Assembly (NCBI RefSeq): GCF_015864825.1
Contig: NZ_JADYWL010000006.1
Location: 186,001 to 250,000 of the forward strand
DNA from: Psychrobacter sp. NZS113
Lineage (GTDB): Bacteria; Pseudomonadota; Gammaproteobacteria; Pseudomonadales; Moraxellaceae
Direction: 5' to 3'
DNA length: 64,000 nt
Of this stretch, positions 1 through 64,000 are shown in pieces. The translations under genes were made by a program, and so were the position numbers. Below the pieces are notes generated by a model. It was not told the origin of the DNA. It did not search any database and was given only the letters and a program-made list of their open reading frames with translations. How positions within the stretch are numbered: position 1 is the stretch's first letter; the number at the start of each line of letters is the position of its first letter.

Positions 1-89
1 ATACGTTAATGCTGCCAGATACAAAATCACATATTGAAATGGTGTTTATCGAATAATAATTGGTTTAATATTACTATTCTGCTCAAACC

Positions 90-103
90 TGACCATTTGG
101 TCA
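90..103. promoter_or_regulatory. RutR-type operator palindrome upstream of the TetR gene
   Basis: The 14-mer TGACCATTTGGTCA is a near-perfect inverted repeat and matches the core of the known RutR operator (TTGACCAnnTGGTCAA). It lies about 120 bases before the start of the TetR/RutR-like gene at 224. A related palindrome sits upstream of the permease at 2686-2699. Autoregulation is inferred. Confidence 0.7.
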
Positions 104-223
104 ACTACTTTATCAGGATATTTTACTTAAGTGGCTTATATTTCATAAAAATTAGAAATTAAATAGAGCTGTTTATTCGAATCCTGCTATCTATTCATCA
201 TAATAACGACAGGTATAACTCAG

Positions 224-889
224 ATGACCCAAGAGACCGACATAAAGATACAAGAGACGTTTGAGGCGGCGACACCGCACAACCAACAGGGCATTCGTGC
301 GCACAATCAGGCTGTGATTTTAGCGGCAGCTGAAGAAGAGTTTGTGCTGCAGGGTTTTGGTGGTGCGACGATGCAAAGTATCGCTGATAGAGCTAAGTTG
401 CCAAAGGCCAATATTCATTATTATTTTAAGAATAAAAAGAACCTGTATCAGATGGTGCTGCACTCTATTATTCAAGAGTGGAACGATGGTTTAGTGACCA
501 TGACGGTTGATAGTGATCCAAAAGTAGTCATCGAAAAATTTGTTCGTACCAAATTACATCAGGCCTTTGCCAATCCAAATCGACATAAACTGTTTGCGCT
601 GGAAGTCATCGGCGGTGCACCACATTTGCATAATTTTATGTCGACGACGATGAAAGAGTGGGCGATTGATAAAGCCAAGGTCATGAAAGTCTGGCATGAG
701 CAAGGTAAAATTGGTATCGCTGACCCATTACAGTTACTGATTTTGATTTGGGCAACGACGCAACGTTATGCTGAGTTTGAAACAGAAATCGTTGGCTTGA
801 TGGAAAAGACAGATTACGATCAGCAGGACGAAACACGTGCCGCTGACTTTCTGGTGCCGTTTATCCTACGTGGCTGTGGACTTGAATAA
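224..889 (+). CDS. TetR family transcriptional regulator, RutR-like
   Basis: This 221-residue protein has a classic TetR N-terminal DNA-binding domain. The helix-turn-helix lies around residues 48-75, with the family pattern GATMQSIADRAKL followed by IHYYFKNKKNLY. The C-terminal ligand domain resembles the RutR/YcdC type rather than the generic TetR type. RutR proteins sense pyrimidines or purines and control nucleobase catabolism and uptake. That fits the convergent NCS2 nucleobase permease gene next door and the TGACCA/TGGTCA palindromes before both genes. The ATG at 224 has a weak AGG about 10 bases upstream. The ligand is unknown, and no rut catabolic operon is visible in the window. Confidence 0.85.
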   Translation: MTQETDIKIQETFEAATPHNQQGIRAHNQAVILAAAEEEFVLQGFGGATMQSIADRAKLPKANIHYYFKNKKNLYQMVLHSIIQEWNDGLVTMTVDSDPKVVIEKFVRTKLHQAFANPNRHKLFALEVIGGAPHLHNFMSTTMKEWAIDKAKVMKVWHEQGKIGIADPLQLLILIWATTQRYAEFETEIVGLMEKTDYDQQDETRAADFLVPFILRGCGLE

Positions 890-927
890 CGATTGTTTCT
901 TGCCATTTTTTACGGACGAATTATAAA

Positions 928-966
928 AAATAACGCTAGTGCACCGATGGTACGCTAGCGTTATTT
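928..966. terminator. bidirectional rho-independent terminator
   Basis: AAATAACGCTAG (928-939) pairs perfectly with CTAGCGTTATTT (955-966) around a 15-base loop, with A and T runs on the two sides. It sits between the convergent regulator and permease genes and can serve both. Confidence 0.85.
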
Positions 967-990
967 TCATTATGGAAGGTTAAATTTTTG

Positions 991-2385
991 TCAAAGCGGC
1001 TTTAGGCCATCATCCAAATGCTGCTCTGCTGTATCAAATTCAACACCGTAGTTTTTGGGTAAAATCATATCAAGTGCAATGGCGACGATACCTGACATGG
1101 TCACCGCTGAACCAAAGATATTACGGAATAGCTGCGGTGCTTGTGCGAATACATCAGGAACAAAAGCCACGCCCATTGATAGACCTAGAGAGGTTGCAAT
1201 GATTAAGATATTGCGATGTGTGAAGTTCACTGTTGATAGTATGCGAATACCAGCAGTCGCTACCGTTGCAAACATCAGCAATGTTACGCCACCAATGACG
1301 GGCTTGGGTAACTGGGTAAAGATAGCACCGAGGATAGGAAACATACCCATGGTGAATAAGATAGCGCCGACATAGAAACCAATATAACGGCTGGCAATAC
1401 CTGTCATCTGAATAACACCATTGTTCTGGCTAAAAGTCGTCACTGGGAACGTGTTAAATACGGCTGCAATCAATGAGTTGACACCATCACCTAGTACACC
1501 GCCTTTGATACGTTTTTCGTATACTGGGCCTTTGATTGGCTCACCTGAGATCATCGAAGTCGCTGTCAAATCACCTGATGTCTCAATACTGGTAATGACA
1601 TACATAAAGGCAATAGGAATAAAGGCCTGCCAGTCAAAACCAAAGCCGAACTTGAAAGGCACAGGCATCGTAAATAGAGGCGCTTCAGAGACTAGAGAAA
1701 AATCAATACGTCCCATAAAGACAGCAGCTATCAAACCAAGCATCAACCCAATAAATATCGCACTTGAGCGAATGACTTTATTGTTGACGATACTAATTAA
1801 TACCACACTGACCAACACACCACCGCCTAGTAGTAAGTTTTGCATACTACCAAAGTCTTCAGCACCGACACCGCCTGCCAAATCTGTCAAACCAACCTTA
1901 GTTAACGACAGACCGATAGTCACGATCACACAACCTGTCACGATTGGACTCATCAATGATTTGAGTTTGGTGATGAACTGACTTAAGAAGATTTCGACAA
2001 AGGCACCAAGAAATGATACCCCAAAGATGACAGAGAGAATTTCCTCTGGACTACCGCCCCTGTTCTTTACCACAAAGCCTGCTGCTAGTACCGCAGCTAA
2101 GAAGCCAAAACTGGTGCCCTGTAACGCCATTAAACCTGAACCCACTGGCCCAACTTTACGTGTTTGGATAAAGGTTGCAATACCTGAAACCATCAATGAC
2201 ATGCTGATGAGATAGGGGATGTGTTCCCCTAAACCCAAGACACCGCCTATGATTAATGATGGAGTAATGATACCAACGAAGCTGGCAAGTACGTGTTGTA
2301 CTGCCCCTAAAAATGCTTTTGCAGGAGCAGGACGGTCATGCAGTCCATACAATAAATCGGGGTTCCCTTGAGTGTGCTCACTCAT
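991..2385 (-). CDS. NCS2 family purine (xanthine/urate-type) permease
   Basis: A 464-residue integral membrane protein of the nucleobase:cation symporter-2 family, with about 12-14 hydrophobic segments. The family signature NTFPVTTFSQNNGVIQMTG spans the conserved Gln at about residue 320. This QNNGV version is characteristic of xanthine/urate carriers such as XanQ, whereas the uracil carriers have a different residue there. Proton-coupled uptake of a purine base across the inner membrane is therefore likely. The start at 2385 is preceded on the minus strand by an AGGAGG-like site, which supports it. A RutR-type palindrome about 300 bases upstream and the convergent RutR-like gene suggest nucleobase-responsive control. 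Exact substrate specificity cannot be read from sequence. Confidence 0.88.
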   Translation of the reverse strand: MSEHTQGNPDLLYGLHDRPAPAKAFLGAVQHVLASFVGIITPSLIIGGVLGLGEHIPYLISMSLMVSGIATFIQTRKVGPVGSGLMALQGTSFGFLAAVLAAGFVVKNRGGSPEEILSVIFGVSFLGAFVEIFLSQFITKLKSLMSPIVTGCVIVTIGLSLTKVGLTDLAGGVGAEDFGSMQNLLLGGGVLVSVVLISIVNNKVIRSSAIFIGLMLGLIAAVFMGRIDFSLVSEAPLFTMPVPFKFGFGFDWQAFIPIAFMYVITSIETSGDLTATSMISGEPIKGPVYEKRIKGGVLGDGVNSLIAAVFNTFPVTTFSQNNGVIQMTGIASRYIGFYVGAILFTMGMFPILGAIFTQLPKPVIGGVTLLMFATVATAGIRILSTVNFTHRNILIIATSLGLSMGVAFVPDVFAQAPQLFRNIFGSAVTMSGIVAIALDMILPKNYGVEFDTAEQHLDDGLKPL

Positions 2386-2685
2386 CTTGGCTTCCTCCTA
2401 AGGTGACTTTCAGTCCCAGCTCTATGGAGATTATTAAGCAATGCGATGATACATAGTGTCAATGCACTATAAATGCGTTACAGCGTCAGCCTCGCTTGAA
2501 GTATTCAATATACATCTACACTCGGTTGCCCTGTCACACTTTCAAACTGAATTGACTCTAGGTTAGAGAAGCAGTCGTATTGTTTAGCCATCTCACAAAG
2601 AGTCGCACTTATTTTTATGTGAATACATAAAAGTAGGTAGCTATTAGTTATTTGTGAGTCTAGCAAATAGCCATGATTACGAACC

Positions 2686-2699
2686 TGACTAATTGGTCA
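2686..2699. promoter_or_regulatory. RutR-type operator palindrome upstream of the permease
   Basis: TGACTAATTGGTCA is an imperfect inverted repeat that differs from the site at 90-103 by only two positions. It lies in the long leader upstream of the minus-strand permease gene. The pairing of the two sites with a TetR/RutR gene suggests one regulator acts on both. Confidence 0.6.
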
Positions 2700-2963
2700 A
2701 CAATCTAAGGGTATAGGGAAAGGGTTAGTTATTGCAACATTTTTTTAACATTAGTGTGTTTATTTCCAAAATAATGGTTATTTATTATAAGAATGTTTAG
2801 ATGTTTTTTGCATGTAAATGCCCGTTGTATAAGCCTTTGACTAAGAAGTGATGAGTAGGGTTTTATAAAGGGTCAGGTCTTTAGATTCTACTTAACGTGA
2901 AATTAATCATAGTAATTATTGCTAAATTGTTAATATTTAGTTAGGATACCTTTCGTTATTAAA

Positions 2964-2978
2964 TGCTAACAATTATCA
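2964..2978. promoter_or_regulatory. Fur box
   Basis: The reverse complement reads TGATAATTGTTAGCA, matching 13 of 15 positions of the Fur 7-1-7 consensus TGATAATnATTATCA. A wider symmetry (AATGCTAA at 2962-2969 with TTAGCATT at 2979-2986) surrounds it. It lies about 180 bases before the receptor gene. Confidence 0.75.
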
Positions 2979-3159
2979 TTAGCATTTTTATTTATAAGAT
3001 AGGTTTAGCGTTGTAAAAATGACCGTTCATCTGAACACCTATCATGAAAAGAGCAGTTATTAATCATTAATAAAGGCGATTATTTAAAATAATTAACGTT
3101 TGAAGAAATCGTCTCAAACTCTCCAGTCCTTAATAGAAAATAAAGTGAGTAAGTTCGTT

Positions 3160-5211
3160 ATGCGTGAAGTGAAATTATCAAAGCTCTCTAGCCCATTAAC
3201 AGTATTATCTATGGGTGTTGCTGCGGTATTGTGGTCGCAAGCGGCTAGTGCAGCTTCTGTAGAAGAGGTGCCTAACGTCACGCTACAGACCATCACAGTG
3301 ACAGCCAATAGCTCTGTACGTGATGGCCTGCAAAATAACTCTGTTGATTCAGCCCAGTATATACCTGCGGGGCAAGCCAGTCTTTTAAGTGACTTTTTAG
3401 ATGGCGTGCCAGGCGCTTCAGTAGGTGGTACAACGGCTATCAATCAACGTGTGCGTATTCGTGGCCTTGATGATACGAATTTAAAAGTGACCGTTGATGG
3501 CGCTCGTCAAGAAGGCTATGCGTTCCACCATGCTGGTGACTTGGTTATTGATCCAGACTTGTTGAAGCAGTCTGAGGTGTCTGTTGGTAATAACTCAGTG
3601 ACTTTAGGTAATAACGCAATCGGCGGTGCGGTCGCTTTTGAGACAGTCGATGCTGCAGATTTGCTTGATGTCGATCAAAAGATTGGTGCAAAAGTCCATA
3701 CCGGCTACGCCAGCAACAATAACGAGCTGTTAACCTCAACGACCGTATTTGCTGCACCGACAGAAAATGTTGATTTGTTGGCTTACTATGGCAAACGCAC
3801 CTCTGAAGCAGGTGAAGATGGCGATGGTCGCGACATTCAAACGTCAGATGGTGACACCGAAAGTATTTTGTTAAAGGCTGGTACTTACTTAGGTGACAAT
3901 CATCACGTCAGTGGTAGCTTTAGCCGTACAGAAAATGAAGGCATGTATGCAAACCGAGCTGACTTTCCACTAACCGATGATGATGGTTGGAATCCTGCCG
4001 TACTTTGGAAGCAAAGCCGTGATACCTATACTTTAGAGTATGCTTACCAACCAGCCAATGACTGGATTGATTTAAAAGCCAATATCTATCAGTCTGAAAC
4101 AGAGCTTGATAAAGACAATGGATCTATTGCCGTTGATTTGATCACCAAAGGCGGCAAGATCGAAAATACCAGTCGCATAGCAAGTCAGTTAGGATCGCAT
4201 AAGCTGATTACTGGTGTTGAGTATTATACAAAAGAATCTGAGGTATCTCGTCTAGGTGTCATTGGAGGAAGTGATGAGGCAAAAAACACGTCTGTCTATT
4301 TAGAAGACCAGTGGCAAATCGGTAAGTTAACGCTAACGCCTGGTGTACGTTATGATCATTACGAAGCACCAGAAGACGTGGCAAATGGCGAAACGTACGA
4401 CAATGTAGTGGGCGCTTTTGCCGCTAGCTATCAAGTGTTGCCAAGTACCAATGTATTCGCAAGCTACACGCAGTTGTTCAATGGTCCTGACTTGCAGGAA
4501 GCCATTCGCAATACAGATGGTGAAGATAAATATATTTCTTCTGATTTAGAGCCTGAAACTGGTAGTAATGCTGAAATTGGTGTATCGACTACTTTCCGTG
4601 GCTTAACCACTGAAGATGATTCGTTACGCCTCTCTGGTAAGTACTTTGTGACAGATTTGGAAAACTGGATTTCTTACGAAAGCGGCCTTGATTGCACCAC
4701 AGGGTTGGCCTCTGATACGGGCACATGTGCAGGCTCATTCAATGCAGATGAAGATTACGAGATAAAAGGCGTCGAGCTCTCGGCTGATTATCGGACTAGT
4801 AACTTCAATATGGGGCTGAGCTATGCACGAGCGCGTAGCGAAGGCAAAGAGTCTGGCTACAGTTTATCTCAGGACACTGGAGATGAAAACGACTCTGGTG
4901 ACAAGTATATAGTTAACTTGGGCTATGCACCAACTGACACAATTGATGTAGGCTGGCGTAGTACGTATGTAACCTCTATCAACCCTAATACAGGCGATGA
5001 TACGGATACCAAAAAACCAGGCTATGATGTGCATGATATCTTCATGACCTACAGGCCTCAGCAGCTAGCAGGCGTGGAGACGACGCTAGGCGTATACAAT
5101 ATGTTTGATGAAACGTATGCAAATCACTCATCACGTTTCTCAGATGATTCGGACTATACGGATTATGCGATTGGAAGAAATGTGAAAGCCTCTCTAACCT
5201 ATCAATTCTAA
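3160..5211 (+). CDS. TonB-dependent outer membrane receptor (heme/hemoglobin-receptor-like plug)
   Basis: About 683 residues. A signal peptide runs to an ASA/AS cleavage site near residue 31. Next come a TonB box-like stretch (LQTITVTA), a plug domain with RVRIRGLDDTNLKVTVDGARQ and a barrel ending in the C-terminal aromatic SLTYQF expected of outer membrane proteins. The plug pattern DPDLLKQSEVSVGNNSVTLGNNAIGGAVAFETVDA resembles the heme/hemoglobin/transferrin receptor family. The FRAP motif typical of heme receptors is not seen, and a siderophore ligand is equally possible because a siderophore-interacting protein follows. An in-frame TTG at 3100 would add 20 residues. The ATG at 3160 is chosen because it has AGTGAG upstream and gives a normal signal peptide. 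A Fur box precedes it. Confidence 0.85.
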   Translation: MREVKLSKLSSPLTVLSMGVAAVLWSQAASAASVEEVPNVTLQTITVTANSSVRDGLQNNSVDSAQYIPAGQASLLSDFLDGVPGASVGGTTAINQRVRIRGLDDTNLKVTVDGARQEGYAFHHAGDLVIDPDLLKQSEVSVGNNSVTLGNNAIGGAVAFETVDAADLLDVDQKIGAKVHTGYASNNNELLTSTTVFAAPTENVDLLAYYGKRTSEAGEDGDGRDIQTSDGDTESILLKAGTYLGDNHHVSGSFSRTENEGMYANRADFPLTDDDGWNPAVLWKQSRDTYTLEYAYQPANDWIDLKANIYQSETELDKDNGSIAVDLITKGGKIENTSRIASQLGSHKLITGVEYYTKESEVSRLGVIGGSDEAKNTSVYLEDQWQIGKLTLTPGVRYDHYEAPEDVANGETYDNVVGAFAASYQVLPSTNVFASYTQLFNGPDLQEAIRNTDGEDKYISSDLEPETGSNAEIGVSTTFRGLTTEDDSLRLSGKYFVTDLENWISYESGLDCTTGLASDTGTCAGSFNADEDYEIKGVELSADYRTSNFNMGLSYARARSEGKESGYSLSQDTGDENDSGDKYIVNLGYAPTDTIDVGWRSTYVTSINPNTGDDTDTKKPGYDVHDIFMTYRPQQLAGVETTLGVYNMFDETYANHSSRFSDDSDYTDYAIGRNVKASLTYQF

Positions 5212-5296
5212 TCGCTAGATTTTATAGTTAGGTTTGATAGCTAGACAACTGGCCTTTGATAATTCATGTTTAACACGTCAATTTGACAGCTAGTAG

Positions 5297-5330
5297 AAGC
5301 CAGTTACCTTTATGAGGTCGCTGGCTTTTT
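5297..5330 (+). terminator. rho-independent terminator after the first receptor
   Basis: AAGCCAG (5297-5303) pairs with CTGGCTT, followed by a T run near 5324-5330. The loop contains a secondary ACC/GGT pairing. The following siderophore-interacting gene is therefore probably transcribed partly or wholly on its own. Confidence 0.7.
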
Positions 5331-5442
5331 AATATTTATATGAGATTGACTGTTCTATTTTTACCTCTGTTAAAGAACTATTGATTGAGTTGTTATCAGA
5401 CCCTAAACGTTAGAGATAACTTTATAGAAAAGGATACAAAAA

Positions 5443-6201
5443 ATGGCCAAACCCACCCCTAGAGTTTTAGCTGTTAAAAATATTATCGATATCACGCCCA
5501 ACATGCGCCGTATTACGCTAGGTGGAGGAGCGTTCGACGGTTTTCCTGCCGATCAGGAAAGCGGCTATATCAAGTTGATGTTTCCACAGGATGAAGGGCG
5601 TAAACCGATTATGCGCACTTACACTATTGTCCAGCAGCGTGACAATGAGATCGATGTTGATTTTGTATTACATGGTCTCAACCATCAAGGTACCGAAGGA
5701 CTGGCATCGCACTGGGCGAAAACAACTGCCATAGGAGATGGAATTTTGATTGGTGGCCCTGGTGAAAAAAAGCTGATTAATCATCAAGCAGACTGGTTTT
5801 TGTTGGTAGGTGATATGACGGCACTGCCAGCTATCACAGTGAATTTAGCACAGTTACCTGATGACGCAATAGGTTATGCCGTTATAGAAGTGCTAAGCGA
5901 AGCTGACATTCAGTCTATTAACAAGCCGCAAAATATAGAGATTCATTGGGTTATAAATCCAACTGCAAGCGATAGCCATTATCCCTTATTAGAGCAAGTC
6001 GAAGCACTGATTTGGTTAGATGGTGAGGCCGCCGTATGGACAGCGTGTGAGTTCAATAGTATGCGAGCACTACGCCAATACTTCAAACATGACCGAAATG
6101 TGGCCAAAACCCATTTGTATATTTCGAGCTATTGGAAACTGGACAATAGCGAAGATGAACACAAAGTAATCAAGCGTCAGGATGCAGAGTCTGATGTGTA
6201 G
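5443..6201 (+). CDS. siderophore-interacting protein (FAD-binding ferric-siderophore reductase)
   Basis: A 252-residue cytosolic protein of the SIP/ViuB family. The FAD-binding part includes the RTYT motif at residues 58-61 and DVDFVLHG near 71-78. The NAD(P)H-binding part has GGPGEKK and LLVGDMTALPAI (about 121-131). The C-terminal SSYWKLDNSEDEH motif is a family hallmark. Such proteins reduce ferric siderophores after import and release ferrous iron. Its place between two TonB-dependent receptors fits that role. The ATG at 5443 has a weak AAGGA about 11 bases upstream. No clear Fur box was seen directly before it, so it may depend on readthrough from the receptor. Confidence 0.92.
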   Translation: MAKPTPRVLAVKNIIDITPNMRRITLGGGAFDGFPADQESGYIKLMFPQDEGRKPIMRTYTIVQQRDNEIDVDFVLHGLNHQGTEGLASHWAKTTAIGDGILIGGPGEKKLINHQADWFLLVGDMTALPAITVNLAQLPDDAIGYAVIEVLSEADIQSINKPQNIEIHWVINPTASDSHYPLLEQVEALIWLDGEAAVWTACEFNSMRALRQYFKHDRNVAKTHLYISSYWKLDNSEDEHKVIKRQDAESDV

Positions 6202-6358
6202 CATTTATAACGGTGTAGGCTATCACTGAGGTTTTGGAGGTACTGATAGAGCTTAATAGAGTTTGGAGATGCTGAGCTATCACAGCTGGCATTATGAGAC
6301 GCTTCTATAGGCATGTTGATCACCGATTTCGCATTTAAAACAACTAGTAGAGGGTGTG

Positions 6359-6397
6359 TGCAAACATTAATGAGAATAAGTATCATTAATGTTTGCA
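6359..6397. promoter_or_regulatory. Fur box within a 15-bp perfect inverted repeat
   Basis: TGCAAACATTAATGA (6359-6373) is repeated exactly inverted at 6383-6397 with a 9-base centre. The inner part reads TGAGAATAAGTATCA (6371-6385), 13 of 15 matches to the Fur 7-1-7 consensus. It lies about 330 bases before the second receptor gene. The rest of the 6202-6724 gap holds no gene I can support. Confidence 0.75.
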
Positions 6398-6724
6398 TTA
6401 TCTTTTCTATATTGCTAAAGTGTGTTCCGTTCATCACAGAATAGTTAAAGGTTCTTTGCTGTCTCTATTCTAGAGAACTTATTGTGATCCATATTTTAAA
6501 TAGTTGGACTATGCCAGTTGTAGCATCACCAAACTTTTAACCCTACTCAGCACCTACCTTTACGAATTTGCCTTATACCGATATTTAAGCTCTTTGGTCA
6601 TGCTTTAGTCACACTTTGCATACGCATATTTCATGACATGTTTGTTACGAAGTGGCTAAAAATATTCGCTGTCGGTGCAGCTGAAAGGTACTAATGAGCC
6701 TAAGTGCTTCAAGGAACGTTATTT

Positions 6725-9040
6725 ATGTTAAACCAATCAGGTCGCTCTGATCAGTCATACCTCACTTCTCCAAAGAACGCTCAACGCTTAGTGACAGGCA
6801 AAGTATTGCTCAGTATCGCTGTGGCTTCTATTCTCAGTAGCACGGCTGTCGCGGTGGAGAGCGATGAGATGGTGACGCAAGCAGCGACTGACCAGGAAGC
6901 AGTGCCTACAGCCACACTAGACACGATTGTGGTACGAGCGGCCAGAGAGGAGTTGGAACAAGCGGCAGGGCTGTCTATCATTAGTGAAGAAGCCATCGAA
7001 AAAGCATCGCTTTCTAATGACATCTCAGAGATTGTACGTAAAATGCCGGGTGTGAATCTCTCAGGATCATCGACATCGGGACAGCGCGGTAACCAACGTC
7101 AAATTGATCTGCGTGGTATGGGCCCCAACAATACGCTAATCCTAATCGACGGTCGTCCAGTGACCTCTCGTAACTCTGTACGTCCTAGCCGTGGTAGTGA
7201 GCAAGACACTCGCGGTGACTCGCAGTGGGTACCGCCAAGTGCGATTGAGAGTATCGAAGTATTGCGTGGTCCAGCAGCCGCTCGTTATGGCTCTGGTAGT
7301 ATGGGCGGCGTGGTGAATATCATCACTAAAAGCCCAACTAAAACCGAGTTCTCTATCACTAGCCATTATGAGGCACCAGAAAGTGATTTAGAAGGCAGTA
7401 GCTGGCGCACTAACGTCAATATGGCTGGTGCATTGACGGACAAACTGTCCTCTCGAACCACCCTTGGCTACCATGATAGTGAAGGCGATGATCCTTCTAT
7501 TAATGCAGCAGAAGCACTAGATGATTCTGTCGCAGCAGGTATTGAGGGTGTTGAAAATATCGATGTGCGCCAAGTGTTTGAATACGCGATGGATGCGATG
7601 AATACGGTCGGTTTTGAGGTCAGTTATAGCCGTCAAGAGAATCGCTGGGCAGGTGACTCATTGTTCCAAACGGTGAATGAAAGTCTGGTAAATGAGTTAG
7701 AAGGTGAAACGACTAGCAAAATGCAACGTTATGGCGCGGCATTCACCCACCGCGGTGAGTATGACAATGCTAGTAGTAACAGTTACATCGAGTATAATCG
7801 GACGGTTAATGAGGGTCTGGCTGTAGGAAGTGCTGGTGGCGGTGAAGGTCAAATTTCGATACCTGATGAAGGAGAAAGTTACGAATGGACAGAAGCGACT
7901 TACGATACGTTGAATGCCAAATCAGAATGGGACATTTATTTTGACCGTCATACGTTAACGGCTGGTGCTGAGTTCCGCGGTGAAAGGTTAGATAACCCTG
8001 TGGTGTCTGCTTTGGAATTTGACGAAGGTTTTGAGTTTGGTGATGTAGAGACTGATCCTGAAGCGCGCAATCCCACTTCAGATGCTTATCTTGTCGGTGC
8101 TTACTTAGAAGACAACTATGAGATTACGCCTGACTGGTATGTGACACCAGGTCTACGCTTTGATTATCATAGTGAAGCTGGTAGTAATTGGTCACCTAGT
8201 ATCAATACCACATGGCACTTTAGTCCTGACTGGTCAGTGAAAGGCGGTATCAGTCGTGCTTTTAAAGCACCCGGACTTTACCAGCTTGATCCAAATTACA
8301 TCTACTATACTGGTGGTAATGGCTGCCCATCTTGGGTACCTGACGATGAAAAAGGCTGTTACGTCTTAGGCAATCCTGACCTAGAAAATGAGACTTCTTG
8401 GAATAAAGAGCTGACCTTTACTTATGACGATGGTACTGGGCTGTCTGCTGGCTTAACTTATTACCATAACGCCTATGATAACCGCATTGGTGCTGGTATA
8501 GACCGAGTAGGTACTATAAGTGTTGTAGAGAACAGCGTAACTGAAGATCGCTCTATCTTTGTATGGGAGAACCAAGGCGAAGCGGTTATTGAAGGTCTAG
8601 AAGGCTTCGTAAAAGTTCCTGTCACCGATACGGTGTCATGGTCCTCTAACCTGACGGGCATTCTCCGCTCAGAGCGAAAAGATAATGGCGAGCCGTTATC
8701 GCTGATTCCTAAGTTTACTGTGAACACAGGTGTGGATTGGGATATCACGCCTCGCTGGAATGCTAACGCTGATGTGAGCTACTACGGCACGATTGAAGCG
8801 CCTGATATTTCGGTGACCACAGGTGATGATCTCGATACAGCGACGCTTGATCGTGATCCGTACGCCATTGCCAATATTAGTACCCGCTATGATCTGACCC
8901 AGGCCGTGACCGTGGGCGCTGGTATCAAAAACTTATTTGATAAACAAATATATCGCGAAGGTACCAGTACCAATGCTGGTGCACGTACGTTCAATGAGCC
9001 GGGACGTACTTATGTGCTCGACGTTAGCGTTGATTTTTAG
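6725..9040 (+). CDS. TonB-dependent siderophore receptor, FepA-like
   Basis: About 771 residues. A signal peptide reaches residue ~43 (LSSTAVA), a TonB box DTIVV lies near residues 66-70, and the plug contains DLRGMGPNNTLILIDGRPV and VLRGPAAARYGSGSMGGVVNIITK. The barrel ends in VDF. The plug insert RGSEQDTRGDSQWVP and the cysteine pair in the NGC...KGCYVLGNPDL loop are features of the FepA/PfeA enterobactin-type group, so a catecholate siderophore is the likely ligand. An in-frame GTG lies at 6704, but the ATG at 6725 has AAGGAA eight bases upstream and is preferred. Regulation by iron is suggested by the Fur box at 6371-6385. Confidence 0.9.
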   Translation: MLNQSGRSDQSYLTSPKNAQRLVTGKVLLSIAVASILSSTAVAVESDEMVTQAATDQEAVPTATLDTIVVRAAREELEQAAGLSIISEEAIEKASLSNDISEIVRKMPGVNLSGSSTSGQRGNQRQIDLRGMGPNNTLILIDGRPVTSRNSVRPSRGSEQDTRGDSQWVPPSAIESIEVLRGPAAARYGSGSMGGVVNIITKSPTKTEFSITSHYEAPESDLEGSSWRTNVNMAGALTDKLSSRTTLGYHDSEGDDPSINAAEALDDSVAAGIEGVENIDVRQVFEYAMDAMNTVGFEVSYSRQENRWAGDSLFQTVNESLVNELEGETTSKMQRYGAAFTHRGEYDNASSNSYIEYNRTVNEGLAVGSAGGGEGQISIPDEGESYEWTEATYDTLNAKSEWDIYFDRHTLTAGAEFRGERLDNPVVSALEFDEGFEFGDVETDPEARNPTSDAYLVGAYLEDNYEITPDWYVTPGLRFDYHSEAGSNWSPSINTTWHFSPDWSVKGGISRAFKAPGLYQLDPNYIYYTGGNGCPSWVPDDEKGCYVLGNPDLENETSWNKELTFTYDDGTGLSAGLTYYHNAYDNRIGAGIDRVGTISVVENSVTEDRSIFVWENQGEAVIEGLEGFVKVPVTDTVSWSSNLTGILRSERKDNGEPLSLIPKFTVNTGVDWDITPRWNANADVSYYGTIEAPDISVTTGDDLDTATLDRDPYAIANISTRYDLTQAVTVGAGIKNLFDKQIYREGTSTNAGARTFNEPGRTYVLDVSVDF

Positions 9041-9067
9041 CATGTAAGTACATTATTTCTGTCACTA

Positions 9068-9097
9068 AAAAGGTCTGGGCTTTTGCTCAGGCCTTTT
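9068..9097 (+). terminator. rho-independent terminator after the FepA-like receptor
   Basis: AAAAGGTCTGGGC pairs with GCTCAGGCCTTTT across a TTTT loop, with two G-U wobbles. It lies between the receptor and the PepSY gene. Confidence 0.75.
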
Positions 9098-9208
9098 GTG
9101 TTGTCAGTAACTTTCTTTAAATGGCTTTCTTGAATTAAGCCTCTTTAAGTGAGCTTGTTTAAACAAACTTCTTTTAATAACTATCATAATATAACAGCAG
9201 ATTTATTT

Positions 9209-10573
9209 ATGTCATTCAATATTCGCCTTAGCTGTCTTTGGATTCACCGTTATACAGGGCTTGCCATGGCAGCCTTTTTAATTATCGCTGGTATTACTGG
9301 CACGTTATTAGCATTTCATGAAGAGTTGGACGATGTGTTCAATCATAAACTGGCTCAGGTTGATGTCCAAGACACGTCGCACCTTCCTATTGCAGTGCTG
9401 CATGATAGGGTTGTTAGTGCCTATCCAGAACATAATTTTTCTAGCATGCCGACCTCGATAGCGGCAGACAGGTCGGCAGTATTTTCGGTAGATAGAGCCC
9501 GAGGTAAGGCTGCCCAAAATCAACCAAAAGCACCGTTTCAAGAAGTGTATGTGAATCCCTATGACGGTAACATCATCGGCACCCGTGATAAAGATCAATG
9601 GGCATTGCACAATACCATGTGGAAAGTTTTCTGGTTGCACCGCGATTTATTGCTTGGTGATATCGGCAAATGGATATTAGGTATCGTGTCTGTCGTTTGG
9701 ACAGTTAACTGCTTTATCGGTTTTTATTTAACGTTTCCGAGAGCACTTAAAAAGAAAAACTTACAGAAAAAGTCCTCATCGAAAAAACGTGCGTCCTTTC
9801 TCAAGCGTTGGCTACCAGCGTGGAAAATTCGTACCAAGAGCAATCTGTTTAAACTGAATTATGACTTGCACCATGCCTTTGGGTTGTGGCTTTGGGGCAT
9901 GTTATTTGTCATTGCTTGGTCGAGTGTCGGTTTTAATTTACAGCAAGTCTATCGCCCTATCATGCAGGCAGTCGTGGGGCTCGAAGGCAGAGGCGAAAAA
10001 CAGGAAAAATCGAACAAACCACGTGAAAAAGTTGGGCAGACTGCTAATGCAGGCAGGGCTGCGAGGATTGATGCTACAAAGGGTAAGGCTTTGAATAACG
10101 AAGCTGGTAATGTCGATACTATTGATGTCAATGCTATGGATATTGTCAGCAAAGCCAATAGTATTGCTTATCTAAGTGAGCAGGCAGACATCGCTGCCAA
10201 AAATAAGGGCCTGACAGTACGTGAGTTATTGGGCATACGTTGGGTAGAGGATGAAGGTCAATGGCAACTGCGCTTTAAAACAGATAAAGATATCGGCAAA
10301 AAAGGCGGCGCTTCGTCTATTACTGTCAACGCAAGGACGGGTAGCGTTGAGCGCGTCAACTTTGGCTATCAAAACTCATCATTTGGTAGCAAAGCTGATC
10401 AATGGCTATCGACCTTACATATGGGGCATATTAGCCAAGGTATTGGCCATGTACTGTATCAAATATTTTTAGCATTGATAGGTTTGGCTGTGACTGTTTT
10501 ATCTATTACTGGCGTTTATCTGTGGTGGAAAGGTCGTCAACAGCGATTAAAGGCGTTGCAAAAGGGTAGGTGA
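9209..10573 (+). CDS. PepSY-associated transmembrane protein (PiuB-like)
   Basis: About 454 residues with four main membrane segments: one near the N-terminus (AMAAFLIIAGITGTLLAF), two central (WILGIVSVVWTVNCFIGFYL and LWGMLFVIAWSSVGF) and one near the C-terminus (FLALIGLAVTVLSITGVYLWW). Conserved histidines occur in HRYTG, LHRDLLLG, DLHHAFGLW and LHMGHI. Proteins of this PepSY_TM group are iron-regulated inner membrane proteins, and some are thought to reduce ferric siderophores in the periplasm. That is inferred here from position. An in-frame GTG at 9149 would add 20 residues. Neither start has a good ribosome site, so the ATG at 9209, which matches the usual family N-terminus, is a judgement. 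Confidence 0.82.
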   Translation: MSFNIRLSCLWIHRYTGLAMAAFLIIAGITGTLLAFHEELDDVFNHKLAQVDVQDTSHLPIAVLHDRVVSAYPEHNFSSMPTSIAADRSAVFSVDRARGKAAQNQPKAPFQEVYVNPYDGNIIGTRDKDQWALHNTMWKVFWLHRDLLLGDIGKWILGIVSVVWTVNCFIGFYLTFPRALKKKNLQKKSSSKKRASFLKRWLPAWKIRTKSNLFKLNYDLHHAFGLWLWGMLFVIAWSSVGFNLQQVYRPIMQAVVGLEGRGEKQEKSNKPREKVGQTANAGRAARIDATKGKALNNEAGNVDTIDVNAMDIVSKANSIAYLSEQADIAAKNKGLTVRELLGIRWVEDEGQWQLRFKTDKDIGKKGGASSITVNARTGSVERVNFGYQNSSFGSKADQWLSTLHMGHISQGIGHVLYQIFLALIGLAVTVLSITGVYLWWKGRQQRLKALQKGR

Positions 10574-10585
10574 TATTGCCAGATT

Positions 10586-10637
10586 CCTAAGGTAGGCTTT
10601 TAATTCAGTAACCTAAGGTAGGCTTTTAATTCAGTAA
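10586..10637. repeat. 26-bp perfect tandem direct repeat
   Basis: The unit beginning CCTAAGGTAGGC and ending TTCAGTAA occurs twice back to back (10586-10611 and 10612-10637). Each unit contains the left arm TTTAATTCAGTA of the hairpin that follows, so the left arm of the terminator is duplicated. Confidence 0.95.
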
Positions 10638-10658
10638 ATAGCTACGTACTGAATTAAA
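10625..10658. terminator. hairpin between convergent genes, probable terminator
   Basis: TTTAATTCAGTA (10625-10636) pairs perfectly with TACTGAATTAAA (10647-10658) over a 10-base loop. It separates the PepSY gene from the minus-strand genes. The upstream tandem copy offers an alternative left arm. The T run is weak, so efficiency is uncertain. Confidence 0.55.
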
Positions 10659-10673
10659 GGCATGTCCTAGTTA

Positions 10674-10997
10674 TCACTTGAATTGCAAAAATATTGTGTA
10701 TGCTATCAAGATAGTAAAAATAAAGGAAGAAAATCTCTCACCTAGCATCACCCATTTATGCCATGTATTATTTTCATCGTAGTTCTTTGTGTAATCTACT
10801 GAAGAGATATTTTGAGTAAAATCCATAGGAATAACCACCAATCTTAGAGCATATAAAGTGATTCCTAGCCAAAAAAAAGTATTTGCTATCTCTTTATTTA
10901 AAGCATTAAAAATGAACAAGCAAAAGCTAATCACTAAAATTAATATAGATAGATTTTTATAGTTTATCCATCGATTATTCAATAAAGCTTTATGCAT
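10674..10997 (-). CDS. small membrane protein of unknown function
   Basis: A 107-residue protein I do not recognise. Three hydrophobic segments can be seen: LSILILVISFCLFIF, TFFWLGITLYALRLVVIP and FIFTILIAYTIFLQF. A polar loop lies between the second and third. The ATG at 10997 has AGGAA six bases upstream, so translation is plausible; a TTG six bases further upstream is less likely. It is clearly more AT-rich than the flanking transport genes, which suggests a different origin. It ends the minus-strand siderophore ABC cluster (36 bases after the ATPase start region) and could be cotranscribed with it or be a chance neighbour. Confidence 0.65.
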   Translation of the reverse strand: MHKALLNNRWINYKNLSILILVISFCLFIFNALNKEIANTFFWLGITLYALRLVVIPMDFTQNISSVDYTKNYDENNTWHKWVMLGERFSSFIFTILIAYTIFLQFK

Positions 10998-11032
10998 CGA
11001 CAATTCCTTTTTTCGTTTGCAAAGTCCTGTAC

Positions 11033-11791
11033 TTAAACCGCATCAACAATCACTGGACGACCTTGATGGTTTAGCACGGTCACATCGACATTGTATAACT
11101 GTTTCATCGTTTCTTGTGTGATCACATCGACAGGCTGACCAACAGCCATCACTTGGCCTTCTTTCATCGTGACCACGGTATCAGCAAATTGTGCGGCTTG
11201 ATTGATATCATGTAAGACGATGACGACGGTCTTCTGCTGACTATGGCTCAGCTCACGTAGCTCACGCATGAGACGACCAGAATGATACATGTCTAAATTA
11301 TTTAGAGGCTCATCAAGCAATAGATAGGGCGTATCTTGGCAAACAATCATTGCAATCAGTACGCGCTGACGTTGACCACCGGACAATGTCGATAAGAAGC
11401 GGTCGGCCAATAGCTCTAGCTCAAATCGCTCAATAATTTCTAGCACTTTCTGCTGATCGTCAGTAGTCGGTTGTCCCTGATGATAGGGATAACGCCCAAA
11501 CATCAGCAGCTCATGTACACGCAGTCGCCCTTGGACGTGGTTTTCCTGCCCGAGCATCGCGACCGTCTTGGACAACGTCCGAGCATGGCAACTGACAATA
11601 TCATGCTCACCAAAACACACTTGCCCTGACTGTAGCGGTTGCAAGCGTGCCATAACGGAAAACAAGGTGGATTTACCAGCACCGTTTGGGCCTATCAACG
11701 CAATGACTTGTCCACTTGGTAAGGACAATGTAATGTCATGTAGAATCTGCTGTTTACCGATGTGGTATGAGATGTTGTCTAATTTAATCAT
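11033..11791 (-). CDS. siderophore ABC transporter, ATP-binding protein
   Basis: A 252-residue ABC ATPase of the FepC/FatE/YclP type. Walker A GPNGAGKST is at residues 34-42, the signature LSGGQ at 136-140, Walker B LLLDEP at 157-162, and the H-loop histidine in VIVLHDIN. It would power import of an iron chelate through the two FecCD permeases encoded just upstream. It is the last transport gene of a minus-strand operon (binding protein, permease, permease, ATPase), with a 40-base gap to the preceding permease. The start ATG at 11791 has AGAAGCTC upstream, a modest ribosome site. All motifs are intact. Confidence 0.95.
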   Translation of the reverse strand: MIKLDNISYHIGKQQILHDITLSLPSGQVIALIGPNGAGKSTLFSVMARLQPLQSGQVCFGEHDIVSCHARTLSKTVAMLGQENHVQGRLRVHELLMFGRYPYHQGQPTTDDQQKVLEIIERFELELLADRFLSTLSGGQRQRVLIAMIVCQDTPYLLLDEPLNNLDMYHSGRLMRELRELSHSQQKTVVIVLHDINQAAQFADTVVTMKEGQVMAVGQPVDVITQETMKQLYNVDVTVLNHQGRPVIVDAV

Positions 11792-11831
11792 AGAGCTTCT
11801 TGTCTTTATAGAGTGCTAATTTTTATTGGTA

Positions 11832-12944
11832 TTATCGACGGCGACGTTGTGTCGTAAATATTAATAATAAGAATACTAGGCCACCTGCCAGTTCAATCAC
11901 AACCGATAGTACGCCAGCCATGCCCAGTACTTGCTCAAAGATAGTCTGACCGAGTACCAAGCAAATCATGGCAACCAGACTGACCAATATCAGCCGCTCG
12001 CTGTGGTACATATGGCGGGCGATACGATTGGTCAATGCACATACCAATAAGCCAAAGAAAGTCACAGGGCCGACTAGAGCAGTGGCAGTGGCGACCAATA
12101 TAGCGATGACAGTCAGCAGGCCAAATGCGAGACGTTGATAATGGATACCAAGGTTGATGGCTTGTGACTTACCAAGCATCAATACATCGCACTGATAGCG
12201 CCAACGCCAGACAAATACAGCACTAATGAGGCAAATGAGTAGACTGATACCAAGCAGTTGCGGGTTGATCGTATTAAACTGCGCATAACTGCGAGATTGT
12301 ACGATGACAAAATCATCAGGATTAATTAGTCTGGCAATCAAGGTTGATAAGCTACGAAACAGCACGCCAAAGATAACACCGACCAGTATTAGCCGCGTCA
12401 AATCCTGACTGCTTTTTGAGAATAGCAACTTAAATAGTAATAATGACGCGCCAAACATCAAGACAATTTCAAGTGTGAATTTGGCAAGGGGGTCGATACT
12501 GGTAAAGCTAATCGCACCCAAAAAGAACACCAGTAGGCTTTGCAGTAAGATATATAGTGAATCAAAGCCCAACAAGGAAGGCGTGAGAATAGGGTTGTGC
12601 GTTAAGGTTTGAAACAGTAGTGTCGACACTCCGATAGCATAGCCGACCACCATTAATGCCAGCAGTTTTTTGCCACGTAATGGTAGGGCAAAGTCCCAAT
12701 GTCCGTTGACGTTGAGTGTCAAAAATAGCAGCATCGAGATGACCAAGATAGCGGTGGCAATCGACTTTGGATGATTGACGATCCATATCCAAAGTTGTGC
12801 CAGACGACTCTGCCAAGCTGTGGCAGTAGCACTGTTTTTCAAAGTGCTATCTTCCAAGGCACCGCTTTCTATCGAGCTGTATTTTGTTGTATTGGTTTTA
12901 GCCATGGTCGTTTTTTTAGAGCGAGGCGTAGACGGTGAAAACAT
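11832..12944 (-). CDS. siderophore ABC transporter permease, FecCD family (second subunit)
   Basis: About 370 residues. A polar N-terminal stretch of about 60 residues precedes roughly nine membrane helices. The FecCD-type core includes FQTLTHNPILTPSLLGFDSLY and GPVTFFGLLVCALTNRIARHM, the latter containing the loop that contacts the ATPase. The protein belongs to the YclO/VctG-like branch that pairs with the gene upstream to form a heterodimeric channel. The ATG at 12944 has AGGA seven bases upstream and is preferred over the in-frame TTG at 12965. The long Ser/Thr/Lys-rich cytoplasmic N-terminus is unusual for the family and may be disordered. Confidence 0.92.
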   Translation of the reverse strand: MFSPSTPRSKKTTMAKTNTTKYSSIESGALEDSTLKNSATATAWQSRLAQLWIWIVNHPKSIATAILVISMLLFLTLNVNGHWDFALPLRGKKLLALMVVGYAIGVSTLLFQTLTHNPILTPSLLGFDSLYILLQSLLVFFLGAISFTSIDPLAKFTLEIVLMFGASLLLFKLLFSKSSQDLTRLILVGVIFGVLFRSLSTLIARLINPDDFVIVQSRSYAQFNTINPQLLGISLLICLISAVFVWRWRYQCDVLMLGKSQAINLGIHYQRLAFGLLTVIAILVATATALVGPVTFFGLLVCALTNRIARHMYHSERLILVSLVAMICLVLGQTIFEQVLGMAGVLSVVIELAGGLVFLLLIFTTQRRRR

Positions 12945-12980
12945 GCGCGAATCCTGTAGTATCAAGCATAAATATCAAGC

Positions 12981-14096
12981 TTATCGATCAGCCGGCGCGC
13001 GCAATAGTAGCCATAAAAACAGCACCGTACCGACCACGCCAAATACCGTCGCGACGGGCACTTCAAATGGATAGCGGATAGAGCGACCAATGATATCGCA
13101 GAGCAGGACGGCGGATGCACCGAGCAATGCGACTGCTGGCAAGCTACGACGTAACTTATCTCCCATCAGTCGGCTGACAATATTGGGCACGACTAAGCCG
13201 ATAAAAGGAATCATCCCAACAGTGACCACGACGACAGCACTCATCATCGCAACCATGCCAACGCCAAGCCATGTGACTTGTCGTTTACTAATGCCTAAGT
13301 TCAGTGCGATATTATCGCCCAATCCTACGATGGTGAGCTTATCAGCGATGATATAAGCCAACACACACAGACCTCCGGTCAGCCAAAGCAACTCATATCG
13401 ACCGGCTAGTACACCAGAAAAATCACCAAACTGCCAAACGCTGAGCATCTGCAATGACTCAGTCTGATAAGCGATAAAGGTTGTCACTGCTTCGAGAATG
13501 CCGCCAAAGACAATACCAATCAGTGGAATCATCAAAAAATCTGTCGGTGGAATTCGATGAATAAGCAGCATAAACAGCATCATGCCAAATACTGCTGCGA
13601 CGGTCGCCACACCCATTTTTACAATGAGTGCGCTGGCTGGAAACAGCAGACTGACTACTAGCAGTCCGAGCGCTGCGCTCTGAGTGGCACCAACCATCGA
13701 AGGTTCAACAAAGCGGTTTTTTAGCACTACTTGGATAATCATCCCTGCAACTGCCATCGAGATACCAGTTAAGATAATCGCAATAGTGCGGGGGAGTCTG
13801 CTAACTAAAAATAGCGAGCTATCAGAGTTGGCGCTATGACTGATAAGGCTGTGTAGAAAACCGGACCACGAAAAATCTGCGACACCAATAGATAAGCTCA
13901 ATAACACCAAAAGCCCCATAATAATGAGGCTTCCCGTGTTGATTAACCATGGTGGCATGGCGGCACGGCGATGTTTAGTATTTAGACTGTTGCCAATACT
14001 TCTTTTCCAACTCGTTGATGCGGCTGGCGAAGAAGTACTGGTTTTAACGCTGGGCTGTGCACGATGTGAAAATAACGACATAACGGCTACTGGCAT
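12981..14096 (-). CDS. siderophore ABC transporter permease, FecCD family (first subunit)
   Basis: A 371-residue FecCD permease with a polar leader of about 50 residues, then multiple helices. Core motifs are AGMIIQVVLKNRFVEPSMVGATQSAALG and VGMIPFIGLVVPNIVSRLMGDKLRR, the latter being the ATPase-contact loop. It is the YclN/VctD-like partner of the next permease. The intergenic distance to it is only about 36 bases, consistent with one operon. Two ATG starts are possible (14096 and 14081) and neither has a strong ribosome site. The first is retained. As in its partner, the N-terminal extension is longer than usual for the family. Confidence 0.92.
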   Translation of the reverse strand: MPVAVMSLFSHRAQPSVKTSTSSPAASTSWKRSIGNSLNTKHRRAAMPPWLINTGSLIIMGLLVLLSLSIGVADFSWSGFLHSLISHSANSDSSLFLVSRLPRTIAIILTGISMAVAGMIIQVVLKNRFVEPSMVGATQSAALGLLVVSLLFPASALIVKMGVATVAAVFGMMLFMLLIHRIPPTDFLMIPLIGIVFGGILEAVTTFIAYQTESLQMLSVWQFGDFSGVLAGRYELLWLTGGLCVLAYIIADKLTIVGLGDNIALNLGISKRQVTWLGVGMVAMMSAVVVVTVGMIPFIGLVVPNIVSRLMGDKLRRSLPAVALLGASAVLLCDIIGRSIRYPFEVPVATVFGVVGTVLFLWLLLRAPADR

Positions 14097-14164
14097 ACAG
14101 ATGAGGTATAAAAACGGTCATTAAAAACGGCAATCAACCACAGTTAATGGGGCAATGATGGCTT

Positions 14165-15190
14165 TTACTTAGCGTTAGTAAAGGCATCTTTGATGGTCGT
14201 CAAATCTTGCATCCACTGATAATAGCCGCCAAATGCAAGGTAAGAATCTGGGCTTAGATACACCACTTGGTCTTTTTTCCAGGCAGTAGTTTGTGCCACT
14301 AATGGATTGTCTAATACCGCTTTTGCACCGACACTGTCTTCGCCGATAGCCGCACTACGATCAATCACAAATAACCAGTCTGGATTTGTCTTTTGCAGAT
14401 ACTCAAACGATATTGGCTGACCATGACGCCCTTCTTTGATTTGATCATCAGCGATGGGTATGTTTACGACGTTATGAATAAAGCCGTAGCGTGATTCAGC
14501 GCCATATGTCGACATTTTATTGCCATTGACCATGACCACTAGGCCAGTGCCGCTGTCTTTGGTGACGGCTTTGGTTTCTTCAATCAAACCATCAATGTCT
14601 TGTTGTAATTTAGCGGCTTGTTCACTTTTGCCAAGCAATGCGCCTAAATCGGCCAAGCGGCGTTTGCTTGACTCATAGATGTTGGCCGTATCGATAGACA
14701 TATCTAATGTTGGGGCAATGCCAGAGAGCTCGTCATATTTTTCAGCCATACGTGAGCCAACTAAGATAGCTTGCGGCTGCATCGCATTCAATGCCTCAAG
14801 ATCTGGCTCAAATACCGTACCCATGCTTGCAGGTTCTGGTTGGTTTTTAGACTTCAAATTATCTAGATGCATCCCACTAGGGGCGCCATCAATCGCAACA
14901 TCAAGCGCTGCCAAATCCTGCATCAATGTCATGTCATACACCACGATTGGCGATGGGTTTACCGCTAATTCGACATCTCCTTTTACGGTATCCACTGTGA
15001 TAGTGCTAGCAGCGCTGTTATCGGCCGTTTGATTTTCAGTCGTGGTATCTGTTGGCTCAGAGTCAGTTGATTCTGGTGAGCTACAGCCTGCCACACTGAT
15101 ACTAGCAATGAGTGCAGTCGTCATAGCAGTCAATAATGGGCGTCTAAAAAAGGCGCTAGGAGAGCGGTTAGACAATAAAGCGATAGACAT
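14165..15190 (-). CDS. siderophore-binding lipoprotein of the ABC transporter
   Basis: A 341-residue class III periplasmic binding protein (FatB/CeuE/YclQ-like). The N-terminus has a signal peptide ending in a lipobox, SVAGC, so the mature protein should start with a lipidated cysteine near residue 36. A Thr/Glu/Asp-rich linker follows, then the two-lobed domain with patterns such as VVYDMTLMQDLAALDV, EPDLEALNAMQPQAILVGSRMAEKY and NPDWLFVIDRSAAIGE. Members bind catecholate or mixed siderophores. It is first in the operon, 68 bases before the permeases, and diverges from tonB across a region with three Fur boxes, which suggests joint iron repression. Confidence 0.93.
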   Translation of the reverse strand: MSIALLSNRSPSAFFRRPLLTAMTTALIASISVAGCSSPESTDSEPTDTTTENQTADNSAASTITVDTVKGDVELAVNPSPIVVYDMTLMQDLAALDVAIDGAPSGMHLDNLKSKNQPEPASMGTVFEPDLEALNAMQPQAILVGSRMAEKYDELSGIAPTLDMSIDTANIYESSKRRLADLGALLGKSEQAAKLQQDIDGLIEETKAVTKDSGTGLVVMVNGNKMSTYGAESRYGFIHNVVNIPIADDQIKEGRHGQPISFEYLQKTNPDWLFVIDRSAAIGEDSVGAKAVLDNPLVAQTTAWKKDQVVYLSPDSYLAFGGYYQWMQDLTTIKDAFTNAK

Positions 15191-15454
15191 AGATAACTCG
15201 GTATATTAGCGGTTTGGGCAGATTATTAAAAATATGATTACCCATATAAAAATGAAATGAGTTTGTCTAATGTGATGTATATACCAGACAATGCTCGGCG
15301 GTATTTATTTAACTGTTATAGTTTTTATGAGGTGGTTGTGCACTTATAACTTAAAGTGTTTAATTATCTTACGGTGTAAAATAAAAGATAGCGTTCGATA
15401 AGTAATTTTTTATAAGTGCTATAAGCTGTTAAAGAACCGCAATGATAAGGCAAT

Positions 15455-15491
15455 TGAGATTCATTATCAATATAAATGATAATGATTTTTA
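15455..15491. promoter_or_regulatory. two adjacent Fur boxes
   Basis: TGAGATTCATTATCA (15455-15469) and TGATAATGATTTTTA (15477-15491) each match 13 of 15 positions of the Fur 7-1-7 consensus. They are spaced 22 bases apart, so Fur dimers could sit side by side. They lie in the divergent region between the binding-protein gene and tonB. Confidence 0.75.
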
Positions 15492-15556
15492 TTAACAAGG
15501 TAGATTTGGTTTGTTATAATTGTATTAATAAAAGAGCGATTATCTCAATTTATTAT

Positions 15557-15571
15557 TGATAATAATTATCG
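15557..15571. promoter_or_regulatory. Fur box proximal to tonB
   Basis: TGATAATAATTATCG matches 14 of 15 positions of the consensus TGATAATnATTATCA and contains the perfect palindrome GATAATAATTATC (15558-15570). It lies about 50 bases before the tonB start and is the best Fur site in the window. Confidence 0.85.
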
Positions 15572-15623
15572 TTTGCATTATTATCTACGCCATTCTATCT
15601 CAGTTAATTAATATTAGGGTGTT

Positions 15624-16517
15624 ATGAGTTCAACGAATTTAGACGCGCCATCACCTAAGTTGACGCTTGCGACTATTGCGGTAGTTGTGGGATTGCATGT
15701 GCTGACGGCAGTAGCATTAGCGGCGGTCAAAACGCCTGAGATGAAAGTAGAACCAGAAAAAGTGACGCCACCTATTGAAATAGAGCTGATTACGCCTCCA
15801 CCACCTCCACCACCTGTGGAGGTTGAAGAGATAAATCTGAAAGAAGATCCAGAGCCGGTTAGAGAAGTTAAGCCTAAACCAAAAGCGAAGCCAGTTGCTG
15901 CACCCAAGCCTAAAGTTGTTCAGAAAAAGCAGCCAGTAGAGAAGCCTAAACCTGCCAAATTGCCGCCGCCACCTGCCCCACAAAAAACTGCCCCTCAAAA
16001 GAGCCTTGATACGAAAGTGGCTGATGATCAGCGTAGACTTTTGGCAGCGCAAGCGGAACAAGCAAGAAGAGATGCATTATTAGCAGAACAACAGACAGCA
16101 CAAGCCAATGCGGCTGCAATAGCAGCACAGGTAAAAGCTGCTGCTGATGCCAAAAAAGCTCAAGAGATAGCTGATGCTAAAGCCGCTGCCGATGCACAGG
16201 CAAAAGCCGATGCGCGGGCAAAAGCGGATGCAGAAGCCGCAGCTGCCGCAAGCAATACGCCACAGTCTTTTAGTGGTAGCGATGCATCATGGATAGTAGC
16301 GCCAGATTTTACAGACATTTCTAGTAAGTCTCAGACCTTGACGATACGGTTTACTGTGACAAAACAAGGTGTGATTCAAGGTATCGATGTTAGTGGTAAG
16401 GATCGGGATGCAGTTCGGGAAGTTAAAAAGAGAATGCGTAATAGTAAAATAAAGCCTTTTATAAGAGGCGGGGTAGCGGTCGTGGGTAACGTTACTATGT
16501 CAGTTGTTGTCCAATAA
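15624..16517 (+). CDS. tonB: TonB energy transducer
   Basis: A 297-residue TonB. An N-terminal membrane anchor spans about residues 13-36 (with His25). A proline run PPPPPPP lies around 58-64, followed by Glu-Pro/Lys-Pro repeats to about residue 120. An Ala/Lys/Asp-rich helical stretch covers about 130-210. The C-terminal TonB domain (ASWIVAPDFT to NVTMSVVVQ) has the RFTVTKQGVI core. It transmits proton-motive energy from ExbBD to the receptors. The TolA-like helical segment makes the linker longer than in the classic E. coli protein. The ATG at 15624 has AGGGTG upstream. It heads a tonB-exbB-exbD series under Fur-box control. Confidence 0.93.
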   Translation: MSSTNLDAPSPKLTLATIAVVVGLHVLTAVALAAVKTPEMKVEPEKVTPPIEIELITPPPPPPPVEVEEINLKEDPEPVREVKPKPKAKPVAAPKPKVVQKKQPVEKPKPAKLPPPPAPQKTAPQKSLDTKVADDQRRLLAAQAEQARRDALLAEQQTAQANAAAIAAQVKAAADAKKAQEIADAKAAADAQAKADARAKADAEAAAAASNTPQSFSGSDASWIVAPDFTDISSKSQTLTIRFTVTKQGVIQGIDVSGKDRDAVREVKKRMRNSKIKPFIRGGVAVVGNVTMSVVVQ

Positions 16518-16629
16518 AGGTTTATATGAAGTCTACTACCTGATAGTTAATATTATTTATTTATAAAAGTAACCTCAGCAAAAGTAATTTTCTGACAAGC
16601 AGCTTCAAAATCTACAACTATTTTTTTTA

Positions 16630-16659
16630 ACAACTATCATGATTTTAATGGATAGTTGT
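16630..16659 (+). other. hairpin in the tonB-exbB gap
   Basis: ACAACTATC (16630-16638) pairs with GATAGTTGT (16651-16659). There is no T run after it. It could be a processing or attenuation structure between tonB and exbB, which are 209 bases apart. Confidence 0.4.
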
Positions 16660-16726
16660 ATAACACGATAAAACACGTCAACTACATCAATATCAAGCCA
16701 TAACACAAAAGACGAAGGAGTCTGAC

Positions 16727-17398
16727 ATGGACTTTATGCAATACTGGCAATATAGTGACATGGTGACCAAAACCTTGTTCTTTGTACTATTCGCTTTATC
16801 CCTTATCTCTTGGGTGACGGGTATCATTCGTGTACTACAAAGCCGCAAGTTGGCGGCGACGGTTGCCGATGATTTAACTCATCAAATCCAAGCCAAACAG
16901 ACTGGGTTGATAGAGCAGGATGCACCCACTCGTCGCTTGGTGATAGAGCAGGCGTTACTCAAGCATATTGGACGCTATCGCTTTTCTAGTGAGCGTGGCC
17001 TGCCTATTCTTGGTACGACGGCAGCGATTGCCCCATTTATTGGTTTATTTGGTACCGTATGGGGCATTTTTCATGCGCTGCATAATATTGGTACGAGCGG
17101 ACAAGCAGGCTTGGGTCAAGTAGCAGGGCCAGTCGGTGAGGCACTTATCATGACAGGCCTAGGTATCGCTGTGGCTATTCCAGCGGTGGTTTTTTATAAC
17201 CTCGCTGTACGTATCAATCGCCGTGTGATGTATCAGGCAAATGATAGAGCGCATGACTTGCTGGCGGATTCTGCAAATATAAAAGCAGTAGCGAACACGC
17301 AGCCTACCGAGCAAGTAACTTCAGTGAAAAGCTCAGCTGACACGCAAGCGAGCAATACTAATAAACAGTATCGTAATGTGTCTACTTCACAGTTATAG
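16727..17398 (+). CDS. exbB: ExbB, proton channel subunit of the TonB system
   Basis: A 223-residue MotA/TolQ/ExbB protein with three membrane segments (near residues 14-33, 96-130 and 140-165). The conserved core GLPILGTTAAIAPFIGLFGTVWGIFHAL is followed by GPVGEALIMTGLGIAVAIPAVVFYN. ExbB forms the pentameric proton channel with ExbD in the inner membrane. An AAGGAG seven bases before the ATG is one of the best ribosome sites in the region. The last 40 residues form a Ser/Thr/Asn-rich tail of no evident function. A pairing with ExbD downstream is clear. Confidence 0.94.
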   Translation: MDFMQYWQYSDMVTKTLFFVLFALSLISWVTGIIRVLQSRKLAATVADDLTHQIQAKQTGLIEQDAPTRRLVIEQALLKHIGRYRFSSERGLPILGTTAAIAPFIGLFGTVWGIFHALHNIGTSGQAGLGQVAGPVGEALIMTGLGIAVAIPAVVFYNLAVRINRRVMYQANDRAHDLLADSANIKAVANTQPTEQVTSVKSSADTQASNTNKQYRNVSTSQL

Positions 17399-17532
17399 AC
17401 GGCATCGTGAGATAGCGACGGTTACCTTTAGTGGGTAACAGCGATTTCTATCGTTGTATAAGTAACGATGCAACAAACAGTGAAGACAAGTACTGACTAA
17501 GCACACATAGCAAGCATATATTGAGAGTAATT

Positions 17533-17934
17533 ATGGCATTTCAGTTAGGTGATGATGACGTCCAAGGCATGAATGAGATGAACCTCATTCCGCTTATCGA
17601 TGTCATGCTGGTTTTGATGATTATCTTTTTGTTGACTGCGACCGTTCTTAATCCGACTGTTCCGCTTAACCTGCCGGAGACGAGTGCACAAGTCAATGAG
17701 CCGCCACCAGAAACGATTCAGATCAGTATTGATCAGGATGCGGGCGTGTTTTGGGACAGTGATCCGATCACGATAGAGGAGCTAGATAAGCGTCTACAGC
17801 AGGAAAGCGCGCAAGGCAAAAATCCTTCTATTCAGCTGCGTGCAGATAAAGAAAGCAAGTATGACACGGTCGCACAAGTACTGGCATCTGCTAGCGAAGC
17901 AGGGCTGACCAAGATAGCTTTTGTCAATGAGTAA
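17533..17934 (+). CDS. exbD: ExbD, TonB-system accessory subunit
   Basis: A 133-residue ExbD/TolR protein. The single membrane helix NLIPLIDVMLVLMIIFLLTATV carries the essential aspartate at about residue 23. The periplasmic domain has the pattern IQLRADKESKYDTVAQVLASASEAGLTKIAFV. The start is set at the ATG at 17533, which has GAGAG five bases upstream, rather than the in-frame TTG at 17521. The gap to exbB is about 134 bases and contains a short GGTTACC/GGTAAC hairpin, so the two may be cotranscribed or separately initiated. A strong terminator follows. Confidence 0.94.
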   Translation: MAFQLGDDDVQGMNEMNLIPLIDVMLVLMIIFLLTATVLNPTVPLNLPETSAQVNEPPPETIQISIDQDAGVFWDSDPITIEELDKRLQQESAQGKNPSIQLRADKESKYDTVAQVLASASEAGLTKIAFVNE

Positions 17935-18045
17935 GGTGGGGTGAGATTGTCATATGATGATTGCTAGATAGCCAACCATCAGATAGGTACATAGCAAGAT
18001 AGGTAGCTAGTATAATAATAAAATAAAAATAATAAACTTTTCTCC

Positions 18046-18091
18046 AACCTCACTGAGTACTTAAACCTCAAATTAAGTACTCAGTGAGGTT
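18046..18091. terminator. strong bidirectional terminator after exbD
   Basis: A perfect 19-base stem (18046-18064 with 18073-18091, core CCTCACTGAGTACTTAA) with an 8-base loop is followed by a T-rich run. It separates exbD from the convergent lipoprotein gene. Confidence 0.92.
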
Positions 18092-18137
18092 TTCTTTTTT
18101 ACTAGCGATGCTTTATTTTTATAATAATGTCTAATTT

Positions 18138-18671
18138 TTACCAGCGATGGCCCAGTGGGCGATATCTGCGATCAAAGTGACCATATCCGAAAGGATAAGG
18201 TGAGCGTAAATAGTCCAAATCTTGCTGGCGGATATAATAGTAGCGCCCTTGTGAGTAGGCTTCTTCTAACTTCTCGATACCTTCTAGTGGACAGACCGCT
18301 TGCCACTCGTAACCTTCGCGGCCAAGTTTGTAAGCTGTGAGCTCTGTGCAGTAGTTTCTGAGCCCTTGCTGACGCCCCTGTTCCCACTGTATCCGGTTGG
18401 GCGTGGCACCGCCTATACTTGCACAGCTACCTGCATAGTGTCCGAAATAAGCGCCTGAGCGGCCACGGCTGCCATCTGTATAGCCGACTTCTTGCCAGTT
18501 ACTAGCTTGGCATTGCTGCGGTGTGAGGCTTTGAGTGGTTGCACAGCCTGACAATGTCAGTAACACCGCGCTGATCAGTGATATGGAGATACCGGGTTTG
18601 CTCATGACTTTATTGACCAAATTGTTAGAAATATCGGTAGTCGATGAGTTTCGCTTAATAAGATAATTCAT
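18138..18671 (-). CDS. DUF2799-like lipoprotein
   Basis: A 177-residue secreted protein with lipobox TLSGC, so a mature lipoprotein anchored by that cysteine. The family pattern is W...GY.DG..G, here NWQEVGYTDGSRGRSGAYFGHYAGSC, followed by WEQGRQQGLRNYC and a run with four more cysteines or aromatic residues. This resembles DUF2799, a family of unknown role. The upstream start (18671) has AGG six bases away. The internal Met at 18605 would give a more normal 20-residue signal peptide, so the start is uncertain. It is convergent with exbD and stands alone. Confidence 0.75.
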   Translation of the reverse strand: MNYLIKRNSSTTDISNNLVNKVMSKPGISISLISAVLLTLSGCATTQSLTPQQCQASNWQEVGYTDGSRGRSGAYFGHYAGSCASIGGATPNRIQWEQGRQQGLRNYCTELTAYKLGREGYEWQAVCPLEGIEKLEEAYSQGRYYYIRQQDLDYLRSPYPFGYGHFDRRYRPLGHRW

Positions 18672-18926
18672 AATAAACCTGCGCGCGTTTAAAATTATGG
18701 TTTATCATAGCACTTTTTACGGCCGACCACTTTTTCTATCTTATTATTAGGCTGGCTTTTAGTGCTGCTAAGTATTTGATATATCAATATATATAGTGGT
18801 ATTACTATGGCTTAAATGAGTCGCCGGTAAATGGCTACCAGTTCATGGTGCTTGATTTTTCGTGTTTCGTGCTCATTATAAGCATCTATATAGTATTACT
18901 TAATTCAGTCAAAAGGTCAGACCATC

Positions 18927-19520
18927 ATGGGCATATTTATTGGCGTTATCATTGTACTATTTGTATTAGGGAGTATGATGGCGCTCAAACCGAATGGTAT
19001 CGATCAGCGCTTGGATAAACTGCGCATGACGGCGCGTCGGTTACAGCTCAATCCAAAACTGGTGGCCTGTCCTGATTGGATTAAAGGTAAAGATAACGAG
19101 TATGGCCGTGGCATGATGGGTCAATATTGCTTGGTGCTAGATGACACGCAATTACCGCATACACGTTATCAAGTGATTGATGGACAGTGGCGTCCAGACA
19201 GTAGTTTTGTCGATACGACGAGAGATACGACCAAACTTACTATCCCAAGTGCTATTCGTTCCAATTATGGTCATGCGGATACCACGGTCAAAAAAACCAA
19301 TTTTAGCTTGGATAAAGTACCGCTTGATTTACCAGTCAGTATTGAGCCATTTGTAAAAGGCTTATGGACCAAAGCCAATAGTATTATTATTTATTGGGAA
19401 GATATTGCTTATGTACGTCCATTAAGTAATCCTGCTTATCATCACTCACTGATAGAAAAAGACCTGTTAGCGTTAAAAGAAAATTTGGAAAAATGGGCAA
19501 TAGAAGTGCAGAAAACCTAA
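18927..19520 (+). CDS. conserved hypothetical single-pass membrane protein
   Basis: A 197-residue protein. Residues 3-19 form an N-terminal membrane anchor (IFIGVIIVLFVLGSMMALKP), followed by a basic stretch and a soluble domain. I do not recognise a domain. The pattern resembles Moraxellaceae proteins of unknown function with a cytoplasm-facing body: short arm, then LRMTARRLQLNPKLVACPDWIKG and IYWEDIAYVRP. The ATG at 18927 has AAGG about 10 bases upstream. It lies 307 bases before topA in the same direction. No cotranscription signal was seen. Confidence 0.7.
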   Translation: MGIFIGVIIVLFVLGSMMALKPNGIDQRLDKLRMTARRLQLNPKLVACPDWIKGKDNEYGRGMMGQYCLVLDDTQLPHTRYQVIDGQWRPDSSFVDTTRDTTKLTIPSAIRSNYGHADTTVKKTNFSLDKVPLDLPVSIEPFVKGLWTKANSIIIYWEDIAYVRPLSNPAYHHSLIEKDLLALKENLEKWAIEVQKT

Positions 19521-19827
19521 GCAGGGTAGTAAATAATTTTTTAATCTCCATTAATAACCAATATGCAAGCGCTTTTGATAGACTCCCAGTCATTTTCAGT
19601 TGACAGTTTAGCGCTTAGCAGTGTAACGTCTTTATAACTATATCTTTATATTATGGTTATTGTTTGTTTTATAACTGTTTTTATGAGCAACTATCAGCGC
19701 CATGGTCGAATGTTTAATGCGCCTCAATACAATAATTCGCTGAGCTATTATAACCAATTATTATAAATTGCCATGCCGCTGAATTTATTCTTACTTTTAA
19801 TTTACTTATATTATGGTGTCGTAAAAT
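19521..19827. other. intergenic region before topA
   Basis: About 300 AT-rich bases. No gene, clear terminator or repeat that I can support. It presumably contains the topA promoter. Confidence 0.5.
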
Positions 19828-22497
19828 ATGGCAAAAACCGCAGCCAAAAAAAGTACAGCAACTCCTGCTGACAGCCCAAAGGGTAAGTCTTTGGTGATCG
19901 TAGAATCACCAGCCAAGGCAAAAACCATTAATAAATACCTTGGTGATGACTTTATTGTGCGCTCAAGTATTGGTCACGTTCGTGATTTACCAGTTGGTGC
20001 GAGCAAGAGCGCCAAAAAAGCAGCAACGACCAAAAAAGATGAGAGCCTAAGTAAAGAAGAAAAAACCCAGCAAGCCTTAGTAAGGCGCATGGGTGTAGAC
20101 CCAGAGCACGATTGGGCAGCAGTCTATGAAGTACTGCCAAACAAAACCAAAGTCATCAAAGAGCTAAAAGCGCTAGCCAAAGACGCTGACAAAATCTATC
20201 TCGCAACGGATATGGATAGAGAAGGGGAAGCAATCGCTTGGCATCTAAAAGAAGTCATTGGCGGTGCTGATAGTAAGTATGAGCGCGTGGTCTTTAACGA
20301 GATTACCAAATCTGCTATCCAAAATGCCTTCAAACAACCATCCAAGCTCGATATTGACCGCGTCAATGCTCAACAAGCACGTCGCTTTCTAGATCGTGTG
20401 GTTGGTTTCATGGTGTCGCCACTATTATGGCAAAAAATCGCGCGCGGTCTGTCAGCAGGTCGTGTACAGTCAGTCGCCATGCGTTTAGTAGTTGAGCGTG
20501 AGCATGAGATTCGCGCTTTTATTCCAGAAGAGTACTGGCAGATTCATGCAGACACGCATATTGCCAATAGCAATGCCTCAAAAACTTCAGACGCTGAGCA
20601 AATTGGTATACGCCTAGAAGCGACCAAGCAAGGTGGCAAGACGCTTAAGCTGGTGAATAAAGAGCAGACTGATAAAGTACTAGCCATCCTTAATGCAAAT
20701 GATTTTATCGTCAAAGAACGCGAAGAGAAGCCAACACAGTCACGTCCAAGTGCGCCATTTATTACTTCTACATTGCAACAAGCCGCTAGTACGCGATTGG
20801 GATTCTCTGTTAAGAAAACTATGATTTTGGCGCAGCGTTTATATGAAGCTGGCCATATCACCTATATGCGTACCGATTCGACATTCTTGTCAGGTGATGC
20901 ACTGGCGGCGGTACGTGGTTATATCGAAGACAGCTATGGCACAAAATATGTGCCAGAAAAGCCGAACTTTTATGGTAATAAACAAGGCGCACAAGAGGCG
21001 CATGAGGCCGTTCGACCTTCTAACGTCAATATGAAGTCAACCCAACTTAAAGGGGTTGAGCGTGATGCGATACGTCTATATGAGCTAATCTGGCGTCAGT
21101 TTGTAGCGTGTCAGATGCTACCGGCAAAATACCTGTCAGTAAACTTGTTTGTTGGCGCTGATGATGTCGAGTTAAAGGCCCGTGGTCGTACCATGGTGTT
21201 TGATGGTTTTACGCGTGTTATGCCACCAGCCAAGACCGATGACACGCTATTACCTGATGTTAAAAAAGGCGATAAGCTAACGCTAGATAAACTAGATCCA
21301 AGCCAGCACTTTACCAAGCCAGCACCTCGTTTCACCGAAGCCAGTCTCGTCAAAGAGCTTGAGAAAAAAGGTATCGGTCGTCCATCGACGTATGCTTCTA
21401 TCATCTCGACCATTCAAGATCGCGGCTATGTGAAGCTTGAGAATAAGCGTTTATTTGCCGAAAAAATGGGCGATATCGTTACTGACAGATTGACAGCAAG
21501 TTTTCCAGATTTGATGGATTATACGTTCACTGCCGCATTAGAAGACAAGCTTGATCACGTGGCAGAGGGCGAGCAAGACTGGAAAGACGTGCTAGATAAT
21601 TTCTACGGCGAGTTCAAAACGACTCTAGATCGTGCTAAAGAAAAAGACGGCATGCGTCCAAATGATCCGACCGACGTGCCAGACGTCCATTGTGATCTTT
21701 GCGACCGCCCGATGCAGCTGCGTACTGGCTCGACAGGTGTGTTCTTAGGTTGTACTGGTTATAATTTACCACCGAAAGAGCGCTGTAAAGGCACCAAAAA
21801 CTTAATGCCAGTCGAAGCTTTCGCCAATCTCGATGATGCTGAAGGTGAAGAGGACGAAGCGGCCGAAGTCAAAGATTTGATGGAGAAAAAACGCTGTCCC
21901 AAATGTGGTACAGCGATGAACGGCTATATCGTGGATGGTGGTTTGAAGCTGCATATCTGCGGTAACAACCCTGACTGCGACGGCTATATCCTAGAAGAAG
22001 GTAAGTTCGAAGTGCCGGGCTCAGATGCCCCTACCATCGACTGTAATAAGTGTGATGGACAGATGGAGCTAAAGACGGGACGTTTTGGTCCTTATTTCGC
22101 TTGTCAAAAGTGTGACAATACTCGCAAAGTACTAAAAACGGGCGAAGCAGCACCACCGCGTATGGATCCGATTCACTTACCAGAGCTAAAATCGACCAAG
22201 CATGAAGATTACTTTATCTTGCGTGAAGGCGCAGCAGGGATGTTCTTAGCAGCGTCTAAGTTCCCGAAAGTGCGCGAGACACGTCCGCCAAAGCTGGCTG
22301 AGCTAAGAGAAATCAAAGATAAGATGGAAGACAAGTTCCAGTATCTGTTCGAAGGCCCAGACGAAGATCCTGAGGGTAATGCAACGATATTACGTTGGTC
22401 ACGCAAGAAAAAAGAGCAATATATCGGCTCTGAGAAAAATGGCAAAGCCACCCGTTGGGGTGTGTACTGGCGTAAAGGTGAGTGGGTAGAAGAGTAA
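19828..22497 (+). CDS. topA: DNA topoisomerase I
   Basis: An 889-residue type IA topoisomerase that relaxes negative supercoils. The Toprim domain begins at [18 protein letters not shown] (about residues 22-39), with the acidic motif [13 protein letters not shown] near 130-142. The catalytic tyrosine lies in ITYMRTDST at residue 346. The C-terminal part holds three four-cysteine zinc-finger modules (starting [17 protein letters not shown] and CNKCDGQM) and a basic tail. The Lys/Ala-rich insert [18 protein letters not shown] between the first Toprim strands is slightly long. All catalytic landmarks are intact. The gene is isolated and ends in a strong terminator. Confidence 0.97.
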
Positions 22498-22530
22498 ATC
22501 TCTTTTACCTTTGTCATAAATAGTTTTAAA

Positions 22531-22573
22531 GCATAAAAAAACCTCTTAGATCATCTAAGAGGTTTTTTTATGC
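22531..22573. terminator. perfect 20-bp terminator after topA
   Basis: The arms 22531-22550 and 22554-22573 are exact inverted repeats (core AACCTCTTAGA / TCTAAGAGGTT) with a three-base loop and A/T runs on each side. It serves both topA and the convergent sodC. Confidence 0.93.
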
Positions 22574-22644
22574 TATCCATAATATTTAGCTCTAATGATA
22601 TTCAGTTTCAATAACTTTTAGCTTTAAATATTATTAGTAAGCTA

Positions 22645-23202
22645 TTACATCGTTTCGATGATACCGCAAGCGACGCGATCACCAGCATTACCCGCTGGCT
22701 GACTGGTATAGTCATCTGTACCACCATGTACGATAAATGCTAAACGGTTCACGCTATATTTACCTGCTTCAGCCGCAGATATTTTCTTGTTTACGAAGTT
22801 AATAGTCGCTACACCATTGTCATTGGCCGTTAGGTTAGGTAGGTCGCCAGCATGACCATTCATGTCGTCTGGGTTAGAGTGTGGTTTGTTATCTGGATTG
22901 AAGTGACCACCTGCGGCTTTACCCATATCGGCACAGCTACCTGTTTCATGGATATGCAATGATACAGTCTGACCTGGCTGTAGGTTCATCAGCTTACCGT
23001 ATACTTGTACGCCCTCATCAACTGGACGTAAGAATACTTGGCCAACTTCTTTTTTATCACCATTTACAGTGTGTATGGTTGATTTTAGGGTAGGTTGGCT
23101 CAAAGGATTACCTGTTTGCATCTGACCTTCTACGGTTTGGCAACCAGTCATCGCTAAAGCTGAACCACATAATAGAGCACTTGCAAGCATTGTCTTATTC
23201 AT
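22645..23202 (-). CDS. sodC: Cu/Zn superoxide dismutase, lipoprotein form
   Basis: A 185-residue periplasmic superoxide dismutase. Metal ligands appear in SLHIHETGSC, GGHFNPDNKPHSNPDDMNGHAGDLPN and AFIVHGGTDDY, with the conserved disulfide cysteines in GSC and VACGII. The N-terminus has a lipobox (AMTGC), so it is probably lipid-anchored. The start is set at 23202, because GGAG lies six bases upstream and inside the four-codon extension that a TTG start at 23214 would add. It protects against extracellular or periplasmic superoxide. It is convergent with topA and divergent from nothing close. Confidence 0.95.
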   Translation of the reverse strand: MNKTMLASALLCGSALAMTGCQTVEGQMQTGNPLSQPTLKSTIHTVNGDKKEVGQVFLRPVDEGVQVYGKLMNLQPGQTVSLHIHETGSCADMGKAAGGHFNPDNKPHSNPDDMNGHAGDLPNLTANDNGVATINFVNKKISAAEAGKYSVNRLAFIVHGGTDDYTSQPAGNAGDRVACGIIETM

Positions 23203-23497
23203 TATTTTCTCCAATTGTTTTAGTCATTATTTTTGGTTGTCATGAAAGTTTCGAATATCTATGGTTATTGTTCTACTAAAACTCGTGTCAATATCCGTTA
23301 ACATCGGAGTTAGTATAGCCAAGCTAACCCTATAGTTATTCATCAAATGCGCAACAATCGGTTAATAAATGTAAGTATCGTATGGGTTTGAAAAACAGAC
23401 TTAGCTAAAAGCCTTGTGAGAGTAAACTAATCTGGGTTTGTAAGAAGTGCATATTGAACAATGTATGAATATTCAAAAATGAGCAATTAACATGCAG
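23203..23497. other. sodC upstream region
   Basis: About 300 bases between sodC and the terminator of lon. No gene is supported. It should hold the sodC promoter, but I could not point to a specific regulator site. Confidence 0.45.
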
Positions 23498-23532
23498 AAA
23501 AAAGCCGCCCATCATATGATGAGCGGCTTTTT
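23498..23532. terminator. terminator after lon
   Basis: AAAAAAGCCGCCCATCAT pairs with ATGATGAGCGGCTTTTT with one mismatch. The A run gives U residues on the minus-strand transcript, so it terminates lon. It lies 36 bases past the lon stop. Confidence 0.85.
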
Positions 23533-23568
23533 ATAATCTATCAGATTGAGCTAATAACAGAACACTTA

Positions 23569-26214
23569 TTAACTGTGCAATGCTTTACCTTTAGTTTTAT
23601 CAACCGTTACTTTGGCAGGCTTAATTGGTTTTGGCATACTGACCAACGCAACTTTCAATATCTCTTCAATCGTGGCGACTGGTTGAATGGTTAGGCCTTC
23701 TTTCACGTTATCAGGGATATCAGCCAAATCACGTTCATTGGTCGCTGGAATCAACACATGCTTGATACCACCGCGATGTGCCGCGAGTAGCTTTTCCTTG
23801 AGACCACCGATACGTAGGATTTTCCCGCGTAAAGTAATCTCACCTGTCATCGCAATATCTGGGCGAATCGCAATACCTGTCAACGCAGAGACTAGCGCTG
23901 TGGTCAGTGCACCACCAGCTGATGGGCCGTCTTTTGGCGTAGCGCCTTCAGGCATATGCACATGGACGTCAGTGGTTTTAAACGTCTCATAATCAATGCC
24001 TAAGCTATCACCGCGAGCACGAACCACACTCATGGCTGCGCGAATAGACTCTTTCATGACATCGCCGAGCGAACCTGTAAAGCTAAGCTCGCCTTTACCT
24101 TTCATGGCGACTGCTTCGATGGTTAATAATTCACCACCGACCTGTGTCCAAGCCAGACCAGTGATACGACCAATCTCAGGCTCTTCTTCAGCCAGACCAT
24201 AGTCATATTGATGAACACCAAGATAATCATCGATGTTTTTGTCATCAACCACGATTAGCTCACGCTCTGCTTTTTTCGGAGCACGAGCGCCATGTGTCTC
24301 AACTGAACCGCGAACAACTTTGCGGCAGATTTTATTCACTTCACGCTCGAGATTACGGACACCAGCTTCACGGGTATAGCTACGAACGATACTGTGCAGC
24401 GCTGCTTCGACAATCTCAATCTCGCCTTCTTTGAGACCGTTATTTTTGATCGCTTTTGGCACCAGATACTTCTGTGCGATATTCACTTTTTCTTCTTCGG
24501 TATAACCCGGTAAGCGGATAACTTCCATCCGATCAAGAAGCGCTGCTGGAATGTCCATGCTGTTTGCCGTACAGATAAACATCACTTGCGATAAGTCTAA
24601 GTCCATATCTAAATAATGGTCGTTAAACGTATCGTTCTGTGAAGGATCTAACACTTCAAGCAACGCTGATGCTGGGTCACCGCGGAAGTCTTGCGCCATC
24701 TTATCGATTTCATCCAATAAGAATAGCGGGTTTTTGACTTCGACTTTGGCCAGTGACTGGACGATTTTACCCGGCATCGCACCGATGTAGGTACGGCGAT
24801 GACCACGAATTTCCGCTTCATCACGCACGCCGCCAAGCGCCATACGCACGAACTTACGACCAGTGGCACGTGCAATCGACTCACCCAATGAGGTTTTACC
24901 GACACCAGGAGGACCGACGAGACATAAAATCGGGCCACGGAGTTTTTTCACGCGTGATTGCACGGCGAGATATTCTAAGATGCGGTCTTTTACATCTTGT
25001 AAACCGTAATGGTCTTCGTCTAATACTGTTTTAGCTTTGTCTAAATTGATAGAAACTTTGGTCGTCGCGTTCCACGGCGTGTCCAAAATCCATTCGATAT
25101 AGTTGCGTACGACTGACGATTCACTCGATGCAGGTGGCATCATCTTAAGTTTCTTAAACTCTTGCTCCGCTTTTTTGCGGACATCTTCTGGCAAGTCAGC
25201 ATCTTCTAAGCGCTGTTCAAGCTCGGCGACATCATCATCACCATCGAACGCACCGTCATTCATATCTGACAGCTCGTTTTTGATGGCTTTCATTTTTTCG
25301 TTTAAGAAGTACTCGCGCTGATTTTCTTCCATTTGCTGACGGACAGCTTCTTGGATATCTTGTTCGATATTTTGCTCAGCACTTTGTTTGACCAAGTATT
25401 CGGTCAAGGTATTGATATGCGTTTTGATATCGTCTTTTTCTAAGAACGACTGTTTGATATCAAGATCCATCGACACACGAGTTGAGATGAAGTACACCAA
25501 CTCAAGTAAGTCGTCGATGCGTTTCGCCACACGCGTTAGCTCACGGGCATTACGTAGACGTGCATCAGCATAGCTTTCAAATAGCGTGGTCAGCGCTTGA
25601 ATGGTGTTCTTTTGCTGACTCTCATCCATACTGACATCGAGGTCAGCACGCTCAAATCTCGCCATCAATAGCGTGTCGTGATCTTCTATATTGTCAACGC
25701 GCGCACGATATTGACCTTCGATCAATACCTTTATGCAGTTTTCGTCACTATCATGTGGCATGGTGCTGACGATGCGGCACACCGTACCGTATTGATACAA
25801 GTTGTCTTGATCAATATCTTCGGTCAGCGAGTCTTTTTGCGCTACGACCAGTACTTTATTACCGTACTCAGCCTGTGCCAGTTCAACGGCTTTGACCGAT
25901 GGTGCACGACCGACGAACAAGGCAATTTGCATATGTGGATAGACGACCACATCTCTCAATGCCAATAACGGTAAGTAGGTGTCGTCTTCAACGCTGTCTT
26001 TAGCATCGTCGTCTTCACTAGTGCTGTCTTCGCTATCGTCATCTTTAGCAGTATCTTCGTCTTTTGTAATATCTTCGATACTATCAGACGCTGTCTTTAA
26101 CTCGCTTTCTGAAGCATGACTAGACACAGTGTCTGGCTGGCTATCATCAGCAACAGTAGATGAAACATCGACATCTATGTCGATATTGTCTTGGGCTATT
26201 TTATGTTCACTCAT
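23569..26214 (-). CDS. lon: Lon ATP-dependent protease with an acidic N-terminal extension
   Basis: About 881 residues. The Lon N domain begins at YLPLLALRDVVVYP. The AAA+ module has Walker A GPPGVGKTS at residues 434-442 and DEIDKM Walker B. The protease domain has the catalytic Ser at about 765 (PKDGPSAGGA) and Lys at about 808 (LKEKLLAAH), the expected 43 residues apart. Before the N domain lie about 80 residues dominated by Asp, Glu, Ser and Thr, absent from typical Lon. The start is set at the ATG at 26214, with GAGGAA upstream. An in-frame ATG at 26310 and a GTG at 26316 would add about 30 residues but have closer, weaker AGGTG sites. It degrades damaged and regulatory proteins in the cytoplasm. 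Confidence 0.95.
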   Translation of the reverse strand: MSEHKIAQDNIDIDVDVSSTVADDSQPDTVSSHASESELKTASDSIEDITKDEDTAKDDDSEDSTSEDDDAKDSVEDDTYLPLLALRDVVVYPHMQIALFVGRAPSVKAVELAQAEYGNKVLVVAQKDSLTEDIDQDNLYQYGTVCRIVSTMPHDSDENCIKVLIEGQYRARVDNIEDHDTLLMARFERADLDVSMDESQQKNTIQALTTLFESYADARLRNARELTRVAKRIDDLLELVYFISTRVSMDLDIKQSFLEKDDIKTHINTLTEYLVKQSAEQNIEQDIQEAVRQQMEENQREYFLNEKMKAIKNELSDMNDGAFDGDDDVAELEQRLEDADLPEDVRKKAEQEFKKLKMMPPASSESSVVRNYIEWILDTPWNATTKVSINLDKAKTVLDEDHYGLQDVKDRILEYLAVQSRVKKLRGPILCLVGPPGVGKTSLGESIARATGRKFVRMALGGVRDEAEIRGHRRTYIGAMPGKIVQSLAKVEVKNPLFLLDEIDKMAQDFRGDPASALLEVLDPSQNDTFNDHYLDMDLDLSQVMFICTANSMDIPAALLDRMEVIRLPGYTEEEKVNIAQKYLVPKAIKNNGLKEGEIEIVEAALHSIVRSYTREAGVRNLEREVNKICRKVVRGSVETHGARAPKKAERELIVVDDKNIDDYLGVHQYDYGLAEEEPEIGRITGLAWTQVGGELLTIEAVAMKGKGELSFTGSLGDVMKESIRAAMSVVRARGDSLGIDYETFKTTDVHVHMPEGATPKDGPSAGGALTTALVSALTGIAIRPDIAMTGEITLRGKILRIGGLKEKLLAAHRGGIKHVLIPATNERDLADIPDNVKEGLTIQPVATIEEILKVALVSMPKPIKPAKVTVDKTKGKALHS

Positions 26215-26683
26215 ATATTTTTCCTCGTTCACCAGACTTGTAAAGTCAAGTTCGTGGTTCATGTTTAGATAAATGGTGCTCGCAGATAAAATTGCAAGGC
26301 TTGTACTCATACTCACCTGCTTAACTTTGCAAAATATTTATATCTAACTGAATACAGAGCGTCATACGGTTATCAGTTTTATGCGTCATTGATGAGAATT
26401 AGTATATCGGAAATAGCCATAAAAAAATGGCATAAAGCAGTTATAACGACTGTTTATAGACTACTTATAAATAGCCGCTATCAAATATCTATTGGGTTCT
26501 ACGCATAGGTTTTATAGGCAAAATAAGGTAAACTGTCGCGCGTCTTAAACGGTGTGTTTTTGAGTAGAAATTTTTAGAGACACATTAGAGAAAAAGCATT
26601 TTTGAGACGACGGTGATATCCATACATTATGAGATATCAATAAGTTTACATTGAATTAAAGCAAATAGAATACGAGGCAACAC
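26215..26683. other. divergent region between lon and the antiporter
   Basis: Roughly 470 bases with no supportable gene. It contains the two unused upstream lon starts and is AT-rich. No sigma-32-like box or clear operator was recognised. Confidence 0.45.
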
Positions 26684-28045
26684 ATGGCAATCAATGCGGT
26701 ACTGCTGGCAGTCATCATCATGTTGGGGCTGTCACTTGCGCGAGTGCACGTGGTGCTCAGTTTATTAATTGGTGCGCTGGCTGGTGGACTAATAGCGGGT
26801 CTCGGTATTACTGAGACTTTAGAGGCTTTTCAAGAAGGTATCCGCAATGGTGCAGAGATTGCACTGTCATATGCGTTACTTGGGGCGTTTGCGGTCGCAA
26901 TTGCTCATTCGGGCTTGCCGCAATCACTGGCAGGATCCGTCATCAAGCGCATTGATGCAGGCGGCACTAGTGGCATGATTAAGTACATGCTGTTTGCAGG
27001 CCTCATTACCATGAGCTGCTTTAGCCAAAACTTAATCCCTATTCATATCGCCTTTATTCCTTTATTGGTACCGCCACTGTTACTAGCATTCAATCGTATG
27101 CACATTGATAGACGACTGATTGCGTGTTTGATTACTTTTGGTCTGGTCACTACCTACATGTTTATCCCATATGGTTTTGGTGATATTTACCTCAATCAAA
27201 TCATGCTCAAAAACGTGGGTGAGGCGGGGATTGATATTACTGATATCTCTGTCACTAAAGCGATGGCGATACCAGCCCTAGGCATGTTTATTGGTTTGCT
27301 GATTGCTGTTTTTATCAGTTATCGCAAGCCACGCGCGTATCAACAAGTTGCCATAGATAAAGAGGCACATGATGCGGTCGTAGAGGGTGATGCATTGAGC
27401 AAAACGGCGGCTGATGCACAGTCGCAAAGCAAGCTAAAGACGCTAGTTGCACTGGCAGCGATTGTGACTGCTTTTGTCGTACAACTTTATACCGACTCGC
27501 TATTACTAGGTTCAATGTTTGGTTTTGGTGTCTTTATGGCTACCGGCGTGGTCAAGTGGCGTGAAGCCGATTCGGTCTTTAATGACGGTATCAAGTTGAT
27601 GGCGATGATTGGTTTTATCATGATTACTGCGCAAGGGTTTGCGGAAGTCATGAAAGTAACTGAGCAGATTCAGCCATTGGTCGATGGGGCAGCTTCACTG
27701 TTCGCTGGTAATAAAGCAATCGCTGCATTTACTATGTTATTGGTTGGCCTGATTGTGACCATGGGAATTGGCTCATCATTCTCGACGATTCCTATTTTGG
27801 CCGCGATTTATGTACCGCTATGTATCTCGTTAGGGTTCTCTCCATTGGCGACTGTGGCGATTATCGGTACGGCTGGCGCGTTGGGTGATGCAGGTTCTCC
27901 TGCGTCAGACTCGACTCTAGGGCCAACGTCTGGTCTAAACATTGATGGACAGCATGACCATATCAAAGACAGTGTGGTGCCAACCTTTATTCACTATAAT
28001 ATTCCGTTATTGATATTTGGTTGGATAGCGGCGATGGTGCTTTAA
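26684..28045 (+). CDS. YuiF/NhaC-type Na+/H+ antiporter family protein
   Basis: A 453-residue inner membrane protein with about 11-12 helices. It has the family patterns SLARVHVVLSLLIGALAGGLIAGLG at the N-terminus, MSCFSQNLIPIHIAFIPLLVPPLL, and GTAGALGDAGSPASDSTLGPTSGLN at the C-terminus. This group (COG2056) is variously described as Na+/H+ antiporters or as histidine transporters, so substrate is open. The ATG at 26684 has GAGG upstream. The gene stands alone, with a terminator just after the stop. Confidence 0.85.
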   Translation: MAINAVLLAVIIMLGLSLARVHVVLSLLIGALAGGLIAGLGITETLEAFQEGIRNGAEIALSYALLGAFAVAIAHSGLPQSLAGSVIKRIDAGGTSGMIKYMLFAGLITMSCFSQNLIPIHIAFIPLLVPPLLLAFNRMHIDRRLIACLITFGLVTTYMFIPYGFGDIYLNQIMLKNVGEAGIDITDISVTKAMAIPALGMFIGLLIAVFISYRKPRAYQQVAIDKEAHDAVVEGDALSKTAADAQSQSKLKTLVALAAIVTAFVVQLYTDSLLLGSMFGFGVFMATGVVKWREADSVFNDGIKLMAMIGFIMITAQGFAEVMKVTEQIQPLVDGAASLFAGNKAIAAFTMLLVGLIVTMGIGSSFSTIPILAAIYVPLCISLGFSPLATVAIIGTAGALGDAGSPASDSTLGPTSGLNIDGQHDHIKDSVVPTFIHYNIPLLIFGWIAAMVL

Positions 28046-28075
28046 TCAATAATGCGAACTATTATAATAGACATG

Positions 28076-28113
28076 AAAAAGGCAAGTGATTTTATAATCA
28101 TTCGCCTTTTTTT
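28076..28113 (+). terminator. terminator after the antiporter
   Basis: AAAAAGGC-AGTGATT pairs with AATCATT-CGCCTTTTT around a short loop, followed by a long T run. It also faces the convergent minus-strand gene. Confidence 0.8.
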
Positions 28114-28186
28114 ATAGTTTGGTTGTTAGTTAGCAAAAATTGGATATTTAAATCATTTTTAAATACCTGTTACTATGCCATCAAAC

Positions 28187-28636
28187 TTATTTTCTACCAA
28201 AAAATCGGCGCAAAAGAAACAAGCAAGCCTGACAAAAGCAAATAACTAAAAACAGTAAAAATGATAAGAAAGTCCAAAAAATCATACAGCCTAGTGACGG
28301 CGGTGCATGCATTGCCACCATACCGAAGCAAAGCAAAAATAACGTGGTAATAACCAGCATGGTAAAAAACTTCCACCGGCTACGCATGTATACGTCGATA
28401 GTGACGAGAAAGCTCAAATGAAAAAGCATCGCAACCACCAATATGACGACGAGCTCTATATCATACGAATGCGGCTCAGGAGCATCAAGCATCTCTAGCG
28501 CATAAGGATTTGGCTCAAAACCTAAAGTAATAATAAGACCGACAAACAAAGCCCATAAAATAGCGAAAACTATTCGTAGTTTCTGCGCTTTAAAGTAGCT
28601 AGCAACTGTCCTCATAGAAATTTTTTTTGTGCTCAT
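28187..28636 (-). CDS. hypothetical membrane protein, four helices
   Basis: A 149-residue protein I do not recognise. Four hydrophobic segments: FAILWALFVGLIITLGF, VVILVVAMLFHLSFLVTI, FFTMLVITTLFLLCFGMVAM and MIFWTFLSFLLFLVICFCQACLFLL. It ends in basic RRFFGRK. It starts only ten bases after the stop of a degenerate remnant of the gene at 29974-30231, and its ribosome site would overlap that remnant. An alternative start is the Met at residue 8. Nothing in the sequence indicates function. Confidence 0.6.
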   Translation of the reverse strand: MSTKKISMRTVASYFKAQKLRIVFAILWALFVGLIITLGFEPNPYALEMLDAPEPHSYDIELVVILVVAMLFHLSFLVTIDVYMRSRWKFFTMLVITTLFLLCFGMVAMHAPPSLGCMIFWTFLSFLLFLVICFCQACLFLLRRFFGRK

Positions 28637-28645
28637 GTGTCATGC

Positions 28646-28762
28646 CTAATCATCAAAACCTCTTATCTCACCGCTCAAACTATTCAAAAACGCATCACTT
28701 TGCGCCAGCAGTTTATTTAGGCTTTTCTCGTTAATCACTGCCGTTACTTATCGGCGCTAAAA
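28646..28762 (-). pseudogene. degenerate 3' copy of the gene at 29974-30231
   Basis: This stretch aligns base by base with the 3' part of the small gene at 29974-30231. The decoded tail is NEKSLNKLLAQSDAFLNSL followed by SGEIRGFDD and a stop. The intact gene has NEERLNKLLAQSDEFLNSL then SGELRDFD. Upstream of this tail a frameshift brings in-frame stops (TAA, TGA), so no full reading frame remains. It is a partial duplication in the same orientation, separated from the intact gene by the unknown gene at 28820-29812. Confidence 0.85.
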
Positions 28763-28819
28763 GCTTAAATTAAAAGTACTCATAATAGGTTTCCTATGGT
28801 TTGTTTGTTTGATTGGTCG

Positions 28820-29812
28820 TTATTTAATTGACTTTTTTAACAGATACTGCCGCGCTTCTTCGTCTATGACTTTTCGTATTTTTAAATACTCGTCATAGTC
28901 TGTGGTGGATTCGAATACCTCTCCTTTGATATATTTATCGTCATACCAATACAGTGAATCGTCAGTAGGGAGAAGCCCTTCAAGCACGCTGTCTTTGAAA
29001 GATAAAGGGACATAATCAGAATTAAGTATGCTTTCATAATATTCCTCATAGAACTCACCACAATTAGAGATAGAATATATCGTAGAATGTATATTCCTTG
29101 GTCTTAAATGATGAGGTTTAGCCATATCATTATCAGAAAAAGCCTTGGACAAAAGTACATCTTTTACCTTAATAAAGTAATGACCATTGCCTCGTTGTTG
29201 TTGCTTCGTGTTTTGTTCAGGGTCTTTTTTGATAAACGCCTGACTATAGTGTTTGTCAGTCAATAATTGACAGCAATCACTGGGAATCAAACTGTATCTA
29301 CCCTGTTCTGCAGCCAAAATAGAATAAGGAAACCCACCATCCTTGTATTGGGACAGGTTCGCTATACTGTCTTGCTCAAAGAGTGCGGCCTGAAAATAGT
29401 CCGTCATCAGGGCTTTGAAATCGATAGTATCTGGTCGATCTAAAATGGCTTTTGTATACTTTCCTAACAGCAGGGGTTCAGGTATCTTCCAATATTCACA
29501 TAGGGATTGTTTCTGACACCGCATTATAACGTCACCTTCATAATTAATATCTCTTGCTACGCTGTGTGTACGTTTGTCCCAATAGCCTTGCATAGCGCGA
29601 ACAAACAGCTCTTTTTCATCAAGTTGTCTATCTTCCGCTAAGCAAATGCCTTGTTGGTTTTTTTCAATGTCGTCATGGCTTAGGATTTGAAAGGGTGACC
29701 AAAACACTTGAAACTTGCTTAAAAAAAAGGCAAGTGATAGCGCGATGACTGCTATTAGCATAATTACTATCGTTATGGTTTTCTTGTTAGAATGAGTTAT
29801 TGAGGGAATCAA
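28820..29812 (-). CDS. hypothetical single-pass membrane protein, 330 residues
   Basis: I do not recognise this protein. Residues about 11-31 form a single membrane anchor (ITIVIMLIAVIALSLAFFL), and the rest is a polar soluble domain, probably periplasmic. It has paired cysteines (RCQKQSLCEYW and SDCCQLL) and many Tyr/Asp residues. The assigned start is a TTG at 29812 with AGG nine or ten bases upstream. The next ATG is at 29761, with no clear ribosome site, but it would keep the anchor. It lies between the intact and broken copies of the 29974 gene, so it may have arrived with that duplication. Confidence 0.6.
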   Translation of the reverse strand: MIPSITHSNKKTITIVIMLIAVIALSLAFFLSKFQVFWSPFQILSHDDIEKNQQGICLAEDRQLDEKELFVRAMQGYWDKRTHSVARDINYEGDVIMRCQKQSLCEYWKIPEPLLLGKYTKAILDRPDTIDFKALMTDYFQAALFEQDSIANLSQYKDGGFPYSILAAEQGRYSLIPSDCCQLLTDKHYSQAFIKKDPEQNTKQQQRGNGHYFIKVKDVLLSKAFSDNDMAKPHHLRPRNIHSTIYSISNCGEFYEEYYESILNSDYVPLSFKDSVLEGLLPTDDSLYWYDDKYIKGEVFESTTDYDEYLKIRKVIDEEARQYLLKKSIK

Positions 29813-29901
29813 GGTACGATACCTATGTTAATTAAATTTAAAAAAGTGAGCTATGCTGATGTCGGAAGTAAAGGAATATATGTGGCTGGTATATAAGTTT
29901 T

Positions 29902-29968
29902 GTAGGGTGCACCGAGCGTACCAAGAACTATCATCAATCTATTTTTTAGTGCGCTGGGCGTACCCTAC
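29902..29968. repeat. REP-like imperfect inverted repeat
   Basis: GTAGGGTGCACCGAGCGTAC (from 29902) and its near inverse ending ACCCTAC at 29968 match at about 15 of 20 positions across a 27-base spacer. This resembles small REP-like palindromes seen in many genomes. It lies between the unknown gene and the small gene at 29974. I see no other copy in the window. Confidence 0.6.
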
Positions 29969-29973
29969 TTAAA

Positions 29974-30231
29974 TCAGAGACTGTCTTGATCAAAATCTCT
30001 CAACTCACCGCTTAAACTGTTCAAAAACTCATCACTTTGTGCGAGCAGTTTATTTAGACGCTCTTCATTGACAAGCCTTGTCATCTCATCAGCGCTAAAG
30101 GGCTGCTCTTGACTGTAGTAACGTAGCTCTCTAGCGTCCTCATTGCCTAATGTCTGCAAATACTCATCCACACTATCTGCACTGGAATCAGCAGCGCTAG
30201 AGTCTTTTTCAAACTGTTTATCGTCTTTCAT
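29974..30231 (-). CDS. small acidic hypothetical protein
   Basis: An 85-residue acidic cytosolic protein, without membrane segments or cysteines, not recognised. A Ser/Asp-rich N-terminus (EKDSSAADSSADSVDEY) precedes a helical part (EMTRLVNEERLNKLLAQSD). The start is taken as the ATG at 30231, which overlaps the stop of the preceding folate gene by one base (TGATG) and has AGGTGG upstream. That indicates translational coupling with the cyclo-ligase gene. A broken copy of its 3' half lies at 28646-28762. Confidence 0.75.
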   Translation of the reverse strand: MKDDKQFEKDSSAADSSADSVDEYLQTLGNEDARELRYYSQEQPFSADEMTRLVNEERLNKLLAQSDEFLNSLSGELRDFDQDSL

Positions 30232-30881
30232 CAAAACCACCTTATGCCGCTTGGTGTAATTAAGCCATCTAATGGCACATCCCAAGGCTGACGCTCTAAT
30301 TGCTCAACCACTTGAAAGTCATAACACCAGCCAATTTTTAATGGTTTTTTCGCACCTGACCGATAGCTTTTGCCAAGCGTCGTATCATAGAACCCACCAC
30401 CCATGCCCATACGGTTGCCGTTTAGGTCGACCGCCACCAGTGGACATATAATGACATCCAATTCGCGCGCCCAAAGTAGACGACGATGATGGTTTTGCTT
30501 CATACCTAACCGATGGATACGCGTCGGTATGTTGAGTAGCTTTGAGTGATAAACAGGTACGAAGCGTAAATGTTTATTATCGCTGCCATTGCTAGCACGA
30601 CCAAGTGAGCCGACGACTGGTAAATAAGGAAAATAGCCTAAGCGTTGACACCAATCTAATATTGGCTGAGTGGGTAGCTCACCAAAGCCATCGTAATATA
30701 AGCCAATCCGAGCATGTGCTGGTAATCGCTGCTGTAACTTCGTTAAATGCACACTCGCTGCTTGTCCCATATTCCTACGCGTGCCATCACTTAACTGTCG
30801 ACGCTGGCGAGTAAAGTGTCGTCTAGGTGGGTTGCTAACGGCTGATTCCTCTGACGCTACGTTTTTTGGTTCAGGATGCAT
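30231..30881 (-). CDS. 5-formyltetrahydrofolate cyclo-ligase
   Basis: About 216 residues. The enzyme converts 5-formyl-THF to 5,10-methenyl-THF with ATP. Family motifs: the basic N-terminal RRQLSD segment, LPVVGS, and the C-terminal LDVIICPLVAVDLNGNRMGMGGGFYD followed by KIGWCYDFQ. The start is set at the ATG at 30881 because homologs begin just before the basic segment. An in-frame TTG at 30941 would add 20 residues. In some proteobacteria this gene (ygfA/fau) is linked to a zapA-like gene and 6S RNA, but neither is evident here. It is followed with a one-base overlap by a small acidic gene. Confidence 0.9.
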   Translation of the reverse strand: MHPEPKNVASEESAVSNPPRRHFTRQRRQLSDGTRRNMGQAASVHLTKLQQRLPAHARIGLYYDGFGELPTQPILDWCQRLGYFPYLPVVGSLGRASNGSDNKHLRFVPVYHSKLLNIPTRIHRLGMKQNHHRRLLWARELDVIICPLVAVDLNGNRMGMGGGFYDTTLGKSYRSGAKKPLKIGWCYDFQVVEQLERQPWDVPLDGLITPSGIRWF

Positions 30882-31079
30882 AGTTATACTATCCAATAAT
30901 GTATTAAGTTGATGGTTACTGGTGCTTTTAGACGTTAGCAATGGCTATTTGTGAATATTCAACACGCCCTAGTCATGCTATCATAACGCCACTTTACATC
31001 GTATTCTCCTTTATGTGCAGCAGGTGTTGCACTTTTTACGAAGCAGTTATAAAACAACAAACCATCAAAGAGGGTAGTT

Positions 31080-32483
31080 ATGTCGACACAGAATCAGGCA
31101 ACTCGTACCGAAAAAGATACCATGGGCAACGTGGAAGTCCCAGCTGACGCTTATTGGGGTGCGCAAACCCAGCGTAGCCGCGAAAATTTCAAAATCGGTG
31201 GCGAGACTTTGCCACGTCCGATGATTGAAGCAATGGCATTGGTCAAAAAAGCCGCTGCAATCACCAATGCTAGCCTTGAGCGTATCGAAGATGACAAGCG
31301 TGATCTCATCGTGCAAGCTGCTGACGAAATCATCAATGGTGGTTTAACGGATCAGTTCCCATTGGTTGTATGGCAGACGGGTTCTGGCACGCAGTCAAAC
31401 ATGAACATGAACGAAGTATTGGCTAATCGTGCCAACGAAATCGCTGGTTCTGAGCGCGGCAGCTACACGCCAATCCACCCAAATGACCATGTGAACCATG
31501 CACAGTCTACCAACGACAGTTTCCCAACAGCAATTCGTGTGGCTGCTGCTCGTCAGATCAACAGCTTGTTGATTCCAGCGGTAAAAGCATTGCGTGATAC
31601 GCTAGCGGCTAAAGCCAAAGAATTTGATAGCATTGTAAAAATCGGCCGTACGCATTTACAAGATGCTACTCCATTAACGTTGGGTCAAGAATTCAGTGGT
31701 TATGTTAGCCAACTTGATCACTCATTGGTACGTATTGATAATGCGTTACAAGGCCTATATGAATTGCCATTAGGTGGTACTGCGGTTGGTACTGGTCTAA
31801 ACGCCCATCCTGATTATGCAGTAACAGCGGCTGAGCAATTAGCGACATTGACTGGCTTGCCATTCGTCACCTCACCGAACAAATTCGAAGCATTAGCCGC
31901 TCGTGATGCCGAAGTATTTGCGTCAGGCGCACTAAAAACGCTAGCAGCTAGCTTGAATAAAATCGCTAACGACGTACGTTGGTTGGCATCAGGTCCTCGT
32001 TGTGGTCTAGGCGAATTGACGATTCCTGAGAACGAGCCAGGCTCTTCTATCATGCCGGGTAAAGTTAACCCAACTCAGTCAGAAGCATTGACGATGGTTG
32101 TCGCTCAAGTTATGGGTAACGATGTAACGATCAGCATGGCTGGCGCATCAGGTAACTTTGAGCTAAACGTTTATAAGCCAGTTATCGCGTTCAACTTGTT
32201 GCAATCTATCAAACTATTGGGTGATGGCTGTAACAGCTTCAATGAAAACTGTGCCGTTGGTATCGAGCCAGTAAAAGACAAAATCGATGATTTCTTGCAC
32301 AACTCATTGATGCTAGTCACTGCATTGAACCGTCATGTTGGTTATGAAAATGCTGCGAAAATCGCTAAGACTGCTTATAAAGAAAACAAAACCTTGAAGC
32401 AAGTTGCGGTTGAGCTAGAGCTACTAACTGAAGCTCAGTTTGATGAGTGGGTAATTCCTGCTGATATGGTGAACCCTAAGTAA
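31080..32483 (+). CDS. fumC: fumarate hydratase class II
   Basis: A 467-residue fumarase C, interconverting fumarate and malate in the TCA cycle. Signatures are [31 protein letters not shown] and the fumarase/aspartase loop [15 protein letters not shown]. Length is typical. The ATG at 31080 has AGAGGG eight bases upstream. Oxygen-stable class II fumarases are usual in aerobes like this one. No obvious terminator follows, and the next gene is a peroxiredoxin 150 bases away. Confidence 0.97.
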
Positions 32484-32633
32484 GCAGTATATCAAGTAGT
32501 GACCTGCTACGGCGTCAGACCTGCTCAATGTACGATAAGTACCATTTGCATTCGTCTTTCTGGTAGCAGCGTCATATTTGTTCGACTGAGAATTTAGAAT
32601 AAAAAAAGACAACAACCTAAATCGGAGTAAACA

Positions 32634-33161
32634 ATGATTACCCATGTACCTGATATGATTTTTAAAACTCGTGTTCGTGATGACTCTATTGGAGGAGACA
32701 ACCCGTTCACATGGTATGATCTAACCACAGATGAGTTATTTGCCGATAAAAAGGTAGTTGTGTTTTCTCTACCAGGTGCCTTTACGCCAACTTGTTCGAC
32801 TAGCCATCTCCCTCGTTATGAAGCGCTTTATAATGAGTTTAAGGCATTAGGCGTAGATGAAATAGTTTGTATTTCTGTCAATGATGCGTTCGTCATGTAC
32901 CAATGGGGTCTAAAGCAAAACCGTGAAAACGTTTTCTTACTTCCTGATGGTAATGGTGAGTTCACTCGTAAAATGGGCATGCTTGTTGATAAGAGTAATG
33001 TTGGCTTTGGTATGCGCTCATGGCGTTATTCGATGGTTGTCGACAATAAAGAAGTTAAGAAAGTGTTTAAGGAAGCCGATTTTGGCGACAACTGTCCAAT
33101 AGACCCATTTGAAGTATCAGATGCAGACACTATGTTAGAGTACCTAAAAAGTAATGCTTAG
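32634..33161 (+). CDS. peroxiredoxin, Prx5-like
   Basis: A 175-residue thioredoxin-fold peroxidase. The peroxidatic cysteine lies in PGAFTPTCSTSHLPRYE, with the Arg expected of the active site further on (SWRYSMVVD). It has one further Cys in DNCPIDPF near the C-terminus, which could act as resolving cysteine. It reduces hydrogen peroxide or organic hydroperoxides in the cytoplasm. The ATG at 32634 has CGGAG upstream. It is followed by a terminator nearly identical to the one at 34224-34262. Confidence 0.93.
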   Translation: MITHVPDMIFKTRVRDDSIGGDNPFTWYDLTTDELFADKKVVVFSLPGAFTPTCSTSHLPRYEALYNEFKALGVDEIVCISVNDAFVMYQWGLKQNRENVFLLPDGNGEFTRKMGMLVDKSNVGFGMRSWRYSMVVDNKEVKKVFKEADFGDNCPIDPFEVSDADTMLEYLKSNA

Positions 33162-33183
33162 AGTCTATTGAGAAGTTAGAAAT

Positions 33184-33224
33184 AAAAAAGACCTTGCCAC
33201 ATTACGCGGCAAGGTTTTTTTTTA
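33184..33224 (+). terminator. terminator after peroxiredoxin gene (copy 1)
   Basis: ACCTTGCC (33191-33198) pairs with GGCAAGGT (33208-33215), followed by eight or more T. The loop ACATTACGC is shared with copy 2 at 34224-34262, in which one base pair has swapped G-C to A-T. Confidence 0.9.
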
Positions 33225-33324
33225 TTCAAAATAAAAACTATTCGTTAAATTACGTCCCTTTGTGAGAAAGGTTTTAGGTGCAGATGTTCATGCTATGATG
33301 CATAGATATATTTGGAGATTGTCT

Positions 33325-34203
33325 ATGAATTTAAATTCAAAGTCGCTTGAGAAATTACGTATTTTAATTAATGAAGATACTGAGTATAGGTCGGGTCCTC
33401 AGCTTGTTCGCCTATTTAATAATCTTGGATTCAATGATACTTATGGACAGGGTTTTCCCTCACGCTGGTCGTATACTGATGAAAAACTAGAAGGTATTAA
33501 TGGAACTCCTAAGCTAGATCGTTGTATCAAAGATTTATTCAATCCTGTTAACTTTATAGAGCGTTTAGAAGACCTCGATGCATATATCACAGGGTTTAAT
33601 AAATATATTGCTTTCGATAAATGGAAGATAATTCGTAACGGTTCTGATATTAGTTTTCAGCGGCTAGATAAGATTGAGGTGCAGGAGCCTTTAAAACCTA
33701 AACAGACTACTACTGAGAACCAGTTTTTAAGTCGGGAATTTTCAAATGTTTCTGTACAAAAAATTGGATTAGAAGGAATGGTGTCGGAAGTAATAGAAGG
33801 AAGAATAAAAGAAATAGAAAGGTGCTATTCTTCAGAAGCCTATTTGTCTGTGATTATCATAGCAGGCAGTACTCTCGAAGGAATTTTGTTAGGTTTAGCG
33901 AATCAGTATCCTAGACATTTTAATACTGCAAAATCCTCTCCTAAGGATAAATCAGGTAAAGTTTACGAACTCTCCAAATGGTCGTTAAGCTCTTTTATTG
34001 ATGTTGCTTATGAATTAAGCTTGGTACAACATGATATTCAGAGGTTTAGCCATACGCTACGAGATTTTCGGAACTATATTCATCCGCATCAGCAAATGAG
34101 TGTTGGATTTAATCCAAGAGAAGATACTGCCAAAATATGTCTGCACGTATTGAAAGCAGCTATCCAAGAAATTGGCGAAAATATCTCAAAAGTCAAAGTA
34201 TAA
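33325..34203 (+). CDS. AbiJ-like / HEPN-domain protein, probable abortive-infection effector
   Basis: A 292-residue cytosolic protein. The N-terminal part (residues about 8-80) has GPQLVRLFNNLGFNDTYGQG, FPSRW and INGTPKLD, resembling N-terminal domains of AbiJ-type proteins (from memory, unverified). A coiled linker follows. The C-terminal helical part has AGSTLEGILLGLA near residues 180-192 and an RX6H motif, RDFRNYIH (R246 to H253), typical of HEPN RNases. The role in phage defence is inferred. The ATG at 33325 has GGAG seven bases upstream and is preferred over the longer open frame from 33262. The gene is AT-rich, alone, and bracketed by two near-identical terminators, which suggests insertion. 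Confidence 0.6.
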   Translation: MNLNSKSLEKLRILINEDTEYRSGPQLVRLFNNLGFNDTYGQGFPSRWSYTDEKLEGINGTPKLDRCIKDLFNPVNFIERLEDLDAYITGFNKYIAFDKWKIIRNGSDISFQRLDKIEVQEPLKPKQTTTENQFLSREFSNVSVQKIGLEGMVSEVIEGRIKEIERCYSSEAYLSVIIIAGSTLEGILLGLANQYPRHFNTAKSSPKDKSGKVYELSKWSLSSFIDVAYELSLVQHDIQRFSHTLRDFRNYIHPHQQMSVGFNPREDTAKICLHVLKAAIQEIGENISKVKV

Positions 34204-34223
34204 CTTTCACTAAACATCCTATG

Positions 34224-34262
34224 AAAAAAGACCTTACCACATTACGCGGTAAGGTCTTTTTT
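34224..34262. terminator. terminator copy 2, after the HEPN-like gene
   Basis: AAAAAAGACCTTACC (34224-34238) pairs perfectly with GGTAAGGTCTTTTTT (34248-34262) around ACATTACGC. It shares that loop and stem with copy 1 at 33184-33224, with a compensatory change, and could terminate both flanking genes. Confidence 0.92.
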
Positions 34263-34283
34263 ATATCAAATATTTAATCTTAA

Positions 34284-35123
34284 TTAAAACTTATAAAGCA
34301 AACCAAGTGTCGTTGCGCCTTCGACACGTGAGTCTACCATTGGACTATCATATTGCTCATTTGGTAGATAGCTCAAGCTTTGATTAAAGAAGCCAGCCCA
34401 TTTGTCATTGAAATCATAGTTAGCACTGATGCTTACATAAGGATTCAGGCTCGAATCAGACTGATAAGCAGCAACGCCCGTTTCCGCTGACTCTTCATCA
34501 CTAACACCATAATAGTATTCATTATAGTCAGCATCATAATATTCAAAGCCAATGCTCGGGTAGACTGTCAAATTGCCCTTAGTGATTCTGGCAAGATACG
34601 TCAAACGAGCCGTATTACCACCACTGCGATCTAGCACATCAGTCCCTATTTGAGCACGGATAGCGCCCAGTGATGTATTACGTTGATAGCTCAGACCAGC
34701 TTCTGCTGATGACTTACGTTCATCAAGCCCAGACAGATCGCCATTGGCATCATCAGGATCAAACTCAGAACCTGCGAGTTTGACATAAGCAGACAACTGA
34801 TTGACGCCATCATTCAGCACATAAGCACCCGCTTGAGCGCCCCGGATATAAACTCTATTATTGTCATAAAATGCACCAGGTAACACATTTACCTCGGTGT
34901 TATCTTCTAGATCATATGCGGACTTGACCGCCATGACGTTGACACCGACGCTTAGTACCGCGTCTTTGTCAGTGGGCAAGTCGTCCTCAAAAAGAGCAGC
35001 GTTAGACAGGCTAGCCACACTGAGTAGCGCAGTAGCGGTTAACGCATTGAACATAGTACGCGTAGAGATATGATGTAGCGCTGCAAGTGTAAACATAAGA
35101 GAATCTCGTAAAGGAGTGATCAT
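34284..35123 (-). CDS. MipA/OmpV family outer membrane protein
   Basis: A 279-residue outer membrane barrel. A signal peptide ends near SLSNA. The body shows alternating beta-strand patterns, the family signature YYYGVSDEES and a C-terminal aromatic GLLYKF. The family is associated with peptidoglycan synthesis scaffolding in E. coli (MipA) and with porin-like roles in other species, so function here is open. Three in-frame ATGs (35123, 35096, 35054) are possible and none has a strong ribosome site. The first is kept, but the start is uncertain. Confidence 0.85.
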   Translation of the reverse strand: MITPLRDSLMFTLAALHHISTRTMFNALTATALLSVASLSNAALFEDDLPTDKDAVLSVGVNVMAVKSAYDLEDNTEVNVLPGAFYDNNRVYIRGAQAGAYVLNDGVNQLSAYVKLAGSEFDPDDANGDLSGLDERKSSAEAGLSYQRNTSLGAIRAQIGTDVLDRSGGNTARLTYLARITKGNLTVYPSIGFEYYDADYNEYYYGVSDEESAETGVAAYQSDSSLNPYVSISANYDFNDKWAGFFNQSLSYLPNEQYDSPMVDSRVEGATTLGLLYKF

Positions 35124-35210
35124 AATAAGGTAAAACAGTTAGGTGGCAATAAGCGAGTAGGGAAAACCAAACTAAGAAGCCGTTGAGCCATGATAGATAA
35201 GTATGGGCGT

Positions 35211-36341
35211 TTACTCAATAGCTTTTAATACTTGTAGTATCTGATAGTGAATATCTTGCCACCACCAGACAAAGCCAATGCTGATCAATAAGATCGCTAG
35301 CCATGGCAATAACTGCCAGATAAACGAGGGTTTAATAGGTGTTTTTGGTGTGGTGCTGTTGGCATGAGCAGTGTCGATATCTAACCTTGAATCCATACCA
35401 GCGCTACGTTGCGCATAAGTATCATCATTATATGAGCCGGTCATATCTGAACGATAGCCATCAATGTCATTGCTATTGAAATTAGTGCTATCTAAATCAC
35501 GGCTATCTAAATTATTGTTGTTAAAGTCTTGGCTATTAAAGTTAGAGCTATTTAAGTCAGAGCTATTTAAGTCAGAGCTATTTAAGTCACTATTATCTAA
35601 ATCAGTAGCGTGAGGAGCTGAGTAACTATCGATGCTAGGCGGTTGGTTGATATAGGTCGTTTGATAGCTGTGTAGGTTTTGATTTTGATAAATAGCTGCA
35701 TTTTGTAGCGCAACAGCCAAACGGTGACGGTAAGCAATAGCGAAAGCCAGTGCGATGACCAGTCCGGTAATAGCGCCACCGATATGACCCGCATTATCTA
35801 TACCCGGTACGGCAAACCCATAGACGAGGTTAATGCCCATGATAAATATCAGGCTTTTTAGATTCAGCACCATGCCATTCACTGATATTTTAAACAGGGC
35901 AGCGATTAACAATGCTGCACCAATACCCATAATACCACCAGAAGCACCAGCCGACAGCCCAGGTTGTCCCGTACCCTCTAAAAGACTTTGCCATGTCACA
36001 TAACTATTGAGTAAGTTACCACCGATTGCAGACAATAAAAACAATGCCAAAAACTTGGCTGAGCCAAACATCGGCTCGGCAACTTGCCCAAAGAAATACA
36101 TAGCAAAGCCATTAAACAATAAATGCATCAAACCAATATGCAAAAATGCGCTACTGACTAGCCGCCATGGTTGGTCTTGCATAGTGTAAGGCAATGCATT
36201 CGCGCCCCAGTTTAGCAATGCCTCAGTCGAGGGATTATTGGCATCGACGCCTGTCAGCATCTGCACAATAAATAAGCCAATAAAGCTGACTAACAATAAC
36301 GTAGTGACGGGCGCTGTTTTGAATAATTGTTGAATGGTCAT
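35211..36341 (-). CDS. rhomboid intramembrane serine protease with a pentapeptide-repeat insert
   Basis: A 376-residue membrane protease. Helices span residues about 13-200. The catalytic serine is S134 (GASGG) and the histidine H186 (GHIGG). The oxyanion-hole candidates H73 and N77 are in HLLFN. After the sixth helix, a ~130-residue polar segment carries ten tandem pentapeptides (residues 246-295), then a last hydrophobic helix near 340-362. Rhomboids cleave membrane proteins within the bilayer. The Ser/Asn/Asp-rich insert is absent from typical members. It also makes the gene internally repetitive. The substrate is unknown. Confidence 0.9.
   Translation of the reverse strand: MTIQQLFKTAPVTTLLLVSFIGLFIVQMLTGVDANNPSTEALLNWGANALPYTMQDQPWRLVSSAFLHIGLMHLLFNGFAMYFFGQVAEPMFGSAKFLALFLLSAIGGNLLNSYVTWQSLLEGTGQPGLSAGASGGIMGIGAALLIAALFKISVNGMVLNLKSLIFIMGINLVYGFAVPGIDNAGHIGGAITGLVIALAFAIAYRHRLAVALQNAAIYQNQNLHSYQTTYINQPPSIDSYSAPHATDLDNSDLNSSDLNSSDLNSSNFNSQDFNNNNLDSRDLDSTNFNSNDIDGYRSDMTGSYNDDTYAQRSAGMDSRLDIDTAHANSTTPKTPIKPSFIWQLLPWLAILLISIGFVWWWQDIHYQILQVLKAIE
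35457..35606 (-). repeat. 15-bp tandem repeats encoding pentapeptides
   Basis: Ten successive five-residue units lie in the rhomboid gene: TDLDN, then SDLNS three times, SNFNS, QDFNN, NNLDS, RDLDS, TNFNS and NDIDG. The middle Leu/Phe/Ile at fixed spacing matches the pentapeptide-repeat pattern A(D/N)LXX, where the residue before the D/N is small. At DNA level the first three SDLNS units are nearly identical 15-mers, so recent tandem expansion is likely. Confidence 0.85.
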
Positions 36342-36477
36342 AAAAGCTAACTATTAATGAAAGGTTATGAGTAGAGTATAAAGGGTATGGTCAGATAATG
36401 TTATGCATCAACCTGCCAGCATAGTTTAAAGCTTGGCAAGTGAATGACTGACAGCTTTAGTTATAAAGATGGTGTTT

Positions 36478-37677
36478 CTAATAATTAGGAATTTTGAGGT
36501 TTTCATAAGTACCTTTCACTAAGATATTATCTGTGACGTTATTGATATCGGTATGACCACAGAATGCCATACTAATATCACATTCGTTATAGATAAGCTC
36601 AAGTGCGCGGCGTACGCCATCTTCACCATAAGCGCCAAGCCCGTACAGGAATGCTCGTCCAATCATCGTGCCTTTCGCACCCAGCGATATAGCCTTTAAT
36701 ACATCTTGACCAGAGCGAATACCGCTGTCTAACCAGACCTCTATATCGCTATTTTCGGCATGCACAGCTTGCACGATGTCAGAAAGCGCAGAGATGGAAG
36801 ACAGCGCGCCATCCAATTGACGACCACCATGATTGGAGACGACCAGTGCATCAGCGCCACTACGAGCGGCCATGATGGCATCTTCAGGTTCCATGATGCC
36901 TTTTATAATCAGCTTGCCACCCCATGCATCTTTGATACGGGCGACATCGTCCCAGCTTAGCCGCGGGTCGAACTGCTCTGCGGTCCATGAGCTTAATGAG
37001 GACAAATCCTCAACACCTTTTGCATGACCAACGATATTGCCAAAGCTGTGACGCTTAGTGCCTAGCATGTTCATGCACCATTGCGGCTTGGTCATTAGGT
37101 TAATGATATTGGTCAGCGTTGGTTTAGGCGGTGCAGATAAGCCATTTTTGATGTCTTTATGGCGTTGTCCCATGACTTGTAAGTCGGCAGTTAATATCAG
37201 TGCCGAGCAATTAGCGTCTTTTGCCCGTTGAATCAGATTGGCCATAAAATCTTGATCGCGCATGACATACAGCTGAAACCAAAATGGTGCACTGGTGTTT
37301 TCAGCGACATCCTCGATAGAGCAGATGCTCATGGTCGAGAGTGAGAAGGGTACACCGAATTTTTCAGCCGCCTGAGCAGCTTTAATTTCGCCATCCGCCC
37401 ACATCATGCCCGTAAATCCAGTTGGTGCAATCGCCACTGGCATCTTGACGGATTCGCCAATCATATGTGTGGCTAGACTGCGATTGTCCATATCGACCAA
37501 GACCCGCTGGCGCAATTTGATACGGTCAAAGTCAGTTTCATTACTGCGATACGTGGTTTCGGTCCATGAGCCTGAATCGACATAATCATAAAACATACGC
37601 GGTACTTTGCGTTCGGCGATTCGCCGCAAGTCTTCGATTTCTGTTATCTTTTTTAAAATAGGCGTTAAGTCTTTCAT
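36478..37677 (-). CDS. lldD: FMN-dependent alpha-hydroxy acid dehydrogenase (L-lactate dehydrogenase-like)
   Basis: A 399-residue flavoenzyme of the glycolate oxidase/lactate dehydrogenase family. It has MFYDYVDSGSW near residue 30, the MPVAIAPTGFTGMMW substrate-side loop, WFQLYVMRD and the catalytic histidine signature VVSNHGGRQLDGALSS. It oxidises L-lactate or a related 2-hydroxy acid, passing electrons to the respiratory chain. The symbol is provisional because family members differ in substrate. The ATG at 37677 has GGGA upstream. The gene downstream of it is separated by about 40 bases from a glutaredoxin-like gene in the same direction, so the two may be coexpressed. Confidence 0.85.
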   Translation of the reverse strand: MKDLTPILKKITEIEDLRRIAERKVPRMFYDYVDSGSWTETTYRSNETDFDRIKLRQRVLVDMDNRSLATHMIGESVKMPVAIAPTGFTGMMWADGEIKAAQAAEKFGVPFSLSTMSICSIEDVAENTSAPFWFQLYVMRDQDFMANLIQRAKDANCSALILTADLQVMGQRHKDIKNGLSAPPKPTLTNIINLMTKPQWCMNMLGTKRHSFGNIVGHAKGVEDLSSLSSWTAEQFDPRLSWDDVARIKDAWGGKLIIKGIMEPEDAIMAARSGADALVVSNHGGRQLDGALSSISALSDIVQAVHAENSDIEVWLDSGIRSGQDVLKAISLGAKGTMIGRAFLYGLGAYGEDGVRRALELIYNECDISMAFCGHTDINNVTDNILVKGTYENLKIPNY

Positions 37678-37715
37678 GGCGTTCCCACTATCTGGTTTCT
37701 ATGACTGTTTTAATA

Positions 37716-38024
37716 TTATTGACTGAGCAGTTGCTGTAGGTCCAATACCGAAAACGGATAATTCAATCGTTTGGATGGTGTCAGAATAACAGGAATCGTG
37801 GTGGCAAATTCCATCATTAATAATTCATCAAAATCAGCGATATCAACATCTTGATAAGTAACGGGCTGTACTGCTTGAAACTGTGTCAGCAGGTGTGCTG
37901 CGACATCACATAGATGACAGCCAGACGTACCCAGTAACCACCATTTATCTTGATCGGCCTTGAGACTAGGAGTTTTTTCAATGAGGCGTGCTCGCAGCTC
38001 TTTTATATTGTTATCATCGTACAT
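37716..38024 (-). CDS. glutaredoxin-like protein (DUF836 type)
   Basis: A 102-residue thioredoxin-fold protein. The active-site motif is GCHLCDVA (CxxC), preceded by WWLLGTSG. The fold pattern continues with VTYQDVDIAD, MMEFATTIPVILTPS and the cis-proline in TIPV. Such proteins are small thiol oxidoreductases of unknown partner. The ATG at 38024 has AAGAGA upstream. It lies upstream of the lactate dehydrogenase-like gene in the same direction (38-base gap), possibly in an operon. Confidence 0.85.
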   Translation of the reverse strand: MYDDNNIKELRARLIEKTPSLKADQDKWWLLGTSGCHLCDVAAHLLTQFQAVQPVTYQDVDIADFDELLMMEFATTIPVILTPSKRLNYPFSVLDLQQLLSQ

Positions 38025-38066
38025 AGTAATTCTCTTGTTTTAATACTTGTCACAAAAAGCTTGTCT

Positions 38067-38240
38067 TAGGGCGTGTCCTCATTTTAGAAATGGTGATAAA
38101 AATGAGATAAATTGCCGTCAAACAAGGAAAATAGCGCAGATAATATCGAGATATTAGTCAGCTATTTGACGCCGTTTGGCAAGGTTTAGCCATTTTTAAC
38201 CCATTTAGATGACTATCGATTGAATTGAGGACACGCCCTA
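38067..38240. mobile_element. 174-bp MITE-like element with 15-bp perfect terminal inverted repeats
   Basis: TAGGGCGTGTCCTCA (38067-38081) is repeated exactly inverted at 38226-38240. There is no reading frame inside. The interior has a palindrome (TAATATCGAGATATTA) and two partly related stretches (GCCGTCAAACAAGG, GCCGTTTGGCAAGG). The structure is that of a non-autonomous miniature element, but no transposase or unambiguous target-site duplication was seen. The gap 38025-38403 otherwise holds only the mtgA promoter region. Confidence 0.8.
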
Positions 38241-38403
38241 GAATTTTAATCAAAAATTAACACAGTATTTCACCGTTATGACATGATAAAGAAGTAGGGT
38301 AAATAATGACAGCGATTGTGAGATTAGGTAAGATGACCTGCTGCTTTTCATTACTGACTTATTACTTCATCTTATTACCTTTTTTAACATTTGGATATCG
38401 CGC

Positions 38404-39081
38404 ATGGCAAGTTTTGGCAAATTTCTCAAACGACTATTATTGGTATTAATACTATTAGTTGTGGCATTTCACGTACTAGTCGCTGGACTGCTGTTAATTT
38501 GGAAAACGCAACCGATCAATAACAGCATGTTTATGTTGTCGCATCGCCTAACGGGTGGCACGGTCACACAGACGTGGGCTGATTATGATGCCATTGCAAA
38601 ATCTGCCAAACAAGCGGCGATAGTGAGTGAGGACTCAACGTTTAGCCAACATAGTGGTTTTGATTTTAAAGGTATTGAGGCCGCACGTAAGAAAAATGAA
38701 GAAACAGGCAAAGCGTCTGCTGGTGGCTCAACGATTACTCAGCAGCTCGCAAAAAACTTATTTTTAACCTCGCATCGTTCGTACGCTCGTAAAGGCGAAG
38801 AAGCGGTGATTACCGTGATGATTGAAACGCTATGGGACAAGCAGCGTATTTTGGCTGCGTATCTCAATGTGGCAGAGTTTGGCGATGGTATTTATGGTAT
38901 CGATGCGGCGGCGCATCATTATTTTGATAAGTCGGCTGCCAATCTCAACCGTGATGAGTCAGCTTTGCTTATTTCCATGCTGACCAACCCAAAATATTAC
39001 GAAGACAATCAGGGTGACAGACGATTACGTAACAAACAGAGTGTCGTTAAAAAGCGTATGAAAAACGCAGTGTTACCATAG
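38404..39081 (+). CDS. mtgA: monofunctional peptidoglycan transglycosylase
   Basis: A 225-residue enzyme. One N-terminal membrane segment (LLLVLILLVVAFHVLVAGLLL) anchors a GT51 domain with the motifs SEDSTFSQHSGFDFKGIEAA (catalytic Glu), GGSTITQQLAKNLFL and the ending LNVAEFGDGIYGIDAAAHHYF. It polymerises lipid II into glycan strands at the inner membrane without a transpeptidase domain. Length is normal. It lies 64 bases before ppk in the same direction and may be cotranscribed. Ribosome site is weak (GGATATCG). Confidence 0.95.
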   Translation: MASFGKFLKRLLLVLILLVVAFHVLVAGLLLIWKTQPINNSMFMLSHRLTGGTVTQTWADYDAIAKSAKQAAIVSEDSTFSQHSGFDFKGIEAARKKNEETGKASAGGSTITQQLAKNLFLTSHRSYARKGEEAVITVMIETLWDKQRILAAYLNVAEFGDGIYGIDAAAHHYFDKSAANLNRDESALLISMLTNPKYYEDNQGDRRLRNKQSVVKKRMKNAVLP

Positions 39082-39145
39082 TCGCGCTAGTTTCATTAAC
39101 CTACAAAAGATGATCGCGTATCGATAAAGTAAAAGGAATAATGAC

Positions 39146-41359
39146 GTGTTAGATATGAATAAAGAGCAAAGTAGTGATAGCAATGTAAATGACATTGTGG
39201 CTGTTGATAATAAAGCTTATATAGAGGGCAATAATAAGAGTTTGACCTCAGTGCCATGGCAGCGCTCAGAAGACGGTAGCTACTCGCCGAGCAGCTATAT
39301 TAATCGTGACCTATCTTTATTGCAGTTTCATCTACGTGTGCTAGCGCAGGCGGCCAGCCCTCGTCATCCGCTACTTGAGCGCCTGTTTTTCTTGATTATT
39401 TTTTCTTCAAACATCGATGAGTTTTTTGAGATTCGGGTCGCAGGCCTGATGCAAAAGCTCAATATTGGTGATGTCTCGACCAGCATTCATGGTATGCGTC
39501 CTAGTGAGGTACTGAACGAGATATCCACGGTGATGCACGATGCTATCGATGAGCAGTATCGTATTCTTAATGAAGTTGTCTTGCCAGCACTTGCTAAGGA
39601 AGACATCCGTTACCTAAAACGCGATGAGTTGAATGCTGAACAGTCGGCTTGGATGAAACGCTATTTCACTGAGCAAGTATCGCCAGTGTTGACGCCGATT
39701 AGTATTGATCCTGCGCATCCGTTCCCACGTCTGGTTAATAAAAGCTTAAATTTCATCGCTACCTTAGAAGGCAAAGATGCTTTTGGTCGTGATATCAATC
39801 TGGCGATTGTGCCAGCACCGCGCAGCCTGCCACGTGTGATTCGTCTACCTGATGAATTGACAGGTGGCAAAGAGCATCATGTCATGCTATCTGCCATCAT
39901 TCATGAGCATATCGGCGAGCTATTTCCTGGTATGAGTGTGACAGGGTGTCATCAGTTCAGGTTGACTCGTAATGCTGATTTAGATTTGGCTGATGATGTC
40001 GAAGATATTGCCAAAGCGCTAGAGGGTGAACTAGAGAATCGCCGGTTTGGTGATAAAGTCCGCTTAGAAGTCACAATGGACTGTCCGACGCATATCAGTG
40101 ACTATTTGCTCAATGAGTTTGAGCTGCATGACAATCAGCTATACCGCGTCAATGGTCCGGTCAACTTAACACGGTTGCTGTTTGATTTTAATATTCCAGC
40201 GCTGCGTTATGAGCCATTTACGCATGTGATACCGAAAGAGTTCCGCCGTGAGATGGACAAGCTGGACAAAGCGACCAGTATGTTTGCGGCTATGCGCAAA
40301 AGAGATGTGCTCGTGCATCATCCTTTTCATGCGTTTTCGCCAATTATCAATTTATTGTGGCAAGCCGCCAGCGATCCAAAAGTGCTAGCGATTAAGCAAA
40401 CCCTATATCGCTCAGGCACCAATTCAGAAATCGTCAAAGCACTTGCCGCTGCTGCTCGTAATGGTAAAGAAGTGACTGCTGTCATCGAGCTGCGCGCGCG
40501 TTTTGATGAAGCCTCTAATATTGCTGTTGCCAACTATTTGCAAGAAGCAGGCGCAGTTGTAGTCTACGGTATCGTCGGTTATAAAACCCATGCCAAGCTT
40601 ATGCTTATCGTACGCCGTGAGGACGACCGTATCCGCCGTTATGTGCATTTAGGTACGGGTAACTATCATGCTGCCAACGCAAAAGTCTATACCGACTATG
40701 GTTTGTTTAGCGCAGATCCTGACATCTCTGAAGACGTCCATAAAATATTCCAAGAGTTAACAGGCATGGGCAAACCTGCCAATCTCAAAAAGCTATTACA
40801 TGCACCATTTACGTTGCATGATAAATTGATACGCTTTATCGATGATGAGATCGCACATGCAAAAGCAGGCAAACGCGCTCATATTATTGTGAAAGTTAAT
40901 GCCCTGACTGAGCGTCGACTGATTGCTAAGTTATATGACGCCTCGCAAGTAGGGGTCAAAATCGAGCTGATTTTGCGTTCTATGTGTTGTTTACGTCCAC
41001 AAGTAAAAGGTCTGTCTGAAAATATTACAGTACGCTCTGTGATCGGCCGGTTTTTAGAGCATACGCGTATTTATTATTTTTATAACAATGGTGATGAGCG
41101 CTTATATTGTGGCAGTGCCGACTGGATGGATCGTAACTTATTCCATCGCGTAGAAGTGGCATTTCCCATTGAAGACAAAAAACTTTTTAAGCAAGTCTAT
41201 CAAGATGGATTGCTCAGTTATCTAAAAGACAATACTCAAGCTTGGACACTAGACGGTAATGGTGTGTGGACACATCTGCAATCAGTAGCGGGTGAGACAC
41301 CGTATGTTGCCCAAGAACACCTATTAAAGGTTATCAATGGGGTGGGAGATTCAGTCTAG
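39146..41359 (+). CDS. ppk: polyphosphate kinase 1
   Basis: A 737-residue PPK1 that makes polyphosphate from ATP. The N domain begins at [17 protein letters not shown]. The catalytic domain has [23 protein letters not shown], the phospho-histidine region [14 protein letters not shown] and VHLGTGNYH, and [23 protein letters not shown]. The GTG at 39146 with AAGGA seven bases upstream is chosen because no in-frame ATG gives a better start. A non-conserved polar leader of about 50 residues precedes the conserved N-terminus. Polyphosphate is a stress reserve, which may bear on the small hydrophilic stress-like genes that follow. Confidence 0.96.
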
Positions 41360-41412
41360 CGTACTTTGTGAATGACATCTTTGATGACATTAAAAGTGGC
41401 AAATGAATGAAC

Positions 41413-41450
41413 AAAACCAAGCGCTGGTAGATACTGGCGCTTGGTTTTTA
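41413..41450 (+). terminator. terminator after ppk
   Basis: AAAACCAAGCGC (41413-41424) pairs perfectly with GCGCTTGGTTTT (41437-41448), followed by further T. It separates ppk from the small-protein cluster. Confidence 0.9.
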
Positions 41451-41635
41451 TTTGGGCAAATGATCTGTATAAGTTACAAACTGTCTTGTAACCTCACATT
41501 TATTCACATATTGATACGGCAGTACACTGGTGAGGTGCGCAACGTTCTACTTATAATCAATAGCAGTCCTACTAGATAGGCAGCTACATAAAAGAGCAAG
41601 TAAAACCAATAAATTATAAAAATAGGAAAATCATT

Positions 41636-41806
41636 ATGAGTACGACAAACAACGACAGCTCAGATATCAAACAAGCAGCTGAAAACGCTGACAGCAAACA
41701 AATTGCACAAAACCTTAAGAGTGATAAAAAAGTAGATGCGCCTGAATCATTAAGTGATGAAGAACAAACCTCATTTATCGAAGATGAGCTACGCACTGAT
41801 AAATAG
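41636..41806 (+). CDS. small hydrophilic protein 1 of a four-gene cluster
   Basis: A 56-residue protein with no Cys, Trp or hydrophobic segment. It is rich in Ser, Asp, Glu, Lys and Asn (start MSTTNNDSSDIKQAAENAD). It is too polar to fold as a normal globule, so it is probably disordered. The ATG at 41636 has AGGAA about seven bases upstream, so translation is credible. It is first of four such genes in the same direction, ending at 42896. I know no function. A role in water or osmotic stress is an inference from composition only. Confidence 0.7.
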   Translation: MSTTNNDSSDIKQAAENADSKQIAQNLKSDKKVDAPESLSDEEQTSFIEDELRTDK

Positions 41807-41967
41807 TCATTGCGATATAACCTTTTATTTAACGTTCAACAAACTATAGTTAATCCAGTTTAGAAGAAATACAAGGCAACCGAGTGTAGACGTATATTTA
41901 ATACTTCAAGCAAGGTTAATGCGGTAACTCTTTTATAGAGGATTGACTACAACTTGAGGGATACGCT

Positions 41968-42219
41968 ATGACAACTGATAGTCAGCCAAATAATGAAGAA
42001 AAAGTAGTAGTTAACGATTCGGCAGCATCACATCCAAACAACCCACGGGATAGTTATGAAGGCCGCAAGCATGAACCGAAGATCGACGGTCCCGAGCAAG
42101 CCTCTCAAGAAACAGATGAGGTATACGTTGATCCACGCAAAGAGGAAGATCTACCTGCTGGTGGGAAAAACGTTGCAGATTTGAATGTTCATGACTTGAG
42201 TCAGAAAGGTAACAATTAA
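41968..42219 (+). CDS. small hydrophilic protein 2
   Basis: An 83-residue protein lacking Cys and Trp and any membrane segment. It is rich in Asn, Asp, Glu, Pro and Lys, with short patterns such as NNPRDSYEGRKHEPKIDGPE and KEEDLPAGGKNVADLNVHD. Likely intrinsically disordered. The ATG at 41968 has GAGGG about eight bases upstream. It lies 161 bases after protein 1. It is not clearly homologous to proteins 1, 3 or 4 beyond composition. Function unknown. Confidence 0.8.
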   Translation: MTTDSQPNNEEKVVVNDSAASHPNNPRDSYEGRKHEPKIDGPEQASQETDEVYVDPRKEEDLPAGGKNVADLNVHDLSQKGNN

Positions 42220-42331
42220 AGATCGGCTGATGTCGAGAGGATCTGATAAGCAGCTTTAGTAATGAACAGCTTTTAATGATAAGCATCATAGCAGTCGAAA
42301 ACAGACGAATAAAAATAATAAGGATACGACC

Positions 42332-42631
42332 ATGGAAAATAAAAAATCAGCATTATCAGATGACCAGATAGAAAAGAAGATCACTGAGAACAAAGGAACG
42401 GACACGTTTAAAGAAGGTGTCGTTCATTCAGAACACGTAAATGATAACGACAATCCTGCACGTCAGCCTGACCGCCGTGACCAAGAAGGCAATGCTTTTG
42501 ATGACGGTATCAATGAGCATACCGTTACTAATGATCCATCTAAGAGTGAAGGTATCAATAATTTAAACCGTTATGCAAACGCTGATAATGCGCAATCGCG
42601 TGTGTTGAACCCTGATGAAAAAGACAGATAG
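42332..42631 (+). CDS. small hydrophilic protein 3
   Basis: A 99-residue protein, again without Cys, Trp or membrane segments, dominated by Asp, Asn, Glu, Lys and Arg. Recurrent short clusters (DNDNPARQPDRRDQEGN, NDPSKSEGINNLNRYANADN) suggest low-complexity disorder. The ATG at 42332 follows AAGGATACGACC, with AAGGA seven bases upstream. The gap to protein 2 is 112 bases. I do not recognise it. Confidence 0.8.
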   Translation: MENKKSALSDDQIEKKITENKGTDTFKEGVVHSEHVNDNDNPARQPDRRDQEGNAFDDGINEHTVTNDPSKSEGINNLNRYANADNAQSRVLNPDEKDR

Positions 42632-42695
42632 TATTTACTTAGTAATTTATATTTGAATAAGACAATAATAATAACGACGAGAATGAGGTGTCATT

Positions 42696-42896
42696 ATGAG
42701 CATGCCAGACGATAAGGAAGTTAATCAGAGTCATAAGTTAAAAGATGCAGATGATAACAATGGCATTGTCGCTGACGATGCACTACAGAAAGCCAATCCT
42801 GCTGCTGCAGAAAGAGCCACAGACGATCACGACCCACATAACATTGCCAAAAATAACAAACAGTATGATAGTCCATTAATGAAAGACGATGAATAA
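42696..42896 (+). CDS. small hydrophilic protein 4
   Basis: A 66-residue polar protein without Cys or Trp (start MSMPDDKEVNQSHKLKDADD, end SPLMKDDE). It is dominated by Asp, Asn, Lys and Ala. GAGG lies upstream of the ATG at 42696. It is the last of the four-gene set and is 64 bases after protein 3. A 23-base perfect terminator stem follows at 42982-43035. Confidence 0.78.
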   Translation: MSMPDDKEVNQSHKLKDADDNNGIVADDALQKANPAAAERATDDHDPHNIAKNNKQYDSPLMKDDE

Positions 42897-42981
42897 TGAT
42901 TTATTGTGATGGTTCTGGACTTAACAAAGAATGTCATAAGTAAAAACGTCAATAGACAGATCTAATTAGAATTAGAATCAG

Positions 42982-43035
42982 AAAAGGTACTACTACGGTT
43001 CAAGATATTAACCTTGAACCGTAGTAGTACCTTTT
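42982..43035. terminator. 23-bp perfect terminator
   Basis: The arms 42982-43004 and 43013-43035 are exact inverted repeats (core GGTACTACTACGGTT) with an 8-base loop and a T run. It ends the small-protein cluster and also the convergent miaE gene. Confidence 0.93.
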
Positions 43036-43078
43036 TTATCTAAACGATTATCAGTATCTAAACAACTACTAGCAATAC

Positions 43079-43831
43079 CTAAGCAGGTGTACCGCTATGA
43101 AAGCGTAATTCAGCATCCGGACTAGATATCAGCTCTGACTCTACTTCTTTAAAGAAAGCCACTCTCTCATCAATATTGTCTTCAGACAGTGATTGAGCCA
43201 AGGCCAAGTAATCCTCGAAATGACGACTTTCTGACTTAAGTAAGTAACGATAGTACTTTGCCAAGCGTTCATCATTGATAACCTCGGCTAGCGACGCAAA
43301 TCGTTCGCAAGAGCGTGCTTCAATGAATGCTCCAATGATTAGTACATCGACCATCGCTGCTGGCTCGTAAGTTCGCTTGTGCTTTAGCATACCTTTAGCA
43401 TAGCGTCCAGCACTGAGGTATTTCCACTCTAGACCACGGTCATTCATGATGCCTAATACCTGCTCGTAATGTAGCATTTCCTCACGTATCAACTGTGCCA
43501 ATTTACACTGCAAATCATAGGAAAACTCATAGCGGAATATGAGATTCATGGCGGTGCCTGCTGCTTTCTTTTCGCAATTGGCGTGGTCCTGAATGATTAA
43601 TGGCAAGTTATTAATCGCAGCATCTACCCATGCTTGAGTGGTTCGAGCACCCAAGAAATTATAGACAGGGGTGAGGTCTACCTTTATAGGCGTCCGTAGC
43701 TGAGTGATATCAGCACTTTCTCTTTCTATGCCGTCTTTTACCATATCGTTGTCGTTCATAAGTTCATCGTTTAAGGCATTATCACTGCTGTTAATAGGTT
43801 TCATATTTTCTTTGTTCATAGTCTCTGTCAT
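43079..43831 (-). CDS. miaE: tRNA-(ms2io6A37) hydroxylase (MiaE)
   Basis: A 250-residue ferritin-like diiron enzyme that hydroxylates the modified adenosine at position 37 of certain tRNAs. Four-helix iron-site motifs are seen as CEKKAAG, EEMLHYEQV (ExxH), EARSCERF and ESRHFEDY (ExxH). The N-terminal ~45 residues are polar and not conserved. The ATG at 43831 lacks a clear ribosome site, so a later Met (for example at residue 5) may be used. It is convergent with the small-protein cluster and ends before a shared terminator. A MiaA/MiaB pathway would be needed elsewhere in the genome. Confidence 0.9.
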   Translation of the reverse strand: MTETMNKENMKPINSSDNALNDELMNDNDMVKDGIERESADITQLRTPIKVDLTPVYNFLGARTTQAWVDAAINNLPLIIQDHANCEKKAAGTAMNLIFRYEFSYDLQCKLAQLIREEMLHYEQVLGIMNDRGLEWKYLSAGRYAKGMLKHKRTYEPAAMVDVLIIGAFIEARSCERFASLAEVINDERLAKYYRYLLKSESRHFEDYLALAQSLSEDNIDERVAFFKEVESELISSPDAELRFHSGTPA

Positions 43832-44450
43832 GGTTTAGTATTTGGTACGTATTGGCTAAACATAAAAATTGGATAGATAACTAATAACTATAAGTCGATA
43901 CAGCAATGATTACTTACTGTTTATCTGGGCCTAATTATCTGTGCATATGAAATCACTGAGAATAGGCCTTAGGCTCGACAGTTTATAGGTCATCATTATT
44001 GTACAACCCCAACATTTACTTAGTGAATGGTGTTTTCTTGTTTATTTCTTTATTTGATAGTAGGATAAGATTTTGCTAAAGCAGAATCTTTCTTACTATT
44101 GATATATCAATCATCACTTGGTGATGGGTAGTGAGTATTATAACTCATGCCAATACGACATAAAGCTATTGATACACAGGTATACGCCGTTTGAAATAAA
44201 TGGCTATATTTATGACCTGTATCGTTTTCTATAATGTTATTAGCAAGCGTGCTTCAACGCCGCAAAAAATGTATGCTAGTAGCATAGCACAAATGTTTAA
44301 AACGCTATTCATGACAAGCTTATATGATAGAACAACAAGTTTGATTCGTACTGCATCTAAACTTGGAATAGATGTCTAAGACCGACAATGTCCAATCATT
44401 GCGGTAGTAACTTCGTATTTACACTCTCACGAACAGATAAGGATAACAAC
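43832..44450. other. long divergent region with palindromes, miaE / glcB
   Basis: About 620 bases with no supportable gene. Three symmetrical motifs stand out: ATTGATATATCAAT at 44098-44111, CATCACTTGGTGATG directly next to it at 44112-44126, and TATGCTAGTAGCATA at 44272-44286. They are candidates for regulator sites of malate synthase, but no known consensus was matched. Confidence 0.5.
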
Positions 44451-46649
44451 ATGAGCCAGTCTTCTAACGCCAATCGTATTCAAAAAGGCATCCTTGCCAT
44501 CGACCAGCAATTGTATGACTTTATTGAAAACGAAGTGCTACCGAAAGTCGGTGTTGACTCAGACAGTTATTGGTCAGGTTTCGAAAAAGTCATTAAAGAA
44601 TTCACCCCGCGCAACAAGGCACTGCTTGAGACTCGTGACAAAATTCAGTCGCAGATAGATCAATGGCATCTAGACAACCCTGCCAGAGACGGCGAAATCG
44701 ATTACCCTACGTATAAGGCATTTTTACAAGAAATTGGGTATCTATTACCAGAAGGCGATGACTTTAAAGTTAGCACGCAAAACGTTGATGATGAGATTGC
44801 TCATATCGCAGGGCCACAGCTGGTTGTACCCGTGCGCAATGCTCGCTATGCACTGAACGCAACCAATGCACGTTGGGGTAGTTTGTACGATGCCTTATAT
44901 GGTACCGATGTCATCAGTGATGACAATGGTCAAGAAGCAACAGGTGGCTATAACCCAACTCGCGGTGCTGCTGTCGTCGCTTATGCAAAAGCATTCTTAG
45001 ATGAACATTTTGCGCTAGTATCAGGCTCATACAATGATGCGACAGGCTTTGCAGTGGTTGATGGCGCACTTGAAGTTGTTCAAGGTGATAGCAGCACTTC
45101 GCTAAAAGACACTGAAAAATTTGTCGGCTTTGTGGGTGATGCAGAGGCACCAACAGGTATTTTATTAAAAAACAACAATCTGCATGCCGAAATCCAAATC
45201 GATGCTAGTCATCCAGTCGGTAAAGGTGATCCTGCAAATATTAAGGATGTCTTACTTGAGTCAGCAATCACAGCCATTCAAGATTGTGAAGATTCAGTCG
45301 CTGCGGTTGATGCGGAAGAAAAAGTTGAAGTCTATCGCAACTGGCTTGGTTTGATGAATGCTGACTTACAAGAAACCTTTGAAAAAGGCGGCAAGACACG
45401 CACTCGTAAACAAAACCCAGACCGCGAATACACCACGCCAGATGGTGGCAAGCTTATCCTACCAGGACGTTCGTTACTACTCATTCGTAACGTCGGCCAC
45501 TTGATGCAGAACCCAGCAATTTTAGTGGATTTGGGTAATGGTCAAGAACAAATCTTCGAGGGATTGATGGATGGCTTGATTACGCCGCTATTGTCTTTAA
45601 ATGACTTAAAAGGTAAAAACGCGCTATCGAACTCACGTAAAGGCTCAATGTATATCGTTAAGCCAAAAATGCATGGTCCTGAAGAAGTCAAAATGGCCAA
45701 TGATTTGTTTAATGCTTCAGAAGACTTGCTAGGACTTGAGCGCAACAGCCTTAAAATCGGCATTATGGATGAAGAACGTCGCATGACGGTCAACTTAAAA
45801 GAAGCCATTCGCCAAGCCAAAGAGCGTGTGATCTTTATCAATACTGGTTTCCTCGACCGTACAGGTGATGAGATGCATACCAGTATGAATGCAGGCCCGT
45901 TTGTACCAAAAGGCGAGATGAAATCACAAGCGTGGCAGCCAGCCTATGAGCAGTGGAATGTAGATGTCGGCCTTGAGACAGGTCTACAGGGTGTTGCTCA
46001 GATTGGTAAAGGCATGTGGGCAAAGCCTGATGAGATGAAAGAGATGATGGACACCAAGGCGGCGCATCCTAAGTCAGGCGCCAGTACAGCATGGGTACCG
46101 TCGCCAACAGGTGCAACCTTGCACAGCATGCACTATCATCAAGTGAATGTGACAGATGTACAAGACAGCTTGAAATCGCGTGAGCGTGCAAGCTTGGATG
46201 ATATCTTGACCATTCCATTAGCGAAAGACACCAACTGGTCTAAAGAAGAAAAGCAGCAAGAATTAGAAAATAATGCACAGGGTATCTTAGGTTACGTCGT
46301 ACGCTGGGTAAACCAAGGCGTTGGTTGCTCTAAAGTACCTGACATCGATGATGTCGGTCTCATGGAAGATCGTGCAACGCTGCGTATTTCAAGCCAGCAT
46401 ATCGCTAACTGGCTGCATCATAATGTGATCAGTGAGGAGCAAGTACTAGAGACTATGAAGCGTATGGCAAAAGTCGTTGATGAGCAAAATGCTGATGACA
46501 GTGATTATCAGCCAATGGCTAGCGATTTTGAGAACTCTTATGCGTTCAAGGCAGCCTGTGATTTAGTGTTTAAAGGTCGTGAACAACCCAGCGGCTACAC
46601 TGAACCATTGCTGCATCAGGCACGTCTTGACCTAAAAGCAAACTCTTAA
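44451..46649 (+). CDS. glcB: malate synthase G
   Basis: About 732 residues. It condenses glyoxylate with acetyl-CoA to malate in the glyoxylate shunt. Family landmarks are [22 protein letters not shown] in the N-terminal part, VLLRNVGH-type [14 protein letters not shown], the catalytic segment [18 protein letters not shown] and [23 protein letters not shown]. The ATG at 44451 has AAGGA seven bases upstream, and this was chosen over the longer open frame from 44388. It suggests growth on acetate or fatty acids. No isocitrate lyase is in the window. Confidence 0.97.
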
Positions 46650-46679
46650 AGTAACACACTAAATATCGTGCAGAGCGTT

Positions 46680-46718
46680 CGACTACTGAATTAATTTTAA
46701 AATTTGATTCAGTAGTCG
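46680..46718. terminator. hairpin after glcB
   Basis: CGACTACTGAAT (46680-46691) pairs exactly with ATTCAGTAGTCG (46707-46718). The T run after it is short, so it may be a processing or weak termination structure. Confidence 0.6.
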
Positions 46719-47298
46719 AGCTTTGCAATCAAGTTTTTAATATCAGCTTTGTAACTGGGCTTTATAAATAAAATCGATAAATTAGCACCAAAGTTTGTCC
46801 AAAAATGCTAATTACTAATGAACAAATACTACTTGGTTTCTAGTGATGGTCATATATTCATTATAATAAATTCATGTTCTTAGTAATTATTTTAATAAAT
46901 AAAAACTCTATCTGTTTGAACAGGTAGGGTTTTTATTATGAATAGCTATATGCTAGCTACAGATATGGTTTTGGCTAACCTCTTTGTTCTAGAAATAAAA
47001 AAATGTGTTGCAAATTATGTCAAAGTTGATATGCTTGTACTCGAAGTATGAGTTTGGTAACGGATGTTACGCAACAGAGCGATAAAGACTAAAGTTTACA
47101 TGTTAGTTACTTGTTAATCCCAACCATGTAATTCATTGTTTTTTTCATCTTACTGTAATAGAACTTCGCCACACTTGTTTCTGACTAATCTCGGTAGCCA
47201 GTTACACATTATATCTTTGAGGATTTGTGACGATACCATTATGAGCACCAGCTAATAATAGCTAGCTTATTACTAAAATTGTAAAGTGGAGATACCCC
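46719..47298. other. porin upstream region
   Basis: About 580 bases between the hairpin after glcB and the porin. It includes a well-formed terminator hairpin (46898-46937) with no coding gene before it, and the AT-rich porin promoter. A small RNA between 46719 and 46937 is possible but only inferred from that terminator. Confidence 0.4.
46898..46937 (+). terminator. orphan terminator hairpin
   Basis: AATAAAAACTCTATCTG pairs with CAGGTAGGGTTTTTATT (two G-U wobbles) over TTTGAA, ending in T-rich sequence. It is 249 bases from the glcB stop with no open gene in between. Confidence 0.7.
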
Positions 47299-48351
47299 AT
47301 GAAAAAACTACTTTTAGCTACAGCAGTTGCTGCCCTATCTGTATCTGCAGCCAATGCCGCTCCTACCGTTTATGGTAAAGCATTCCTAGCCGCTGACTAT
47401 GAGAACGCTGAATTTGATGCCGCTGGTAACAACATGTATGATGAAGATACAGTGCAGATTAACTCTCATTCTTCACGTATCGGCCTTAAAGGTTCTGAGG
47501 CGATGACTGCTAATACTGATGTTATCTATCGTTTAGAGTATGGCACTAGTCTTGATGGGGATAACGCTACCTTCACTAACCGTGATACATATCTTGGTCT
47601 AGTAAACAAGCAGTTTGGTGAATTCCGTGTTGGTAAAAACCAATCAAGCTTAGCTCGTATTGACAACGTTGTAGTTAACCAAGGTTATTGGGATAACTTA
47701 GGCCAAACTGAAAATGAAAGTGAAGTTGTTAGTGCTCTAAACATGGCGGATAGTAACCGTATCAATAGTTCAGTAATTTGGACTGCACCGAAATACAACA
47801 ACCTACCTTTAGAGCTTTCTGCAATGTATAGCTCTGATGACCAAAATGGTAATGACGATGCAGGCTTCGGTGTAGCAATGTTGTTTGATCAAGGTACTGG
47901 CTTCACTGCTGGTATTGCTTATGATAAAGACCAAAACATTGATGGTGAAATCATCCGTGGTACCGCTACTGTTGACCTAGGTAAGTACATGGCAGCTCCA
48001 GTCACTCTAGGTGCGCTATACCAAGTAGGCGACTATGATGGTGGTGAGAAAGATGAAAAAGGTCTAGTTATTAGCGCTCAGATGGGTCTAAATAACTTTG
48101 CTCGTCCAGCAGCTGTATATGCACAGTACAACAAAACTGACAACTTAAATGGTTATAACAACGCTGATTCAGACCAAATCGTTGTTGGTGGTAAATACTT
48201 CTTTAAAGATAACATTATTGCTCATGCCTATGCTGGCGTAAACAATGCGGACAACGTGTCTTACTCATATACAGATAGTTCTTTAGACTACACTGTAAGT
48301 GGCGATGCACGTGTAGTTGTAGTTGGTACTGGTCTAGAATACTTATTCTAG
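47299..48351 (+). CDS. general porin
   Basis: A 350-residue Gram-negative porin. The signal peptide MKKLLLATAVAALSVSAANA is followed by the typical TVYGKAFLAADY strand, RIGLKGSEAM, FGEFRVGKNQSS and a C-terminal VVVGTGLEYLF ending in Phe. It should form a trimeric outer membrane channel for small solutes. The gene is preceded by GTGGAGA ribosome site and a long AT-rich leader, which fits a highly expressed gene. Ends at a UUCG-loop terminator. Selectivity cannot be read. Confidence 0.93.
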   Translation: MKKLLLATAVAALSVSAANAAPTVYGKAFLAADYENAEFDAAGNNMYDEDTVQINSHSSRIGLKGSEAMTANTDVIYRLEYGTSLDGDNATFTNRDTYLGLVNKQFGEFRVGKNQSSLARIDNVVVNQGYWDNLGQTENESEVVSALNMADSNRINSSVIWTAPKYNNLPLELSAMYSSDDQNGNDDAGFGVAMLFDQGTGFTAGIAYDKDQNIDGEIIRGTATVDLGKYMAAPVTLGALYQVGDYDGGEKDEKGLVISAQMGLNNFARPAAVYAQYNKTDNLNGYNNADSDQIVVGGKYFFKDNIIAHAYAGVNNADNVSYSYTDSSLDYTVSGDARVVVVGTGLEYLF

Positions 48352-48371
48352 AATGAACTAGCATTTGACTT

Positions 48372-48403
48372 AAAAAAACTCATCCTTCGGGGTGGGTTTT
48401 TTA
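48372..48403 (+). terminator. porin terminator with TTCG loop
   Basis: AACTCATCC pairs with GGGTGGGTT over a TTCG tetraloop, with A and T runs either side. Confidence 0.85.
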
Positions 48404-48425
48404 TTGTGTTGTAATTAAATGATAG

Positions 48426-50177
<1,752 letters not shown>

Positions 50178-50220
50178 TTCAAATAAAGTAGTTATCAACG
50201 TATTGAATGTTTACATATAT

Positions 50221-50253
50221 AAAAAAGACTGATTTTCGAATCGGTCTTTTTTT
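50221..50253 (+). terminator. terminator after pyrG
   Basis: AAAAGACTGATT pairs with AATCGGTCTTTT over a TTCG loop and is followed by T. One G-T wobble is present. Confidence 0.88.
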
Positions 50254-50264
50254 GAGCCTATATT

Positions 50265-50294
50265 TTAGGATTAGGATTAGGATTAGGATTAGAG
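50265..50294. repeat. TTAGGA hexanucleotide tandem repeat
   Basis: Four perfect TTAGGA units (50265-50288) plus a partial fifth (TTAGAG) follow the pyrG terminator. It is a microsatellite, so copy number could vary by slippage. It lies about 230 bases before kdsA. Confidence 0.9.
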
Positions 50295-50428
50295 AGTATG
50301 GCTCTGGCTAATATGACGATTAATTATGGATAACATCAAATTCAACAAATATAATTAATCACGTTAAATGTGCTTAGTCTAACAAATGTGGTAGTTACGC
50401 TCATTTCCCTCACTATTCTGATTTTTAG

Positions 50429-51400
<972 letters not shown>

Positions 51401-51439
51401 TAGTACTAGCTAATAGGTCGAAGATAGGAGGGTAATGTA

Positions 51440-51694
51440 ATGGCGATTCAAACCGCTCAAGTAAGTATCGAAAATATCGATGACGCGGCAGGACTGAATA
51501 GCGTGATGACGGCATTGAAGAACATCACGGGCGTAACAGCTATCGATTTAGATACTACTCGCCACGTTGCCACCGTGCGTTATGAAGATACCGATACGAG
51601 TATCCATGCTCTGACGGCGGCAATCAGTATGGTGGATTATGTTACTCAGCCGTTTCCTATCGATGCACCACAAAACCCACATCATGATGATTAG
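51440..51694 (+). CDS. HMA-like domain protein lacking the CxxC metal site
   Basis: An 84-residue protein whose strand/helix pattern follows the heavy-metal-associated fold: VSIENIDDAAGLNSVMTALKNITGV, then IDLDTTRHVATVRYEDTDTS and LTAAISMVDYVTQPF. The metal loop GMTCxxC is replaced by NIDDAAGL, and the protein has no cysteine at all. The tail PHHDD might hold histidine. AGGAGGG lies upstream of the ATG, so it is likely translated well. It lies just before CopZ and CopA, so a regulatory or partner role in copper handling is an inference. Confidence 0.65.
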   Translation: MAIQTAQVSIENIDDAAGLNSVMTALKNITGVTAIDLDTTRHVATVRYEDTDTSIHALTAAISMVDYVTQPFPIDAPQNPHHDD

Positions 51695-51716
51695 TCTTTG
51701 ATAGCAGGTGTTATTC

Positions 51717-51748
51717 CTCGAATGATCCTCAGCTCGAATGATCCTCAG
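51717..51748. repeat. 16-bp perfect tandem repeat
   Basis: CTCGAATGATCCTCAG occurs twice back to back, in the gap between the HMA-like gene and CopZ. It could be a duplication scar or a site for a regulator. No match to a known operator is claimed. Confidence 0.9.
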
Positions 51749-51813
51749 ATAGTATCTGCGTATCATTTATTTAAAATAGTATTATATTAATAAATAAAAA
51801 TAAGGAGTCTCAT

Positions 51814-52038
51814 ATGACAGACCAAACTCGTGTTATCAAAATCGACGGCATGACTTGCGGTGGCTGCGTAGCCAGTATATATAACGCAACCGCTGATATC
51901 GATGGCCTAGATGATATCAGTATCGAGCTGATAGACAATCAAGCAACCGTTACTTTTGACGATAGTAAAACAAATATAGAAGCCATTGTTTCAGCGATTG
52001 ATGATGCTGGCTTTGATGCGACTGTCGCTAACTCATAA
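51814..52038 (+). CDS. copZ: copper chaperone, CopZ-like
   Basis: A 74-residue HMA protein with the metal site GMTCGGC (cysteines at 15 and 18) and the fold pattern ISIELIDNQATVTFDDSKTNIEAIVSAIDDAGFDATV. It would carry Cu(I) to the CopA pump that follows. A short terminator separates it from copA. AAGGAG about eight bases before the ATG is a strong ribosome site. The symbol is by analogy. Confidence 0.9.
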   Translation: MTDQTRVIKIDGMTCGGCVASIYNATADIDGLDDISIELIDNQATVTFDDSKTNIEAIVSAIDDAGFDATVANS

Positions 52039-52055
52039 GTACCGTCTTTCATTTG

Positions 52056-52085
52056 AAAAAACCAGCTATTATGGCTGGTTTTTTA
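52056..52085 (+). terminator. terminator after copZ
   Basis: AAAAAACCAGC pairs perfectly with GCTGGTTTTTT over TATTATG. It ends the copZ transcript before copA, so copA needs its own promoter or readthrough. Confidence 0.9.
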
Positions 52086-52239
52086 ATGGTTGAAGAGTAG
52101 TGATATTAAGTCGCTTTCTAGATGACTATAAATGAATTGATTTGAATAGATAGTAATCCTGAGTGTTTTTTAATTTAGACTCATCCATCCACTGATATTT
52201 TTATGGCTCATCCAATTTTACAAACGCTATAACGAATAA

Positions 52240-54621
52240 ATGCCATACCGAGTTTTCTTTATGAATGATATTACCCGCACCACTAATGACAAATCCTACG
52301 ATGTTGAAACTGATATTCAATCAAATACATCACTTACGCCGCAGCGTGCGCATCTACAACTGGCGATTAATGGTATGACGTGTCAGGCTTGTGCCTCACG
52401 AATCGAAAAGGTACTTAACAAAAAGCCATCGGTATACGATGTGAGTGTGAATTTTGCAGGTGAGACTGCCAATGTCGATTATGATCCGACTCAGACCACA
52501 CCTGAGCAGGTCACAGAATGGGTGAACAAGACAGGTTTTGTGGCTAATCTACAAGTAGGTGAGAGCTTATTTGAAAAAACGGACAAGGATACAGCAACTG
52601 AATATCCTTGGCGCTTGATTGGGCTATGGGTTTGCTTAATCCCATTTTTAGTCGGTATGGCAGGCATGCTGACGGGTTTTGGTATGGCGTGGATGCCACC
52701 GGTTTGGATACAGTTCCTCATAGCGACGATTGTGCAATTTGGACTAGCACTGCCATTTTATAAGAGTGCGTGGGCATCGATTAGAGGTGGTCTTGCCAAT
52801 ATGGACGTATTGGTCGTTATCGGTACGGTCACCATTTGGGCATATTCAACTTATCTTTGGCTGACACATGGCGATGGCACTCTAAATAGCTTGCTGCAAG
52901 ATGCCCACATGGGTGGTTATGGTGCAGGTAATAGCCCAGCCGTGTATTTTGAAGCAGGAGTGATGGTTATTGCTTTTGTTCGTACGGGTAAGTATTTAGA
53001 AGAGCGTACCAAAAAGCACAGCTTAAATAGTATTGATTTATTATTATCACTGACACCTGATCAAGTTGAGCAGCAGCAGTCAAATGGTGATTTTCATAAT
53101 GTTGCACTCCAAGACGTGCAGGTTGGTGATATTTTGCGCGCTAAGCAAGGTAGCAGAGTAGCCACCGATGGCATGGTTATAAGTGGTAGTGGCTGGTGTA
53201 TTGAGAGTCATTTAACTGGCGAGTCAGTACCGCTCAAAAAAGAAGAGGGCGATGGTCTATTGGCAGGTGCCCTAGTCGAAAATGGCAGTTTGCTCTACCG
53301 TGTCAGTGCTAAAGGTAGCGATACCAAGCTAGGTGATATGGTGCAAGCACTCAGCGATGCGCAAGGCTCAAAAGCCAATTTAGCGCGTCTGGCTGATAGA
53401 GTGACAGCTATTTTTGTTCCCATTGTGGTTACGATTGCATTGGTTACCTTTGGGGTCACGTGGTGGCTAACAGGTATGGTGGATACTGCCTTAATGCACG
53501 CCGTATCGGTATTGGTTATTGCCTGCCCTTGCGCGCTTGGCTTGGCCACACCCGCTGCGATTATGGCAGGTATGGGCGTTGCTGCTCGTCATGGCGTTTG
53601 GTTCAAGGATGCACAAAGCCTTGAAGCAGCAGGCGACATCGATACCGTTGTTTTGGACAAGACGGGTACATTGACTATTGGCAAACCCACTATCGTTGAC
53701 CATGTCATGGTTGATAAATCACTGGCGGTCGATGATGTTTTGCAGATTGCCGCAAGCGTTGAGGCACATGCTAGCCATCCGCTTGCCACAGCGTTGATCA
53801 ACACGGCCAAAGACCGTCAACTGCCTTTATTTAATGTGACCGATATCAGCGTGATAAAAGGCGCAGGTATACAAGCAAACATTGACGGCCTTGGGCTTAT
53901 TAAGGTTGGTACGGCAGAGTTTGCTAACTTGACGCTGCCAAAGTTTATGCCAAAAGCATGGCAAGTGGCCAGTACGGTTGCAGTTAGTATTAACGATGAA
54001 CCTCTAGGCGCTTTTGCCTTAGCGGATGACCTAAAAGCGGACACGCCACAAGCTATCACTGCACTACAGGCTGCGGGCATTAACGTGATTTTGATGAGTG
54101 GTGACAAGCAGTCTGTAGTCGATTATGTCGCAGGTAAGCTGGGTATCAAGGCTGCTTATGGCAAGATGAGCCCGAGAGATAAGGCGAGCCAAATTGCTAA
54201 ATTGCAAACGGTGGGTCATAAAGTTGCCATGGCAGGTGATGGTGTCAATGATGCACCAGCGATGGCAACGGCCGATGCCAGTTTTGCCATGTTTGAGGGG
54301 ACAGATGTTGCCCAGCACAGTGCTGCTGCGCGATTGATGGGTGAGTCATTAATGCATATCGATGCGGCACAAAAAATCGCCCAAGCAACACTGCGTAATA
54401 TTAAGCAAAATCTATTTTTTGCCTTCATTTATAATTGCATTGGCATTCCACTCGCTGCTTTTGGGTTTTTAAATCCTATGATTGCAGCGGCAGCTATGGC
54501 GCTTAGTTCTATCTCAGTATTAATGAATGCACTGCGATTAACACGATTTAAGACAGAGGTCGAGCTAGATAATACAGTCTCTGACACTAATATTGACACA
54601 GAGCGTTTGTCTAACGTATAG
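52240..54621 (+). CDS. copA: copper-exporting P-type ATPase
   Basis: A 793-residue P1B-type ATPase. One N-terminal HMA domain has CxxC at residues 48-51 (GMTCQAC). The membrane metal site CPC lies at 429-431 (IACPCALG), the phosphorylation site at D473 (DKTGTLT), the HP motif in ASHPLA and the ATP-binding GDGVNDAP near the end. It pumps Cu(I) from the cytoplasm. ATG 52240 has no good ribosome site, and the ATG at 52261 is an alternative. No CueR-like gene or operator was found. It is inserted, with its chaperone, between kdsA and eno. Confidence 0.95.
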   Translation: MPYRVFFMNDITRTTNDKSYDVETDIQSNTSLTPQRAHLQLAINGMTCQACASRIEKVLNKKPSVYDVSVNFAGETANVDYDPTQTTPEQVTEWVNKTGFVANLQVGESLFEKTDKDTATEYPWRLIGLWVCLIPFLVGMAGMLTGFGMAWMPPVWIQFLIATIVQFGLALPFYKSAWASIRGGLANMDVLVVIGTVTIWAYSTYLWLTHGDGTLNSLLQDAHMGGYGAGNSPAVYFEAGVMVIAFVRTGKYLEERTKKHSLNSIDLLLSLTPDQVEQQQSNGDFHNVALQDVQVGDILRAKQGSRVATDGMVISGSGWCIESHLTGESVPLKKEEGDGLLAGALVENGSLLYRVSAKGSDTKLGDMVQALSDAQGSKANLARLADRVTAIFVPIVVTIALVTFGVTWWLTGMVDTALMHAVSVLVIACPCALGLATPAAIMAGMGVAARHGVWFKDAQSLEAAGDIDTVVLDKTGTLTIGKPTIVDHVMVDKSLAVDDVLQIAASVEAHASHPLATALINTAKDRQLPLFNVTDISVIKGAGIQANIDGLGLIKVGTAEFANLTLPKFMPKAWQVASTVAVSINDEPLGAFALADDLKADTPQAITALQAAGINVILMSGDKQSVVDYVAGKLGIKAAYGKMSPRDKASQIAKLQTVGHKVAMAGDGVNDAPAMATADASFAMFEGTDVAQHSAAARLMGESLMHIDAAQKIAQATLRNIKQNLFFAFIYNCIGIPLAAFGFLNPMIAAAAMALSSISVLMNALRLTRFKTEVELDNTVSDTNIDTERLSNV

Positions 54622-56259
<1,638 letters not shown>

Positions 56260-56384
56260 TAAGTCCAAGTTAATCAGGACTTAATGCTAAAGTTGGGCAG
56301 TATGTAATCATTATTGTGTTTATATATTGCCTAGTTGCTTTAGCTGATTCTTACTATATTTATGTCGTTTGGCGTTATCCCCTT

Positions 56385-56693
56385 ATGAAATATTTTAGCC
56401 AATTTATGTTACTCGCGTTAGCCGTTGCTGTCCTGTTAGGGCTGCAATATCAGTATTGGCTAGGCGAAAATGGTCGTTTCGAGCACAACGAACTGATGAC
56501 TCAGACAGAAGAGCAACAGCGCTTGAATGAGAGCCAAGTAGCAGCAAATAATTTATTACGTACCGACGTATATGATTTAAAAAATGGTCTTGAAGCAGTA
56601 GAAGAGCATGCTCGTTTAGATTTGGGTCTGATTAAACCAAACGAGACATTCGTGCAAGTATCTACGGCACCTACTACACACAGCAGTCAGTAA
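56385..56693 (+). CDS. ftsB: cell division protein FtsB
   Basis: A 102-residue protein. A membrane segment MLLALAVAVLLGLQYQYWLG precedes a coiled-coil region (NELMTQTEEQQRLNESQVAANN) and the family-specific RTDVYDLKNGLEAVEEHARLDLGLIKPNETFVQV. FtsB joins FtsL and FtsQ in the divisome of the inner membrane. The ATG at 56385 matches homologs; the 56316 open-frame extension is not supported. It lies 126 bases after eno. Confidence 0.93.
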   Translation: MKYFSQFMLLALAVAVLLGLQYQYWLGENGRFEHNELMTQTEEQQRLNESQVAANNLLRTDVYDLKNGLEAVEEHARLDLGLIKPNETFVQVSTAPTTHSSQ

Positions 56694-56844
56694 TCATTCT
56701 TAATTTTCGAAAAAATACTATCTATTAGTATCTAGAATAGATATTCGGTCCACCTCAATCTCTTTACCTCTCTTAGCACTTACTTTTCCTTAGCCATATT
56801 GTCATGGATCTTAACCATGAGAGCTGTTTGATGAGTACTATCTT

Positions 56845-57603
56845 ATGAATACCACACCTCGTATACATGCCATGATCGTCGCTGCTGGTCGCGGTAGTCG
56901 TTTTGGTGCGTCTGTTGCCAAGCAATACACTCTGTTGCAGGGACATACATTGCTACAGCATAGCGTGGCAAGGCTTGCTTGTAGTGATTATATTGATAAG
57001 TGCTTGTTGGTCATTGCAGCACATGACACCACTGCTCAAACACTCGATTTTGCATTTTCTATAGATTATGCTATTGGCGGCGCTGAGCGTTGGCAGTCAG
57101 TACAGGCAGGTGTAGAGGCAATCAGTCATTCAGGGGCTGAAGATTCAGACTTAGTGTTGATTCATGATGCCGCGCGGCCTGCTGTACCCAGTAATGATAT
57201 CGATCAAGTGATCGAAGCGGCGATGACAGAACCTTATGGTGCTATCCTAGCAACACCTGTGGCTGATACGCTAAAAGAGTCAAATGTCTATTCTACAGCT
57301 CAATCTGAGATTACGAATGAGACTATTATTAGTAACTATAACCACGCACATTCTTATGCTAAACGCACTATCGACCGCAGTAACATGTGGCAAGCGCAAA
57401 CCCCACAAGTATTTCGACTTGGTGAATTGAAGAGGGTATTGGCTTATGTTCTTACCCATAACCTTTCTATTACTGATGAAGCCAGTGCGTTTGAGTACTT
57501 GGATCTCCCCATTCGTCTAGTGACTGGCAGTCGCCAAAACATAAAGCTCACTTATCCCGACGATGCCATCTTGCTTGCAGCGATTCTGACTGCCCAATTA
57601 TGA
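56845..57603 (+). CDS. ispD: 2-C-methyl-D-erythritol 4-phosphate cytidylyltransferase
   Basis: A 252-residue enzyme of the non-mevalonate isoprenoid pathway, using CTP. N-terminal AAGRGSRFGASVAKQY is the nucleotide-binding motif, with LIHDAARPAVP and the C-terminal ITDEASAFEYL and RLVTGSRQNIKLTYPDD completing the family pattern. An insert of about 20 residues (near residues 150-175, NVYSTAQSEITNETIIS) makes it a bit longer than the E. coli enzyme. Completes the pyrG-kdsA-eno-ftsB-ispD block. Confidence 0.95.
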   Translation: MNTTPRIHAMIVAAGRGSRFGASVAKQYTLLQGHTLLQHSVARLACSDYIDKCLLVIAAHDTTAQTLDFAFSIDYAIGGAERWQSVQAGVEAISHSGAEDSDLVLIHDAARPAVPSNDIDQVIEAAMTEPYGAILATPVADTLKESNVYSTAQSEITNETIISNYNHAHSYAKRTIDRSNMWQAQTPQVFRLGELKRVLAYVLTHNLSITDEASAFEYLDLPIRLVTGSRQNIKLTYPDDAILLAAILTAQL

Positions 57604-57996
57604 TCATTCTAAAATATTTCCCATAGTCCTTTCTTCTATATTTGTGATTATTCGTATCGTATCGAATACGTCTATTAATATAGAGATGTAGAGAGATAGG
57701 TATGCTTATATCTCGCATATCTCAGCTAACCTCTATTAAAAAATAAAAACATAGGCTACCTCACTCATTTTAAGTCTTTCTCTATTATGAAAAATAAACA
57801 GTATTATTAAACATATATTGCTTTGATGACCAAACTAGCCTATGATGTAACCAACTTAATACAATTAATATAAACATTTATAAAATCAATAATATACCAG
57901 ACCAATTTGATGCTTCTAAAAGTCTTGTCTCTATGTTTTTTCTAAAGTTAGTATGGTTGTTTTAGCTCCATTTATCTAAAAATAGGGAGAATCGAA
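57604..57996. other. AT-rich region between ispD and the BLUF gene
   Basis: About 390 bases, very AT-rich in the second half. No gene, terminator or known operator was supported. A CGTAT/ATACG symmetry near 57650-57668 is weak. Confidence 0.45.
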
Positions 57997-58620
57997 TTGT
58001 CAAAAATTAATGATTCGACAAATCCAGTCACAACCGATCTCTGCCAGCTTGTATATATCAGTCAAATCACTTCGACTGGTCTGTCAGGCCCTAGTACGCT
58101 TAACGATATTTCAGAGACTTCGATTGAGCAGAACCAAGCCGATAACGTCACAGGTATTCTTTGCTATGGCAATGGTTACTTTTTACAGTGTGTAGAAGGG
58201 TCAGAACAAGCTCTCACTAATTTAAAGAATCGATTACTAATAGATGATCGACATAAAGAACTACAAATTTTAGATTTTTCAGAAATTACCCAACGCCGCT
58301 TTACGAATTGGTCTCTACGTTCTATCACACTTGAACGTTGGATGACTAAAGAACCTGAACTGAAAAAGTTTATGCCGTTCAAGCCTTACGACTGGGATTC
58401 TAGTGAATGGCCAAAGTTTTTAGATATCCTAAAAGGGTATTATGAAGAGCAGGCAAGAACAGGCAATATGGACACGCCACCTATTAAATACAGTACATTA
58501 GGGGTGACCTTAAGTAAGGTAGTCGGTCAGCACCAAGCGTTCTTTTTGATTCAGACCGTACTTGGTGTGATGGTTGTCATGACATTGTTATGGTTGATGT
58601 TATCAGATAAAATTTGGTAG
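57997..58620 (+). CDS. BLUF photoreceptor with a C-terminal membrane helix
   Basis: A 207-residue protein. The N-terminal BLUF domain (about residues 14-110) contains LVYISQ with the key tyrosine (Y20), Gln in FLQCVEG (Q64), Asn near residue 46 and W105, all expected of a flavin blue-light sensor. The middle (110-175) is polar and unassigned. The last 28 residues form one hydrophobic helix, FFLIQTVLGVMVVMTLLWLML. Most short BLUF proteins are soluble, so membrane attachment is unusual. The TTG at 57997 is the start, since GGGAG is seven bases upstream and no earlier ATG exists in frame. Confidence 0.82.
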   Translation: MSKINDSTNPVTTDLCQLVYISQITSTGLSGPSTLNDISETSIEQNQADNVTGILCYGNGYFLQCVEGSEQALTNLKNRLLIDDRHKELQILDFSEITQRRFTNWSLRSITLERWMTKEPELKKFMPFKPYDWDSSEWPKFLDILKGYYEEQARTGNMDTPPIKYSTLGVTLSKVVGQHQAFFLIQTVLGVMVVMTLLWLMLSDKIW

Positions 58621-58647
58621 ATTATTATAAAAAATCGTATTTGATCT

Positions 58648-58676
58648 AAAAAGCCAGCATTTAATGCTGGCTTTTT
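58648..58676 (+). terminator. terminator after the BLUF gene
   Basis: AAAAAGCCAGCAT pairs exactly with ATGCTGGCTTTTT over TTA. Confidence 0.92.
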
Positions 58677-58820
58677 CGTGAGTAAATTTTGATATAGATA
58701 CAGCAGTAAATCAAGTTACGTATTTATAGTACACATTATGATCTGCATTTAATTCATGGTGATAGATATTCACAGGTCTTAAGTATTATATTTTTAAGAT
58801 AGTCAAAAGGCAGGCATAAA

Positions 58821-58851
58821 AAAAGCCCAATCACAATGTGATTGGGCTTTT
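58821..58851 (-). terminator. terminator downstream of tRNA-Glu
   Basis: AAAAGCCCAATCAC pairs exactly with GTGATTGGGCTTTT over AAT, with extra A residues before it that become U on the minus strand. It ends the tRNA transcript. Confidence 0.9.
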
Positions 58852-58918
58852 AGATGGTACGCTTGCTAGTCTTAATAGATGCTTTGCAGCAAACTTGCTA
58901 ACGAGTGACGCCAAATAG

Positions 58919-58994
58919 TGGCGTCCCCAGGGGGATTCGAACCCCCGTTACCGCCGTGAAAGGGCGGTGTCCTAGGCCTCTAGACGATGGGGAC
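58919..58994 (-). tRNA. tRNA-Glu (TTC)
   Basis: The minus strand reads GTCCCC at the 5' end, pairing with GGGGAC at the 3' end, followed by discriminator G and an encoded CCA. The anticodon loop CTTTCAC, between CCGCC and GGCGG, gives TTC. The T-arm has GTTCGAAT. Length with CCA is 76 bases. No neighbouring tRNA was seen. No integrase or phage gene is next to it. Confidence 0.96.
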
Positions 58995-59048
58995 TAGTAA
59001 CACAACACCTCAGCTGCTTTCACCATTTATGCTGAAGTGGTGCGTATT

Positions 59049-59246
59049 CTAATAGTGTCTGCGCCTTCTGTCAAGCCTTTTTCTTCGTCTTTTTAAAATT
59101 AAATATCTTTTTTTGATTGCACGGCGAGGATGTAAGTCTTTACGCTTTAAATGATAGCGAATCCATAAAGAAGTACAGGCGCTAATCGTTAAAGCTAGCA
59201 GCATATAGCCTATGATTGTTCCCCATAATTTGAGTTGTGGATCCAT
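59049..59246 (-). CDS. tiny membrane protein with an Arg/Lys tail
   Basis: A 65-residue protein of unknown function. A membrane helix (TIIGYMLLALTISACTSLWI) is followed by an extremely basic tail (KRKDLHPRRAIKKRYLILKRRRKRLDRRRRHY). GGAGG lies about 10 bases before the ATG at 59246, a strong ribosome site. The tail might bind nucleic acid, ribosomes or membrane lipids. This is only inference from charge. It sits between tRNA-Glu and rnt. Confidence 0.65.
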   Translation of the reverse strand: MDPQLKLWGTIIGYMLLALTISACTSLWIRYHLKRKDLHPRRAIKKRYLILKRRRKRLDRRRRHY

Positions 59247-59540
59247 GATAAAGTCCCTCCTATCAAGCCTGATAGTATGAGCAATGTCACGCTATCAGGC
59301 AGTTTGGGCAACTTAAACCATCTATAGGATACGACAACACCATTTTAAAATGCATAATCGCAGGTCGTCGACTCGTTTGTTACTTTTGAATGATTACCAT
59401 AACATAATCAATAGTGAAACGAGTGGCTTGTCTATCATGATATCAATCATATCCCTATTGATTGTGAAATCAAGATGCCAAAGTCATCAAGTATTAAAAG
59501 TAGCACTATTAGGACAAGTGGGCAATGTAGGATATGTGGC

Positions 59541-60260
59541 TTATTTATTATCGCTATCAGGCAACTCATCTGTATTTGCTTCATTGTGCATTGCATTAGC
59601 TAGCATAGGGTAATGGTTAAGAATATGACAAAACAGCTCGGCAGTCTTTTGCGTATCATATAGCGCTGAGTGAGCGTCTTTACCATCGAAATCTAGCCCT
59701 GCTGCCTTACAGGCGCGTGCTAGTACCGTCTGACCAAATGCGAGTGCTGATAGCGTCACGGTATCAAAGACTGAAAAGTTATGGAACGGATTGTGGCTCT
59801 TGTTATTGGTACGTAGCACAGCGGCATTCAAAAACGCCAAGTCAAAATGGGCATTGTGTCCGATTAATACACATTGACGGCAGTCTTCCTCACGACGTAC
59901 TTCTTTTAAACCCTTAAAAATCCGGCGTAATGCAGTTTTTTCGTCTTCAGCAATGGCTTTACGCAGTGGGTTTTTAGGATCAATCCCTGTAAAGGCGAGG
60001 GCACTTGGCTCTAGATTTGCCCCTTCAAAAGGTTCGATATGAGCATTGAAAGCTTCCCCTGGATAAAACACACCTTGTTCATTGAGTAGTACGGGAATAC
60101 AGGCAATTTCTAATAAAGCATCAGTTTGTGCATTAAAACCAGCTGTCTCAACATCGACGACCACAGGTAAAAACTTACGAAAGCGATCTTTTAAGCGTAT
60201 TGGTGCTTGTTCATCTGTCACGGTATTGTCAGGCAAGGTGGCATCGTTTTGAGTGGTCAT
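59541..60260 (-). CDS. rnt: ribonuclease T
   Basis: A 239-residue DEDDh 3'-to-5' exonuclease that trims tRNA and other stable RNA. Motifs: VVDVETAGFNAQTDALLEIA (D and E), LIGHNAHFDLAFLNAAV and AHSALYDTQKTAELFCHIL (H and D). A polar N-terminal leader of about 20 residues precedes KFLPVVVDVE. The ATG at 60260 is preceded by no strong ribosome site. It is near a tRNA gene, though no functional linkage is needed. Confidence 0.95.
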   Translation of the reverse strand: MTTQNDATLPDNTVTDEQAPIRLKDRFRKFLPVVVDVETAGFNAQTDALLEIACIPVLLNEQGVFYPGEAFNAHIEPFEGANLEPSALAFTGIDPKNPLRKAIAEDEKTALRRIFKGLKEVRREEDCRQCVLIGHNAHFDLAFLNAAVLRTNNKSHNPFHNFSVFDTVTLSALAFGQTVLARACKAAGLDFDGKDAHSALYDTQKTAELFCHILNHYPMLANAMHNEANTDELPDSDNK

Positions 60261-60465
60261 ATCAGGTAAAATCGCTTTTATCAGTCGTAGTGTTATATTG
60301 AATTAAAAATAAGTATGTGATGATATCAGTCACACCGCCTAAGATAGGGGTATAACAGATATTATAGAATAAAATATAGAGGTCTTTATATCAGGCATGT
60401 CATCAATTGTTTCACTTAGCACTCTTAAGTTTTACAATTTAAATGATGACATACCTTAGCGTGCT

Positions 60466-61536
60466 CTAGTCTCTAAGAGACCATGGTAGGGTTTCACCTG
60501 CCATAAGCGGGGTGAGAGAGCTACCATCGAAGTAAGGATAAGCGATAGGCACTTGCATAGGCGTATTGACAAGCGTAATCGTACTCTCATTTAATGGCAT
60601 GCCGTAGAACTGGGCACCAAAACGACTGGCAAAACCTTCTAGCTTGTCTATTTTACCAACGCTATCAAAGGCAGTGGCATACAATGGCAAGGCAGTAGCA
60701 GCGCTATAACAACCGGCACAGCCACAAGCAGCTTCTTTTTTATCTGTCGCATGCGGAGCAGAGTCAGTACCTAAGAAGAACTTTGGATTGCCGCTGGTCG
60801 CTACGTCTAATAATACTTTTTGATGGCTTTCACGCTTCAGGATAGGTAAGCAATAAAAATGCGGTTTGATACCACCGACCAATAAATGATTACGGTTAAA
60901 CATCAAATGCTGCGGGGTGATAGTGGCGGCAACATGATTGCCTTGCGCCAATACAAAGTCTGCTGCATCACTAGTAGTGATATGTTCGACTACGATTTTT
61001 AAGCTAGGGAACTTTACGATAATCTGTGCCAATACTTCATCTAAAAAGCGCTTTTCACGATCGAAAATATCAATATGGTCTTGAGTGACTTCACCATGTA
61101 TCAATAGTGGCAAGTCGTATTTTTCTAGTGCTTCAAAGACATCGACACAAGCATTGATATTGGTGACGCCGTCAGCAGAGTTGGTGGTGGCCCCAGCAGG
61201 ATATAGCTTAACGGCCTGTACGATACCTGATTTTGCTGCCATCTCGATGTCTTGTGCAGTCGTTTTATCAGTCAGATATAAGGTCATACGGGGGTCGAAC
61301 GCTGTTTTGCGCTCTGTGCTCAAGCTACTAGCTTCCAGATGTGACATTATGCGCGCGCGGTAAGCACGTGCATCGTCGACATTCTTGACGGGCGGTACTA
61401 GGTTTGGCATGCAAATCACACGATTAAAGCTATTTGCCGCATGCGGTACTGTCGTACTCAATGCTGTGCTATCACGCAAGTGGATATGCCAGTCGTCTGG
61501 TTGAAGGATGGTCAATTCTCTAATCGAATCAGTCAT
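60466..61536 (-). CDS. pyrC: dihydroorotase
   Basis: A 356-residue zinc amidohydrolase of pyrimidine synthesis. Metal ligands are seen in DDWHIHLRD, the carboxylated lysine in [22 protein letters not shown], and DSAPH. The C-terminal loop includes FYGMPLNE. Length matches the class II bacterial enzyme. It converts carbamoyl aspartate to dihydroorotate. No other pyr gene is adjacent in the minus strand. Confidence 0.96.
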
Positions 61537-61936
61537 AATGTCGTAGCGCTCTGTGTCGTCATATATGGGAATAAAACGGAGTGGTGTTATGTGGCTATCA
61601 TAACAGATTTGCCCACTTGACTAAATATGCGACTCACTCTCTGTACATAATTCATTGGTCGCACTGTAGACTGTAAAAGGTTTTGCGTATTCTGCTAGTA
61701 TTCTATGAAGAATAATGATTTTTAAATGTATAAAATGGTTTGGTTTATCATGATTAGATAACAATCTCATAGAGATAGCTTATATCCATTGCCTCATCAT
61801 TCAATTACAAGCTCACTCCTTATGGCCGTGGCACTTTTGCCTATAGTAAATATGATGTACACTGAGTAAGTAGTTTACCTTTCGATTAAATCTTAGTGCT
61901 TTTACCACAATTAAATTCTCATAATAGGAGTTATTC
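61537..61936. other. divergent region, pyrC / argG
   Basis: About 400 bases, no gene supported. No ARG-box-like palindrome was convincing. It should hold both promoters. Confidence 0.45.
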
Positions 61937-63175
61937 ATGGCTCAACTTGATCCGAAAAATATTAATAAAATCGTATTGGCATATTCAGGTGGTCTTGATA
62001 CCTCAATCATCGCTAAATGGCTGCAAGAGACTTATGATGCAGAGGTTATTACCTTTACCGCAGATATCGGTCAAGGCGAAGAAGTTGAGCCAGCACGCGC
62101 TAAAGCAGAAGCCATGGGTATCAAACATATCCATATCGAAGACTTACGCGAAGAGTTTGCCCGTGACTACGTATTCCCAATGTTCCGTGCTAATGCTATC
62201 TATGAAGGCGAGTATTTGCTCGGTACTTCTATCGCCCGCCCGCTAATCGCCAAGCGTTTGGTTGAGATTGCTAAAGAGCATAATGCTGATGCCATTAGCC
62301 ATGGTGCTACTGGTAAAGGTAATGACCAAGTACGTTTTGAGCTAGGTGCTGTTGCCTTATCGCCAGATGTAGTGACCATTGCCCCTTGGCGCGAGTGGGA
62401 CTTGTCTAGCCGTGAAAGCTTGATGGAATATGCGAAAGAGCACAACATTGCGATTGACTATGCGGGTAATAAGAAAAAATCTCCATACTCAATGGATGCG
62501 AACCTGCTACATATCTCTTATGAAGGCGGAATCCTAGAAGATCCATATGCTGAAGCAGAAGACGATATGTGGCGCTGGTCAGTCAGCCCAGAAGAAGCAC
62601 CTGACGAAGCACAATATCTAGAGCTAGAGTATCAAAAAGGCGACATCGTTGCTATCGATGGCGAAACACTCAAGCCTTTCGAAATTATGATCAAGCTCAA
62701 TGAGATTGGCGGTAAGCATGGTATCGGACGTTTAGATATCGTAGAAAACCGTTATGTTGGCATGAAGTCACGTGGTTGCTACGAGACGCCAGCGGGTACG
62801 ATTATGCTAAAAGCGCATCGCGGTATTGAGTCATTGACCTTAGACCGTGAAGCCGCGCATCTAAAAGATGAGCTAATGCCACGCTATGCTAAAACTATCT
62901 ACAACGGCTACTGGTTCAGTCCTGAGCGTATGATGTTGCAAGCGTTGATTGACAAATCACAAGAATACGTCAATGGTACGGTTCGCGTGAAGTTATATAA
63001 AGGTGCGGTAAGTGTGGTTGGACGTAAGTCTGATGATTCGTTATTTGACGAAAAGATCGCAACTTTCGAAGATGATGCAGGCGCTTATGATCAAAAAGAT
63101 GCAGAAGGTTTTATCCGTCTTAATGGTTTACGTCTAGCTATTGAAGCCAGCCGTGGTCGCGATTTATCGAAGTAA
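61937..63175 (+). CDS. argG: argininosuccinate synthase
   Basis: A 412-residue enzyme of arginine synthesis, joining citrulline and aspartate with ATP. The ATP loop is [17 protein letters not shown] at about residues 12-28, followed by [10 protein letters not shown], the citrulline/aspartate region [15 protein letters not shown] and [17 protein letters not shown]. Length matches the family. AATAGGAG lies before the ATG at 61937. A terminator follows. Confidence 0.97.
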
Positions 63176-63216
63176 GATTGTTAGATTACTCGTAATCAAT
63201 TAGAAAATTAAATCGT

Positions 63217-63249
63217 AAAAAAAGAGGCTCTATACAGGGCCTCTTTTTT
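63217..63249. terminator. bidirectional terminator after argG
   Basis: AAAAAGAGGCTCT pairs with AGGGCCTCTTTTT (one mismatch) with T and A runs. It lies between argG and the convergent edge gene. Confidence 0.85.
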
Positions 63250-63311
63250 ATTGCTGATAGTCTATGATTAAATACTTATGATAACAGCTACGTTTAAATC
63301 ATTGATCTTTT

Positions 63312-63998
63312 CTACTCAGCTTCAGCTGTTTCTACAACATCTTCATCATCTACCATCACGATTGCGACATCTTGCTGCTGGCGTTCTTCAAGAGTCTTTT
63401 GTTCCAGTAATACCTCTTCTGTTGCCAACATAGCACCGTCAGACTTTTGCATTTGATATTTGAGGGTTGCCAATCCACCCAGTATACTAATGACCAGAAT
63501 GATAATGATAATAACGGGGTTTTTCCAAAGTGGTGTGGCAGCCTCGTATTCAATCGGTTTTTCACTGATCGTTGCTGGCGTGTTGTCGCTATTTCCACTG
63601 ATTAGACCTAAGCTAACTAAAGGTGGCTTGGGCGGGGTAGCAGGTTCAGAATTTACGCGCAGTCGATTGCGACTGAGATAGATGTCTGATATTTTTGCGA
63701 GTTGTAGTAACCAACGTTGATGTGGTAATGCAATATCATGCATTTCAGCAAACACCAGCATGTCGTTATGGCGTCCTTGTTGCAAGTTATCAGGTGAGCG
63801 GCCAATGGCTTTTAAATAGTTACCTGTAGCCAGTTGCATGTCTTGAACAGGCTCATAGCTTTCAGGTTTGAATGCCGTCAGTTCGTACCAGTAAGGATCG
63901 AAAGGCGGTGGGATGCTTGAGAGCTGCTCCGTACTTAATAAGCCAGCCTCTGATGGGCTTTCTGTTCCCGTGTCTACTGTATTTTCGACTGCTATCAC
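63312..63998 (-). CDS. partial or edge-truncated membrane protein of unknown function
   Basis: At least 228 residues. The frame is open to the window edge, with a possible GTG at 63998, so it may continue upstream. Residues about 161-179 form a single membrane helix (PVIIIIILVISILGGLATL). The part before it is polar, with a segment around 30-115 (PPPFDPYWYELTAF to ISDIYLSRNRLRV) that may be a small domain. A Glu/Asp-rich tail follows the helix. I do not recognise it. Confidence 0.6.
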   Translation of the reverse strand: MIAVENTVDTGTESPSEAGLLSTEQLSSIPPPFDPYWYELTAFKPESYEPVQDMQLATGNYLKAIGRSPDNLQQGRHNDMLVFAEMHDIALPHQRWLLQLAKISDIYLSRNRLRVNSEPATPPKPPLVSLGLISGNSDNTPATISEKPIEYEAATPLWKNPVIIIIILVISILGGLATLKYQMQKSDGAMLATEEVLLEQKTLEERQQQDVAIVMVDDEDVVETAEAE

Positions 63999-64000
63999 GG

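Follow-up and report, generated by a model that had tools for sequence, protein, structure and literature searches.

Four small hydrophilic genes between ppk and miaE

The stretch of 64,000 nt analysed here (the window) belongs to a Psychrobacter genome of 3.37 Mb in 56 contigs. Between ppk (39146–41359, forward strand) and miaE (43079–43831, reverse strand) lie four forward-strand ORFs that we call g1 (41636–41806, 56 aa), g2 (41968–42219, 83 aa), g3 (42332–42631, 99 aa), and g4 (42696–42896, 66 aa), and all four products are predicted to be disordered. Each ORF is preceded on the same strand by a ribosome-binding-like sequence: AGGA at 41624–41627 for g1, GAGGGA at 41956–41961 for g2, AAGGA at 42320–42324 for g3, and GAGG at 42685–42688 for g4. 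The original prediction had this arrangement right, as it had the composition: the four proteins contain neither Cys nor Trp, and Asp, Asn, Glu, and Lys make up 40–45% of their residues. It had also held g1 to be too short for normal gene callers, which is not so, as the gene measures 171 nt and the usual limit is lower (90 nt in Prodigal). A filter for hydrophilic ORFs (GRAVY < −1, <250 aa) passes just six of the window's 202 ORFs with 50 codons or more, namely g1–g4 and two more (GRAVY −1.10 and −1.13) that both contain Trp, so the grouping is no by-product of base composition. Hence g1–g4 are the sole strongly hydrophilic, Cys- and Trp-free small ORFs in the 64-kb window.

Terminator-like hairpins are found on both sides of the four genes. 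The one after ppk (41413–41448, forward strand) has a 16-pair stem (−23.4 kcal/mol, z −7.1) that none of 200 shuffles equalled; it is absent from the list of a consensus terminator scan and has a similar position in aligned relatives. This hairpin and a conserved promoter-like block, described below, intervene between ppk and g1, and we therefore judge co-transcription of the two unlikely; the link to ppk drawn in the original prediction is not supported as one of co-expression. The strong hairpin after g4 (42980–43037; −39.4 kcal/mol, z −12.4) is listed as terminator-like on both strands and is usable by miaE too. Alignments of the three inner spacers contain little that is conserved apart from the ribosome-binding sequence. 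The g1–g2 spacer (41807–41967), 161 nt long in the window, measures 56 nt in L115, the nearest relative.

Coding evidence, distribution, and gene order

g1–g4 are genuine genes that encode proteins, and purifying selection acts on them. Pooled dN/dS is 0.149 for g1, 0.136 for g2, 0.135 for g3, and 0.151 for g4, compared with 0.040 for ppk and 0.084 for miaE; these values come from 37 selected, mutually non-independent species pairs with a ppk dS of 0.1–0.8, of which 32, 35, 36, and 27 were usable for g1 to g4. Relative to L115, third codon positions account for 10 of 11 changes in g1, 32 of 44 in g2, 23 of 32 in g3, and 13 of 20 in g4. The prediction had been staked on conservation of the reading frames in related genomes, and the frames are indeed kept, with all four ratios between 0.135 and 0.151.

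Profile searches matched 96 of 105 Psychrobacter genomes for g1, 91 of 96 for g2 (whose draw gave none in other genera), 101 of 105 for g3, and 78 of 96 for g4; these counts are genus rows in the family draws, and some of the matches are the profile-building sequences themselves. The g3 profile found at least 64 loci in named genomes, and among the matches listed all are titled Psychrobacter. Beyond Psychrobacter, one sister genus (g7) has both g1 and g3, in four genomes. A plasmid collection searched with g3 and g2 yielded no match for either.

The order ppk–g1–g2–g3–g4–miaE, and the strand, are kept by the genes present in all 71 ppk loci compared (58 fetched stretches, 12 loci from matches, and the window; in one, miaE lies beyond the matched stretch), a figure that is conditional because loci were picked for carrying at least one of g1–g4. 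All four genes are present in 47 of these loci; g4 is absent from ten and g1 from six, the four sister-genus loci hold just g1 and g3, and the remaining four show other patterns. The same four-gene order in other Moraxellaceae had been named as a check: the order is supported in Psychrobacter and in part in the one sister genus, but not in the other genera examined. Single genomes depart further, with ppk directly adjoining miaE and no gene between them in G111, g1 alone retained in G145, and g3 alone in G179.

Two rearrangements were seen within the cassette. In the sister genus (L159–L162) the g2 slot between g1 and g3 holds a different hydrophilic ORF of 116–207 aa, with no relation to g1–g4 detectable by profile comparison. 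In L122 (G153) a 250-codon ORF at 2265–3017, IS transposase-like by eye, separates g1 from g2; since g2–g4 are still open there despite the insertion, they may have another promoter or be silent.

Predicted disorder and fixed motifs

GRAVY is −1.30 for g1, −1.46 for g2, −1.59 for g3, and −1.41 for g4, and the window's four proteins are strongly acidic (net charge −7 to −9). The disorder suggested earlier from composition is supported by prediction: the charge–hydropathy boundary places all four among disordered proteins, together with every one of 115 diverse orthologues (25, 29, 33, and 28 for g1 to g4). AlphaFold2, run on g3 and g4 only, gave a mean pLDDT of 59.9 and pTM of 0.19 for g3 and of 57.5 and 0.14 for g4, both from shallow alignments (33 and 28 rows). 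In the wider families Cys occurs in 3 of 64 g1, 3 of 66 g2, 2 of 69 g3, and 1 of 53 g4 sequences, and Trp in 2 of 64, 0 of 66, 6 of 69, and 0 of 53; these ORFs were read from the earliest start codon available and may be too long.

Each family carries a motif of its own: SDIK.AAE..D..QI..NL ... TxFI.D.LRTDK in g1, SYEGRKHxPxIDGPQQxSQETDExYxDPRKEExLPAGGKN in g2, SEHVNDxDNPARQPDRRDQxG ... NRYANxDNAQTRxLNPDEKD in g3, and LKDADDNxGIVPDDALQKVNPAAAERxTxDHDPH in g4. The diverse sets have 7 invariant columns in g1 (n = 25), 15 in g2 (n = 29), 17 in g3 (n = 33), and 13 in g4 (n = 28). g3 measures 99 aa in the window and 86–290 aa in relatives, the variable part being N-terminal. Fixed motifs combined with disorder and with this length variation argue against a role resting on composition only. 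In mutual profile comparisons every pair of g1–g4 scored below 1% probability, so that we regard them as four families in one style.

Motifs as fixed as these, unusual for bulk protectants, raise the alternative that g1–g4 regulate by binding partners, as disordered adaptor, anti-adaptor, or scaffold peptides whose motifs are binding sites for specific machines, and the g3 N-terminal linker, which ranges from very short to long while the motifs stay fixed, fits this as well. Yet Pfam, NCBIfam, and PHROG gave no family, fold, or partner hint, g3 has no solved relative, and a shared physical role is the simpler fit for four proteins of the same composition in one operon. We consider partner-binding regulators unlikely and favour the shared physical role.

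Two further sequence features concern metals, which some dehydrins bind. Long forms of g3 (L125, L129, and L166) have histidine-rich stretches, and the g4 motif holds an invariant D-x-D-x-H (DHDPH); by analogy, both could bind metal.

No family in Pfam, NCBIfam, or PHROG matched g1–g4 above cut-off or better than E 0.02, and the same holds for PDB sequences. LEA/dehydrin Pfam families gave nothing above cut-off in the window's g1–g4 or in 29 g2 members. We also considered action through an amphipathic helix of the group-3 LEA type and rejected it, as shuffled sequences had a hydrophobic moment at least as high in 4639, 848, and 3514 of 5000 cases for segments of g1, g3, and g4. The original prediction had called the proteins hydrophilin-like. 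The hydrophilin criteria, as excerpted from PMC4190154, are Gly >6%, GRAVY < −1, and a mean hydrophilicity >1. On these excerpted criteria the likeness stands for hydropathy, with GRAVY < −1 in all four, but not for class membership, since glycine amounts to 0% in g1, 6.0% in g2 (just above the criterion), 5.1% in g3, and 1.5% in g4. Glycine and GRAVY criteria are both satisfied in 0 of 25 g1, 18 of 29 g2, 6 of 33 g3, and 0 of 28 g4 sequences of the diverse sets. Because three of the four miss the glycine criterion we do not file g1–g4 as hydrophilins; that they work like hydrophilins is plausible by analogy.

A 61-nt conserved block upstream of g1

Alignment of the ppk–g1 spacers revealed an ultra-conserved block of 61 nt (41471–41531, forward strand). 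It is found at 42 or more matching positions of 61 in 60 of 72 loci, and within those 60, which were selected by similarity to the block, 22 of 61 columns never vary and pairwise identity averages 0.857, compared with 0.324 and 0.377 in the 20 nt on either side. An unselected control of 54 loci gave a mean best match of 51.8/61 for the block, equal to that of the best ppk windows, and about 31/61 for the rest of the ppk–g1 and g4–miaE spacers. In the other 12 of the 72 loci it is absent or degenerate; all four sister-genus loci that keep g1 and g3 are among these. A putative −10 element, TATAAT, lies at 41552–41557 on the forward strand at a fixed distance from the block; in 58 of the 60 loci the −10 (TATAAT or TATACT) begins exactly 20 nt past it. 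No −35 element is recognisable upstream of this putative −10. A consensus promoter scan of the window was uninformative, with 6 promoters found where 5.6 were expected, and the proposed g1 promoter is not among them.

Forward-strand candidate half-sites recur within the block at steps of 10 bp. They are TTACA at 41474–41478 and TCACA at 41494–41498, each in 60 of 60 loci; 41504–41508, TCACA in 56 of 60, ATACA in 3, and ACACA in 1; 41514–41518, ATAC plus a variable base in most; and 41524–41528, ACACT in 52 of 60 with the ending ACT in all. The second register (41484–41488) has no TxACA. Five fully invariant AC steps (columns 6, 26, 36, 46, and 56), which sit in TTACA, TCACA, TCACA, ATAC, and ACACT, share one 10-bp phase, and of 64 named Psychrobacter loci 56 conform to a strict version of the array. 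General tests for a period of 10 in column information were not significant, with 1143 of 20,000 column shuffles and 4494 of 20,000 segment shuffles reaching the observed power. As these tests failed and the AC phase was noticed post hoc, we rate the reading of the block as a binding array for an OmpR/RstA-family response regulator as likely and not higher.

A model of the block placed its best match at the cassette in 8 of 8 genomes (53.6–86.6 bits). Among the 150 candidates scored per genome, out of 434–1044, no second strong copy was found in the eight genomes, the next best reaching 16.1 bits (E 0.026). A single copy is odd for the site of a global regulator. Together with the weak period-10 tests, and given that TCACA is also a CRP half-site, it lends some weight to the alternative that the block is something else, for example the site of a CRP-type or other activator, and the operon a housekeeping one. 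The TCACA units, however, are direct and not inverted repeats, and the fixed helical-turn spacing and absent −35 fit a head-to-tail activator adjoining the −10. We think this alternative rather unlikely, and a response-regulator array remains our preferred reading.

A site of PhoB, which shares its DNA-binding family with OmpR and RstA, would instead place the operon within phosphate or polyphosphate physiology. The fixed position beside ppk and CTGTC-like letters seen by eye in the block would suit this. Against it, the hairpin intervenes between ppk and g1, the repeat units are spaced by 10 bp and not by the 11 bp of Pho boxes, and the CTGTC stretch falls where conservation within the block is lowest (1.0–1.3 bits). 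The strong acidity of g1–g4 also makes it unlikely that they bind polyphosphate. We hold a phosphate role to be very improbable, and keep to the OmpR/RstA-family array.

Other features of the region were set aside or are recorded here. A structured regulatory RNA in the leader was rejected, as the block had zero conserved pairs predicted in 32 sequences; Rfam has no match at the cassette. The inverted repeat GTTACAA-N6-TTGTAAC, perfect in the window, was rejected as an operator because its second arm varies in relatives. In the maf–rng spacer, orthologous between the two species, L283 (G023) and L286 (G141) have weak matches to the block model (E 0.078 and 0.19) with the core CACATAATGATACGGC; the regulator of the cassette may have a second target here. 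A second conserved non-coding block (44000–44085) lies between miaE and the gene at 44388, which by eye looks like malate synthase G; of 54 loci, some of which may end short, 35 match the 61-nt segment starting at 44000 and 34 the one starting at 44020 at no fewer than 45 of 61 positions.

Candidate regulators

Read as direct TxACA units one helical turn apart, the candidate half-sites of the block would resemble the RstA box and the ompF/ompC-type arrays of the OmpR/PhoB family. Promoter arrays of that family are usually far less conserved than the g1 block, which in addition is single-copy in the eight genomes searched. An excerpt of PMC4117788 gives the RstA consensus as TACATNTNGTTACA and the classic box as TACA-N6-TACA, a 10-bp repeat. 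The genome of the window encodes an RstA/BfmR-type regulator (L295) with 45% identity to E. coli RstA over 234 aa, which also matches the A. baumannii-type BfmR receiver chains 5hm6/6br7 (E 2.8e-67), and an OmpR-type regulator (L297) with 67% identity to OmpR over 230 aa. According to an excerpt of PMC13232832, expression of an A. baumannii cluster that includes the hydrophilins dtpA and dtpB is lost when bfmR is mutated; by analogy with this excerpted result, we take BfmR as the first candidate. No BfmR binding consensus was found in the literature searched.

A g1 homologue in a second genus

Beyond the sister genus, g1 has weak matches in nine genomes (E 1.9e-4 to 6e-3) of a genus that we label g15 and that is probably Acinetobacter, judging by gene content; g4 has marginal matches in two g15 genomes (E 0.004 and 0.005). 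In the five of the nine that were examined, the g1 match is the C-terminal part of a hydrophilic protein of 116–134 aa, longer than g1 and encoded elsewhere in the genome, which shares with g1 the pattern A.E.iD..ql..NLK...P..(A/T)PFI. Profile comparison gave a probability of 93% (E 2.9e-7), and a reverse search with the g15 profile over 2673 ORFs from Psychrobacter and g7 loci picked up 62 ORFs at E 1, all of them g1. On the strength of these two results, we take the C-terminal similarity to indicate homology.

Two observations by eye touch on this family. In L250 (G130) a 56-codon ORF at the place of g1 (2714–2884), unreported by the g1 profile, ends in NPAPFIDKDLES and appears intermediate between g1 and its g15 counterparts. 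Upstream of the g15 homologue in L238, L239, and L241, and absent in L242, is TTACAAAGC, 20 bp after ATACA, a combination reminiscent of the Psychrobacter array.

Discussion

We propose that g1–g4 form a self-contained, stress-switched operon of four unrelated acidic disordered protectants, an account that we think about as likely to be right as wrong; the genes, the selection on them, their order, their predicted disorder, and the conserved block are what the sequences establish, and from them we infer the single transcript, the regulator, the inducing signal, and the protection. An envelope, osmotic, or drying signal would lead to phosphorylation of a regulator, of BfmR/RstA type as first and OmpR as second candidate, that reads the 61-nt block. 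The phosphorylated regulator would fill the array adjoining the −10 and activate one promoter, and a single g1–g4 transcript would end at the hairpin at 42980–43037. The four proteins would then accumulate and shield cell components through their conserved motifs plus charge and hydration. The set may amount to a protection kit against drying, salt, or freezing.

In a bolder version, which we regard as quite unlikely, the locus would be a genus-wide modular island of disordered proteins in which four motif-bearing families act as a mixed shield or condensate under one BfmR/OmpR-type promoter and membership is exchanged; the idea of exchange comes from the fifth unrelated disordered protein in the g2 slot of the sister genus.

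Psychrobacter is a model for cold, dry, and salty habitats. If the proposal is true, g1–g4 would be a system in which to test composition against motif in bacterial disordered protectants, and could show whether several such protectants must cooperate; the 61-nt block offers a direct handle on the inducing signal.

No description of the cassette was found in the literature searched. Disordered stress protectants as such are known, and what appears new here is their grouping as four unrelated families in one proposed operon, under an almost invariant promoter. LEA/dehydrin-type stress proteins are alike in composition, disorder, and presumed shielding role. Hydrophilins of E. coli and yeast and DtpA/DtpB of A. 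baumannii are likewise very hydrophilic and predicted to be disordered. DtpA/DtpB come from the same bacterial family (Acinetobacter), and a BfmR-type regulator is also encoded in the window's genome. The Dtp hydrophilins, compared here by description only, adjoin katE, whereas g1–g4 comprise four unrelated families and adjoin ppk.
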